Below, piece after piece: positions 1-44,051 of a stretch of 44,051 nucleotides of DNA; position 1 is the stretch's first letter, and every line of letters starts with the position of its first letter. The translations under genes were made by a program, and so were the position numbers. The notes beneath the pieces were generated by a model. It did not search any database and had not been told where the DNA came from. It worked only from the letters and a program-made list of their open reading frames with translations. Origin of the DNA: a virus. The stretch covers positions 1-44,051 of IMG/VR virus record IMGVR_UViG_3300031576_000110; one strand, 5' to 3'.

Positions 1-127
1 ATCCGCTACTTCTTGGAGGGCGGCTACCCATTCCTTCTGGTGTGGTGCAGGCTCGAACCCATACACGAATCGGAGAAAGTTTGCGAATGACCGGCGAGCG
101 TCTTGTCCTTTGTGCAGGAGGGCCTTA
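1..127. repeat. Terminal direct repeat, left copy
   Basis: These 127 bases are identical to 43925-44051. The exact length matches a k-mer overlap commonly left when a circular genome is assembled. It therefore most likely marks a closed circle rather than a true phage end, though a real terminal redundancy cannot be excluded. It lies inside the terminase large subunit gene. Confidence 0.97.
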
Positions 128-153
128 GTCTTATCACTAATCTGTAGCTGCAC
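1..153 (-). CDS. terL: Terminase large subunit, N-terminal piece across the contig junction
   Basis: This is the 5' end of the gene that continues at 44051-42677 (positions 1-127 duplicate the other end). The proposed start is GTG at 153-151, giving MQLQISDKTKALLHKGQD in frame with the rest. It overlaps the last 17 bases of the small terminase gene, suggesting translational coupling. No strong ribosome-binding site is visible, so a start further in (GTG 43990) remains possible. Confidence 0.8.
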   Translation of the reverse strand, partial: MQLQISDKTKALLHKGQDARRSFANFLRFVYGFEPAPHQKEWVAALQEVAD

Positions 154-565
154 CGCGCTCTAACAATTCGTCTACCTCTTCGTTGGAGGAGGCTTCGAGT
201 TCACGGGCCAGGGACGACAACGCTTTTGTTTCAGGGCTCTCATTTCCGGAACCAGCAGTAGGCTTAAGTACCTTTTCAAGGGCCCAGATTGCGGCCTTGA
301 GGCGGGAGGGGACTATGCCCCGTTCGCCTCCTCGTTTGGCTATATCTAGAATAATATTGGTATTCTCGACTACAGATTCCCGGAGTAGGACTATGGCTTG
401 GCTAGTTAAATCTTGTCGAAGTTCAGCAATCCTCTCACGAACTTCTGGCCTCTTCATCCAGGCCGTGGCAGTCTGAGGAGTCTTGTTAACCTCTCGGACG
501 GCGCGGGCCTGACTCCAGCCTTCTGCGACTAGGAGGCAGTATTTCTCCAGGGCTGGTTTAAGCAT
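137..565 (-). CDS. terS: Terminase small subunit
   Basis: DNA-recognition partner of the terminase motor. The N-terminal part (about residues 3-45) reads as a helix-turn-helix, with EGWSQARAVREV then TPQTATAWMKRPEVRERI, typical of small terminases that bind the packaging site. A long helical middle and an acidic tail (NEEVDELLERG) follow. I chose ATG 565 (142 residues) because the fold starts there. A GTG at 646 would add 27 unconvincing residues. It is the immediate upstream neighbour of terL, with a 17-base overlap. Transcription probably comes from the tandem promoters at 926-1035. Confidence 0.8.
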   Translation of the reverse strand: MLKPALEKYCLLVAEGWSQARAVREVNKTPQTATAWMKRPEVRERIAELRQDLTSQAIVLLRESVVENTNIILDIAKRGGERGIVPSRLKAAIWALEKVLKPTAGSGNESPETKALSSLARELEASSNEEVDELLERGAATD

Positions 566-685
566 TAGATAAATCCATGTCCTATTCGTAAGTAATTTTG
601 AAAGCTGAGTTTGCGGGGTATTAGAAGAGAAAATCGAAAGTAACACCAGCCCTCAAATAAGTAGTCGAGGCTCCAGCCACAGTGA

Positions 686-892
686 TTACAGTTTGTATAC
701 ATAGGAGTTAATCAATTCTAGAATCAGCTCTGAGTCCCAATCCCCAACGAAGGAGTATGGGGCAATAATGTCGCAGTCTCCGGCACAAAGAATCGGGTTG
801 AAGTCTGCACGAAGTCCCCAACCTATACAGTACGCTCCGGACATAAACGGGCCGGGCACCCAGTTGTGTCGTCGAAGTCTAGGCCGTAGCAT
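686..892 (-). CDS. Small hypothetical protein, first gene of the leftward block
   Basis: A 68-residue protein of unknown function. The start is fixed by a strong AAGGAGG nine bases before ATG 892. It begins with a basic stretch (MLRPRLRRHNW) followed by a neutral/acidic body rich in Gly, Cys and aromatics, ending ELILELINSYVYKL. A longer frame reaching to 1102 exists but runs through both promoters, so it is not used. It lies about 27 bases downstream of the predicted start of transcription from promoter 926-954, as the leader gene of the packaging operon. Confidence 0.7.
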   Translation of the reverse strand: MLRPRLRRHNWVPGPFMSGAYCIGWGLRADFNPILCAGDCDIIAPYSFVGDWDSELILELINSYVYKL

Positions 893-925
893 TTGTAATC
901 GCCTCCTTGTAATATATCTTCTTAG

Positions 926-954
926 ATTATAACATATCCGAAGAAGTTTGTCAA
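926..954 (-). promoter_or_regulatory. Leftward sigma70-type promoter (perfect consensus)
   Basis: On the minus strand TTGACA (954-949), 17-base spacer, TATAAT (931-926), with TGT immediately before the -10 (extended -10). Transcription would begin near 919 and read the small gene at 892, then the terminases. Confidence 0.9.
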
Positions 955-1006
955 GTGGGCGGGATTGGTTCCCCCTCGTGCTCCCCCTCCGTTCTCTTCT
1001 ATCTCT

Positions 1007-1035
1007 ATGATAACACATATTCCGAGGTTTGTCAA
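1007..1035 (-). promoter_or_regulatory. Leftward sigma70-type promoter, upstream member of a tandem pair
   Basis: On the minus strand TTGACA (1035-1030), 17-base spacer, TATCAT (1012-1007), with TGT before the -10. It lies 81 bp upstream of the promoter at 926-954, with no gene between them. Confidence 0.85.
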
Positions 1036-1454
1036 GTCCCCATCCCTGTGTGGCTGGGGTAGAAAGTGTTAGAATTTTTGGGGAGTGGGCCCCTGATGGC
1101 ATGGGGAATATTCAGCCGATTTATGTCGTAGTGACCACCCTTATATATACACACACCCACCAACACGGGGTCTGATTGAGCGCCCTGGCCCCACACTTCC
1201 CACACCTAGCCCCGAATCTCCCCAGAAAAAAGTGAGTATAGGTATAATGATATTGGCCTGAAACTATCCGATGCTAATACCAGTTCCTACTGTGCCGAGC
1301 CGTGCTACTCCGCGCTGAGATACACACAGAACCAGTCCGCCAACTACATAGTTTCTTCTATATTCGTTCGTAAGCCCGCAACGTTTCGCTTGACTGAATC
1401 ATCATACAGGCAGAACATGCACCTAGCACCTTGACAACCAAATACAACGAACCC
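1036..1454. other. Non-coding part of the divergent control region
   Basis: About 420 bases without a convincing gene, between the leftward promoters and the inverted-repeat cassette. A TATAAT occurs on the plus strand at 1243-1248 but has no matching -35. A TTGACA at 1431-1436 has no -10 at the right distance. There is no tRNA-like or terminator structure that I can support. The region could hold regulatory sites or an origin, but nothing shows this directly. Confidence 0.5.
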
Positions 1455-1481
1455 AACCGCTAGTTACTGTGTGGCACGTTC
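1455..1481. repeat. 27-bp inverted repeat, left arm
   Basis: The 27 bases starting AACCGCTAGTTACTGTG are the exact reverse complement of 1907-1933. The two arms face inward and enclose 425 bp with two small genes. No target-site duplication is visible outside the arms. Confidence 0.95.
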
Positions 1482-1531
1482 CACTGTAAAACGCGGGCGT
1501 CTCTAAATCGCCCTCGTAGGAAGGAACCCAC

Positions 1532-1738
1532 ATGGCAACACGCACGAAGGTTATCAACGCAGTGGATAGCACCGTCTCTGTCACGCAGATACGGCTGCAG
1601 ACCCACTACGGGAAGAATCACGATAAGGCCGGACAGCCTTGTATGTCATCGACTGACAAGGCAATGACAATCGCCTACGTGGTTCTTTCCAACGGTTTCA
1701 AGGGAACGGCATTCTGTGTCGCCCCGAAAACCGGCTAG
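1532..1738 (+). CDS. Small hypothetical protein, first gene in the inverted-repeat cassette
   Basis: 68 residues, no family recognised. ATG 1532 is preceded by a good AGGAAGGA site. The sequence is mixed, with a basic start (MATRTKVINAV), two Cys and a hydrophobic patch (AYVVLSNGFKGTAFCV). A small GGGCG/CGCCC hairpin (about 1494-1512) precedes the ribosome-binding site. It sits wholly between the inverted-repeat arms and overlaps the next gene by 23 bases. No promoter of the class seen elsewhere precedes it. Confidence 0.6.
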   Translation: MATRTKVINAVDSTVSVTQIRLQTHYGKNHDKAGQPCMSSTDKAMTIAYVVLSNGFKGTAFCVAPKTG

Positions 1739-1901
1739 TAACAAGGGTGAGCGAGACGAAGATTTGTTCTCCTTGAAGACATGGGCGGTCATCCTCGCAA
1801 AGCAACATGATGCCCGCACCATAGCAATGCTCGCTCTCCCACCCACCGTCGGCTGGGCCTGGAAGCATAACGAGGTGGATAACCCAGACCCCAGCAACTA
1901 A
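1716..1901 (+). CDS. Small hypothetical protein, second gene in the inverted-repeat cassette
   Basis: 61 residues from a GTG start inside the end of the previous gene, so probably translationally coupled. It has a charged N-terminus (MSPRKPASNKGERDEDLF) and a C-terminal part with Trp (GWAWKH). Function is unknown. The stop falls five bases before the right inverted-repeat arm, so the arms bound the gene pair closely. The unusual start and lack of a known family keep confidence moderate. Confidence 0.5.
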   Translation: MSPRKPASNKGERDEDLFSLKTWAVILAKQHDARTIAMLALPPTVGWAWKHNEVDNPDPSN

Positions 1902-1906
1902 TCTTC

Positions 1907-1933
1907 GAACGTGCCACACAGTAACTAGCGGTT
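1907..1933. repeat. 27-bp inverted repeat, right arm
   Basis: Exact reverse complement of 1455-1481. It begins five bases after the stop codon of the second cassette gene (stop ends at 1901) and is followed by a run of T. Confidence 0.95.
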
Positions 1934-1986
1934 TTTCTTTACCCCGAATCTCTGCCCCTACGTTGCCCAACAGGCCAGCCCTAACT

Positions 1987-2015
1987 ACCGTACCTATATC
2001 AAGGTGCGGTTTTTG
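1987..2015 (+). terminator. Rho-independent terminator after the cassette
   Basis: An eight-base-pair stem (ACCGTACC/GGTGCGGT, one G-T wobble) closes an 8-base loop and is followed by TTTTTGTT. It would stop rightward transcription from the inverted-repeat cassette before the zinc-protein operon. Confidence 0.8.
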
Positions 2016-2325
2016 TTATGCTCTGCTCTGAGCTTGCGTGAGGCCGAATCGCCCATATCCCAGCTAACCTATCTAAACCTAGCTAACCCTGCTCCTTGAT
2101 ACCCTGATTCGGGGTATCCCCCTATTGAGATATAATTAGCCATCCCACTAGATAGTTTATTATTGAGCTATCATGCCTTGCCTTCTTGTATCCTTAAATC
2201 CTCTGATTCTTTAATACTGCTGAACACACACGTAGATTCATAGTGTTTTATTCTGATACCACGCGGTCTCGCAGGGAATGGCGTGAGTCGGAGGGGGTAT
2301 CCCCACCTTGGAGTGGTCACAAAGT
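2016..2325. other. Non-coding region with short tandem 10-mers and a hairpin
   Basis: No gene is supported here. Three consecutive imperfect 10-mers (CAGCTAACCT, ATCTAAACCT, AGCTAACCCT) occupy 2061-2090. A perfect 7-bp stem with a 7-base loop (GATACCC/GGGTATC) follows at 2098-2118, then AT-rich sequence around 2128-2165. The combination would fit an origin or regulator-binding region, but this is only suggestive. Confidence 0.4.
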
Positions 2326-2354
2326 TTGACAAAAATGGGGGGCCGTGAGATGAT
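2326..2354 (+). promoter_or_regulatory. Rightward promoter of the zinc-protein operon
   Basis: TTGACA (2326-2331), 17-base spacer, GATGAT (2349-2354), with an extended -10 TGA. The -10 is weaker than at the other sites. The first gene starts at 2375. Confidence 0.7.
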
Positions 2355-2374
2355 AGTTGTGACCGAGCCAACGT

Positions 2375-2482
2375 ATGACCAAGCAAGAGAAAGGAACCGC
2401 CGTGTGTAGCAAGTGTGGGCATCCATTGCTAGCCCACATATTCATGCAACTCTGCCGATACTGTCCCTGTAGGAGGTTCTAG
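2375..2482 (+). CDS. 35-residue zinc-ribbon peptide
   Basis: Short open frame MTKQEKGTAVCSKCGHP... ending CRYCPCRRF. The CxxCGH and CxxCxC pairs are those of a small zinc ribbon. It lies 20 bases downstream of the promoter -10, and its last codons contain the AGGAGG site of the next gene. No strong ribosome-binding site precedes it. Function unknown; a regulatory or host-interaction role is possible. Confidence 0.55.
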   Translation: MTKQEKGTAVCSKCGHPLLAHIFMQLCRYCPCRRF

Positions 2483-2484
2483 GT

Positions 2485-2751
2485 ATGAGGTGCCCGCGAT
2501 GTAAGGTGTGGTCAACGTACCGCTCGCTTGACTTCTACGTATGGGAAGCCCCGTTCGGTAGGCTAGGCCGGGGTCATGTATGTGCTGCCTGCCAAGTGGA
2601 GCTAGATTACGGAACCAAAGCAAGAGTATACACTCAGGTCAAGGGACACGTTGACTTTGTGAATCCGAAGGATTTCTATATTACAAAGGAGAGAGGTGTC
2701 AGTGCGCTCATCGAACAGGACATAGATAGAATTGAGATAACTTATTTATAA
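2485..2751 (+). CDS. Small zinc-binding hypothetical protein
   Basis: 88 residues. Begins MRCPRCKVWSTYRSL and has a second pair in HVCAACQ, so a four-Cys zinc ribbon is likely in the first 40 residues. The C-terminal half is acidic/hydrophobic and has no motif. ATG 2485 follows AGGAGG. It is the second gene of the rightward operon, three bases after the 35-residue peptide. Function is not recognisable. Confidence 0.75.
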   Translation: MRCPRCKVWSTYRSLDFYVWEAPFGRLGRGHVCAACQVELDYGTKARVYTQVKGHVDFVNPKDFYITKERGVSALIEQDIDRIEITYL

Positions 2752-2762
2752 AGGAGGGCGAA

Positions 2763-3476
2763 ATGAAGCGATATGAAGGCTGGCACTTCAGCGCGGGGCG
2801 TGAGGCTTATGGTGAGCATCGGCCTATTGCGACAGGGACGCGGCTTGACATTGAAGGAGAGCCTAAGCTTTGTGCGCGCGGGCTGCATGGTTCAGCACGT
2901 GCTATTGACGCGTTGAGTTATGCTAGAGGCTCCATTGCCTCGCGGGTTGTTCTCAGTGGCACGATTGTAATAGGTACTGATAAGGCCGTTGCGACTCGTC
3001 GCCATCACAAGTCCGTGTTTGACGCCAACGGCCTGTTGCATCGCTTTGCGGTGTGGTGTGCGGGCATGGCTTTAACGCAAGAGCGCGAAGCGGGGAGAGA
3101 GCCGGATGCGCGCAGTTGGGCGGCACTGGATGCTAAGATGCAGTGGCTCAGCGGGATTGCAACCGATGAGGATTTGGCTGCCGCAAGGGACGCCGCAAGG
3201 GCCGCAAGGGACGCCTCAAGGGCCGTAGGGGCCGCCGCATGGGACGCAGGGGCCGCCGCAAGGGACGCCGCAGGGGCCTTAGGGGCCGCCGCAAGAGCCG
3301 CCGCAAGGGACTCTGCGTGGGCCGCAAGGGAGGCCGCAAGAGGCGCTGCATGGGCCGCAAGGGAGGCCGCAAGAGGCGCTGCATGGGCCATAGGGGACTT
3401 TGCAAAGGCCGCCGCAGTAGACGAGCAAAACCGTATACTTACCGCTGCTCTAGTCTACGTGGAGGGGCGGAATTAG
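2763..3476 (+). CDS. DUF7666-like protein with Ala-rich repeat tail (paralogue 1)
   Basis: 237 residues. The N-terminal ~90 residues (GWHFSAGREAYG, then LCARGLHGSARAIDALSYA, then SRVVLSGTIVIGTDK) resemble a phage domain of unknown function in which GLH..A.DAL.YA and a DKxVA motif recur. From about residue 138 it turns into a long repeat of roughly five residues (AARDA, AAWDA, AAREA), probably a helical repeat. It ends in a conserved NRILTAALVYVEGRN. The ribosome-binding site AAGGAGGG is strong. A paralogue lies at 3799. The repeat DNA is GC-rich compared with its neighbours. Function unknown. Confidence 0.8.
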   Translation: MKRYEGWHFSAGREAYGEHRPIATGTRLDIEGEPKLCARGLHGSARAIDALSYARGSIASRVVLSGTIVIGTDKAVATRRHHKSVFDANGLLHRFAVWCAGMALTQEREAGREPDARSWAALDAKMQWLSGIATDEDLAAARDAARAARDASRAVGAAAWDAGAAARDAAGALGAAARAAARDSAWAAREAARGAAWAAREAARGAAWAIGDFAKAAAVDEQNRILTAALVYVEGRN

Positions 3477-3523
3477 GAATGCATCTGGCAGTGATGATAG
3501 TAGGATAGTAGGCCACACAAAGT

Positions 3524-3553
3524 TTGACACAACTTCGCTGTCCCTGCTACGAT
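3524..3553 (+). promoter_or_regulatory. Rightward promoter before the Cys-rich gene at 3598
   Basis: TTGACA (3524-3529), 18-base spacer, TACGAT (3548-3553), extended -10 TGC, followed by AGAAG as at several other sites here. Confidence 0.75.
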
Positions 3554-3597
3554 AGAAGTGAGGCACTAGACCGACGTTCTTCTAATAGGAAGGGAAC

Positions 3598-3783
3598 ATG
3601 GCAATACGTAAGATAGGTGATGTATACACCACGTACTGCACCCACTGCATCATCGGCCAGCCCATTTGTCCGCTGTGTCGTGGGTGCCTAGCCTGTGGTA
3701 CTCATATCCATGGGGTAGGTTACTGCTCCGCTGGGTGTGGGACATACGACGTTGGACATAATCAATCAATCCGAACTAAATAG
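3598..3783 (+). CDS. Small Cys-rich probable zinc protein
   Basis: 61 residues with eight Cys and several His: YCTHCIIGQPICPLCRGCLACGTHIHG then YCSAGCG. This suggests two bound zinc ions or treble-clef/ribbon elements. ATG 3598 follows AGGAAGGGA. It is the first gene after its own promoter and lies between the two DUF7666-like paralogues. No family is recognised. The C-terminus is polar. Confidence 0.7.
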   Translation: MAIRKIGDVYTTYCTHCIIGQPICPLCRGCLACGTHIHGVGYCSAGCGTYDVGHNQSIRTK

Positions 3784-3798
3784 TAAGGAGCGTCAGGC

Positions 3799-4419
3799 AT
3801 GCGAGAGTACGCGGAGAGATATCATGGGTGGCACTTCAGCGCAGGGCGAGAGTCTTATGGCGAGCGTCGGCGCATCGCAACGGGAACGCTGCTTACCATC
3901 AAAGGAGAGCCCACGCTTTGTAGGAACGGGCTACATGCCAGCTACCGTGCCATTGACGCGCTAAGATATGGCAGTGGTCCTATTGTCTCGCGGGTGGTGT
4001 TGACTGGGAAAATCATACTTGACACCGATAAGGCTGTCGCTACTCGCCGAAAGCACAAACTGGTGTTTGACGCAACCGACCTATTGCATCGCTTCGCAGT
4101 CTGGGAAACGGGCGTAGCGTTGACGCAAGAGCGTGAAGCAGGGCGAGAGCCTCCTGCGCAAGTTTGGGCAGCGCTGGATGCCAAGATCGGGTGGCTTAGT
4201 GGTTCGTTAACTGCGGAGAAGTTGAACATCGCAAGCACTGCTACATGGTCTGCCGTTACATGGTACAATACATGGGACGCTGTAAGGGCTGTTACATGGT
4301 ACAGTGCATGGGACGCTGCAAAGGCTGCTGTGGAGGCTGCTGTGGGGGCCGTAGCAACAAGCGCCCAGAACCAGAGACTAGAACGCGCTCTGCTCTATGT
4401 CATGGGGAGGTACAGATGA
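3799..4419 (+). CDS. DUF7666-like protein with Trp/Ala repeat tail (paralogue 2)
   Basis: 206 residues. It aligns by eye with the protein at 2763 over about 130 residues (GWHFSAGRE, RNGLHASYRAIDALRY, SRVVLTGKI, DKAVATRR, LLHRFAVW, ALTQEREAGREP). In place of the pure Ala/Arg repeat its tail is WSAVTWYNTWDAVRAVTW, a shorter Trp-rich version of the same pentad pattern. The C-terminal QNQRLERALLYVMGRYR matches the paralogue. AAGGAG precedes ATG 3799. It overlaps the next gene by four bases. Function unknown. Confidence 0.8.
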   Translation: MREYAERYHGWHFSAGRESYGERRRIATGTLLTIKGEPTLCRNGLHASYRAIDALRYGSGPIVSRVVLTGKIILDTDKAVATRRKHKLVFDATDLLHRFAVWETGVALTQEREAGREPPAQVWAALDAKIGWLSGSLTAEKLNIASTATWSAVTWYNTWDAVRAVTWYSAWDAAKAAVEAAVGAVATSAQNQRLERALLYVMGRYR

Positions 4420-4514
4420 AGTTTGACTACTTTCTGGCCAACGAACTAGACCGTTGTCTCTCACTACCCGGACTGTCTAAAGGTCAATTGAGTTGTTCAC
4501 AGGAGGTGAGCTAA
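4416..4514 (+). CDS. 32-residue peptide overlapping the previous stop
   Basis: Starts ATG within the ATGA stop/start overlap of the preceding gene: MKFDYFLANELDRCLSLPGL, ending in SQEVS. ELDRCLSLP resembles ELDLCLNLP in the C-terminal domain of the protein at 4746, so it may be a fragment or a relative of that domain. Its last bases supply the AGGAGG for the next gene. Function unknown. Confidence 0.5.
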   Translation: MKFDYFLANELDRCLSLPGLSKGQLSCSQEVS

Positions 4515-4652
4515 ATGAAGGACTGGCCTAAGCACTACGAACCAACACTCTTCGATATCCTCTGGGCATTGCGGGCCCGAGGCATCGAGCTAGCCTGTGA
4601 TAATTGGTGCTGCTTCAGGGAGAGCGAGAGAGCGAAACATGTCAGCAGATAG
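4515..4652 (+). CDS. 45-residue hypothetical protein
   Basis: MKDWPKHYEPTLFDILWALR continues to a Cys cluster CDNWCC and ends RAKHVSR. ATG 4515 immediately follows the previous stop, with AGGAGGTGAG upstream. An amphipathic helix is likely in the first half. It overlaps the next small gene by 14 bases. No family recognised. Confidence 0.6.
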   Translation: MKDWPKHYEPTLFDILWALRARGIELACDNWCCFRESERAKHVSR

Positions 4653-4740
4653 ACACTGCCTCAAGTGTGGCAAGCGCATATATCATCCGGGGTTTTACTG
4701 CCTGTTCATATGTGGTAACTCTCCAATAGTACAGAAATAG
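4639..4740 (+). CDS. 33-residue zinc-ribbon-like peptide
   Basis: MSADRHCLKCGKRIYHPGFY then CLFICGN. The CxxCGK/CxxxC pattern is a minimal zinc ribbon. It overlaps the preceding gene by 14 bases and ends five bases before the large Cys-rich gene. There is no clear ribosome-binding site of its own, so coupling to the previous gene is likely. Confidence 0.5.
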   Translation: MSADRHCLKCGKRIYHPGFYCLFICGNSPIVQK

Positions 4741-4745
4741 TAACT

Positions 4746-6035
4746 ATGACACCCTGTTATGTACTGGCTTGTGATCAGACACCGTGGTTGAAATGGGAGA
4801 GAACAACCCTGTGGGGGTTTATTTGTCCAAAACATTCTCAATACAAGAACCATATTGATCAAAGGGTAAGCGTCCTAGACTCATGTTATCTCCACCCGCT
4901 GGGGCACTGTACCCCCAAGTATATCTACTTAAACCTCCGGGGGAAGCTAAAGCCTACCTGTCTGTCCGGCCCGCCACTCGGCCCGGCGGAGACATGGCGC
5001 AGTGGAGAGCTAATAATAGCCAAACAACTATCCACTTTACCTGCTGAGAAAAAGAAGTCAACACCTAAGCTCGAGTGTATAACCTGCGCGGGCGGCCTCC
5101 CTGTCTTCCCCCTCCACTGCCAGAAATGTAACACGAAACCGCTTTGCAAGGAGTGTTGTAACGGCCCTTGCTTTCTATGCAATGACTGTCATGACTCTTC
5201 ATGTCCAAGCTGTACTCCCTGTAGCATATGCGGCGGCGTACAACTACACCTTTACTGCTCAACGTGTAATAGTCCAACATGTGACGAGTGTAGTTGTTCC
5301 ATTTGCGTACAGTGTGACGACTGTCACAGGCTATGCGAGAACTGCGGAAGCTGCTCAAACGAATGCTCCTGTTTTAATGAGCCCGACGTTGCGGCGTCCC
5401 TTTGGGAACTCGACCTCTGCCTAAACCTGCCCCGGGTGGCTGCTCAATTCTACTGGCTAGAGTACCTGGCCTATCAAGCCCCACACTTCAAGCCCCGGTT
5501 CCAGAAGTTTGCCGAATTCCTCGCTGGTATATTCAGCCGATATATTGATATGGCAATAGGCGGAGAGCTTCGCTACGGGAGAAGTACTTGCAAAAATTCA
5601 AACGAGGTGATGCCCCGTATCGATGAACGAATCTCGCCTGCTCCTTCTCGTGGTACTGCATGGGCTGCGTGGTACGAACTAAGACAGGAGCTAGGCGATA
5701 GCATTCTCGAGGAGGCAGAGGATGCTTTGCTAAACGGGCAGTGGCATAACTCCGCAATTGGTGGCCCAGCGTGGGGTAAGTGTGTCTCTCTCCTCCGCAT
5801 GTACCTCAACGAAGATATTCCACCTGCGGTATTTGTTGACCAAGCGTTCAGCCTTGAGCACAATGGGGGGTATATATTCAACAAGTTGTGGGATGTGACT
5901 AACCTTGATAGCGTTCTTACCTGTAAGTTCAATGGGGAGCTAGACAAAATGCTCAAGTTCCTTCCTCTCAACGAGCAGTACGCCCGCCAAGTTGAGCGGA
6001 GATTCGCACCTAAACTAATGAGAGAAGGCGATTAA
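4746..6035 (+). CDS. Large Cys-rich zinc protein with a phage-specific C-terminal domain
   Basis: 429 residues. Residues 111 to about 211 hold 27 Cys in about 100 positions, mostly as CxxC pairs (LCKECCNGPCFLCNDCH, CSICVQCDDCHRLCENCG), implying several zinc sites in series. The last ~190 residues contain a pattern I recall from uncharacterised actinophage-type proteins: IGGPAWGKC, then FVDQAFSLEHNGGYIFNKLW. The N-terminal 100 residues also have paired Cys/His. It overlaps the next gene by one base. The biochemical role is unknown; multi-zinc scaffolding or nucleic-acid binding is possible. Confidence 0.75.
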   Translation: MTPCYVLACDQTPWLKWERTTLWGFICPKHSQYKNHIDQRVSVLDSCYLHPLGHCTPKYIYLNLRGKLKPTCLSGPPLGPAETWRSGELIIAKQLSTLPAEKKKSTPKLECITCAGGLPVFPLHCQKCNTKPLCKECCNGPCFLCNDCHDSSCPSCTPCSICGGVQLHLYCSTCNSPTCDECSCSICVQCDDCHRLCENCGSCSNECSCFNEPDVAASLWELDLCLNLPRVAAQFYWLEYLAYQAPHFKPRFQKFAEFLAGIFSRYIDMAIGGELRYGRSTCKNSNEVMPRIDERISPAPSRGTAWAAWYELRQELGDSILEEAEDALLNGQWHNSAIGGPAWGKCVSLLRMYLNEDIPPAVFVDQAFSLEHNGGYIFNKLWDVTNLDSVLTCKFNGELDKMLKFLPLNEQYARQVERRFAPKLMREGD

Positions 6036-7324
6036 TGATTAATGCTAGCAACTCTGGCGTACATGTACATACTGCTACTTCCGTGCTGGTGCAACTGTTT
6101 TGTGTCAAATGCCAAGAGATATGCACCCATCAGACCGGGTTCGATGATTACGTATGGTGCCAGCGATGTCAGACAGTATGGGATGTTGACGAGATACCTG
6201 TATCCGATATGTATGCGGACGGGGTAGACCTTGCATGGATAGAGACATACCTTACCAAGCATGACGCAAGGAGTGTGAGTGCCACATTCCAGACTTATTG
6301 CTCTGAATGTAAAAAGCAGACCACCCACCATATCTCCGTATACTCTAGCTTGCCAGTGTGCTCCGAGTGCAAGTACTTGAACGTGACTGCTGACCTAATC
6401 AAGACAGATACCAGTCCTATGGTTAGGCCCGGCCCCAATTACGCTGGTACAATATACGGCAATAAGCTATGCATCCACTGGCGGGATATAGTATCCATCG
6501 GTGACTACTATGTCACAGTGTCGGCTTCATATGATAGACTGAGGGGCAGACAACTAGAGCGGGCCGACCCCGACTACGGTGTGTATCTCTCCATCTATGG
6601 CTGGCAATCCAATGTGATGGTAACACCCGGTTTCCCTACTACAGTACCAAATAACGAAGATTATCCTATGTTGTTCTTTGAATGGGATGATGGGGCAGCA
6701 CCAAGAAATCCAGCAACAGAGGCCCTCGTTACGTGGCTCGTAGCCCAGATTCAGGCCGGTAAGATTATCGACATTGGTTGCATGGGTTCACATGGTAGAA
6801 CAGGCACTCTCTTAGCTCTACTTATCCTAGAGATAGAGGGGGGGACAGCCAAGGAGGCTATTGACAAGGTGCGTTCTCGTCACTGCGTTGAGTGTATTGA
6901 GACATACCGACAGGAGTGTTTCATCTTCAACTGGAACCACGAGCCATCTCCTGCCCCCGAACATAACCCGACTACAACATACAAACTACCGCTAGATAAA
7001 AGCAACTCCAAGTTTAAGTATGCTAATCGAACAGAGAAGAAAGCAGCAAAACGGAGGCGTCGGGATAACCGACAGAAATTTCGGGAGCAAGTTGAGGAAG
7101 CTCGGGCCGTGGCTAAGGAACAAGGTATCACGTGGGTAACGTATCGAGACAACGTATTCGAGAACCCGTGTTCTTTCTGGGAATGTAACGAGTGTGCAGC
7201 AATAGTGAAGGCAGCATATGTTGTAACCACTTTTCCATATAAGCGGTTCTGTAACAACTGCAAGCGGATGCAAATACACCAAAGGCCTATTTGTCTAAGC
7301 GAGGAGGGTGAAGATGCCAGCTAA
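6035..7324 (+). CDS. Dual-specificity/tyrosine-phosphatase-like protein flanked by zinc fingers
   Basis: 429 residues. The central motif IGCMGSHGRTGT has the CX5R signature of cysteine phosphatases (Cys249, Arg255), preceded by a beta strand and followed by a helix (LLALLILEIEGGTAKEAI), as in that fold. The N-terminal part has FCVKCQEICTH and WCQRCQ, and YCSECKKQTTHH with VCSECK. The C-terminus adds FWECNECAAI and FCNNCKRM, so zinc ribbons lie on both sides. A very basic helix (KKAAKRRRRDNRQKFR) precedes the last ribbon. It might dephosphorylate protein, RNA or nucleotide; the substrate is unknown. It ends overlapping the next gene. Confidence 0.75.
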   Translation: MINASNSGVHVHTATSVLVQLFCVKCQEICTHQTGFDDYVWCQRCQTVWDVDEIPVSDMYADGVDLAWIETYLTKHDARSVSATFQTYCSECKKQTTHHISVYSSLPVCSECKYLNVTADLIKTDTSPMVRPGPNYAGTIYGNKLCIHWRDIVSIGDYYVTVSASYDRLRGRQLERADPDYGVYLSIYGWQSNVMVTPGFPTTVPNNEDYPMLFFEWDDGAAPRNPATEALVTWLVAQIQAGKIIDIGCMGSHGRTGTLLALLILEIEGGTAKEAIDKVRSRHCVECIETYRQECFIFNWNHEPSPAPEHNPTTTYKLPLDKSNSKFKYANRTEKKAAKRRRRDNRQKFREQVEEARAVAKEQGITWVTYRDNVFENPCSFWECNECAAIVKAAYVVTTFPYKRFCNNCKRMQIHQRPICLSEEGEDAS

Positions 7325-7844
7325 GAAGACGAAGAAAGGGGCCAACAGGCTGAGATTACCGCATATGCCCAAGGAGAAACCTGCCCTCGACTATATCGTC
7401 AGAGCTATCCACTTATGTCGGATTGCTCTGCCAAACCACCCGGGTATGCGGCATATGCAGAAACTGTTGCTAGATACGGAAGACGCAACACGTTCTTATC
7501 AACGCGGGCAGCTCTCTAGCTGGCAGCTCGATAACTTACGGACAAGGATGGATATATTTGAAAGCGAGAAAGCCCTTGCTGAGTCATCCAACAAGAAACC
7601 CGTGGGAAAATCTAAGTCCAAGGATAGCCGAACCAAGAGCGTGTCAGGTGGAAGCTCTGAAGGCTCTCTACTCTTCCCCAATACTAAGTCGGCTCAGCCT
7701 ACTGGAAGCTCCGGTGGGAGTGGGGAAATCCGCTATAGCCCTGGCTTTGAGTCGAGTATTAGGAGAGGTTTCTTCTTTAAGCAACTCAGCGCCCTTGTCG
7801 CTAATCATTACCGCAACGCTATCCTTGCAAGACCAGTACGATAG
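7314..7844 (+). CDS. Hypothetical basic protein overlapping the helicase start
   Basis: 176 residues from ATG 7314, preceded by GAGGAGGG (a GTG at 7308 is the alternative). The first 90 residues are coherent and helical (MPAKKTKKGANRLRLPHMPK, then LDYIVRAIHLCRIALPNHPG). After about residue 95 the protein becomes Ser/Gly/Lys-rich. That second half lies entirely within the first 287 bases of the helicase, in another frame. Either the tail is disordered and dual-coded, or translation of this long tail is incidental. Function unknown. Confidence 0.6.
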   Translation: MPAKKTKKGANRLRLPHMPKEKPALDYIVRAIHLCRIALPNHPGMRHMQKLLLDTEDATRSYQRGQLSSWQLDNLRTRMDIFESEKALAESSNKKPVGKSKSKDSRTKSVSGGSSEGSLLFPNTKSAQPTGSSGGSGEIRYSPGFESSIRRGFFFKQLSALVANHYRNAILARPVR

Positions 7845-9111
7845 GGACTTTCCGGAAGTGGTGACCCTCCGAGGAAAGAACAACTTTTCCTGCCTGCTAG
7901 GCGAAAGACTAACACCGGCTGAGGCCCCATGCACCCTCGACCCGACCATTGAATGTGGCTCAGACTACTATGAGCAGGAGAGACAGTATACACAAGCATC
8001 TGAGGTTGTTACCAACTATAGCCTGTACCTTGCAGAATTACTACGTGGAAGACGATGGATTGACCGCCGTCCCCACCTTCTTGTGTGTGACGAAGGGCAC
8101 CGGCTACTTGATTTTCTCACAGAAGCGGAAGCTGTAAGTTTAGACATGGACTTAGCCGGGCGGCTCGGTTACCCGCAAGCCAACCTGCTATCTATAGGTG
8201 AAGCTAAGGCATGGGCCAAACAGAACATTAAGGAGGTTACTAATCGGGCAGATGCGCTCGTCTGGGCTCGTTCAACACAGGCACGGGATGCTGTGCGCTT
8301 AGCCAGACAGTGTGAAGCCATAGTCCAACCGCTTGGCACACTCGTGCCGGTTAAGACAGGGAACTACTTCAAGGCGGTGCCCATATGGCCGAAGGAGTCA
8401 GCCGAGAAGTTGCTTACGTCATGTGACTATCTACTGGTTATGTCCGCTACTCTATGGGGCGGAAAGTTCTTTGCCGACCTAATGGGCTACACCGGATTGT
8501 ATAACTACATTAGCATACCAAGCCAGTTCCCAACGGAGAATTGGCCCATATTCTATCGGCCAGTACGCAAGATGAATCAGAAGTCTAGCATAGAAGACTG
8601 GAAAGCAATAGCCGATGAGTGTCACCTTATAATGCACTCACGAGATGAGAAAGGAGTAATCCATGTCAGTAGTTACAAGCAGGTTGATATCCTTGGGCAA
8701 TACCTTAGAGCTTGCAGTGATTGCCGAGCAAGACTTACCCTACCTAGACTTGGGGAGCGCCGGGCTGAGACCCTTAGGAGATATCGTGCGCATCCCCGAA
8801 GCTGGATTATTCATCCAGGCATTGGAGAGGGGGAGTCCTTTGACGACGACCAGTGCCGAGTTCAAGTCATTGCCAAACTGCGCTACCCAGACCTTGGCGA
8901 CCCAGTGGTTAAACTTCGCGCTCAGGATAAAGGGATTGGAACGGCTTATTACTTTAACTCAACAGCAGCTTACACTGCTCAAACAGCAGGCCGAGGAATG
9001 CGGAGTGCTGAGGACTACTGCGACACCTTCATCCTTGACGGGAGTTTCGGAGCCCTCTACGATAGAAACCGAGATGCCTTCCCCCGTTGGTTTCAAGACC
9101 AATTACGATAG
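7558..9111 (+). CDS. DinG/XPD-type superfamily 2 DNA helicase
   Basis: 517 residues. An N-terminal Q-motif-like PRACQVEAL is followed by Walker A APVGVGKS (51-58), DEGH box Asp178-His181, VMSATL (motif III), and motif VI QTAGRGMR (475-482). These are the order and shape of DinG/Rad3 helicases. Cys are present between motifs I and II (NNFSCLLG, APCTLDPTIEC) but no clear four-Cys Fe-S set. The TTG start at 7558 has AAGGA upstream and cannot be moved far downstream without losing the Q-motif region. It presumably unwinds DNA in replication or recombination with the nearby polymerase and nucleases. Confidence 0.88.
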   Translation: MKARKPLLSHPTRNPWENLSPRIAEPRACQVEALKALYSSPILSRLSLLEAPVGVGKSAIALALSRVLGEVSSLSNSAPLSLIITATLSLQDQYDRDFPEVVTLRGKNNFSCLLGERLTPAEAPCTLDPTIECGSDYYEQERQYTQASEVVTNYSLYLAELLRGRRWIDRRPHLLVCDEGHRLLDFLTEAEAVSLDMDLAGRLGYPQANLLSIGEAKAWAKQNIKEVTNRADALVWARSTQARDAVRLARQCEAIVQPLGTLVPVKTGNYFKAVPIWPKESAEKLLTSCDYLLVMSATLWGGKFFADLMGYTGLYNYISIPSQFPTENWPIFYRPVRKMNQKSSIEDWKAIADECHLIMHSRDEKGVIHVSSYKQVDILGQYLRACSDCRARLTLPRLGERRAETLRRYRAHPRSWIIHPGIGEGESFDDDQCRVQVIAKLRYPDLGDPVVKLRAQDKGIGTAYYFNSTAAYTAQTAGRGMRSAEDYCDTFILDGSFGALYDRNRDAFPRWFQDQLR

Positions 9112-9142
9112 CGGAGAAGGGGTGGGAGGAGGAACTGAATAA
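8663..9142 (+). CDS. Possible nested gene inside the helicase
   Basis: A 159-codon frame in +1 relative to the helicase, with ATG 8663 preceded by AAGGAG at six bases. It covers the last 449 bases of the helicase and 31 beyond. It contains a plausible helix (LERLITLTQQQLTLLKQQ) but no recognised family. Long out-of-frame openings can arise by chance in this codon use, so the ribosome-binding site is the main argument for it. Confidence 0.25.
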   Translation: MSVVTSRLISLGNTLELAVIAEQDLPYLDLGSAGLRPLGDIVRIPEAGLFIQALERGSPLTTTSAEFKSLPNCATQTLATQWLNFALRIKGLERLITLTQQQLTLLKQQAEECGVLRTTATPSSLTGVSEPSTIETEMPSPVGFKTNYDSGEGVGGGTE

Positions 9143-9194
9143 GTGGGAACGTCGCGAAAAGAAGAAGCACAAGCAGCGCTTCGGAGAGTATTAA
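9087..9194 (+). CDS. 35-residue charged peptide (candidate)
   Basis: From TTG 9087 the frame gives a strongly charged helix (AEKGWEEELNKWERREKKKH) ending QRFGEY. It overlaps the helicase end. Its stop falls at the base of the hairpin at 9193-9215. Amino-acid composition looks protein-like, but the start is weak. Confidence 0.35.
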   Translation: MVSRPITIAEKGWEEELNKWERREKKKHKQRFGEY

Positions 9195-9215
9195 GTAAGC
9201 CCCCTCCGCTTACTT
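9193..9215. terminator. Short hairpin between helicase and HNH genes
   Basis: AAGTAAG/CTTACTT 7-bp stem with a nine-base C-rich loop. There is no T-run on the plus strand, so it is at best a weak terminator. On the minus strand it would sit at the very 5' end of the RNA made from the promoter at 9224-9252. Confidence 0.4.
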
Positions 9216-9223
9216 CTAAGCTT

Positions 9224-9252
9224 AGTATACCACATCTGAAAGGATTTGTCAA
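9224..9252 (-). promoter_or_regulatory. Antisense (leftward) promoter within the rightward block
   Basis: On the minus strand TTGACA (9252-9247), 17-base spacer, TATACT (9229-9224), with extended -10 TGG. It points back into the helicase gene, where no minus-strand gene is supported, so it would make an antisense or regulatory RNA. Confidence 0.75.
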
Positions 9253-9387
9253 GTGTTTAACGAGTGGCTGCTAGCAATATTCCGGGCTACGTTCTTTCCT
9301 ATACTATACTGGTACGAGCAACCAGCGACAACAGTATGGAAATCAGACAGGCAGATTACCGAGGAGGAAGATGTTCCCTTGGCTTAA
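9253..9387 (+). CDS. 44-residue membrane peptide
   Basis: GTG 9253 with AAGGA eight bases upstream. The sequence MFNEWLLAIFRATFFPILYW forms one probable membrane segment, followed by a short polar tail ending TEEEDVPLA. It overlaps the HNH gene start by 17 bases, and its codons carry the HNH ribosome-binding site. Function unknown. Confidence 0.5.
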   Translation: MFNEWLLAIFRATFFPILYWYEQPATTVWKSDRQITEEEDVPLA

Positions 9388-9817
9388 TCTTCCCGCTCGC
9401 CCAGAATATCTTTACGAAAAATTTGCTACGACGGATGATGGTTGTGTTGTCTGGTTGGGGGGTATGGACAAGGATGGATATGGGCTTATGGCCTCTTATA
9501 AGAAAACACGATTTAACTGGCGGACACACCGGCTTGCTCTAGCTCTTCATTACAATGCCTTAATTCCTTCGCATGTTCTTGTCCGGCATACATGCAGCAA
9601 CGCAGGCTGCGGTTACTTCGGCCATCTTCTGCTTGGTCAGGCTCAAGATAACCACGACGACTATACAACCCAAAATCCTATCTGTAAACAGCATCATCCG
9701 ATTAAGGACGAGCATTGGACACCTTATGTGAATTCAAACAGACGCTCCTTAAAGCGATACCGTTACTGCGACGCTTGCCAACCAATACTTATCGCGCTTA
9801 AAGCCAACTGGCGATGA
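9371..9817 (+). CDS. HNH endonuclease
   Basis: 148 residues. The segment GCVVWLGGMDKDGYG, then HVLVRHTCSNAGCGYFGHLL, then LGQAQDNHDDY, follows the phage HNH pattern, with His/Asn/His candidates in RHTCSN and GHLLLG. A C-terminal CKQHH and YCDACQ add Cys/His that could bind a structural zinc. ATG 9371 follows GAGGAGG. Such genes are often free-standing homing nucleases; it sits directly upstream of the polymerase with a four-base overlap. It might nick an intronless relative's polymerase locus, but the target is unknown. Confidence 0.8.
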   Translation: MFPWLNLPARPEYLYEKFATTDDGCVVWLGGMDKDGYGLMASYKKTRFNWRTHRLALALHYNALIPSHVLVRHTCSNAGCGYFGHLLLGQAQDNHDDYTTQNPICKQHHPIKDEHWTPYVNSNRRSLKRYRYCDACQPILIALKANWR

Positions 9818-11976
9818 CTGAACTCTTAACAGACATAGCCAAGACAATCAAGAAGGATGGAGGTGTGCCGGGCGAGGCGCGGTTCTATAACCAGAGTGCT
9901 GCCCTTGTCCAAGGAGAATGTCTAGTATTTATTGGTGAGGCACCGGGCCCAACGGAAGTTATGCGAGGCAGACCATTTGTTGGGGATGCGGGCAAGGTAC
10001 TCGACGGACTATGCCAAGAGGCGGGGATAACTGCTGCATATATCACCAATATCTGCAAACACTTCCCCGGTAGGGACAAGGACGGTAAGATAAAAGCGCC
10101 GACTGTCGAGGAGTCTGCCCGCTGGCAACCGTATCTTGCTGAGGAACTGGCTATACTCCAGCCGAAGACAGTCATACTCCTCGGTGTTGCCGCCTGCAAG
10201 TGGGCCTTCCCCGGCGTGTGGAAGCTAGGCAGTATCGTCGGCACCAAGGTGCACATCAACGGCATAGACTACATTGCAGCGTGGCATCCGGCCAGCTTCC
10301 TATATAACCAAGGCAAAGCTAGCAATACTAAGAAGATGAACCAAGAAAGGCGGATATTTAAGGATGCTATTACCAGCGAAGGAATTAGTTACCCGTTCCA
10401 TCTGGTCTCTCCCAACCGACGAAGTGGACGAATATACCTTGACATTGAAACGGAGGGGTCAACCGATATTCAGACGGCACTCATACACGAGTGGGCGTAC
10501 ACAAGTGACGAGTCCGAAGAGGCTACGCTCTGCTTCGATAGGTCTGTACTCCCTCCACGACCCGACTCAGTGGTATTTCACAACGCTATGTTCGACTATC
10601 CAATACTGTGTCGGCAAGACCCGGCGTGGTATGGTGTTACCGATATCCATGATTCGATGGTTCTTGCGTACACTCAGGGGTACGAAGACCTCAGTCTTAA
10701 GGGACTCAGTAATCAACTATTCGGGGTCAAAGTCTACGACTACTCCCAACGAGGAGAGTGTGGTGCTGAAATCTACAATGCCCAAGATGTCTTCCTTACC
10801 CGCAGACTTTTTACCCACTTACTACCAATGTCTGACGGCATTGCGTACGATATTGACCGACGACTTATTCCGCTACTTACTCGTGCAAGCCTTGAAGGAG
10901 GATACTTTATTGATAAAAAACGGCTCGAAGCGGTAATAGATCAGACTGAGGAGGAGAAGGCCAACTTAGAGTTTATGTTCCAGTCCCGATATAACGGTAT
11001 CAATATGGGTAGTTCAGCCCAACTTCTTGACGTGTTCCCGACTAAAGATACTACGGCTGATACCCTCAAGAAACTTGGGACGATGGATGCAGAGATTATT
11101 CTACGTTGGCGGGGGTTGAACACTGACCTAACCCGCTACCTATATCCCTGCCGTGACTTGAAGCGGCTGACTGGCAAGTACCGGCTCACATCAGGTGGGG
11201 ATAAGTACGGCGGAGATGACGAGGGGGGTACTAGGACAGGGCGGTTGTCAAGCTACGACCGCAACCTGCAGAACCTAGACCCTATCCTCCAAGCCTGCCT
11301 ACACGCTCCTAACAAGATGGAGCTACTAGCCCTCGACTATTCCCAAATAGAGCTACGAGTAGCAGCAGAGATTAGCCAAGACCCCTTCTTGCTTAGTGTT
11401 ATTAGGGAAGGCCGGGATATACATGCCGAAACGCAGGCGTTCCTTGCTGGATATGGCATCAATCTTAGTCGCGGTAATATCAAGCCTATCACCTTTTCAA
11501 TTCTGTACCTCGCTGGAGAAGGCCGTGTCTCACAACTTGTTGGCAATAGAGATGTTGCGGCGCTTATATATTCAAGACTGCGCGAACTATACGCGGGCTT
11601 CTTTGCGTGGGCGGAGCACCATTGGCAGGAAGTACAGCGCACGGGGCTGAGCATCAGCCTAGACCCATACCGTCACAGGCGCTTTATCCACACGTACAAC
11701 AACAAGGATGCCAAGAAGCAGGCAGCTAATCATCCGGTTCAGTCGGGGGCCGGATATATAACGAAGGAAGCAATGGCTGGCATTGGCCATGAGCCTGGAG
11801 TCCGGGAGTTCGTAAACCAAGTTCACGATGAGCTACATTACTTTATACAGAAAGGAGATAAGGCCACCCAGAAGTACGTATACGAAGCAATGATGGATAT
11901 TGGCAACACACGACTACCGACAATCGGGGTTGAGGTCAATGTTGAATGCAGTAGGTACTGGCAACCAAAGCTATAG
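9814..11976 (+). CDS. Uracil-glycosylase-like / 3'-5' exonuclease / DNA polymerase A fusion
   Basis: 720 residues with three parts. Residues 1 to about 180 match the family 4-like uracil-DNA glycosylase superfamily (GEAPGPTE 41-48, GRPFVGDAG, HPASF from His158) but lack the usual Fe-S cysteine set. Residues ~205-330 are a DEDDy exonuclease (Asp210, Glu212, FHNAMFDY, Tyr321-Asp325). From ~340 it is family A polymerase. Motif A LALDYSQIELR has catalytic Asp508, motif B is RGNIKPITFSILY, and motif C is VHDE (670-673). This is the phage replicative polymerase. SPO1-type phages are known to pair such domains, so the fusion is unusual but not unique. Confidence 0.93.
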   Translation: MTELLTDIAKTIKKDGGVPGEARFYNQSAALVQGECLVFIGEAPGPTEVMRGRPFVGDAGKVLDGLCQEAGITAAYITNICKHFPGRDKDGKIKAPTVEESARWQPYLAEELAILQPKTVILLGVAACKWAFPGVWKLGSIVGTKVHINGIDYIAAWHPASFLYNQGKASNTKKMNQERRIFKDAITSEGISYPFHLVSPNRRSGRIYLDIETEGSTDIQTALIHEWAYTSDESEEATLCFDRSVLPPRPDSVVFHNAMFDYPILCRQDPAWYGVTDIHDSMVLAYTQGYEDLSLKGLSNQLFGVKVYDYSQRGECGAEIYNAQDVFLTRRLFTHLLPMSDGIAYDIDRRLIPLLTRASLEGGYFIDKKRLEAVIDQTEEEKANLEFMFQSRYNGINMGSSAQLLDVFPTKDTTADTLKKLGTMDAEIILRWRGLNTDLTRYLYPCRDLKRLTGKYRLTSGGDKYGGDDEGGTRTGRLSSYDRNLQNLDPILQACLHAPNKMELLALDYSQIELRVAAEISQDPFLLSVIREGRDIHAETQAFLAGYGINLSRGNIKPITFSILYLAGEGRVSQLVGNRDVAALIYSRLRELYAGFFAWAEHHWQEVQRTGLSISLDPYRHRRFIHTYNNKDAKKQAANHPVQSGAGYITKEAMAGIGHEPGVREFVNQVHDELHYFIQKGDKATQKYVYEAMMDIGNTRLPTIGVEVNVECSRYWQPKL

Positions 11977-11998
11977 TAGCGGTAGGCTAGAACAAAAC

Positions 11999-12027
11999 TT
12001 GACAACTTTTGCCGAGTATGATACAAT
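11999..12027 (+). promoter_or_regulatory. Rightward promoter of the recombination/ClpP operon
   Basis: TTGACA (11999-12004), 17-base spacer, TACAAT (12022-12027), extended -10 TGA. The leader contains a small AGCGC/GCGCT hairpin just upstream of the AAGGAG of the first gene. Confidence 0.9.
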
Positions 12028-12070
12028 AAAAGTAGGAGAACAGCGCCAGGTTGCGCTAAAAAGGAGTGTT

Positions 12071-12259
12071 ATGCCTAAGTATTCCGCCGTTCTTACACAG
12101 ACTATTTATGACGTGGTAGAACTTGAAGCCGAGAATCTAGGTGAAGCGTGGGATAAGGCCGAAGAGTTGACCCAGACATATGTATTTTCGGGCTTTTCTC
12201 AGTATATCGAGAATGAAGTTACTGAGGTCGTGAAAATAAAGGAGGATATTAGTGGCTAA
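12071..12259 (+). CDS. Small acidic DpnD/PcfM-like protein 1
   Basis: 62 residues: MPKYSAVLTQTIYDVVELEA, then GEAWDKAEEL. This is the strand-strand-helix pattern of the DpnD/PcfM small proteins, whose function is unclear. ATG 12071 has AAGGAG seven bases upstream, so I did not use the longer frame. It is the first gene after the promoter at 11999 and overlaps the next, similar, gene by eight bases. Confidence 0.75.
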   Translation: MPKYSAVLTQTIYDVVELEAENLGEAWDKAEELTQTYVFSGFSQYIENEVTEVVKIKEDISG

Positions 12260-12461
12260 GTTCAGCGTTGAAGTCACACTCGAAAGCAGCTTCGAGGTAG
12301 AGGTAGAAGCCCATACAGTAGAGGAGGCCGAGTTTGAAGTAAGCGACCGAGTAAGCGCACTCCTAGAAGCCCTAGGAGCAGAGTTCTCTAGTAATATGCA
12401 TCTCCTGGTAGATGCCTTCGAGATAACGGAAGAAAAAGGAGAGATTATTAATGACCTATAA
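12252..12461 (+). CDS. Small acidic DpnD/PcfM-like protein 2
   Basis: 69 residues from GTG 12252 with AAGGAGG upstream. MAKFSVEVTLESSFEVEVEA, then HTVEEAEFEV, parallels the preceding gene (same M-K-[YF]-S start and VE.EA....EA pattern), so the two look like a tandem duplication. Strongly acidic. It overlaps the next gene by 11 bases. Confidence 0.7.
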   Translation: MAKFSVEVTLESSFEVEVEAHTVEEAEFEVSDRVSALLEALGAEFSSNMHLLVDAFEITEEKGEIINDL

Positions 12462-13194
12462 TCCATTGTCAGCGCCAGCCAAGAAAGAATTCCCGAAGCG
12501 GAACATCGCTCGGTGCACCAAGAACGAGATTGGTGACATGCCGCTCGTGCTCAAGGAAGCATCGGGTATCTCGGCCAGTGAGGAGATATCTTACTGGTCA
12601 ATGGAGTATGACTGCCTTGACGTTAGATTCGGTGGGGAATTTGGTAAGGTGTACTTCGGCTCCAAGCTATATGACAAGAATGGCGACCAGCTTGACGCAA
12701 CACAGCGACCGGCTGTGAACGCTCAGGCATTCGCTGGCCTTGGTATCGTTGTGTTCCCAGAGGCACCAGACTATGACGAGTCCGCTGTTATCGGCAACGT
12801 CTTCGAGCTTGAGCGGGTGAAATTTCCCCCGAGTGAGAAGGCCAACACCGCGATTCCTTTGGCCGTCCTCGGCCCTGATTTTGTGGTGGCCGAGGAAGAC
12901 ATTAAGGACTTCGATGGGGGTAACGGCGCTGGTACTTCTCAGGTTACGGCTAGCCCTATGACCTCTGAGATTACCGAGAGTCCAGAATTGACAGCCCAGC
13001 TTGTAGAAATCCTCGACGGTGTTGAGCCTACAAAGCAGGCAGTTCGGGCAGCCCTTTTCGAAGTTGGCTTCGGCGCTGGCATGACCTTTGGCGGCGCAGG
13101 ACTCAACGGCCTAGCTATCTCAGGCAAGCTTGTTGCTGCCCTTGAGGAAGCGGGCCTTATCGTCATAATCGACGGTGTAATCACACCGGCGTAG
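12451..13194 (+). CDS. Hypothetical replication/recombination accessory protein
   Basis: 247 residues, family not recognised. The N-terminal 140 residues contain beta-rich segments (YDCLDVRFGGEFGKVYFGSK). A Gly/Asp/Ser linker follows (DFDGGNGAGTSQ), then a C-terminal domain from about residue 165 (LTAQLVEILDGVEPTKQAV) that reads as a small helical/winged-helix fold. It precedes ClpP, a Cas4-like nuclease and a Sak4-like ATPase in one operon, which would suit a single-strand-DNA-binding or loading role, but this is inference only. Confidence 0.65.
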   Translation: MTYNPLSAPAKKEFPKRNIARCTKNEIGDMPLVLKEASGISASEEISYWSMEYDCLDVRFGGEFGKVYFGSKLYDKNGDQLDATQRPAVNAQAFAGLGIVVFPEAPDYDESAVIGNVFELERVKFPPSEKANTAIPLAVLGPDFVVAEEDIKDFDGGNGAGTSQVTASPMTSEITESPELTAQLVEILDGVEPTKQAVRAALFEVGFGAGMTFGGAGLNGLAISGKLVAALEEAGLIVIIDGVITPA

Positions 13195-13205
13195 CAAGGA
13201 GAACT

Positions 13206-13898
13206 ATGGCAGACGAGTCACTGGGTAAATTCGCAGATGACCCCGAGGTCAAGCTAGCCCTCATCAAGAAGCTTGAGGCAGAGGCCCACAAGGCTGAGGC
13301 CGAGGCGCTCTTGCACGAGGAAGTTCGACGGGAACAGGCCGTGGCTGCACGTCAGGTTGAGCGCGTTGAGAAGGAAACACTTGCTAACGATAAGTTCCAT
13401 CAGACCTATGTGTTTGATGGTTCAGTCGGCTCCGGCACAGTTAGTAACTGTATCAAGCAACTAACGGTCTGGCACCGTAATAGTCCGGGGTGTCCTATTG
13501 AGATTATCTTCAACTCACCCGGCGGCGGCATTATCGACGGCATGGCCCTATTCGACTATATCCAATTCCTTCGCAGGGAAGGCCATACAATTACTACTTC
13601 TACCTTAGGCATGGCTGCGTCTATGGCTGGTGTTCTACTACAGGCAGGGGATACTCGTGTTATGGGCCGAGAGTCCGTCCTGCTTCTGCACGAAGCGAGT
13701 TTCATTGCCTTAGGCAAGGTCGGAGAAGTCGAGGATACGATGGAGTTGGTGAAGAAGCTGATGACCCGCATCAAGAGAATCTTTGCTAACCGTAGTCACC
13801 TTACCGAGCGGCAGATTGAACGCCGCTGGCGTCGTAAGGACTGGTGGCTGGATTCCGATGAGGCCCTAAAACTGGGGCTAGTGGATGAAGTCAGATAG
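13206..13898 (+). CDS. clpP: ClpP-type serine protease
   Basis: 230 residues. An N-terminal charged coiled coil (about 15-65, EAEAHKAEAEALLHEEVRRE) precedes a ClpP fold. FNSPGGGIIDGMALFDYI is followed by the nucleophile in LGMAASMAG (Ser139), the histidine in VLLLHEAS (His162) and an acidic residue in WWLDSDEAL (about Asp216), so the triad looks intact. In many phages such enzymes mature the capsid, but this one is in the early replication block on the other strand. A host- or replication-directed role is therefore as likely. It overlaps the next gene by 14 bases. Confidence 0.88.
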   Translation: MADESLGKFADDPEVKLALIKKLEAEAHKAEAEALLHEEVRREQAVAARQVERVEKETLANDKFHQTYVFDGSVGSGTVSNCIKQLTVWHRNSPGCPIEIIFNSPGGGIIDGMALFDYIQFLRREGHTITTSTLGMAASMAGVLLQAGDTRVMGRESVLLLHEASFIALGKVGEVEDTMELVKKLMTRIKRIFANRSHLTERQIERRWRRKDWWLDSDEALKLGLVDEVR

Positions 13899-14739
13899 GC
13901 CCGACCTAATCCAACTAGAGCAGGATATCTATTCTGCACTAGAGAAGGTCGATACCCCGGAATTCCTTAAAATCCTTGACGAGTTGGCGGGGGAATCTGC
14001 TGCTTACCTCAAGGCCCACCTTGATATGGAGCACAGCTTTCCCTCCCCATCCGGGGTAATGAAGTGTCGGTTACAGCAATGGTTCAAGGGTAAGGGAGTT
14101 GAAGGTGGGGACAAAATCCCAGCTTATTGGACAGTACGCATGGCCTCTGGTATCCTCTCCGAACCCTTCTGGCAGGCGGTTCTCCGTATGTGTCCTTCGA
14201 TGGAAAAGTTTCCTATTGCTCGTCCGATGGCCTCGGTTACTTGTGGCGATTATATGCGAGGTAAGGGGGACTTCCTTATCGGGGATATGGGACTTGGGGA
14301 ATCCAAGGAGAAGAATGGCTGGATATATAAACGCCTACTTGAAGGGCAGGGCGTAGCCTTTGAATTGCCTGGAGAATATATGCAGATGCAGCAATACCTT
14401 GCTGGCTATAACCGAGACTGGTGTTTGTATATGGTAACCCCAGATAGTCCCGGTATGCTTCAGGGCATGATGAGGAACTATAAGAGGTATAAGGATATTC
14501 CAAACTGGGAATTGCCAATATGCTATCTTGAAATAGTCGAACGCCGGGAGCTAGATGTACTGGCAGGCCTTTCCCGTGCAAAGATGATTTTCCTTGACCA
14601 GCTTAGTGACGAACACCCCCCCAGAGAATACGACGGGCAAATTCGCAAGGGGATGCATCCGTGTAATATATGCCCCGTAAGGAGACAATGCAATGAGTTA
14701 TATAACGAAACCTATATCTCCGGCGAGTCTTCCGACTAA
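13885..14739 (+). CDS. Cas4-like PD-(D/E)XK nuclease
   Basis: 284 residues. SPSGVMKCRLQQWFKGKG at the N-terminal third, GKGDFLIGD, an acidic GESKEKNGW and the C-terminal CNICPVRRQC (about 258-267) together fit a RecB/Cas4-type exonuclease. Four cysteines (one in MKCRL, three at the C-terminus) could hold an Fe-S cluster. It overlaps the Sak4-like gene by 47 bases. Such nucleases commonly accompany Sak4 in phage recombination modules and would process DNA ends. Confidence 0.75.
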   Translation: MKSDRPDLIQLEQDIYSALEKVDTPEFLKILDELAGESAAYLKAHLDMEHSFPSPSGVMKCRLQQWFKGKGVEGGDKIPAYWTVRMASGILSEPFWQAVLRMCPSMEKFPIARPMASVTCGDYMRGKGDFLIGDMGLGESKEKNGWIYKRLLEGQGVAFELPGEYMQMQQYLAGYNRDWCLYMVTPDSPGMLQGMMRNYKRYKDIPNWELPICYLEIVERRELDVLAGLSRAKMIFLDQLSDEHPPREYDGQIRKGMHPCNICPVRRQCNELYNETYISGESSD

Positions 14740-15430
14740 GGAAGCGGGGTACATCACTCTCGTCTATGGAGACAAGGGCTCGGGCAAGACTACATTTGCA
14801 ATAGATACAGCCGACATTGCCCAACCACTCTGGTTTGCCAACTTCGACAAGGATTGTTCCGCGCTGCTCAGTCAGTACAAGGGCACCGAGATATACTACG
14901 AGCGGTTCAACCCCACGCTTAATAAGGTACAGGCCACGAGGGAATGTGACCGTCTGTATGATATGGTTAAGGCCGCGTCGAAGGTGGGCGGCGTGTTTGT
15001 CATAGACGGGGCTAAGTTCATGCACAACATGGTGACCGAGGCGTACTTACCTACTAAGATGAACGATGACAAGGCGTACCCCAAGGAGTACGGAGACGTG
15101 AACGTGTACCACGGTAAGCTCAACGCTGCCCTCGAGGACTCGACATTGTGGCCTATCTACCTTGCTTCCGCTACAGAGATATGGAAGGCCATGACCGAGG
15201 GTACGGGGTTGTACACATACGACGGTTGGAATGGCCTCAAGCTGGCAGCGTGTGTGGCCCTCTATCTTTTCTGTCCGGGTATGCCACAGGGGGTCAAGCA
15301 TATCCCTACCGAGGCAAAGTGGCCGGTGAAGTACCAAGGGCAGATAGCTGAGTCAAAACTAGACCGTAGTCTCCTTGGGAGTATTCTTGACAATCCTCGA
15401 TTCTCGGATATCATAGAAGCCTGTTACTAG
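14693..15430 (+). CDS. Sak4-like RecA-fold ATPase (single-strand annealing/recombination)
   Basis: 245 residues. Walker A YGDKGSGKTT (25-34), Walker B-like GGVFVIDGAKF, compact RecA core without the extra RecA domains, as in the Sak4/AAA_24 family that binds single-strand DNA and promotes annealing. It sits between the Cas4-like and ERCC4-type nucleases. ATG 14693 lies within the nuclease gene and is preceded by AAGGAGACA. Confidence 0.82.
   Translation: MSYITKPISPASLPTKEAGYITLVYGDKGSGKTTFAIDTADIAQPLWFANFDKDCSALLSQYKGTEIYYERFNPTLNKVQATRECDRLYDMVKAASKVGGVFVIDGAKFMHNMVTEAYLPTKMNDDKAYPKEYGDVNVYHGKLNAALEDSTLWPIYLASATEIWKAMTEGTGLYTYDGWNGLKLAACVALYLFCPGMPQGVKHIPTEAKWPVKYQGQIAESKLDRSLLGSILDNPRFSDIIEACY
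15387..15414 (+). promoter_or_regulatory. Possible internal rightward promoter
   Basis: TTGACA (15387-15392), 16-base spacer, TATCAT (15409-15414), followed by AGAAG, inside the end of the Sak4-like gene and just before the ERCC4-type nuclease. It lacks the extended -10 and has a short spacer, so it is less certain than the others. Confidence 0.45.
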
Positions 15431-15910
15431 ATGGCCGAAATTGGAAAGGAACTCGATTATCATGGGAGAATTACTAGACAGAAGAAAGTCAGAATTATTG
15501 AAATCGACTCCCGAGAACCACATGACCGACTCACTGACATTCTTCTTGGAGGACTCGGCTACACGGTTAGCAGACGAATCCTACCTCTGGGGGACTATCA
15601 ATGGGATTCAAAACTTGGACGCGTTATTGTTGAACGCAAGACTCCTATCGACGCTGCAGATATCCCAAGACTTAGCCGACAACTGGGTTTGCTACGTCGT
15701 GCCTCTCGCGACGGGTGCTTCGTTATCCTACTTATTGACCATCGAAAGTCTCATCGAGAACCTTGGTCAGATATCGAGTTCGATAATCTGCTACTGTCTG
15801 CTCAGGGGAGAGTCCGCGTCGTGCACTGCCTGCAAGGGCAGCTTGCTCATCGTCTGGACTCGCTGTATAGATGGACAAATAAATCCAATCACCAACTTAT
15901 GGAGGAATGA
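15431..15910 (+). CDS. ERCC4/XPF-type nuclease
   Basis: 159 residues. Motifs IEIDSREPHDRL, GDYQW (Gly54-Asp55) and VERKTPID (Glu68-Arg69-Lys70, Asp74) form the GDxnERKx3D active site of the ERCC4 nuclease family, which cuts branched or flap DNA. There is no helicase or HhH domain, so it is a stand-alone minimal nuclease, as in some phages. ATG 15431 directly follows the previous stop. It is probably the Holliday-junction/flap processing enzyme of the replication-recombination module. Confidence 0.85.
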   Translation: MAEIGKELDYHGRITRQKKVRIIEIDSREPHDRLTDILLGGLGYTVSRRILPLGDYQWDSKLGRVIVERKTPIDAADIPRLSRQLGLLRRASRDGCFVILLIDHRKSHREPWSDIEFDNLLLSAQGRVRVVHCLQGQLAHRLDSLYRWTNKSNHQLMEE

Positions 15911-16339
15911 ATGAACACAAATGAGCTATTCAAGGCCAGAGCGGAACTAGATGCCGAATGTCTCAAGGTGCTGGAAGCAAAGGGAAAGGATTACGCGGGG
16001 AGTTCGGCAGAGAACGACCGACTGGGCAACTTCAAACAGGTAGCTTCACTACTTGCAATGTTTGGTGTGAACCCATCAACACCACTTGGGGTATGGTCAA
16101 TCTACTGGCTCAAGCACGTCTTCGCAATACTCGCCTACATCGGACAGCACACCGAAAGCGAGCCTATTATACAACGGTTCGTAGACGCAAGGAATTACTT
16201 AGACTTAGGATGGGGTTTGGTAAGTGAGCAGAAAAGTGCCCGGCGGAACACTGGCCCATTTGACTACTGCATATGTCTTTTTGATAGGGATAGTGGGGAC
16301 ATGATTCCAGACCAAGAATGTATAAGGCATGGAATATGA
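15911..16339 (+). CDS. DUF1599/nucleotide-modification-associated (MazG-like) protein
   Basis: 142 residues. KGKDYAGSS, GNF, STPLGVWSIYWLKHVFAIL and FVDARNYLDLGWGL follow the conserved pattern of the nucleotide-modification-associated domain 1 family. These are all-alpha proteins related in pattern to MazG-like nucleotide pyrophosphohydrolases. The last ~35 residues are extra. It overlaps the nucleotidase gene by the ATGA motif, and the pair may act on the nucleotide pool. I see no base-modification enzyme nearby to give it a specific partner. Confidence 0.75.
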   Translation: MNTNELFKARAELDAECLKVLEAKGKDYAGSSAENDRLGNFKQVASLLAMFGVNPSTPLGVWSIYWLKHVFAILAYIGQHTESEPIIQRFVDARNYLDLGWGLVSEQKSARRNTGPFDYCICLFDRDSGDMIPDQECIRHGI

Positions 16340-16971
16340 GCAAAGCAATTGCCGTAGACCTCGACGGTTGCGTGGCGAACTTCACCCGCGCCTTCTCAAC
16401 CCAAGCCTTTACCCTATACCCTGATGCTCCCATCGTTAACCAGAAGGATGTTACGTCTTGGTCGTGGCATGAGTGGTACATGGGCGGAGGTACGCGGGCC
16501 CGAGAGGTAATTGAGGGGACGTGGGACTATATCAATAAGAATCCCCAGTTCTGGCTAACTCCTGAGCCATTATTCCCAAAGCAGATGGTAGATGTCCGGG
16601 CCATGTCTAGAGAGCAGCCCCTAGTGTTCGTTACGAGACGGGGTTACAAGGACGACAGGGCGTTCTACTTCACCCAGCAGTGGTTAGCCATGCAGAATAT
16701 CCCGACTCCACTTGTTCGGACGGTTCGGGCCGGAGAGGAAAAGGAAGCCTTCTTGACAGATATGGGTATCCGTGTTATAATAGAAGATTCCCCTATGTAT
16801 GTTCCCGGCCTTCTCTCAGCGGGGATAAATGTTGTCCTCATTACGTGGCTGTACAACCGGGATGTCGTGGATACAGGTAAGTATGGAGAGCAAGGCTTGT
16901 ACCGCGTTAACGACCTACGTAACGCACTCAGTTTTGCTAAAGACATAGCAGAACGCCCCAATAGTTGGTAG
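16336..16971 (+). CDS. HAD-family 5'(3')-deoxyribonucleotidase
   Basis: 211 residues from ATG 16336 (ATGA overlap with the previous gene). VDLDGCVANF gives the nucleophile/acid pair Asp8/Asp10. VFVTRRG is motif II, and VIIEDSP is the acidic motif IV. It fits the NT5C-like dNMP phosphatases that adjust deoxynucleotide pools in phage infection. The codons for TDMGIRVIIEDS also spell a perfect promoter (16753-16781). Confidence 0.85.
   Translation: MSKAIAVDLDGCVANFTRAFSTQAFTLYPDAPIVNQKDVTSWSWHEWYMGGGTRAREVIEGTWDYINKNPQFWLTPEPLFPKQMVDVRAMSREQPLVFVTRRGYKDDRAFYFTQQWLAMQNIPTPLVRTVRAGEEKEAFLTDMGIRVIIEDSPMYVPGLLSAGINVVLITWLYNRDVVDTGKYGEQGLYRVNDLRNALSFAKDIAERPNSW
16753..16781 (+). promoter_or_regulatory. 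Perfect consensus promoter inside the nucleotidase gene
   Basis: TTGACA (16753-16758), 17-base spacer, TATAAT (16776-16781), extended -10 TGT, then AGAAG. Transcription would start near 16788 and serve the genes from 17012 onward. Confidence 0.75.
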
Positions 16972-17011
16972 GCCCCGCCTGAAATATAGAGCTAAATCAG
17001 CCTCAGGCGGT

Positions 17012-17191
17012 GTGAGAGAAGGTTCTGGCCGAAAATATGCTAGGACTGGCACCCTCGAAGAACTGTACAAAGATGACCCCGTTCTCTTGGATTTGTACCT
17101 AAGAAAGCTTCCCAAACGTGGGTGGGCCGGGTCTAGAGATAAGGTAGAAAAAGCCTATGTACTGTCAGTACGATGCGTGTCACGCATTTGA
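17012..17191 (+). CDS. Small basic hypothetical protein
   Basis: 59 residues from GTG 17012: MREGSGRKYARTGTLEELYK, then DPVLLDLYLRKLPKRGW. It reads as protein. The frame is open upstream to about 16950 with basic residues (VGRPRLKYRAKSASGG) but has no normal start there. It overlaps the metallophosphoesterase start by 35 bases. No ribosome-binding site is clear. Function unknown. Confidence 0.4.
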   Translation: MREGSGRKYARTGTLEELYKDDPVLLDLYLRKLPKRGWAGSRDKVEKAYVLSVRCVSRI

Positions 17192-18077
17192 GCCCCAAAC
17201 CCATAACCATCGGTTCTGTACTCCCTGTAACTGCAAGCGGAAGAGGGAGTTAGTAAACCGGCGGAAGAGGGAGGAGGAAATGTTTGAACAGCCACTAGAG
17301 TATACTACTCTTGTACTGGACGATGCGCCGGACGGCTATCGTGTGGCTATTCTCAATGACACACAGATTCCGTTTCAGGATGACCTGACATTGGGGGCGG
17401 TTGAGAAGTTCCTCGGAGATTTCATGCCAGACCTTGAAGTTTACAATGGGGATATCATCGACTTCTATAGTATCTCAGACTTCAATAAGAACCCGAGCCG
17501 AGCCTTCCAGTTACAGAATGAGCTAGACCAGACATATGCGTGGTTATTTAACCGAGCAGAACGAAACCCCAGCGCTCGACGTATTCTTATTGAGGGGAAT
17601 CATGAGGATAGATTGCGCCGGTGGCTATGGAAGCATGGCCCCGAACTATCTAGTCTTCGTTCCCTTGCACCCGAAGCCCTACTCGGACTAGAGGAGTTAG
17701 CCATCGAACGGGTTAACTACCGTTCTGTGGTTGATCTCCTCGGATTTAGGGTTGAGCATGGATATAAAACAAGTGGAAGCACAGCTTACCCAACTAACGT
17801 CAGCCGATGGATGGCTATTGCCACAGGGTCGAGCGGACTATGTGGACATACCCATCGTTTCAGTATATACAGTTGGGCAGATAGCCGGGGTACGCATAGT
17901 TATATTGAAAATGGATGCCTATGCCGCCTATCATTGGAATATGCGCCTTTCCCCAATTGGCAGCAGGCATTTACGTTCGGCATTGTCCAGAACGGGATGC
18001 TTCACGTATTCCCAACCCAGATTTACCAGACAGGGTTCGTAGCAAATGGGGAGTTCTACCCCAGAAAGAGGATATAG
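17157..18077 (+). CDS. Calcineurin-like metallophosphoesterase with N-terminal zinc finger
   Basis: 306 residues. The first 40 carry CQYDAC, then FCTPCNCKRKRE, a probable zinc-binding element. The phosphoesterase motifs follow in order: LNDTQIPF (about 66), NGDIID (about 97), GNHED (about 147-151), VEHGY and GHTH (about 229-232). The first motif lacks the usual DxH histidine (Asp-Thr-Gln instead), as in some phage members. It probably acts on nucleotides, RNA or protein phosphates. Confidence 0.85.
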   Translation: MYCQYDACHAFEPQTHNHRFCTPCNCKRKRELVNRRKREEEMFEQPLEYTTLVLDDAPDGYRVAILNDTQIPFQDDLTLGAVEKFLGDFMPDLEVYNGDIIDFYSISDFNKNPSRAFQLQNELDQTYAWLFNRAERNPSARRILIEGNHEDRLRRWLWKHGPELSSLRSLAPEALLGLEELAIERVNYRSVVDLLGFRVEHGYKTSGSTAYPTNVSRWMAIATGSSGLCGHTHRFSIYSWADSRGTHSYIENGCLCRLSLEYAPFPNWQQAFTFGIVQNGMLHVFPTQIYQTGFVANGEFYPRKRI

Positions 18078-18079
18078 AG

Positions 18080-18214
18080 ATGAACCAGCTAACTACAATC
18101 TTAGAGTCTCTTCGAGTATTCCGAGACACAATAAGGGCTAACGGTTTATCAGCAACCGTTGCCACTATAGCAATAGGAGTTGCCCTTGCTACGATTGTTT
18201 TCTTATTCGCTTAG
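18080..18214 (+). CDS. 44-residue membrane peptide
   Basis: MNQLTTILESLRVFRDTIRA then a hydrophobic segment (TVATIAIGVALATIVFLFA) reaching the C-terminus. This is a tail-anchored single-span peptide. AGAGG precedes ATG 18080. It overlaps the lipoprotein gene by 35 bases and is the first of three envelope-related genes before the endolysin, so a pinholin- or spanin-like role is conceivable. Confidence 0.6.
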   Translation: MNQLTTILESLRVFRDTIRANGLSATVATIAIGVALATIVFLFA

Positions 18215-18791
18215 CAGTTTTCTCCTTGCCATAGGGTTAGCGGTCTTGCTGGCCTGCGGCAGTGAGGGGGTGGATGTGATACAGCGGACTCCAAACCCGA
18301 CTGACACTGCCACCCCCTCTGTGATTCATGTGACTACAGCACCAACGCCAGTAGAAACGGAGGCACCAGTTGCCACTTGGACAAGTACGCCTAGCCCGGA
18401 AGCGACAGCAGGAGACACAGGAGTTTATAAACCGTGTAGCACCGTCTACACCCTTACTCCTGAACCCGCCCTCGCGACGGCGGCTATTGCAGCATCGGCT
18501 GCGTGGAATATTGAGAAAGGGTGTGAGGCTATTCACATTGGGTCGGATGGGGCAGAAGTGATAAATCAGTTCCCGACGACTGCGGATGAACCTCTTGCTA
18601 TAGCGGCAGGGGTAGCAGCTATCCCCGGTGGCCCGGTCTATCTCAATCCGAACAATTATACCCAAGACCAGCTATACTCAGTTTTACTGCACGAGTTCGG
18701 GCATGTGTTGGGCGAGACCCATGATTCGGATTACTGTGTCATGAGGTATGACTGTTATAACCTTAACTTTCCGTGGGCGGAGGTATATTGA
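18180..18791 (+). CDS. Lipoprotein metzincin-type zinc metalloprotease
   Basis: 203 residues. A TTG start (18180 or 18186) opens a signal peptide with lipobox LLAC, so it is probably lipid-anchored outside the cytoplasmic membrane. A Thr/Pro-rich linker (TPNPTDTATPSV and on to about residue 80) leads to a protease domain with HEFGHVLGETHD (His171, Glu172, His175, His181). A following CVM (Met188) serves as the Met-turn, the hallmark of matrixin-like metzincins. It may open the cell surface at lysis or act on host surface proteins. Lipoprotein metzincins are not standard phage lysis genes. Confidence 0.75.
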   Translation: MPLLRLFSYSLSSFLLAIGLAVLLACGSEGVDVIQRTPNPTDTATPSVIHVTTAPTPVETEAPVATWTSTPSPEATAGDTGVYKPCSTVYTLTPEPALATAAIAASAAWNIEKGCEAIHIGSDGAEVINQFPTTADEPLAIAAGVAAIPGGPVYLNPNNYTQDQLYSVLLHEFGHVLGETHDSDYCVMRYDCYNLNFPWAEVY

Positions 18792-19024
18792 TGAAAGATG
18801 CTCTTCTTATAATCTGCTTATGGGGCACAGCCCTAATAATAGCTACCCTGATAATAGTTGCTCTAGTTCAAATACGGTTTGAGGAGAGATTACCTTGCCC
18901 TCCGCAAAACATGCTAGATGGTGGTCACTTCACAGTTGACTTTAGCTATACACCAACCCCCGAAGATCAACAGTGGATGACAGATGCTAATGGGTTCTTC
19001 AGGAAATGTGACGAGACCCCTTGA
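18791..19024 (+). CDS. Single-span membrane protein
   Basis: 77 residues from ATG 18791 (TGATG overlap with the protease gene), with GGAGG eight bases upstream. The N-terminal span (LLIICLWGTALIIATLIIVA) is followed by a periplasmic or extracytoplasmic acidic domain with two Cys. Position suggests a holin- or spanin-like accessory to the endolysin at 19306, but no family is recognised. The end overlaps the promoter at 19021. Confidence 0.6.
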   Translation: MKDALLIICLWGTALIIATLIIVALVQIRFEERLPCPPQNMLDGGHFTVDFSYTPTPEDQQWMTDANGFFRKCDETP

Positions 19025-19049
19025 CAAGCTTGACGAGATGTGTTACAAT
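19021..19049 (+). promoter_or_regulatory. Rightward promoter before the endolysin pair
   Basis: TTGACA (19021-19026), 17-base spacer, TACAAT (19044-19049), extended -10 TGT, followed by AGAA. It would allow the DUF gene and endolysin to be expressed separately from the upstream operon. Confidence 0.88.
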
Positions 19050-19084
19050 AGAATTGAGTAGAAGGATAAGAGGGGAGTATATCA

Positions 19085-19309
19085 ATGTTGAAGATTAAGC
19101 GTAACGCTGCTCGCTGTCGGCTGTGTAACTCAATAATTGAGTCTGTCTCCCGACATGATTTCAAGGTCTGTGCGTGCGAATCCATATTCGTAGATGGGGG
19201 TAAGGATTATCTCAGACGCGGGGTCATGAGGCCCAGCACTGATCTTACTGATACTCTCTACATGTTGGTAATTGAAGATTTGAGCGAGACCGAGGAGGAA
19301 GCCGAATGA
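19085..19309 (+). CDS. Small zinc-binding protein (DUF7695-like)
   Basis: 74 residues: KIKRNAARCRLCNSIIESVS, then KVCACESIFVDGGKDYLRRG. The CxxC...CxC set and the IFVDGGxDYLRRG ending match a small family found in phages and bacteria with no known activity. GAGGGGA precedes ATG 19085. It overlaps the endolysin start by four bases. Confidence 0.75.
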   Translation: MLKIKRNAARCRLCNSIIESVSRHDFKVCACESIFVDGGKDYLRRGVMRPSTDLTDTLYMLVIEDLSETEEEAE

Positions 19310-20199
19310 TTGGCGGGGTAGATTTTAGTAAGTACCAGGCGGGCATCACAGCCGATGCTATTAGACAAGCAATTCAGGCTCAGGGCCCGGTTGTAACTAT
19401 CCAAGCATTTCGGAATGACGGGCCTAATGAGCACGTTGCTGACCAGCTTGTAGCTGCACAAGTAGCAGGCACGAATGACCTAAGTATCTACACGTTGTTA
19501 AACTTCGAACGGGCGGACTGGCCTGGCCAGGTACAAGTAGATATGTCTCTTGCAGAAGCAGCCAAGGGAATTGATATCCCACGACTGTTATTCGTGGCTA
19601 TTGACATTGAGCCGTACCCAGCCCTCAATCCAGCCAGCAAGCCCTTCCGTATCCCACGAACAATCGAAGCGGTGCGGCGTGTGAGAGAACGTGGACTGTA
19701 TCCTATCATTTATACTAACAAGGGTGCTTGGGAGACAGTCATGGCTGGAACCCCGCAGGACTGGGGCCTTGTGGTCAATGACACCGAGTTGTGGATGGCT
19801 ACGATGGACCATACTCCGGATATGGGAGCAGTATGGAAAGCTCAGCCCTGGGGTGCCGTGGATATTGTTGGAGAGCAGTATGAGGCGGGTAAGTGGGGTG
19901 GTTACGACTTCGACCAGAACGTGTGGAGTGATAGTTTCATTGCCCTCCGTCGGGCCGAGCGTGACCAGAGACTAGCTCCCCCGCCTCAGCCGACGCCCAC
20001 TCCTACTCCGGTTCCTGTACCCGTTCCAACACCACTTCCAGCCGAGGACTTGACCCCGCGTGTTGTAGCACTTGAGGCCTTAGCTATCGAGGGTTATATA
20101 TTCCAGAAAGAATTCCGCGAGAAGATAGGCAGCCTAAACACTAGGCTAACTGTAGCTGAGAAGAGAATTGCTAAGGCGGCGGAGGGGCTTGTCGCTTGA
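19306..20199 (+). CDS. Endolysin, GH25 muramidase-like
   Basis: 297 residues. GVDFSKYQ at the N-terminus and FVAIDIEPY (Asp100, Glu102) are the conserved acidic motifs of GH25 lysozyme-like hydrolases. YPIIYTNKG and a barrel-like alternation also fit. From about residue 225 a Pro-rich linker (PQPTPTPTPVPVPVPTPLP) leads to a C-terminal coiled coil (LNTRLTVAEKRIAKAAEG), perhaps for oligomerisation or wall binding. No signal peptide, so it needs a holin. It is the last gene before the terminators. Confidence 0.85.
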   Translation: MIGGVDFSKYQAGITADAIRQAIQAQGPVVTIQAFRNDGPNEHVADQLVAAQVAGTNDLSIYTLLNFERADWPGQVQVDMSLAEAAKGIDIPRLLFVAIDIEPYPALNPASKPFRIPRTIEAVRRVRERGLYPIIYTNKGAWETVMAGTPQDWGLVVNDTELWMATMDHTPDMGAVWKAQPWGAVDIVGEQYEAGKWGGYDFDQNVWSDSFIALRRAERDQRLAPPPQPTPTPTPVPVPVPTPLPAEDLTPRVVALEALAIEGYIFQKEFREKIGSLNTRLTVAEKRIAKAAEGLVA

Positions 20200-20317
20200 T
20201 AGCTGGAATAGCTACCCAAACACTCAGTAACCCCCGCATAGTCACTTCGGTATTACCTTGTCAGCGTAGAAACAAGAGACATGTGAAGGATTGCTGGGAA
20301 GCCCAGAGAAAGAAAAA

Positions 20318-20335
20318 GGGCCGGTCGTTCGGCCC
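20318..20335 (-). terminator. Terminator of the leftward block
   Basis: GGGCCG/CGGCCC stem with a six-base loop. On the minus strand it is followed by TTTTTCTTTC, a classic rho-independent terminator after the fibre gene at 20377. Confidence 0.92.
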
Positions 20336-20348
20336 GTGGTCAGAGAGT

Positions 20349-20373
20349 CCTCGGCGGAAACGCCGGGGATTTT
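20349..20373 (+). terminator. Terminator of the rightward block
   Basis: An eight-base-pair stem CCTCGGCG/CGCCGGGG (one T-G wobble) with a GAAA tetraloop, then ATTTTC on the plus strand. It ends the rightward operon downstream of the endolysin. Together with the hairpin at 20318 it insulates the two converging blocks. Confidence 0.88.
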
Positions 20374-20376
20374 CTT

Positions 20377-20955
20377 CTACTGCGAGATTGACGCGACCAG
20401 AACTATCCCGAACCAGCCGTCCCCAATAACTTTATCTGTTCCACTACCCTGAAATGCGTTGAAGTATACCCGCCGGTTCGTATCGACCTCTGGCCCACTT
20501 AAGCCCATCAGACTCGTTACCGTAAGCTGTGCACCCATCCCTGCCGCTGTGTTATGGTTGGAACTTCCAACCCACGCCCCACCCGCGCCGTTATCCACGA
20601 GGATAGTCAAACGACGCTCTCCCGTAGATGTACTATCACTCCATCGTATCGAGCCGGTCACAAGGTAGAGACCCCGGACGGGGACGCTGAACCAGTCATT
20701 AGTTAGGTCTATTATCTCCTCCGAATCAATTTGTCTCGTACTGAAGTCTATCTTTGTATCGACTCCCGATGGAATAGTATCGCTGGCAGTCGATACAATC
20801 GCGTGGGGAACTTCTCCGAGGTCATGTAAGTCACGGTTCAGAGCGAACCCTGGCTGTATTTGACTAGGATTCTTTACTCGAAGTCGTTGCTCTAGCGATT
20901 GGACTTTCTTTTGCAGTTGGGCTAACTGCTCCTCGATACTAAGTTGGTCGGCCAT
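20377..20955 (-). CDS. Trimeric fibre/knob-like protein
   Basis: 192 residues. The N-terminal coiled coil (LSIEEQLAQLQKKVQSLEQR, about 5-30) leads into a beta-rich C1q/TNF-like jelly roll (VRGLYLVTGSIRW, ERRLTILVD, VYFNAFQGSGT). These are typical of trimeric receptor-binding or fibre tips. It is the last gene of the leftward block and overlaps the 532-residue tail protein by 17 bases. Receptor binding is inferred from architecture only. Confidence 0.7.
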   Translation of the reverse strand: MADQLSIEEQLAQLQKKVQSLEQRLRVKNPSQIQPGFALNRDLHDLGEVPHAIVSTASDTIPSGVDTKIDFSTRQIDSEEIIDLTNDWFSVPVRGLYLVTGSIRWSDSTSTGERRLTILVDNGAGGAWVGSSNHNTAAGMGAQLTVTSLMGLSGPEVDTNRRVYFNAFQGSGTDKVIGDGWFGIVLVASISQ

Positions 20956-22537
20956 AGAGTTCTATCCGGGTTATCCCTGGGGTAAAGTTTCGGCTTGATG
21001 AGTCTGTAGTGTTTGTCACTCCAAGGACGAGTCGCTTTGCCGCCCGTCGATTGAGAATTCTCTCATGACGGCCATCGGCAAGAATCGTTGGGCCCACTTC
21101 CCGACCCGTATTGTCCCCATCAATAAGAACAGTCAGTCCCCACGTATCACCTGTTGTCATGCGTTGTGTATAAACGACAATATGGTCTAAGTCTACCGGC
21201 TGGGGAAATACAATCTCTGGCATATGGCAGTTAGCATCTGCCCGAGGAGAATGAATTGAGCCCTGTGAATGGTAGGGTGTACCAGTTGCATCAAGGACTA
21301 TATATTCAAGAAGATTACTGGCGACAACTGCACTCCCTCGGTTGTACCATAAAGCAGGAGTTGGGGTGCCAGACGACACTGGAAAACCAAGTGTAGATAT
21401 AAAGATGCCAGTAAACACATTGGCAGCAAACAGTGTTGTCGTACCAAGGCACTGCCAACGTATTTTGGTGGGGTCTCCGGCTATTGCGCGCCCAAAGAGA
21501 ATATCAACGTTAGCATCGCTAGTTAGGTCTCGTTGATACAGGCCGTAGATATTATCTCCTATGATTGTAATACCATGCCAGCGCCCCGTCTGTAGTTGCG
21601 TAAGAACAGTGGGGGGAGAAGGCATTGCGCGTGGTTGGTCGAAGGGGCCAATAGTTACTGGTCGCTCCCCCGGAGCATAGAATAACAGTCCAGCAAGGGT
21701 GGGGATAAGCAGCCCATCCAGCCAGGGTACCATTTGTACCTCACGAAGGTTTGTACGGAAGAAACGGAAGTCATTGAATACTAGCCGCGACCGGCCTTTA
21801 TCATTAAAGGAGAAAAGACCCTCAGCAGTAAGCACAAACATCAAGTCTTGAAGTGCAGCAACCGCGAGAGGTCGAAGGTTTTTTTCCCCTACTTGAAAAT
21901 AACTACCCCAGTCTGCTTCTGTCCCTACTGTTCCATCCGTCTTGAGAATACCAGCCCCACTGTTTTTACGGACACCCGAGAGGCGAAAATTCAAGGAGGC
22001 AAGGTGGTCAAAACCCGCGTTGCCGTCTCCTAGTGTAAGTAGATTATTAGCGCCCCCGCCATCAACAGCCCCAGCAGCAGCAATCGAGGCAATCCAACGT
22101 GTTGTTGTGCCTCGGGGAATGTACCAGTCGTCTCGATACCTAGCAGCTTGGCCATATGGAGTATCAACGTTCGAGACTTCCGGAGCCTCAATCTCGGTGC
22201 CATAAGTCGCATTACGAAGGTCAACTTTCATATAAGCTGTGTTAATCGCAGCACTGTCCACATTACCTGTACCCGCGTAAGTAACATACATAACTGCATC
22301 GTTAGCTGCAAGGTTTGCTGGGAAATCTTCGAAGAAATACTGCGCCGAAGATGCTGTCGATGGTTCACAGGACGTTGTGTTCTGGATGGGGGCGGGTCTA
22401 AGCTCGTTTGCAAGGCCAATTATGCCGTTCGAGCGAAGTAGACCATTGCTCCGACCATCGTCGTAGGTAAAACCAATCCCGTCTTCCCAGTTATTCCAGA
22501 CTTTAATGAGTGTGGACTTGGGCTTATTTGTCGGCAT
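20939..22537 (-). CDS. Beta-propeller-like tail protein (nozzle/hub candidate)
   Basis: 532 residues, almost entirely beta. Repeated short blades with aromatic turns (DLMFVLTAEGLFSFND, PWLDGLLIPTLAGLLFYAPG, TIIGDNIYGLYQRD) look like a propeller of the kind seen in short-tail nozzle proteins. The C-terminal 130 residues may be a separate beta sandwich (DLDHIVVYTQRM). It shares its first base with the end of the 503-residue gene. The family cannot be named from sequence by eye. Confidence 0.6.
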   Translation of the reverse strand: MPTNKPKSTLIKVWNNWEDGIGFTYDDGRSNGLLRSNGIIGLANELRPAPIQNTTSCEPSTASSAQYFFEDFPANLAANDAVMYVTYAGTGNVDSAAINTAYMKVDLRNATYGTEIEAPEVSNVDTPYGQAARYRDDWYIPRGTTTRWIASIAAAGAVDGGGANNLLTLGDGNAGFDHLASLNFRLSGVRKNSGAGILKTDGTVGTEADWGSYFQVGEKNLRPLAVAALQDLMFVLTAEGLFSFNDKGRSRLVFNDFRFFRTNLREVQMVPWLDGLLIPTLAGLLFYAPGERPVTIGPFDQPRAMPSPPTVLTQLQTGRWHGITIIGDNIYGLYQRDLTSDANVDILFGRAIAGDPTKIRWQCLGTTTLFAANVFTGIFISTLGFPVSSGTPTPALWYNRGSAVVASNLLEYIVLDATGTPYHSQGSIHSPRADANCHMPEIVFPQPVDLDHIVVYTQRMTTGDTWGLTVLIDGDNTGREVGPTILADGRHERILNRRAAKRLVLGVTNTTDSSSRNFTPGITRIELYGRPT

Positions 22538-24048
22538 TAGCGATTCGCCCCAATGACCTTACCCTTAAGCGGAGCGAATTCTTGCATCCGGGGATTCAAC
22601 TCCCGCCGGACTTTGAGTGCTTTGCCCATCAGGGTGTTGTAGCGGTCTAGGTCGTTGTTCTCCTCAAGTTCTTCCTGAGCCCAGTCCTCTAGTAACTGGG
22701 CATAAGTCAAGTCTACTACAATGTCCTCAGGAACAGTAGTCGTGGTTGTGTCATCAGTCAATACCGCGAAGTCCACACGACCTTGTACCCAGAGAGGATA
22801 GTCAATAAATGTGCTCTCACCCCCTCTCAGGCTGATTCTGTAAGGCACAACGGCGGTGTCATCCCGCTCAAAGGTAACATTGGTCACCGGAATGGGTTTT
22901 CGTTCCAATACACGGTACGCAAACTCGCTGCTGGTGCCCTCGATATCGCTGCCCCGGGGCCGCATGAACAGGCCCGCGAAGTCCTCGTGGAATTCTAGGG
23001 TACTAGGATAAGTAAAGTCCTTCTGGCTTTGGGGGAGGAGGATGGCATTGTTGAAGTACACATTGACCGCAGCATCTACCGCAACTAACCGGAGCTTTAC
23101 CTGCTCGCAAGTCGCAGGAAGTGTGGCTGTGAACTCAATATGAGACCAGCCGGTAGCAACAGTTGTACCTGCTTCGATCTCTGCACCGTTCGTTTCATCC
23201 CAGAGACGAAGAATAGCCGACCCAGCCCCGGCTACATACACATCAGTTGCACATAGGACAGCAGTATCAGGCGGAAGGAACATACCGTCTGAGGCTGCAT
23301 AGCCATTAGCGGCGGAGGCATTGACCTCAAGAGATTGTCGGCCATAAAGAACATTCGTCGTGGTCTTGGCTCGTGTAGCACTAGAAAGTTCATCCCAATT
23401 AGAAACACCAGCCGCTTCCATATCTCCGTCTGGGACAAGGGAGAGTGGGAGGAGAATTGGCCGCTTGATGTTTCCGAGGATTTCCTCAAGGCTCTCATGG
23501 ATAACCTCAGGAGCAAACTTATAATGCAACTCATACTCAGAACCAAGGCCGGGAGCAGTACTCATGGCCGGAGCAACAGTGAGTGTTCCGGTCGAAGTTG
23601 TTACGTTGGTGACTCGGGCGCGGTTGCCCGTTGCAGTCATCTGACGCATAGCAAGTAGAGTTGCATGAGTAGCAGCCGTTGAACCAAGTGCCCCGCGTGT
23701 TACAGTAAGAGTAGTAGCATCGTCAACAGTTCCCACTAGCATTACTTCATGCTCAACCATTACATAATCCCCAGCGGTTACACTAGCTGTGTTGTTAACA
23801 GTAATGGCCGTCTCGCTTGTATCGAGAACTTCGTTAAGCGTAACTGCCGTACCATAGGCATTAGTTGGCATATATGTCCAAGAACCGAGGAAGTCCTCGT
23901 TCTGGGCTGCGGGACTTAGAAGAGTATCTACAATTGTAGTAGTAGTCCCTGCACTGGTTGTGAGTGGTACGACCGGAAACCGGGACTTATACAACTTCTT
24001 GATAGTCTTTTGCCGCAGTTTCATGCGGGTTGTTGTTGGTGCTGCCAT
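22537..24048 (-). CDS. Virion structural protein with an inserted carbohydrate-binding-like domain
   Basis: 503 residues. The N-terminal third is Thr-rich and beta (SVTAGDYVMVEHEVMLVGTV). The middle (about residues 205-330: LVPDGDMEAAGVSNWDELS, then YGRQSLEVNASA) has the look of a carbohydrate-binding module. The C-terminus is helical (YNTLMGKALKVRRELNPRM). It is the first gene after the promoter at 24083 and could be an adaptor or tail-tip component. The precise role is unresolved. Confidence 0.6.
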   Translation of the reverse strand: MAAPTTTRMKLRQKTIKKLYKSRFPVVPLTTSAGTTTTIVDTLLSPAAQNEDFLGSWTYMPTNAYGTAVTLNEVLDTSETAITVNNTASVTAGDYVMVEHEVMLVGTVDDATTLTVTRGALGSTAATHATLLAMRQMTATGNRARVTNVTTSTGTLTVAPAMSTAPGLGSEYELHYKFAPEVIHESLEEILGNIKRPILLPLSLVPDGDMEAAGVSNWDELSSATRAKTTTNVLYGRQSLEVNASAANGYAASDGMFLPPDTAVLCATDVYVAGAGSAILRLWDETNGAEIEAGTTVATGWSHIEFTATLPATCEQVKLRLVAVDAAVNVYFNNAILLPQSQKDFTYPSTLEFHEDFAGLFMRPRGSDIEGTSSEFAYRVLERKPIPVTNVTFERDDTAVVPYRISLRGGESTFIDYPLWVQGRVDFAVLTDDTTTTTVPEDIVVDLTYAQLLEDWAQEELEENNDLDRYNTLMGKALKVRRELNPRMQEFAPLKGKVIGANR

Positions 24049-24082
24049 TTATCTATACTCCGAGGCCGTTACTTCTAACTCT

Positions 24083-24111
24083 ATTGTACCATATTTTGCA
24101 ACATTTGTCAA
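24083..24111 (-). promoter_or_regulatory. Leftward promoter of the tail/fibre genes
   Basis: Minus strand TTGACA (24111-24106), 17-base spacer, TACAAT (24088-24083), extended -10 TGG. The leader to ATG 24048 is about 28 bases and contains CGGAG. Confidence 0.9.
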
Positions 24112-24458
24112 GCCTTGCGATTCAGACGCCAGTAGAATGCTAGTCCCACTGCGATAAACAACTGGGGCAAGTGGCCGATGGCCCCGGCCCAAAACCATGC
24201 AGACGGGTGGCGCATGGCCCGGACGATTCCTCGCCAACCCCAGACCTCTCGTTGCCGTTCGACTTCCTCATATAACGCAATTGCTGTTCCACCACCTGCT
24301 GCTCCCAATAAGAGCATGGCGGGTATATCGGCCCACTTGATACCAAGTAACCAAGTTCCCAGAGCAATAGTTCCAAGCATTGAGAAAAGGAACGTAGGTG
24401 TCTGAGCAAGGTGTTTACTTTCGCTTTCGAGTTTTCTTAAGTTTCTTTGCTTCGACAA
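24108..24458 (-). CDS. Multi-span membrane protein (holin candidate)
   Basis: 116 residues with three probable membrane segments (FLFSMLGTIALGTWLLG; IPAMLLLGAAGGGTAIAL; FWAGAIGHLPQLFIAVGLAF). A TTG start at 24458 is supported by GAGGA seven bases upstream and overlaps the preceding small gene by 44 bases. Size, spans and basic C-terminus fit a phage holin or lysis modulator, though the endolysin is in the other block. It ends over the -35 of promoter 24083. Confidence 0.65.
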   Translation of the reverse strand: MSKQRNLRKLESESKHLAQTPTFLFSMLGTIALGTWLLGIKWADIPAMLLLGAAGGGTAIALYEEVERQREVWGWRGIVRAMRHPSAWFWAGAIGHLPQLFIAVGLAFYWRLNRKA

Positions 24459-24540
24459 CTTTATTTCCTCGGAAGGCTAGTCGGACTTTGCCCTTCTTAG
24501 TCTTCTTAACCCGGTACCGTACACCGGAGCCAAGAGGCAT
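24415..24540 (-). CDS. 41-residue very basic peptide
   Basis: MPLGSGVRYRVKKTKKGKVR then LAFRGNKVVEAKKLKKTRKR. About 40% of residues are Lys or Arg. It begins three bases before the 24543 gene end. The start of the membrane gene lies within it. Its pattern resembles short conserved peptides that I recall from other environmental phages, and it may bind nucleic acid. Function unknown. Confidence 0.7.
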   Translation of the reverse strand: MPLGSGVRYRVKKTKKGKVRLAFRGNKVVEAKKLKKTRKRK

Positions 24541-24542
24541 TA

Positions 24543-24752
24543 CTACTTGTCTTCCTTCCCACGGAGCCAGCCATACAACTCTTTGAGCATGTAGGTATTC
24601 TCCTGCACGTTCATGCTTAGGTCAGCGATAACCTCTGTGTTATGAGACATATGATTAGCCGCCAGTCGGTACATGAAGTAGATTGCTAAGCTGCCCATCG
24701 GGACACCAGCGAGGGCTGTTATAAACTCTACGCTAGGCATCGGGGTCAGCAT
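24543..24752 (-). CDS. Small membrane protein, holin-like
   Basis: 69 residues. One membrane segment near the N-terminus (ITALAGVPMGSLAIYFMYRL) is followed by a long helix (NHMSHNTEVIADLSMNVQEN) and a charged end (GWLRGKEDK). This is the layout of single-span holins of the BhlA kind. It overlaps the upstream gene by 20 bases. With the three-span protein at 24108 it would form a second lysis-type locus. Confidence 0.6.
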   Translation of the reverse strand: MLTPMPSVEFITALAGVPMGSLAIYFMYRLAANHMSHNTEVIADLSMNVQENTYMLKELYGWLRGKEDK

Positions 24753-24930
24753 CTAGCTCAGCTTGAGGCTGTGTCTCTTCTGGTGCTTGCAGCGATAAGT
24801 ATTTACGTGCCTTCTGCTTAAGGGCCACGACTACCTCAGCCTCGTCCCCAGCAATTTGTACCCGGCTCAAAAGGATGATAAGAGCCTGTAGTTCTTCACT
24901 TGTAAACATTTGAAACTTCTTTCTATGCAT
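24733..24930 (-). CDS. Small hypothetical protein
   Basis: 65 residues. MHRKKFQMFTSEELQALIIL then RVQIAGDEAEVVVALKQKAR suggests two helices, followed by an acidic, Gln/Pro-rich tail (APEETQPQAELDADPDA). No family is recognised. It lies in a run of short overlapping genes between the spike and the membrane genes. Confidence 0.6.
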   Translation of the reverse strand: MHRKKFQMFTSEELQALIILLSRVQIAGDEAEVVVALKQKARKYLSLQAPEETQPQAELDADPDA

Positions 24931-24944
24931 TCCCTACTAGGTCA

Positions 24945-25145
24945 CTATGGCCAGAGACCACTCATACCGCGAACAAGACTTCGTCGGTCTCTTCGTGGCG
25001 GCGCAGGTGAATGAGTATTACCCCACGGGTCTACCCATCCTTCTTTACCGGCGCTTGTTGAATACCGCTGGCAAGCAGTCACATACGCTTCCAGCAACGC
25101 CCGGAGCCCTTGGGAGGCGGCAAAGTCAGTCATTGCCTTAGCCAT
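24945..25145 (-). CDS. Small hypothetical protein
   Basis: 66 residues from ATG 25145 (a longer frame to 25253 overlaps the preceding gene by 91 bases and is less likely). It starts helical (MAKAMTDFAASQGLRALLEA) and ends basic and Pro/Trp-rich (SPAPPRRDRRSLVRGM). Function unknown. Confidence 0.5.
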   Translation of the reverse strand: MAKAMTDFAASQGLRALLEAYVTACQRYSTSAGKEGWVDPWGNTHSPAPPRRDRRSLVRGMSGLWP

Positions 25146-25162
25146 CAACTCTTGTAGTTCGC

Positions 25163-25387
25163 TTAGCTGTACGTCGTCTCGACGACCTGCCGCTGAGCTT
25201 CCATTGCCGCGTCGAACGCCGCTGCGTCTGCCGCGTGTCGTGTCTTTTGCCATTCTCCTAAGTCCTCCTCAGTCACTAGGCGCTTGAGATGTTGCACGAT
25301 ATAGGTTCGTAGTGCAGGGAGAGAACCGAACTTCTGCTGTAGCTTTGTTACTACTGCGTCGGGAACCGTAATAGCTACTTGGGCCAT
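25163..25387 (-). CDS. Small hypothetical protein after the spike gene
   Basis: 74 residues: MAQVAITVPDAVVTKLQQKF then LPALRTYIVQHLKRLVTEED. The pattern (ITVPD..V..L...) resembles short phage proteins next to spikes, possibly a chaperone or accessory fold. It starts one base after the spike stop. Function not established. Confidence 0.6.
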   Translation of the reverse strand: MAQVAITVPDAVVTKLQQKFGSLPALRTYIVQHLKRLVTEEDLGEWQKTRHAADAAAFDAAMEAQRQVVETTYS

Positions 25388-25388
25388 C

Positions 25389-28340
25389 CTAAACCTTCAC
25401 TTTCGCCTGAGAGAGATCAATATCCATTGTAACATTATCTGCCGCAGCTATAGCCAGCACTTTCATACCGAGTGTGAGATCGGCCGTAGGGATAGAGCCC
25501 GCCGTTATGGCGAAGTTAACTCGCCGGACGCCATCTATCCACAATTCGATGCTGCCCGTCGTCGTCTCGACATGACGGAGCAGAAAAACATGCCAGCCGG
25601 TATCAACAGCTATCGTTGTCGATGTAAGGTTAGCTACCCCCGCTACGACCCGTTGAAACTGCCAATTAGCTGATGTACCTGTGTCAAGGAAGAAACCCTC
25701 AAAGTTCGTGGGGTTGGCATTCGTCACGACAGCCGCATCCCAGAATCCTAGCCAGACTTTCGCGTTTATAGTCTGCCCCATGCGGACAACGAACTGCGCT
25801 TCGCGTATCTTCCCTGCACCGAAGGTTGCCGATTCCACCATGTTAGCCGGACGGGTATCGAGTATGGCATTGTTCGCTGCGAGGACTCCTGCTGTCATAC
25901 GTATGGCGGAACGTTGAGCGCCAGCCAACTGCGTGATGGTACTAGCGGCACCCGTTAGCACTTCAGTCCACGGGAAGTTACTTATCCGCGTTCCGGTAAC
26001 GGGGACATAGGATGTGCTTTCCCAATGGTCTATGAGTTCCCGTAGGATTTCCTCGCGCGTGTAGACGAGGCCGATGTTGTTCGCACCGATCTTCGTATCG
26101 CCACTGACTGCACTAATTGCAATCCATGTACCGGGGGCGTCACCATTACCACCCTCTTCCCAGAGATTAGCATCAAGCACGCCAATCGTAGTGCCTGCGT
26201 TGATTCCTGTTAAACCTGGGCTCCCGAGAGTCACGAAGCTGTTACCGACAATAATCCAGTTACGAGCAGATGCTACAATGTTCACTACCTGAACTGTGCC
26301 TACGACACTACTGTCTAGGTTGATAAACGAGTTGTTCGCGTAAATATTGCCTCGAGCATTTAGGGTGACAGCGCGAACCGTAGATGCAAAGTTTTTGCCG
26401 AACAGGATAAAGAAATTGCCAGCAATGTTGTTGCGGCCCTGAACGTTGAATCCGGTGTGGGTGCCAGATACCTTGTCACCAAGCTGAACTAGGTTGCCAT
26501 TGACGCTGTTGTCATTGGTTAGGTTGAATAGCGTCGTCTCTGCGCCCGCAGAGGACACAAGATTACCAATGATCTGACAGCGGCCACCCCCAAGATTAAC
26601 CATAGTTGTGGGGCCGGATGCCCCCATAATGAAGCGGTTAGCCGTGACAATCTGAAGTGCGTCAGCAGTGTTGTTGATGAGGTTCGTCGTGTTAGAACAC
26701 TCGTTGAAAAGACACGAGATGACGGCCAAACTGCTCCCAGAGCCTCCAACTGTATCGATTAATCTAGCTGCCGTAGAACAGGTGTCGAAAGTGCATCCTA
26801 CAAACGCTACGGCCTGAGCGACATTGCCGATAGCGGCGTCAGCAAACAGTACCGCACCTGTCATGTTCACAAAGGAACATGTGAAGAACTGCGAGAGAGC
26901 AAGCGTTGATTCTATTAGAATCGCCGTTCCGCTTAGTCCATCGAACACACAGTTCTGGACACTCAAGAAGGTGACCAATGTGTTGAAGTATAGCTGTGAG
27001 CCTGTTAGGAATAGTAAGTCGGAAAGGAAGATACTGCTTTTTTGAATGCTTAGGACGAAGGAGATTGTAGCATCCCTCTGTGAGTCCCCTCTTATAGATT
27101 TCAGGGTATCCGCAGCAGCCCAAGTAACAGTACCTATATCTACACCCGTGCGGAAGAGGATGCTGCGTGCACCAGAGTCCTTCGCGTCACGAAGGCGACG
27201 GAAGCAGTTAGTGTCAGGGATAATCTCGTAGGTCGGTGTCCCCGATAAACCAGTGATTGTAGCGAAGTTGATTGTATCAGTACCTGTCTGGGACGTGATC
27301 CGGCGGCTTTGACCAGCCGCAGCCCCGTTGGTGATAACCACTCGGTAGCTAACCTGTTGATCCCCCCCCCAGCCCGCTCCTGTGCGAGTCAGAGAAGTAG
27401 TCGTTACACTGGTTGCGGTATTCGACTCTAGCAGGGTCGCCTGAACTGAGTCCACAATCGCGTCATAGTGGCGTGCGTGAACGTAAAAATCCGTGCGCGC
27501 GGACGCAACATTGTCCCCCGCCTGCGCTATGGCCGAGATGACATTTTGAATCGAACGCTGCACAAGCGCCGTACCTTCGTCTTGTATAGTTGCGGAGCCG
27601 CCCACTGTCGTCCACGACGTTACACCCGCCGCAGTGCTGGTAAATACCTGTCCGGCTGTCGGAGCCACAGTCGGCCAAGTGTAGTTCAAATCGCCTGTCT
27701 GTGCTCCGGCGACAAAGGTCGTCTGGAAGGTGTCGGCGGGGTTGCGGAAACGGAGGGTTTGGCTCGCATTAAGTGTCGCACCAGCCGCAAACCGGAACAG
27801 ATCATCACTAGTCCACTCGTCTGCCGCACTTCGCCGTAGACGAGTATCAAGAGCGCTGACACCCGGCCCGAAAGACAATCCGGTCGTCGCTAACTGCACC
27901 CTTGCAAACGCGTCTCCAATATTATCTAGCGTAAGGCGAGGAGTGCTCTCGCTTCGTACTGTAACAGCAGCAAACCCACTCGCACCAGTATTCTCTATCA
28001 GAAGCACCCGTTCTGCTGCCGCTTGTGACCACTTCAGGTGCATATCTACACCAGAGGTAAGGGTTGATTCATCCGTCTCGGAGACACTAAATTCACCAGT
28101 CAAGTCCGTATTAAGGCCGAACGTCAGGTACGGCGCGGCTACTGGAGCCGCTGTGCTAGTAACTACCGTGACTGAACCGTCATCGGTAGCGGTAACAGTA
28201 GTACCAATGAAATTAACCTTCCGACGCTTAGTGAGGTCAACACCTTCCTCCTGTACAACGTCGTAGCCATCCGAGTGCTTAGTAGCATCATGGACAGCCG
28301 GGGTGAAGGTAGCAGAGCCGAGTCGGTTAAGAGTTACCAC
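25389..28340 (-). CDS. Tail spike with beta-helix and lectin-like C-terminus
   Basis: 983 residues. The N-terminal ~250 residues are repetitive beta (TFQTTFVAGAQTGDLNYTWP). The region ~390-780 has short repeats rich in Asn, Thr and Val (GNLVSSAGAETTLFNLTNDN, INLDSSVVGTVQVVNIVASA) typical of a right-handed parallel beta-helix. The last ~190 residues read as a concanavalin/LamG-like domain (WHVFLLRHVETTTGSIELWI). Such spikes bind or cleave surface glycans; no catalytic pair can be assigned by eye. Translation overlaps the upstream coiled-coil gene by 14 bases. Confidence 0.78.
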   Translation of the reverse strand: MVTLNRLGSATFTPAVHDATKHSDGYDVVQEEGVDLTKRRKVNFIGTTVTATDDGSVTVVTSTAAPVAAPYLTFGLNTDLTGEFSVSETDESTLTSGVDMHLKWSQAAAERVLLIENTGASGFAAVTVRSESTPRLTLDNIGDAFARVQLATTGLSFGPGVSALDTRLRRSAADEWTSDDLFRFAAGATLNASQTLRFRNPADTFQTTFVAGAQTGDLNYTWPTVAPTAGQVFTSTAAGVTSWTTVGGSATIQDEGTALVQRSIQNVISAIAQAGDNVASARTDFYVHARHYDAIVDSVQATLLESNTATSVTTTSLTRTGAGWGGDQQVSYRVVITNGAAAGQSRRITSQTGTDTINFATITGLSGTPTYEIIPDTNCFRRLRDAKDSGARSILFRTGVDIGTVTWAAADTLKSIRGDSQRDATISFVLSIQKSSIFLSDLLFLTGSQLYFNTLVTFLSVQNCVFDGLSGTAILIESTLALSQFFTCSFVNMTGAVLFADAAIGNVAQAVAFVGCTFDTCSTAARLIDTVGGSGSSLAVISCLFNECSNTTNLINNTADALQIVTANRFIMGASGPTTMVNLGGGRCQIIGNLVSSAGAETTLFNLTNDNSVNGNLVQLGDKVSGTHTGFNVQGRNNIAGNFFILFGKNFASTVRAVTLNARGNIYANNSFINLDSSVVGTVQVVNIVASARNWIIVGNSFVTLGSPGLTGINAGTTIGVLDANLWEEGGNGDAPGTWIAISAVSGDTKIGANNIGLVYTREEILRELIDHWESTSYVPVTGTRISNFPWTEVLTGAASTITQLAGAQRSAIRMTAGVLAANNAILDTRPANMVESATFGAGKIREAQFVVRMGQTINAKVWLGFWDAAVVTNANPTNFEGFFLDTGTSANWQFQRVVAGVANLTSTTIAVDTGWHVFLLRHVETTTGSIELWIDGVRRVNFAITAGSIPTADLTLGMKVLAIAAADNVTMDIDLSQAKVKV

Positions 28341-28551
28341 GCTGTAGTTCTCTTACCTTTTCCTTGAGGTTGAAGTTCTCTTTTCGGAGTTGGTCTTCGG
28401 TAATAATCTTAGGTAAGTTCTTCCATACCTTGCGGAGACGGAGACGCTGGAAGAACCCCAGCACACCATGCGCTCTAAGTGATTCTACAAGGCGTAGCTG
28501 CTGGGCCACTTGGTTTTCCAGCGTCTGGATACGTCTTATACTATCGTCCAT
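28327..28551 (-). CDS. Small coiled-coil protein
   Basis: 74 residues with heptad-like leucines at both ends (IRRIQTLENQVAQQLRLVES; LRKENFNLKEKVRELQRGN). It overlaps the spike start by 14 bases, so it is likely a coupled partner, perhaps an assembly factor or linker for the spike. No known family. Confidence 0.65.
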   Translation of the reverse strand: MDDSIRRIQTLENQVAQQLRLVESLRAHGVLGFFQRLRLRKVWKNLPKIITEDQLRKENFNLKEKVRELQRGNS

Positions 28552-28557
28552 GTTTTA

Positions 28558-28881
28558 CTAACCTCGGGAATCACGCACACGCGCTGCTACGACAACTCGG
28601 TAGGCACTATCGGTTCCCGAATGGGTAATGCGAATTTTCCCTGCACGAGAAAAGCCGAGGGTTACAACTTCGCCGGATTTGATGGTAAACTGGTCTCCAT
28701 ACTCGTTGGCTCTCTGGGAGACTTCGACTAGGATATTACCAGTGCCATCACACGCGATGTAGCCCTCGGCTATCGGGTAGTCATGGAGGTCTGACCCGTA
28801 TATGTCTAAGACAATTGGGCTATCTCCGACCACAAAGTTGCTGTCCTCAAAGGCTTGCCACTGGTCAACTGTACTCGGCAC
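28558..28881 (-). CDS. Small beta-rich structural protein
   Basis: 107 residues. IVLDIYGSDLHDYPIAEGYI and VTLGFSRAGKIRITHSGTDS indicate a compact beta fold. It lies in a string of similar-sized virion-type genes with gaps of two to six bases. Probably a minor head or neck protein; no specific family. Confidence 0.6.
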   Translation of the reverse strand: MPSTVDQWQAFEDSNFVVGDSPIVLDIYGSDLHDYPIAEGYIACDGTGNILVEVSQRANEYGDQFTIKSGEVVTLGFSRAGKIRITHSGTDSAYRVVVAARVRDSRG

Positions 28882-28883
28882 AA

Positions 28884-29336
28884 CTAGCTCAGGGCTCCGT
28901 TATCTGTGATGGGCTCATACCACACATCGAAAACAACTACACCGCTGGTAATGGCGGCTGTTCCGACCGTAAGGATAATGTTCTCATTAACTAGTTTATC
29001 AACCTGAGACGTGACTAACCCCCCTGTTTCAACTTTAAGAGGGGACTTAGACCCGGCTGCTGGTACTGCTGCCGTCCACCACTCGTCTATGGCTACATCT
29101 GTAGCAGTTGTAATGGCAATAAAAGCGTCAATATCCCCAGTAGTACCAAGTTGGAGCGTAGCTGTTGCCCCGGCTAATACTGTTGTACAATAAGCAGACA
29201 GCATGTGCACACGGACACGGCCAGTAGTCGTGAATACCACATCTGTTCCAACGTCTCCCACAGTCGTCCCATTGAATGTCAGGGTTGCTCGGCCATGTTT
29301 TAGGCCATTTCCTGCGTGTCGTGTAACCTTAGCCAT
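28884..29336 (-). CDS. Beta-rich structural protein
   Basis: 150 residues, starting MAKVTRHAGNGLKHGRATLT and continuing with alternating beta strands (TTGRVRVHMLSAYCTTVLAG, IILTVGTAAITSGVVVFDVW). It has the composition of decoration or fibre-base proteins (Thr, Val, Gly, Ala). It is two bases from the neighbours on both sides. Exact role unknown. Confidence 0.6.
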   Translation of the reverse strand: MAKVTRHAGNGLKHGRATLTFNGTTVGDVGTDVVFTTTGRVRVHMLSAYCTTVLAGATATLQLGTTGDIDAFIAITTATDVAIDEWWTAAVPAAGSKSPLKVETGGLVTSQVDKLVNENIILTVGTAAITSGVVVFDVWYEPITDNGALS

Positions 29337-29338
29337 AG

Positions 29339-29635
29339 CTAAGCCCCGTAACTACAGGAGAGGGAAGAGTCAATTCCATCCCGCCGAATAAACCGAACGT
29401 TCTTCATCTGCACTTCGCTACTAAGCTCAAGGATATCTCCGACCTCAAGCACATGGCCTACTGTTGCAGTAGGAGCCGTACCATCTAATCGAAATCTAAC
29501 TGCCGCAGTTTCAACGGTGATGAGAGCAAAGGTTTGGTCGCCAAAGGTAGCCTCAGTAAGCCCCACCGAGGTAGTAGAGACGGTTAATGTCTCAAAGGAG
29601 ACATAGCTAGTAGGAGTCTTGTCAACTTCAGCCAC
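29339..29635 (-). CDS. Small beta-rich structural protein
   Basis: 98 residues: TSYVSFETLTVSTTSVGLTE then VRFRLDGTAPTATVGHVLEV. The pattern resembles small phage virion proteins in which a conserved FRLDGTxPT stretch lies in a beta sandwich. It shares one base with the upstream gene. Probably a head-tail or decoration component. Confidence 0.62.
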   Translation of the reverse strand: MAEVDKTPTSYVSFETLTVSTTSVGLTEATFGDQTFALITVETAAVRFRLDGTAPTATVGHVLEVGDILELSSEVQMKNVRFIRRDGIDSSLSCSYGA

Positions 29636-30219
29636 TATGTCCTACTTCCCGCCATCAATTCCAAAAGCTGCTTCTGGAATGTTCGGTCTTCAAGCCTCTC
29701 GGCCTCAAGCCGCTCAGTAATCTTGCGGTCTTTCTCTTCGTTCATAATCGCCCACTCCTGCGAGTGTCGGCGCGTCATATGCCGGGTTAGGTCGAAGAAG
29801 GTTTTTAGGTTCTCCTTCGGACAGATGGCCAAGCCCATTCCGTCCCAGCGCTCCCGCTCCGGGTCAGCCTTATGAAGCTTACACTTTACGGCACCCTTTG
29901 TGGGCCGGAAGCCGGGGTCGATAGTGGTAAAGAACCGAGTACCATCCTCCCTTGACTTGGAGAGAATTGCTGCCAGATTATTCTTATTAACAAGGGAAGG
30001 GTCGCCGGTCACCCGGTCGTATACGTACATATACCCTGCGCTGGTGACTTCTGTAGCCACAACCGGGAATGGCATGTCGGCGTTCGAGGAAGAGTTCACG
30101 ACACTGCCCCGGCCAAGAGTACCCGGTTCCCCAACGGAGCCGCCTGCGTTCATAACTGCTTCGATAATCGCAGCATCCTCTGCTGAGACCTCAACTACTG
30201 GTGTCTCTTTCTTAGTCAT
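29635..30219 (-). CDS. Hypothetical protein with a Cys/His zinc-finger-like segment
   Basis: 194 residues. An acidic N-terminus (ETPVVEVSAEDAAIIEAVMN) and a Gly-rich stretch precede KCKLH, then CPKENLKTFFDLTRHMTRRH (about residues 110-155), a C-x-x-H...C...H-x4-H arrangement that could bind zinc. It ends in a charged helix (ITERLEAERLEDRTFQKQLL). It lies among virion genes and shares one base with its neighbours on each side. Function unknown. Confidence 0.6.
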   Translation of the reverse strand: MTKKETPVVEVSAEDAAIIEAVMNAGGSVGEPGTLGRGSVVNSSSNADMPFPVVATEVTSAGYMYVYDRVTGDPSLVNKNNLAAILSKSREDGTRFFTTIDPGFRPTKGAVKCKLHKADPERERWDGMGLAICPKENLKTFFDLTRHMTRRHSQEWAIMNEEKDRKITERLEAERLEDRTFQKQLLELMAGSRT

Positions 30220-30656
30220 TAATTACCTCCAAAGATTATTTTGCCGCGACGTTGCCATTGCTTCTGTTCCTGTTGGTCAAAGTAGCGTTCCCATAGATTG
30301 CTGTCCTCACCCCGGGGAACGAAGATATTCTGTTCCTCGGGTCTCCCGCGAAGGTGGTCAGCAATGTCAAGAAGTTCCCCGACTGTATGCACCCAAAGTC
30401 CGAGCACCTGAAATTCCATCGCCGTGTGTTCACTACGAGGGCCAAGGTCTCGGCGGAACTCGGTCAGTTCATCGCCACGATTCACGAGAATGATTTGGTA
30501 TCTATGTCGGGCCTTGTTGTCGGGAGTAAGAAAGTTCTTCTCCGACAGAAGGTACGCCTTCTCATCGACGTGTACGAAGTCCGTGCCTCTGGCGGGTTTT
30601 ACGTCCGAGGAAACGCGGCCTCCCCGAACGCTCTCGTTCTTTAATGTGCTCATCAA
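30219..30656 (-). CDS. Hypothetical protein
   Basis: 145 residues, starting with two Met codons (MMSTLKNESVRGG). The region DKARHRYQIILVNRGDELTE looks structured and is followed by LWVHTVGELLDIADHLRGRP. It ends charged and Gln-rich. It is in the virion gene string and overlaps the 60-codon frame upstream by 95 bases. No family recognised. Confidence 0.6.
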   Translation of the reverse strand: MMSTLKNESVRGGRVSSDVKPARGTDFVHVDEKAYLLSEKNFLTPDNKARHRYQIILVNRGDELTEFRRDLGPRSEHTAMEFQVLGLWVHTVGELLDIADHLRGRPEEQNIFVPRGEDSNLWERYFDQQEQKQWQRRGKIIFGGN

Positions 30657-30744
30657 TTATTGTCCGGGCTCTAGTGAGGGAATCCTCGGCTTCGTGGACA
30701 AGCTTCTCTCTCGCTTGCTCCTCACGGGTTGGACTACGTAGCAC
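30562..30744 (-). CDS. 60-residue charged helical protein (candidate)
   Basis: GTG 30744 overlaps the stop of the upstream gene. The first 37 residues are a charged helix (TREEQAREKLVHEAEDSLTR), and the end is very basic (RFLGRKTRQRHGLRTRR). The 3' half overlaps the next gene by 95 bases in another frame. The coherent helix argues for it; the overlap argues against it. Confidence 0.4.
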   Translation of the reverse strand: MLRSPTREEQAREKLVHEAEDSLTRARTIIDEHIKERERSGRPRFLGRKTRQRHGLRTRR

Positions 30745-31189
30745 TCTTGAAGACCATGAAGTTTAAGACTATAGCCTCTGATAAGGAGCCCGCTGATAAG
30801 TTTGAAACTGTGATATCACAAGTGCCTGCAGCGGTTGCTGTACACTGGGACATATACGCACCAGAAGTACCGGCTGATGCGTGATGTACAAAAACAACGT
30901 CGTTCGCAGCGACTGCGCTATTAGTTAATACAAATGTCACTTCTACCCCAGCAAGGAGAGCAGCACCGTTCATAGTAATAGACCCACTTGTTGCATTCAG
31001 CGTTGCTCCGGTAGACTTGCTAGTTGCCTGTGTGACTGTGCCCCGACCGGGAAGTGTCATTGCTTGGGTTGCTGAGCCCCCGCCTGCCCCGTCATCAGTC
31101 GCATTCCATCGGGCGACTTCGACATCGTTTACCCAAAGACCCATCTGACTATTAATTGTGTCGTAGATGAGTCCTCTAAGTTTTGCCAT
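30734..31189 (-). CDS. Small beta-rich capsid-decoration-like protein
   Basis: 151 residues. It starts MAKLRGLIYDTINSQMGLWV and has alternating strands (GSITMNGAALLAGVEVTFVL, ITVSNLSAGSLSEAIVLNFM). Gly/Ala/Thr-rich composition and position after the capsid genes fit a head-decoration or short-fibre protein. A 117-base gap precedes it, containing an imperfect GGGG...CCCC hairpin (about 31261-31284) that may reduce read-through. Function inferred from context. Confidence 0.55.
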   Translation of the reverse strand: MAKLRGLIYDTINSQMGLWVNDVEVARWNATDDGAGGGSATQAMTLPGRGTVTQATSKSTGATLNATSGSITMNGAALLAGVEVTFVLTNSAVAANDVVFVHHASAGTSGAYMSQCTATAAGTCDITVSNLSAGSLSEAIVLNFMVFKSAT

Positions 31190-31306
31190 ATTATTTTCCT
31201 TCTCCCACTAAAACGTAGGTAAGACACGGAGGAAGATTGAGGGCCCTTCCCCAAAGCCTGTCAGGGGTGTTTCGAGGCACAGCCCCACAAGCCTTGCTAT
31301 TCTATT

Positions 31307-32020
31307 TTATCCGCCGCGACTCTTCCATGCGTAGAAGTAGTCTACTGTAGTCTCATGAGCAAACGCCCCGTGATTTTCGTGACCAATGTACGGCGTCAGA
31401 ACTGCATCACGGTCAATGTTTGTCGTGAATCTCTTTTGGTAACTCCGGCCCAGGTTGTCTACAATTGTAAACTCAGCAACAGCGGGGTTTCCTGCGCCCT
31501 GGTCATACAGAACGACACGATAGGTCGCAAATGTATCGGCAATAGGTGCAACGCCGGTGAAACGAAGGTTTGCAATTGCCTCCGGAGTATCATTGTCATC
31601 ATCGACCCAGAAGGCATGCCAATCGTCGTTGGTTGCATCCGTATCGAAGAGGAGCCCTGCGGCAGTAGTGGCAGTCGTTGTGAAAGTTGTACCCGAAAGG
31701 GTCATAGGGATAAGGTCGGTCTCTGATGTGGCATCAGTGAAGCCGATGAATAGGCCTACTGTAGTAATCACATCGAGGTTCGCTCTCATTTCCACCCCAA
31801 GAATTCCGTCCTGCACACGCCAATTAAGGTTTCCGGACAACTGGGCTGCATCGCCATCAGTAGCATCTGTATCAAGCTGAACAGTTCCGTCCTGTTCAAC
31901 ACCAGTAATTGCGACAGTACCTCCGGCGGATACTGTGCTTACGTAAAGGTCGCCGTTAAGGGTATCCCCAAGGAAGTCATCGAAAATTTCGACCATTCCA
32001 CGAGGTGTATCTGCGGGCAT
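31307..32020 (-). CDS. Beta-sandwich (lectin-like) head protein
   Basis: 237 residues. EIFDDFLGDTLNGDLYVSTV then GILGVEMRANLDVITTVGLF and DDWHAFWVDDDNDTPE have the rhythm of a concanavalin-like jelly roll. It is the first larger gene after the major capsid protein, the usual place for a decoration protein. Acidic throughout. I infer a capsid-surface protein that may bind sugars; no binding residues can be named. Confidence 0.6.
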   Translation of the reverse strand: MPADTPRGMVEIFDDFLGDTLNGDLYVSTVSAGGTVAITGVEQDGTVQLDTDATDGDAAQLSGNLNWRVQDGILGVEMRANLDVITTVGLFIGFTDATSETDLIPMTLSGTTFTTTATTAAGLLFDTDATNDDWHAFWVDDDNDTPEAIANLRFTGVAPIADTFATYRVVLYDQGAGNPAVAEFTIVDNLGRSYQKRFTTNIDRDAVLTPYIGHENHGAFAHETTVDYFYAWKSRGG

Positions 32021-32081
32021 TTCTATTTTCTCCTATCTGGCATCTTCGTTGCCAGTTAATCTGATTGTTTGATAGGTTTGT

Positions 32082-32255
32082 TTAATCGCCGCGACGTGTA
32101 CCAACACCTCGCCGCCCGAATCGTTTCCGAGGCGCACGAGAAGTTGAACTAGCCGCTGTTTTAGGCCCCCGGCTAGTCGAACTAGCACGAGGGGTCGGGG
32201 TAGGAGTCGGCTTTCTCCGCTTTCTCCCATAGGCTTCCGGCTTCCCAATAGGCAT
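32082..32255 (-). CDS. 57-residue highly basic peptide next to the major capsid gene
   Basis: ATG 32255 is 11 bases after the capsid stop, with AAGAGG upstream. MPIGKPEAYGRKRRKPTPTP continues through a Ser/Thr repeat (ASSTSR twice) to RAPRKRFGRRGVGTRRGD. About 30% is Arg/Lys, with no acidic cluster. A second frame (TTG 32248 to 32033, 71 residues) overlaps it; I prefer this one for its ATG and ribosome-binding site. It could be an internal DNA-condensing or capsid-lining peptide, by composition only. Confidence 0.5.
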   Translation of the reverse strand: MPIGKPEAYGRKRRKPTPTPTPRASSTSRGPKTAASSTSRAPRKRFGRRGVGTRRGD

Positions 32256-32266
32256 CTAACTGCCTC

Positions 32267-33145
32267 TTATGAAGTCGGAGCCGTAACATCGCTGAAGATT
32301 TCGTACAGCCAGTTACCACTAGAACGTTCGCCGTAAGCGTACTCATCATAGATGATAAGCTCATCAGCGCCGCCACCAAGCTTCTCGTTCCTTAGAGGAA
32401 CCGTGCGGGGAGCACGACCTTGCACGAGGACGATAGCTTCCTTCGCGAAGACACCACCCTTAGCGTCATCATTAGCATCAGTTGAGATGTTATTGTCCTC
32501 AAAGAGCATAGCGCCATTGATTGCGCCTCGGAAGCCCTCTCGGTAAACACGAGCCGTCTCGCCTTCCGGAATAGTGTATGTGCCGACGCCAGCCGTAACT
32601 TCGTCGTACAGGTCTTTCATCTGGAAAGCGTGAAGAACTCCGTAGAACGGAGGGTTACTCGGCTCATTTCCACCACCGAACCGCACACGGGAAGCCGCAG
32701 CAGCAACGTGGCCGGAAGTTAGAGTCGAACCAGCGCCAGGAAGGGAAGTCGTAGCACCGTCCAACATGACGAGGCCATCTTCATCCTTCTTGCGCTCAAT
32801 TGCATTCTGGGCCAGCGGCCCAATCTTGCCAAGAGCATTCTTGGAGATACGAGTCTTGACTCTATCCGTAACCACCGTGTGAATAGCTGTGACAGTCGGA
32901 GTGACTGTAAACAAGCTATCAGATAGCAACTGCGGATTGTCGAGGTTCGTAGTCTCAGTAATTCCCTGAGCAGTCAAGGCCGCAAAGCTAACCTCACGCC
33001 ATGAGAGCCCCTCACCCTCGTCAAGCTTTTCGGGCGAGACAAGCCGCTGCATAACGCCCTCGTACTCTCGTACGATACGTGCTCCTGCAACAATTGTCGG
33101 TAGGGAATCGACTAATGCTCCGGTTGTAGTTTGACCAGAAGCCAT
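32267..33145 (-). CDS. Major capsid protein (HK97-like fold)
   Basis: 292 residues following the scaffold gene. The N-terminal arm (TGALVDSLPTIVAGARIVRE), LSWREVSFAALTAQGITETT, then TVVTDRVKTRISKNALGKIG and a C-terminal DELIIYDEYAYGERS are arranged as in HK97-fold capsid proteins of short-tailed and environmental phages. The size is normal. There is no cleaved delta domain or fused protease, and scaffold is separate. Assignment rests on position and composition as well as sequence. Confidence 0.85.
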   Translation of the reverse strand: MASGQTTTGALVDSLPTIVAGARIVREYEGVMQRLVSPEKLDEGEGLSWREVSFAALTAQGITETTNLDNPQLLSDSLFTVTPTVTAIHTVVTDRVKTRISKNALGKIGPLAQNAIERKKDEDGLVMLDGATTSLPGAGSTLTSGHVAAAASRVRFGGGNEPSNPPFYGVLHAFQMKDLYDEVTAGVGTYTIPEGETARVYREGFRGAINGAMLFEDNNISTDANDDAKGGVFAKEAIVLVQGRAPRTVPLRNEKLGGGADELIIYDEYAYGERSSGNWLYEIFSDVTAPTS

Positions 33146-33159
33146 TTTCTTTACCTCAA

Positions 33160-33951
33160 TTAAATCTTAATGCCCTTCTTAGCGAGCATCTTACGTACTT
33201 CATCAGGCGGCAGGTCAATGTCCCCGCGTCCGTATTTGTCAAGAAGTTCCTCATCACTGCCACGCGGCAGGGACGACACGCCTCTTGACTGTTCAACACC
33301 CGGAACAGGGGCATTGCCCTTGTCCGAGTCCTCGGAGCGCTTGGTCAGACCATACTCCTGTAGGGTTGCTGCTAGCTCCTCGGAGAAAGCCTTGCGGGTC
33401 TCTTCAGTAGCCTTCTTAACTTCTGCATCTCGTGCAGCCGCACTTAGTGCATCCACAAAATCTACCACTGTCCCCTTCTTCTCCGTTATTGAAGCTGCAA
33501 TTTCTTTAATGGTGTCTTCCCCGAGCGCCTTAAACGCTGGCCTCTCTACAATCATATCTTCGATTGTACCGCTCACCATACTAGCGGCCTCTTGAAGCTG
33601 GCGGGCTTGCCGCCTCTGCTCCACGGTTCTCTGGCCAATCTCAGTGAAGTCCTCGGACTCTTCAAGAGTCGCGAACTCTGCCTCTTCGGCCTCCCTGCGC
33701 TTCTGGTTAGCGTAGTCTTGCGACCGTTGCCTATACGTGCGCTCGATGCGGGCTGCTTCTTTGTCCTTTAGGGACTGCAGCCTCTTCTCGAAACCGGGGA
33801 GTGTGGCTAGCTTATCCTCAGGTATCTTTGCGATAAGCGCCTCGAACTGCTCCGTTGTGAGGTTTTCGGGATTGAATCCCGCGTCGGTCTCTGGGGTTCC
33901 CACTTGCTCGCCGGTGGACTCCACTTTGGAAGTTACCTGCTCGTCGGGCAT
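33160..33951 (-). CDS. Capsid scaffolding protein
   Basis: 263 residues, acidic N-terminus (MPDEQVTSKVESTGEQVGTP), then long charged helices (LQSLKDKEAARIERTYRQRS; RREAEEAEFATLEESEDFTE) and a C-terminal PPDEVRKMLAKKGIKI. This is the standard scaffold layout directly upstream of the capsid gene. AGGAGG precedes ATG 33951. Two promoters and a hairpin lie just upstream. Confidence 0.85.
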   Translation of the reverse strand: MPDEQVTSKVESTGEQVGTPETDAGFNPENLTTEQFEALIAKIPEDKLATLPGFEKRLQSLKDKEAARIERTYRQRSQDYANQKRREAEEAEFATLEESEDFTEIGQRTVEQRRQARQLQEAASMVSGTIEDMIVERPAFKALGEDTIKEIAASITEKKGTVVDFVDALSAAARDAEVKKATEETRKAFSEELAATLQEYGLTKRSEDSDKGNAPVPGVEQSRGVSSLPRGSDEELLDKYGRGDIDLPPDEVRKMLAKKGIKI

Positions 33952-33972
33952 TGAAGCCTCCTAAACACGAAA

Positions 33973-33991
33973 AGCACCGACTCGCGGTGCT
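33973..33991 (-). terminator. Hairpin in the scaffold leader (possible attenuator)
   Basis: AGCACCG/CGGTGCT perfect 7-bp stem, 5-base loop, followed on the minus strand by TTTTCG. It sits between promoter 34017-34045 and the scaffold start, so it would lie in the 5' leader and could limit or protect the transcript. Confidence 0.5.
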
Positions 33992-34016
33992 CTCCTTTAA
34001 TTTGACCTTTTCCTAT

Positions 34017-34045
34017 ATTATAACACACTTGGAGAAGTTTGTCAA
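34017..34045 (-). promoter_or_regulatory. Leftward promoter of the scaffold/capsid genes (perfect consensus)
   Basis: Minus strand TTGACA (34045-34040), 17-base spacer, TATAAT (34022-34017), extended -10 TGT. Predicted start near 34010. Confidence 0.92.
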
Positions 34046-34098
34046 CCCCTTGTGTGAGGGAGTTTTATGTACTCCGAGGACGTTGTTCTTACAATCTT

Positions 34099-34127
34099 AT
34101 TGTATCATATTTTGAAGCATTTGTCAA
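34099..34127 (-). promoter_or_regulatory. Second leftward promoter upstream of the scaffold
   Basis: Minus strand TTGACA (34127-34122), 17-base spacer, TACAAT (34104-34099), extended -10 TGA. It is 82 bp upstream of the promoter at 34017. Its leader contains CCTCGGAGTA as in the leader of promoter 24083, but no gene starts there. Confidence 0.88.
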
Positions 34128-34816
34128 GAGAAGAAGGGACTGTTACTAAGATATTCGATTTCCTGCGGAAGAAACTTCCCAGATGAGCCAAAGAACCACC
34201 AGCCTGCCATTGGACTAAGCCACGCTTCCGGCCCATACTCATCTTCTGTCGGGTGCTGTACACCTATACAGTGCATCATCTCATGAAGGAGAGCACCTCG
34301 CATCTTGTTCTCAAGTCGTAGACCGCTACCATCTATAAGCTCTAGCCCCGCCACATTCCCGCGTATTAGTTCCATAGCCCAGGCACTCGGGCCACCAGTA
34401 ACCCCCGGCCCCCACGGTTCAAGAGCATTGTCTGGGGCAGGCGAGCAACTCCACGAAGAACGACCAGCCATATTTGCAAGGGTACGGACTTCTCCGGTTG
34501 CAAAGAGAACATAGAGCCGCTTATGGTTGCAGAACTCTATGCGTTGCCCCGTTGAGTCGTAGTACGCCTTTTGGAGAAGATGGTCTCGGAAGTCGTAGTA
34601 GAAGTTAGGACGTGCATAGTATTCCTCAGCCGGCAACGGAAGGTTGATTACTTTCGCGGGGAGAAGCCGAAATGTCTTGCCGACTTGACTAAGGCACCAG
34701 TCCTGTAGTACAGACAGTGTGCGGTCTGTGCCAGTACGATAGTGAGAGTCATAAGGCCAATTCTTAGTAATGCCCACAAGGGGCACAATAGCGAGGGGAT
34801 TCTTCTGCCAGTGCAA
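34124..34816 (-). CDS. Metzincin-type zinc metalloprotease in the virion block
   Basis: 230 residues without signal peptide or lipobox. The active-site motif HEMMHCIGVQHP (about residues 177-188) is the HExxHxxGxxH of metzincins, and a Met in SPMAG could be the Met-turn. The N-terminal 150 residues contain many aromatics (NFYYDFRDHLLQKAYYDSTG). TTG 34816 follows AGGAGG at five bases. It has its own promoter and lies between the large internal protein and the scaffold, so it may be a virion-carried or maturation protease. It is not similar to the protease at 18180 outside the motif. Confidence 0.78.
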   Translation of the reverse strand: MHWQKNPLAIVPLVGITKNWPYDSHYRTGTDRTLSVLQDWCLSQVGKTFRLLPAKVINLPLPAEEYYARPNFYYDFRDHLLQKAYYDSTGQRIEFCNHKRLYVLFATGEVRTLANMAGRSSWSCSPAPDNALEPWGPGVTGGPSAWAMELIRGNVAGLELIDGSGLRLENKMRGALLHEMMHCIGVQHPTEDEYGPEAWLSPMAGWWFFGSSGKFLPQEIEYLSNSPFFS

Positions 34817-34845
34817 TATAACCTCCTATAGATATAACTATAGTA

Positions 34846-34874
34846 ATTATACTACATTGAGTTCAGAATGTCAA
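34846..34874 (-). promoter_or_regulatory. Leftward promoter of the metalloprotease gene
   Basis: Minus strand TTGACA (34874-34869), 17-base spacer, TATAAT (34851-34846). Unlike most sites here it lacks TGN before the -10. The -35 overlaps the end of the 1,527-residue gene. Confidence 0.88.
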
Positions 34875-37800
34875 GGCTTACTCCGGGCGGTACGGAACCC
34901 ATGCATTTCTTGCCAAATCTCCTTGTCCTCGTCGCTGAGGCCACGCCAAGTGAAGGGATAGAACACAGCTAGGTCGGGATTCTCCATAACTAGCTCGTCC
35001 TTCTTGGTATTCAAGACTTGTTTACCGATTGTCTTGAAGGTGGAGACGAAGGCCGTGGCTGCAATCTTCTGGTCGGCAACCCCTGCTGTAAGAATATATT
35101 TTAGTATCTCTTGCCGGTCAATGCTCACACCACTCGCAGCTATGATGTCCCGGACTTGACTGGCCACGTCGAGTAGCTGGTCAACCTCGACGCTCTCGGC
35201 CTGTGTCAAGCCATTATACTTAGGCTCGTCAAACCACGTTCGTAGATGCTTCTCCACGTCCCGGCGACGTAGTTCAAGGGCTACCACTTTCGAGTCTCCA
35301 TAGAAGTTAGCTGGATTCTCCACGGCCTTACGTGCAGCAGGGGTCATTTGCTTCTTGATGGCGTCGATTTCCTTCTGTCGGGCATCCCAGTCTACGTTGG
35401 TCGTCCCATCTTCGAGGGTCGTAATGTAGTTCGTGGGGTCGAGCGCTTCATAGAAATCATCGGTAAGCTGGTCATCCTTGAGTTCGGGTTCGTCCCGGTC
35501 ATCGAAAGTGAGACCAAGGCTGTTCGCTGCTTCATCCTTCTGGCCTCGGGCGAAATTTTTCACTGTCTTGCCCTGTTCAAGGTACACAGCAGCGCCGCCC
35601 GGTACACCGTAGTTAATAGAATTAGCTAGCTCTGCCAACTGGGTATCCCGGTCGTTGTTAATTTTCTCAGTGGAGTCCCGTAGCTTCTGGGAAGGACTAC
35701 CTCGGTCTCGCTGATTCTGTTCGTAGGATTCCCACGAACCACGGATATCGTCGTCTATCCGCTTGAGTTCATCTAGCTCTACCTTAGATATATCCTCGAA
35801 CTTGCGCCCCGTCTGCCGCTCAACAGTCTCTTGAAAGATTTGCCATTTACTGACAGGGAACTCTCTAAGACCAAGGCCACTGGCAATCGCGGCTTCCGGG
35901 CCGCTTTCGATGAGAGACTGGATGGCAAATGGCGTCATCCGAGTGCTTAGATACTTAAGGAAGTCGTCAGGATGCTCGAACGGGTCGGGCACTTTCTCTC
36001 CTGTGAATGTCTGTTTAGAGACTATATCCCAGAGAAGGGATACGGCGGGGGAGGAACGTCCTCGGGCAAACTTGGCGAAGGTGTTCGCAATATCCAATCC
36101 AAGCGCGTCAGGGGTCTTACCCTGCTCTATGCCCCTAGCCGTGGTTTTACCAACGTTACCAATCAGCCTGAGAAAGCCTGTGAGAGGCCCGCCGAGTCCG
36201 ACATTGAGGCCACTGACCCGAACTGTCATGAAGCGGGTAGAACTTGGGTCAAAGTTGGGCTTCTGGCCTAGTGCGTAGGCAGTCAGGGCATATGTTCCCA
36301 CCGCACCCGCAACGAAGGTGCCGAGTGTTCTACGGGCTAGGTTACCCCGGATACCGCCACGGAAAGCGTCCCCGATAAGCTGAATCTCGGCCCAGTAGTA
36401 CCGACCAGCGAAGGGGAGGGTGTCAGCAGCCAGCTTGGTGCGCTGTCCTATCTGTGCCGTCTGTAGGTTGGATAGTCGGCCAGTAGCTTCAGAGATAACT
36501 CGCGCCACGCTCTCAGATACATCCTCTCCGGGTTTGGCCTTGAGACCAAATGGGGAGAACAGTCGTGCTCGTACCCTCTCTAGTTTAGAACCGCCCGCCT
36601 TGAGGAGACCCGTCTCGGCCTTAAAGCTTTCAATAGACAGCACATTCAGAGCACGGTTCCATGCTTCTTGGCCAAGTGTAAAGGGCTTGAGCACTAATCT
36701 GCCGACCGGATTCCGCTCAATAGCATGGAAAAGATTACCAGAGAAGGCAAAGTCCGTCTTATGGAATGCCCCCTTTGCAGCTATCCACTCACTAATAAGG
36801 TCATTATTCCTCACAACCCAGCCATCATAGACCTGTGGGTCGAATAAGGAGAGAATAGAGATACCTGTAGACTTGAACCCTGCGATGGGATGCAGCATGG
36901 ACATTTTGAGGGACTGTAGCCCCTGATAGGAGGCGTCTAGTGAGGCCCAGATAGGCCGGAACAGCCCGTTGATTGCTTTAGCAATATTGGCACTATCGGT
37001 GACTACGCCCATCTTCGGAGGCTGGAACCCTCTGCGGATAAGGTCACGATGCTCAGCCTTGAACACACGGCCTGTGAGTCCCAAGTCCTCTGGGCCGAAT
37101 ACTGCCTCACCCCGTCCGGGCACACGGCTCCGACGCACGGCAGTTTGGAGTGCTTTCTTGGCAGCACTCAGCGCCGCCCGCTGCTTAGTAACAATGGGCT
37201 TCTGGCCTGCGATGGCCTCTTGCAGCCGTCCAATTTCTCCCTGCCACTTCTGTACAGTCTCGGGTCGGCGGACTGCCGCTTTGCGGCCATAGGCACGGCG
37301 TAGTTCGGCCCGCATATCGGACAGGACTTTGGAGGAAGAATTGAGCGTATCTTGAGCAGTAGTGATAGCATTATCGAACTTTGCCGAGGTTCGCTGTGTG
37401 GCAGTCTCACCCAGCAGGGATAGACGCCGATTCCGCTTAGCGTAGGCGATAGCCGTTCCCATGTTCTTGACAAAGTATTCTATCGTTGTAGCTGGGTTGG
37501 CGTATTTTACATTATTCTTTGTTGCATCCTCTGCCAACTCGTAGTAGCGGTCAAAAGAGAACGACTGTTTAGTGCCCCGTCGAGGGCCACGGAGAACAAG
37601 CTCTCCCCCGATTTCCTCGGCTACTCGGGGTATGTAATACTGCCCCTTCTTGTGCGTAGCCCGGAATATCTTGCGGAATTTCTTGAGGAGAGGGACACCA
37701 GCTTTGATTCCTTCGTCTACCCACTCCTCCACGAAGCGGCCATAGGAATGTGTAGCTAATCGCTGAGCATCGTCCACCCAGTCGTAGGCGTCGGGGTCGG

Positions 37801-39454
37801 AGGCTACGTCGAAGAAGTTGAGGGTCTGTCCGGTCTCACGGGGACTAACCCCGCTGACGATGCGTCCTTCCTCATTAACCTTGAGGCCAATCTGTCGGAA
37901 CTTCCCCCGCCATAATTCTTGGGAACGGGTTCCCTCAGCCCCAGCCGTTTCAATGTCTAAGTAGAAGCCCTGCCGAGTGTCTTCAATAATAGTCTCGGCA
38001 GGTTTTCCGGGCAATATAGGACTAGGGTTTGGTATCTGGCCGACACGAGTTTTAGCAAGTCGAGCATCTGTTATAGCCTCGGTATAGGAACGAACACGAG
38101 CGGCTCCGGGCTCTAGACCTTCGCCCAGGGCTACACTCAAGTCCCCATAGGAAAGGGCTTCAACAGTAGTAGGTTTAAACTTTTTACCTACACGCGGTCG
38201 TAGGAACCACTGGTCACCAGCTTGTTCTACATCTTGCGAATTAACCTCGAAGCGATAGACCTTGCCAATTTCACCTCTGTTAGTGCGGGCTCGGGCAAAC
38301 CCGGCGGCCAAGCTCCGGTCAGAAGTCAGGCCTGCACCAGTGAACTTTCCAATAATACCCTCTGGCCCAGTCCCATGATAAAGGATAAGTTTCCTTGTAG
38401 GCGTTGTCTCCGGAGCCGGGACAGGTCGAGCCGTCCGGCGCAATGTATCCCGAACCTCGGCAAACCTATCCAAATCATCGGCAGTGGACTCAGCATCCTG
38501 TGCTTTCGTCCAGAGGCGCGTGTTCTCCGCTTCGAGATCAGTGGGCTTTAGAACTTTCGGAGCAGCCTCAGCAGCATCGTCAGCCACCTTCTCAATCTGG
38601 TTAAGGTCAGTGACTAGCCTACGGCCTGTCGAGTCTCTGACAGTCACCACACGGTCTACAGCAGTCTCTACGATACCTTCTAGTTCCTCACCATCCGGAG
38701 TCTTGCCAAACACACGGGAGCCGACTGTGGGCCGGACTACCTCGTCGGCGTCTTGCAAGGCACGGATGACCATACGGCCCTCCGGCGCCCCGTCTGCGCC
38801 TCTGTATCCTCGTCTAATCCAGCGTAGACCACGAGCGAAGTCGTCTACCTTAGTTACGCCAATACCCGGAGTAAGATTTAAGGGGTCTAGGAGGAAGCTC
38901 CCCACCACGCGGTCGTAGATACCAACTTCTTTAAGTCTATCGCGGAGGTCGGCTTGGTCTTTCTCATCTCCAACTGCCGCCTTGAAGGATGCCTTGAGAT
39001 TGCCGAAGGTGTCTTCCCGCGCTTCCTCGGGAGCTTTACCCCCACCGGGAAGGAACTTAAGGACTGGCTTCGGCGCACCAACGAGCCGGGCAACTTGTCC
39101 GGGTACGCCTAATGGAGTAACGGCAGCAAGGTTCTCAAAAGTTTCTCCGGCTGCTAGCTCCTGTGGCTCAAAGACACGTCGGTTTACTGTGCCAAAGGCG
39201 CGGCTTAAAACCTTCTCAATTGGGTTCGGCCCCGGAGGAGGAAATGCTCCTTGTGCTGCTCGCTCCTCAGCAAGACGCGCAAAAGACCTATCAGACAAGG
39301 GGGAGGGGGTGCCGCCTTGGACTACCTTGTTGGCATTAGCAACATTGCGTTGGCGTTCGAGGTCAATCTGACGGCGATACTTACGCGTAGCCGCCCGCTG
39401 CTGTCGACGGAATGTTTGCTTTGGAGTTTCAAACCGTTCTAAACCAAATGCCAT
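34871..39454 (-). CDS. Very large internal/ejection-type virion protein with an ART-like segment
   Basis: 1,527 residues. The N-terminus is basic and coiled (KQTFRRQQRAATRKYRRQID). About residues 355-440 contain LILYHGTGPEGIIGKFTGAG and SLAAGFAR, which resemble an ADP-ribosyltransferase-like (YHGT...) fold. A later part has long helices (residues ~680-790). A hydrophobic stretch near 1045-1065 (GTFVAGAVGTYALTAYALGQ) could enter a membrane. The C-terminal 300 residues are charged and helical. Size, mixed content and place after the portal fit internal core/ejection proteins of short-tailed phages. The enzymatic segment is uncertain. Confidence 0.7.
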   Translation of the reverse strand: MAFGLERFETPKQTFRRQQRAATRKYRRQIDLERQRNVANANKVVQGGTPSPLSDRSFARLAEERAAQGAFPPPGPNPIEKVLSRAFGTVNRRVFEPQELAAGETFENLAAVTPLGVPGQVARLVGAPKPVLKFLPGGGKAPEEAREDTFGNLKASFKAAVGDEKDQADLRDRLKEVGIYDRVVGSFLLDPLNLTPGIGVTKVDDFARGLRWIRRGYRGADGAPEGRMVIRALQDADEVVRPTVGSRVFGKTPDGEELEGIVETAVDRVVTVRDSTGRRLVTDLNQIEKVADDAAEAAPKVLKPTDLEAENTRLWTKAQDAESTADDLDRFAEVRDTLRRTARPVPAPETTPTRKLILYHGTGPEGIIGKFTGAGLTSDRSLAAGFARARTNRGEIGKVYRFEVNSQDVEQAGDQWFLRPRVGKKFKPTTVEALSYGDLSVALGEGLEPGAARVRSYTEAITDARLAKTRVGQIPNPSPILPGKPAETIIEDTRQGFYLDIETAGAEGTRSQELWRGKFRQIGLKVNEEGRIVSGVSPRETGQTLNFFDVASDPDAYDWVDDAQRLATHSYGRFVEEWVDEGIKAGVPLLKKFRKIFRATHKKGQYYIPRVAEEIGGELVLRGPRRGTKQSFSFDRYYELAEDATKNNVKYANPATTIEYFVKNMGTAIAYAKRNRRLSLLGETATQRTSAKFDNAITTAQDTLNSSSKVLSDMRAELRRAYGRKAAVRRPETVQKWQGEIGRLQEAIAGQKPIVTKQRAALSAAKKALQTAVRRSRVPGRGEAVFGPEDLGLTGRVFKAEHRDLIRRGFQPPKMGVVTDSANIAKAINGLFRPIWASLDASYQGLQSLKMSMLHPIAGFKSTGISILSLFDPQVYDGWVVRNNDLISEWIAAKGAFHKTDFAFSGNLFHAIERNPVGRLVLKPFTLGQEAWNRALNVLSIESFKAETGLLKAGGSKLERVRARLFSPFGLKAKPGEDVSESVARVISEATGRLSNLQTAQIGQRTKLAADTLPFAGRYYWAEIQLIGDAFRGGIRGNLARRTLGTFVAGAVGTYALTAYALGQKPNFDPSSTRFMTVRVSGLNVGLGGPLTGFLRLIGNVGKTTARGIEQGKTPDALGLDIANTFAKFARGRSSPAVSLLWDIVSKQTFTGEKVPDPFEHPDDFLKYLSTRMTPFAIQSLIESGPEAAIASGLGLREFPVSKWQIFQETVERQTGRKFEDISKVELDELKRIDDDIRGSWESYEQNQRDRGSPSQKLRDSTEKINNDRDTQLAELANSINYGVPGGAAVYLEQGKTVKNFARGQKDEAANSLGLTFDDRDEPELKDDQLTDDFYEALDPTNYITTLEDGTTNVDWDARQKEIDAIKKQMTPAARKAVENPANFYGDSKVVALELRRRDVEKHLRTWFDEPKYNGLTQAESVEVDQLLDVASQVRDIIAASGVSIDRQEILKYILTAGVADQKIAATAFVSTFKTIGKQVLNTKKDELVMENPDLAVFYPFTWRGLSDEDKEIWQEMHGFRTARSKP

Positions 39455-39472
39455 AATCTTCTTCTAAAAGTT

Positions 39473-39511
39473 GGGCCTAGCTCGCCGGGGAGAGCACCGA
39501 CTACTAGGCCC
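39473..39511 (-). other. Hairpin before the large internal protein gene
   Basis: GGGCCTAG/CTAGGCCC perfect 8-bp stem around a 23-base loop that can itself pair partly, followed on the minus strand by AACTTTTAG. It may be a weak terminator, RNA-stability element or processing site in the leader of the 1,527-residue gene. Confidence 0.55.
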
Positions 39512-39541
39512 GAAGGAGGTGTATAAGGTGTTGTATGGGTG

Positions 39542-40273
39542 CTAGAACACACCCTTGGGGGTTACATCTTCGATGAGGCGCATGAACTCCTGCGGGTTCA
39601 CTCCGCCGCCAAGACTACGATTACCCACCCCGAAGGCGGAGCTAAGGAGTGTGCCAAGGTCAGTCCCACCGAATTGTACTTGGCGGGCTACACTCTGGGC
39701 AGAAGGAAGTCCCTCAACACCCTGTTCGCTGATACGGGCACTCCCGCCCTCACGTTGGCCAATTGCCTTGCGGAGAGCCTGCTCAACTTCGGTCTGTCGG
39801 CCTCGAATCCCGGCCATCTCGCCAAGTTCGCTAAACCGACCGCTGCCAGTAATGTCCGGAGCTAGTCCCCGGCCAAGCAGAATCGCCCTAACAGGGTCGA
39901 TGCCATAGGTACGCGTGAACTCAATATCACGCTCTTGTGTTAAGCCAGCAATACGCTGCCGTTCCTCAGCCTCTCGGCGAAGGCGCTCCTGTTCCCGCTC
40001 GAACTCTTGTTGCAGACGTATCTGCTCAAGCTCTCGGGCTTTTAGGAACTCTTGGCCTGCCTGTGTTTCAAGGAATGTTGGAGGCGCAAAACCTCCACCA
40101 GCAGATGCGGCTTGTTGGGCTAAGATGGCTTGTGCTAATGCGTTAGCGTCAAAGCCTCCACCAGCAGAAATACCGGCTCGCTGTACTCTGCGACGATCAG
40201 CTTCACTCCCGCCTAATCCTGTAGTAACACGGGACTGTGCCCGTGCTCTGCGCTTACGTGCTAGATGAGCCAT
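39542..40273 (-). CDS. Internal virion protein with coiled coil
   Basis: 243 residues. Basic start (MAHLARKRRARAQSRVTTGL), Gly/Ala-rich region, then a strong charged coiled coil (about 83-115, EQIRLQQEFEREQERLRREA) and a C-terminal Gly-rich part. It lies between a small gene and the giant internal protein, as second-tier core proteins do in T7-like virions. No sequence family recognised. Confidence 0.6.
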   Translation of the reverse strand: MAHLARKRRARAQSRVTTGLGGSEADRRRVQRAGISAGGGFDANALAQAILAQQAASAGGGFAPPTFLETQAGQEFLKARELEQIRLQQEFEREQERLRREAEERQRIAGLTQERDIEFTRTYGIDPVRAILLGRGLAPDITGSGRFSELGEMAGIRGRQTEVEQALRKAIGQREGGSARISEQGVEGLPSAQSVARQVQFGGTDLGTLLSSAFGVGNRSLGGGVNPQEFMRLIEDVTPKGVF

Positions 40274-40590
40274 TAAATTACTCCGCCTCTGCGCTGGCTC
40301 TCCATCTCATTGATTGTTTTAACAAAGTCTTTCCGTACCAATACCCGACCATCTTCCTTGGCTCGAACATTCTTAGCAACAAGCTCTGCCATGCCCTCAG
40401 GGTCTTGGAGTAGCTCGTTGTACTGTATGTATCGGTCGTTCTCACTGACAGGGAGGCCACCCATAGGACGTTCTCCAATAGCAGAGAGAAGGGCTTTTCG
40501 CTTCTGGAATAGGCGGATACCTAGTTCCTTAGCAGCATGGTCAAGCCGGTCGGCTAGTGCTTTGGGGGAAGCTTTATTCGTCATACTCAT
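40273..40590 (-). CDS. Small helical virion-block protein, possibly leaderless
   Basis: 105 residues: LADRLDHAAKELGIRLFQKR, then VSENDRYIQYNELLQDPEGM. Mostly helical, charged, unknown. The promoter -10 (40601-40596) ends only five bases before ATG 40590. The mRNA would therefore start at or almost at the first codon (or give a 5-base leader to the second ATG at 40584). It shares one base with the next gene. Confidence 0.65.
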   Translation of the reverse strand: MSMTNKASPKALADRLDHAAKELGIRLFQKRKALLSAIGERPMGGLPVSENDRYIQYNELLQDPEGMAELVAKNVRAKEDGRVLVRKDFVKTINEMESQRRGGVI

Positions 40591-40595
40591 TGTCT

Positions 40596-40624
40596 ATTAT
40601 ACCACATTCTCAGGAGTTTGTCAA
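40596..40624 (-). promoter_or_regulatory. Leftward promoter of the internal-protein genes (perfect consensus)
   Basis: Minus strand TTGACA (40624-40619), 17-base spacer, TATAAT (40601-40596), extended -10 TGG. The -35 overlaps the end of the portal gene. Confidence 0.92.
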
Positions 40625-42513
40625 CCCGGTGTACTGACTTGGGCTGCGGAGGGCTGGGGCTGAGTTTTTGGAGTCAGCAGTCCTCGGCCCCCTTGAATTG
40701 TCTGCGGCGCACCACCTTCGGGGTACGGCCCCCGACCAAGACCAATGCCACCTTCTTCCGGCGTTCCTCCACCGATTACTTGCTGCAACGCAGCCGCAAT
40801 CTCGGGCGGGAGGGAACCAACGTCTATCCCGGACATGTCCTCGAACTCATCCTCCTCGACCAGTAGGTCAAGTTGGCGCAGAGCCGCAGTAAGCACGGCG
40901 CTGTCGGCTTCCTGAGTAGCCTCAAGGCGGGCGATGGTGCCTTCGAGGCGGAGAGTAGCCGGGTCTTCAATGTCCAGAATATGCTCCATAATCCAGTCCT
41001 CGGGGAGGCCAAACTGCTTGGCCATGTTAGCCGTGCCAAGGTCTTGTGCTCGGTCGGTTGGGGACTTGGGTTCAATGGAAGCAGTCACTCGGCCCAGTGC
41101 AGACTTGGCCATAGAAGGGGTAATCTCTTCCCCGTCGATGGAAACCGATTCGCCAAGGTACATCACACCACGTAGGAATAAGTCCATGACGTTCGTAATG
41201 CCCTGAGCCATGTGTTGGGCTAGTGGAACAAGCTTAGCTCGTGCCACGTTAATCCGTAGATTGACTTGAAAGGCCGGAGCCGACCCCGCAACACGGCCAT
41301 AAAGAACATCTTCGAGGGTATGGCGCTGGATTAAATCATCAACCTGCTGAGTAAGCAGCACAGCGTCAGGCAGATGCTCAGGCGGGGGCAGTGGCCGCAG
41401 GTCTTCGTCCGCATACTCAGTTGTAACCCCGCCAAGATTCACAGTTAGGGTCGGACGCTCCCGCCCTTGGTAGACAGCAGACCCTTCGGCGAGTTTCCAC
41501 ACATAAGAGGGCAGATAGTAGGCCCAGACCATCGTAGCAAGACGGGAGATAAGCATATCGTAGGCTTCAAGGGGCTCTTGAGCATCAGAGAGGAACGATT
41601 TGTACCGTCCGTCCTTGTCTTGTAGCTCTGTTTTCATTCCCGGTATCATAATAACCGGGCATTTTCCCAATCCGTGCTCCCAGACCCGCAATTCCTCGAA
41701 ATCGGAGATGGGCTGCGTGATAATTGACTGGATTTCGTTGTTCGTGCCGGTCAAAGGCTTGGTATTTACTAGGTAATAGCCCACATAGTTCGGGTCAGTG
41801 TACTCTAAGCATAACATTTCATCGTACCACTCGGCGTCGCCCCGCGCCAACATCTGTTTTACGTTGGCCGAGCCCATCTCTTCGGCTAAAACATAGGCCG
41901 GGACAAGCTTTTCTTCGAGGGCACAGAGCACATTGTCACTCAAGTCTACTAACGGCAGGATATTCTGGGTCGGAACGTGCTGAATGACAAAGGGAAACTG
42001 TCCCTCAGTCTCTTTCCACTTGCGGACTCGTGCCAAATATGCCTTCCCAGTCTCATCTTTCTTCCTAGTTGGGTAGCCGTGCTGAGTTGTCCAGACAGTA
42101 GGAAGCGTCATGGCCTTGATAAATGACCGAGCAGGACCCAGAACGTCTCTCCCAACCCCCGGCCAGAAGTCGTTGGCGAGTAGTTGCTGTTCAAAGAGCT
42201 TAGCACACACTCGCTCAACTTGGTCAGACTCTAGTTTGGCTTCCGTTGTGAGGTCACGAGGCTGCATTTTGAACTTGGGCTGAGCCATAAGCAAGCCATT
42301 GGCATGCTCAATGATACCCCCAGCCCGTCCTGAGTGTATCTCGATAGGCTCCATATTTCGCTTCTCACTGGGCTCAAGCATATCCACGACGTTCCTCTTG
42401 TGGATAAGGTCACGGAGGCGCTCCTCAGTAGCTAGCCGGTCACTCCACTCGGTGGTCAGCTTCCGGAAAAGCTTCTGTACACTGTCTTTAGTTGGCCGGG
42501 GTATCGGAGGCAT
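40621..42513 (-). CDS. Portal protein
   Basis: 630 residues. It follows the terminase and has portal-type features. The helical N-terminus is followed by RVWEHGLGKCPVIMIPGMKT (here as LRVWEHGLGKCPVI), a stem/clip-like region YDMLISRLATMVWAYYLPSY, and a long C-terminal helix region (EGTIARLEATQEADSAVLTA) ending in a Gly/Pro-rich tail. The portal forms the dodecameric DNA gate at the capsid vertex. ATG 42513 is five bases after the stop of the zinc-ribbon gene. Length fits portals of short-tailed phages. Confidence 0.88.
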   Translation of the reverse strand: MPPIPRPTKDSVQKLFRKLTTEWSDRLATEERLRDLIHKRNVVDMLEPSEKRNMEPIEIHSGRAGGIIEHANGLLMAQPKFKMQPRDLTTEAKLESDQVERVCAKLFEQQLLANDFWPGVGRDVLGPARSFIKAMTLPTVWTTQHGYPTRKKDETGKAYLARVRKWKETEGQFPFVIQHVPTQNILPLVDLSDNVLCALEEKLVPAYVLAEEMGSANVKQMLARGDAEWYDEMLCLEYTDPNYVGYYLVNTKPLTGTNNEIQSIITQPISDFEELRVWEHGLGKCPVIMIPGMKTELQDKDGRYKSFLSDAQEPLEAYDMLISRLATMVWAYYLPSYVWKLAEGSAVYQGRERPTLTVNLGGVTTEYADEDLRPLPPPEHLPDAVLLTQQVDDLIQRHTLEDVLYGRVAGSAPAFQVNLRINVARAKLVPLAQHMAQGITNVMDLFLRGVMYLGESVSIDGEEITPSMAKSALGRVTASIEPKSPTDRAQDLGTANMAKQFGLPEDWIMEHILDIEDPATLRLEGTIARLEATQEADSAVLTAALRQLDLLVEEDEFEDMSGIDVGSLPPEIAAALQQVIGGGTPEEGGIGLGRGPYPEGGAPQTIQGGRGLLTPKTQPQPSAAQVSTPG

Positions 42514-42517
42514 GGAG

Positions 42518-42673
42518 CTATCTTATCCTGACTAGAGCCGGTGCAGAGTAAATGCGCTGCGACGGACTAGTCCCACACTTTGGGCAGGTAGTGGGGTCTT
42601 TATACTCAGAAATACTACGTCGGACATCGAACCCATAACCGCATTTTGGACATTGAAAGCTATAAACAGCCAT
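42518..42673 (-). CDS. FmdB-like zinc-ribbon protein
   Basis: 51 residues: MAVYSFQCPKCGYGFDVRRS then TTCPKCGTSPSQRIYSAPAL. Two CPKCG knuckles spaced as in the FmdB/putative regulatory zinc-ribbon family. ATG 42673 lies three bases after the terminase stop, with GGAG just upstream inside that gene. It sits between terminase and portal. Its role in phages is not established; packaging or early DNA-binding functions are possible. Confidence 0.82.
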   Translation of the reverse strand: MAVYSFQCPKCGYGFDVRRSISEYKDPTTCPKCGTSPSQRIYSAPALVRIR

Positions 42674-42676
42674 AGT

Positions 42677-44051
42677 TTACTCCATGATTAGGCGAGGCCG
42701 AGGCCTGTCGATAATAGACGAAGGATGGCGAAGGCGGGTAAGGTTATCCACAAGGATGAAGAGAGCATCTAGGTCATCGTCGTGGGAGGCGTAGGGGAAC
42801 CTTGTAAGATTGTACTTGGCGTCTTCATACCACTCCGCACTTTTAGGGAAGAGTACATGTCTGCCATGCAAGAAGGGAGCAAGAGCGTGGGCTCGGGTGG
42901 TCTTTCCCCCACGGTATGTAACGGGCACGGTCGGGATATGTGGCGAAGATTCCATAAGAGTTTGAATCGCTGGCGTACCAGAGGCGGCATCTTCAATCCA
43001 GATATAGGACTGTCCCCAGGCGATGAAGGAGTTGTTGATTTGTTCAAGGAGTTGAGGAAGTCCCCAGCGTCCCTTGACTCTATCGAGGACATAGACGCGC
43101 CCCCATCTATCCATGCCACCGACGTATCCGACACTAAAGTCATTTGATTGTTTCTCCTTAAAAGCTGTATCCCAGCCCGAAGCTACCAGTAAATCCCCGT
43201 TCCGAAATAGAGTGTCGGGGGTGTCGCTATAATCACTGAGATATTGTATGATTCCCGTCTCGCCCCCGGTTGTGTCCCCCATGTATTGAATGGCAAACAG
43301 GGCTGGTGCCTCGTAACGGATAGCGTTGAGGAACTCCCATGTATAGGCTTCGGGCCAGTATGACCGGCCATTGTTATGGATGGCCGGAGTGTACAGGACA
43401 CGCCACCCTTTTTGCTTAGTAAGCTGGCCAATGAAATCATCATCAGCCCATCGAGTGCCGATAACAACTTGCCAAGCCTTCTGAGTAAGTCGTGTCCTAA
43501 GTGCTTTTTCATAATTATCAAATACCTTGGCCCGCAAGTTGGGTGTAGCCGCATCCTTTGGGTCATGTGGGTCATCAACAAGGAGGCCATCTAAACGGTA
43601 GGCCACCACTGAGGACTTCATTCCCCCGGCACGAAGTGTCGGGTGCGGGTCTCCCACTTTCTCTCGGACTACAATGAACTCCTTGTCTCCCCACTTGTCC
43701 TTGCTTGGGGATATCTCCGGGAAGATAATGCGATAAGGCTTAGAGCCAGTGAGGAGTTCCTTCACAGCCCTAGACCGAGACCAACCAACTTGGTCTGAGT
43801 ACGAGAAGAGACCATAATGGTCGTCCCGCGCTCTGCCTATCATGTAGGCGAGGTACGCACACATGATGGTGGTTTTGCCCGAGCCGGGTGGGGCTATAAT
43901 GCATAATTTCTTTCCCGAAGGATTATCCGCTACTTCTTGGAGGGCGGCTACCCATTCCTTCTGGTGTGGTGCAGGCTCGAACCCATACACGAATCGGAGA
44001 AAGTTTGCGAATGACCGGCGAGCGTCTTGTCCTTTGTGCAGGAGGGCCTTA
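42677..44051 (-). CDS. terL: Terminase large subunit (main part; N-terminus lies at 1-153)
   Basis: ATP-driven DNA-packaging motor and headful/end nuclease. The frame is open through the contig end. Joined to 128-153 it starts at GTG 153 and gives 466 residues, normal for the family. Walker A APPGSGKT is at about residues 62-69 and a Walker B-like stretch LLVDDP follows. The C-terminal RNase H-like nuclease has acidic motifs in SGWDTAF, WIEDA and SHDDDLDA. Read from 43990 alone (GTG) the protein would lack 29 residues. It lies directly downstream of the small subunit and 3 bases before the zinc-ribbon gene. The function is firm; the exact start is probable. Confidence 0.95.
   Translation of the reverse strand, partial: KALLHKGQDARRSFANFLRFVYGFEPAPHQKEWVAALQEVADNPSGKKLCIIAPPGSGKTTIMCAYLAYMIGRARDDHYGLFSYSDQVGWSRSRAVKELLTGSKPYRIIFPEISPSKDKWGDKEFIVVREKVGDPHPTLRAGGMKSSVVAYRLDGLLVDDPHDPKDAATPNLRAKVFDNYEKALRTRLTQKAWQVVIGTRWADDDFIGQLTKQKGWRVLYTPAIHNNGRSYWPEAYTWEFLNAIRYEAPALFAIQYMGDTTGGETGIIQYLSDYSDTPDTLFRNGDLLVASGWDTAFKEKQSNDFSVGYVGGMDRWGRVYVLDRVKGRWGLPQLLEQINNSFIAWGQSYIWIEDAASGTPAIQTLMESSPHIPTVPVTYRGGKTTRAHALAPFLHGRHVLFPKSAEWYEDAKYNLTRFPYASHDDDLDALFILVDNLTRLRHPSSIIDRPRPRLIME
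43925..44051. repeat. Terminal direct repeat, right copy
   Basis: Exact copy of 1-127. Removing one copy gives a circle of 43,924 bp. The terminase reading frame continues without interruption from 44051 into position 128, which supports circularity. Confidence 0.97.

Follow-up and report, generated by a model that had tools for sequence, protein, structure and literature searches.

Small early genes of related phages are bracketed by complementary flanks that may pair in the message

RESULTS

Two small ORFs are closely framed by a perfect inverted repeat

The stretch of DNA analysed here, called the window, is a viral record of 44,051 bp. It carries an exact 127-bp direct terminal repeat (positions 1-127 equal 43925-44051), and its TerL gene spans the two ends of the record; on both counts the window looks like a complete genome, closed or terminally redundant. 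The initial annotation of this DNA had pointed to a cassette in a divergent control region, and the surroundings agree with that placement: the cassette is flanked by TerS, TerL and two leftward promoters on one side and by rightward early genes on the other. The features of the region are as follows.

926..1035, minus strand: two strong sigma-70-like leftward promoters (954-926 and 1035-1007) of the divergent control region, from the promoter scan
1455..1481, plus strand: left arm, on the 5' UTR side, of the perfect 27-bp inverted repeat (exact reverse complement)
1532..1738, plus strand: ORF1, 68 aa, ATG start, with AGGAAGGA ahead of the start (ORF call)
1716..1901, plus strand: putative ORF2, 61 aa, GTG start (ORF call)
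1907..1933, plus strand: right arm of the 27-bp inverted repeat (exact reverse complement)
1987..2010, plus strand: intrinsic-terminator-like hairpin closing the unit, from the terminator scan

The two arms are reverse-complementary at 27 of 27 bases and stand 425 nt apart. By a wide margin they form the longest inverted repeat of the record, the runner-up measuring 15 nt. With three mismatches allowed, the arm sequence occurs at only two sites in the genome, against none expected (100 shuffles), and the pairing score of 68 exceeds the best score of 55 among 200 dinucleotide shuffles of the window. ORF1, which has a good ribosome-binding site, and ORF2 both lie between the arms and overlap by 23 nt. 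The right arm starts 5 nt past the ORF2 stop codon and continues into a T-rich stretch (GGTTTTTCTTT). The terminator-like hairpin follows 53 nt outside this arm; the scan of the region gave two such sites where 1.5 are expected by chance, which is weak evidence alone. No promoter for the cassette itself was recognised in the promoter scan, the TTGACA at 1431 having no fitting -10 element.

No target duplication is visible at the cassette, and the 27 window proteins scanned, a set outside which some small ORFs fall, contain no transposase, integrase or recombinase domain. ORF1 and ORF2 gave no useful match in Pfam, PHROGs or phage records. There was likewise no match for the arm and ORF1 in viral contigs, in a DNA search of phage records, or in tRNA, tmRNA and Rfam searches. 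The description given in the initial annotation, a perfect repeat around two small overlapping genes of unknown function, with a terminator just outside and neither target duplication nor transposase, therefore stands.

Relatives carry other bracketed genes at the same place

We found relatives via TerL and read the locus as the sequence between TerS and the control region on one side and the early genes on the other. The nearest TerL relative (L003) is a contig that stops short of the locus. Four phages reach it: the window and three contigs, L004 (TerL 59% identical to that of the window), L005 and L010. The initial annotation had proposed searching related phages for the arms and both proteins, and the answer is divided: neither the arm sequence nor the proteins of the window cassette are found in the relatives, but the architecture is present at the same place, as the following arm pairs show.

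L004, 6676-6651 and 6275-6250: arms of module 1, perfect core 18 bp
L004, 6249-6223 and 5881-5855: arms of module 2, perfect core 17 bp
L004, 5835-5810 and 5125-5099: arms of module 3, perfect core 18 bp
L010, 7565-7537 and 7252-7224: arms of module m1, a 29-bp repeat with two mismatches, enclosing an 85-aa gene
L010, 7215-7174 and 6574-6532: arms of module m2, imperfect over 43 columns, enclosing a zinc-ribbon gene and a 116-aa gene
L005, 1404-1363 and 765-723: arms of the one module, homologous to L010 m2

Counting the window cassette, the four phages have seven modules and six distinct arm pairs between them, with arms of 26-43 bp. Modules at the syntenic place are consecutive where there are several: L004 has three and L010 two, with one each in L005 and the window. 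They measure 342-737 bp, with 284 to 701 nt between the arms. Each L004 module holds its own small gene or genes; modules 1 and 2 abut, module 3 lies 19 nt further, and a strong terminator then follows. In L010, m2 starts a few bases beyond m1. The 116-aa gene has an ortholog (46% identical) in L004 module 3, where a zinc-ribbon-like gene precedes it and the arms are different. Start codons lie 15-50 nt 3' of the left arms, the start of L010 m2 being taken as ATG 7158 from the sequence and its alignment with the L005 start, and the right arm lies 5-17 nt past the stop codon in six of the seven modules.

The window cassette has no direct homolog among these modules. We group it with them because of its locus and geometry, and because the outer nine bases of its arm (AACCGCTAG/CTAGCGGTT) and the bases ahead of them (AATACAA) resemble a hairpin, AACCGCtttcaCTAGCGGTTT, which L005 and L010 have at the equivalent position. 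ORF1 was also considered as an ortholog of the L010 m1 protein; this was dropped, since 25% identity was reached only in a forced alignment and BLASTP was empty. Searches for more bracketed modules via TerL, a Cys-rich 429-aa protein, the helicase and GTDB contigs found none. In one further record (G001, the record behind L156; L183 end and L184 start) the contig is interrupted at the module locus, and the remainder is without significant bracketing. The contig ends at this break do not overlap, as if the locus varied or had assembled badly.

Several other features were noted along the way. Four more distant TerL relatives contain inverted-repeat pairs with a related motif like GGGCGGGTAGG (L119 7067-7363, L123 7188-7510, L127 124-373 and L128 6749-6998), those of L119 and L123 lying about 2.5 kb ahead of TerL. 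The 320 nt between the L123 repeats look non-coding and structured, and L119, L123 and L127 gave no Rfam match. In another phage group, a dispersed, operator-like palindrome, TTTGAGTTTAAACTCAAA, occurs in the early region (L067 6650-8599; also L068, L080 and L081). L158 has 54-nt hairpin-forming direct copies at 789-842 and 1085-1138, 242 nt apart and able to pair mutually. In the window, 2763-3476 and 3799-4419, by the cassette, encode tandem paralogs whose N-terminal part is weakly like Pfam DUF7666, one of them with an Ala/Arg-rich tail encoded by 9- and 12-bp DNA repeats. The protein encoded at 6035-7324, which has no Pfam match, contains a CxGxHGRTG stretch (CMGSHGRTG) that is kept in the L010 and L156 homologs and resembles the CX5R motif of protein phosphatases. 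At 9814-11976, a single ORF encodes both a uracil-DNA glycosylase domain (Pfam UDG) and a family A DNA polymerase (Pfam DNA_pol_A).

Flank pairing exceeds shuffles and is confined to the first early transcript

A loose scan with G-U pairs over about 1.7 Mb gave other pairs scoring 50-61, mostly in GC-rich coding DNA. Because of these, we did not count the pairing score alone as proof and used per-sequence shuffles instead. The score lies above 200 of 200 shuffles in the window, L004, L010 and L005, and the duplex between 5' UTR and 3' flank beats every shuffle in all seven modules. The corresponding duplexes are ordinary for eight unit choices of the other early genes of the window, for three L010 units and for one L004 unit, another L004 unit being borderline. 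Bracketing is confined to the first early transcript; the other early genes of the window have no brackets. In RNA folds of whole arrays the best structure includes the helices, whose pairs, where formed, have probabilities of 0.96-1.00, and the window RNA fold has a z of -7.7. Pairing of the arms is well supported.

Arms are conserved above the adjoining genes

Arms match within a module and are unrelated between modules, except in the homologous pair of L005 and L010. In this pair the homologous arms are identical at 43 of 44 and 37 of 43 positions (92%), whereas the module genes are 76% identical, with 64 of 117 third codon positions identical in the 116-aa gene (55%). The leader upstream of the module has about 49% identity and is not alignable. 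Conservation of the arms above the adjoining genes indicates that they are under selection. No double compensatory change occurs in this single homologous module pair.

Transition-type mismatches, read in the sense RNA, comprise 11 independent G-U and 4 A-C pairs (one-sided binomial p about 0.06), with the three positions common to L005 and L010 entered once. This excess of G-U leans toward the RNA level; L010 m1 points the opposite way, its two A-C pairs being G-U in the antisense strand. Since the same bracketing recurs with different arms in the relatives, the conclusion best supported by these comparisons is that complementarity, and not arm sequence, would be what is kept at the locus. 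The initial annotation had named a state that would imply chance or static structure, in which every relative has the cassette and arms fixed and collinear, with one arm degenerate; this was not encountered.

A module is present in one phage and absent from its close relative

Around the locus, L005 and L010 share about 80-90% identity, yet m1 is present in L010 and absent in L005. Their alignment stops at L010 7225 and the outer end of the m1 arm is at 7224, in this one case; a sharp presence/absence edge at the repeats, as for mobile elements, is thus seen in L010 versus L005 only. No arm and no cassette turned up in a second copy. The L010 cassette recurs unchanged in six contigs, drawn from different metagenome records, and always in a single orientation (6 of 6). 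The m1 gene has relatives in Mycobacterium phage DrLupo and Caulobacter phage CcrBL10, where they sit unbracketed in ordinary operons; bracketing thus seems to belong to the locus and not to the gene.

DISCUSSION

A possible role for the arms in the early message

Among the options of the initial annotation, an RNA structure covering a short operon has become the best supported, given bracketing at the same place with different arms in relatives. In our interpretation, to which we give an even chance, the arms mark the two ends of a single transcribed unit and join in the RNA, as leader-trailer helices that close a module. Both arms are likely to lie on one transcript, given how the genes are ordered, that terminators follow downstream and that none separates abutting modules. 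From the sequences we infer that the pairing likely acts in RNA rather than in DNA. The first rightward transcript beyond the divergent control region would then be a chain of modules, each consisting of a short translation unit, of one or a few small genes, and a long-range helix of its own, about 26-43 bp long, joining the 5' UTR to sequence past the stop codon. The mRNA of a module could be excised from the common transcript, or both of its ends could be kept double-stranded, and modules would thereby be independent and gained or lost whole. As our best reading by analogy, the helices would insulate, process or protect interchangeable early-gene modules; RNase III cleavage or protection from exonucleases as their purpose is a guess. 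More tentatively, and with more doubt than conviction, we suggest that a newly acquired gene may become a self-contained, separately processed or protected message through a unique helix in the module chain. A helix spanning 300-700 nt in a translated message must face competition from local folding.

The mobile cassette offered in the initial annotation fares unevenly. Tiny elements with inverted terminal repeats, served in trans by an enzyme and entering an early-operon hot spot, would fit the absence of L010 m1 from L005 with its breakpoint at the arm, as well as the three different modules in a row in L004, and their 342-737 bp with one to few genes recall the 439-bp MPME1 (PMC3029335). 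However, six of the seven arm pairs are unrelated and could not all be read by a single enzyme, and the modules have no target duplication, no second copy of arm or cassette and, in the proteins scanned, no transposase or recombinase domain, though such an enzyme might act in trans or be encoded by a small ORF outside that set. The m1 relatives elsewhere lack brackets, and a spent insertion end would not need arms conserved above genes, as they are in L005 and L010. A transposon with a common recombinase is unlikely; mobile cassettes in the wider sense also seem unlikely to us. The arms might instead be functionless by-products of replication, fold-back or template switching having copied the 3' end of a unit, inverted, to its 5' side, or an older imperfect pair having been turned perfect. 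That the window arms match perfectly would point to copying in the recent past, and the likeness of the outer nine bases of the window arm to the L005/L010 hairpin also speaks for a by-product. Yet at least six events would be needed at a single locus and nowhere else in these genomes, the arms are conserved between L005 and L010, and their placement always spares coding sequence; the two variants taken jointly appear rather improbable.

Readings in which the arms act as DNA find less room. As paired binding sites for a regulator, replication or packaging protein, they would be well placed in the control region, and the mismatches of L010 m1 are not in favour of sense RNA. But proteins read sequence, of which the arms of different modules have none in common, and the spacing ranges from 284 to 701 nt, making the regulator-binding pair of the initial annotation very unlikely. 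In its geometry, a segment of 425 bp enclosed by a perfect 27-bp inverted repeat does match a switch flipped by a site-specific recombinase. Against the invertible cassette, also suggested there, the six L010-type contigs, identical over the cassette, show one orientation, the proteins scanned contain no recombinase domain, and adjacent modules, with arms that differ, would need separate enzymes; it is scarcely credible.

Comparison with known systems

The leader-trailer pairing that we favour has its nearest counterpart in bacterial rRNA, whose flanks form helices of 25-40 bp (27 bp for 23S) that are RNase III substrates (PMC10250234). The modules share with these the distant complementary flanks of similar length, which could close each unit with a helix of about 25-40 bp; there would likewise be several units per transcript, and a structure that, between modules, may be kept as its sequence varies. 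Unlike rRNA, the units inside encode proteins and vary from phage to phage: ORFs in the relatives' modules have protein relatives, the window has no Rfam match, and the arms are unrelated even in neighbours. Further, the rRNA helices are cut by RNase III, whereas for the phage helices cleavage is a prediction.

Pairing between both UTRs of one bacterial mRNA, giving a double-stranded substrate, is also found in Staphylococcus aureus icaR, where 5'-3' UTR pairing is followed by an RNase III cut, and a short UCCCCUG motif pairs with the Shine-Dalgarno region of the one gene and blocks its translation (PMC3868564). The phage arms, by contrast, are 26-43 bp long, lie outside the ribosome-binding site and recur per module. 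The ultra-small mycobacteriophage mobile elements MPME1 (439 bp) and MPME2 occur as copies of identical sequence at different sites, with 6 bp added at one end (PMC3029335). Like the modules, they measure a few hundred bp, carry about one small gene, have inverted-repeat ends and vary in presence between close phages. Terminal repeats common to element copies, as in a transposon or MPME, are nevertheless absent here: arms and genes differ between the phage modules, which occupy one fixed locus.

In phage T7, RNase III divides the polycistronic early mRNA at local hairpins between genes. There too, a phage early transcript is split into units at double-stranded RNA, but the module helices would join both ends of a unit, where the T7 sites are local and intergenic. 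To our knowledge, long-range helices joining the ends of a unit are textbook matter for rRNA and hardly known for bacterial or phage mRNAs, and word searches of the open literature, incomplete in coverage, found no phage early operon of such modules. The working principle is known from rRNA; if it applies here, phage message packaging of this type is probably undescribed. Matched ends of its own on every unit, around unrelated genes, would suggest strong selection for end-pairing of the early message, either against nucleases or for processing. If true, this would explain how small early genes are swapped as finished modules.
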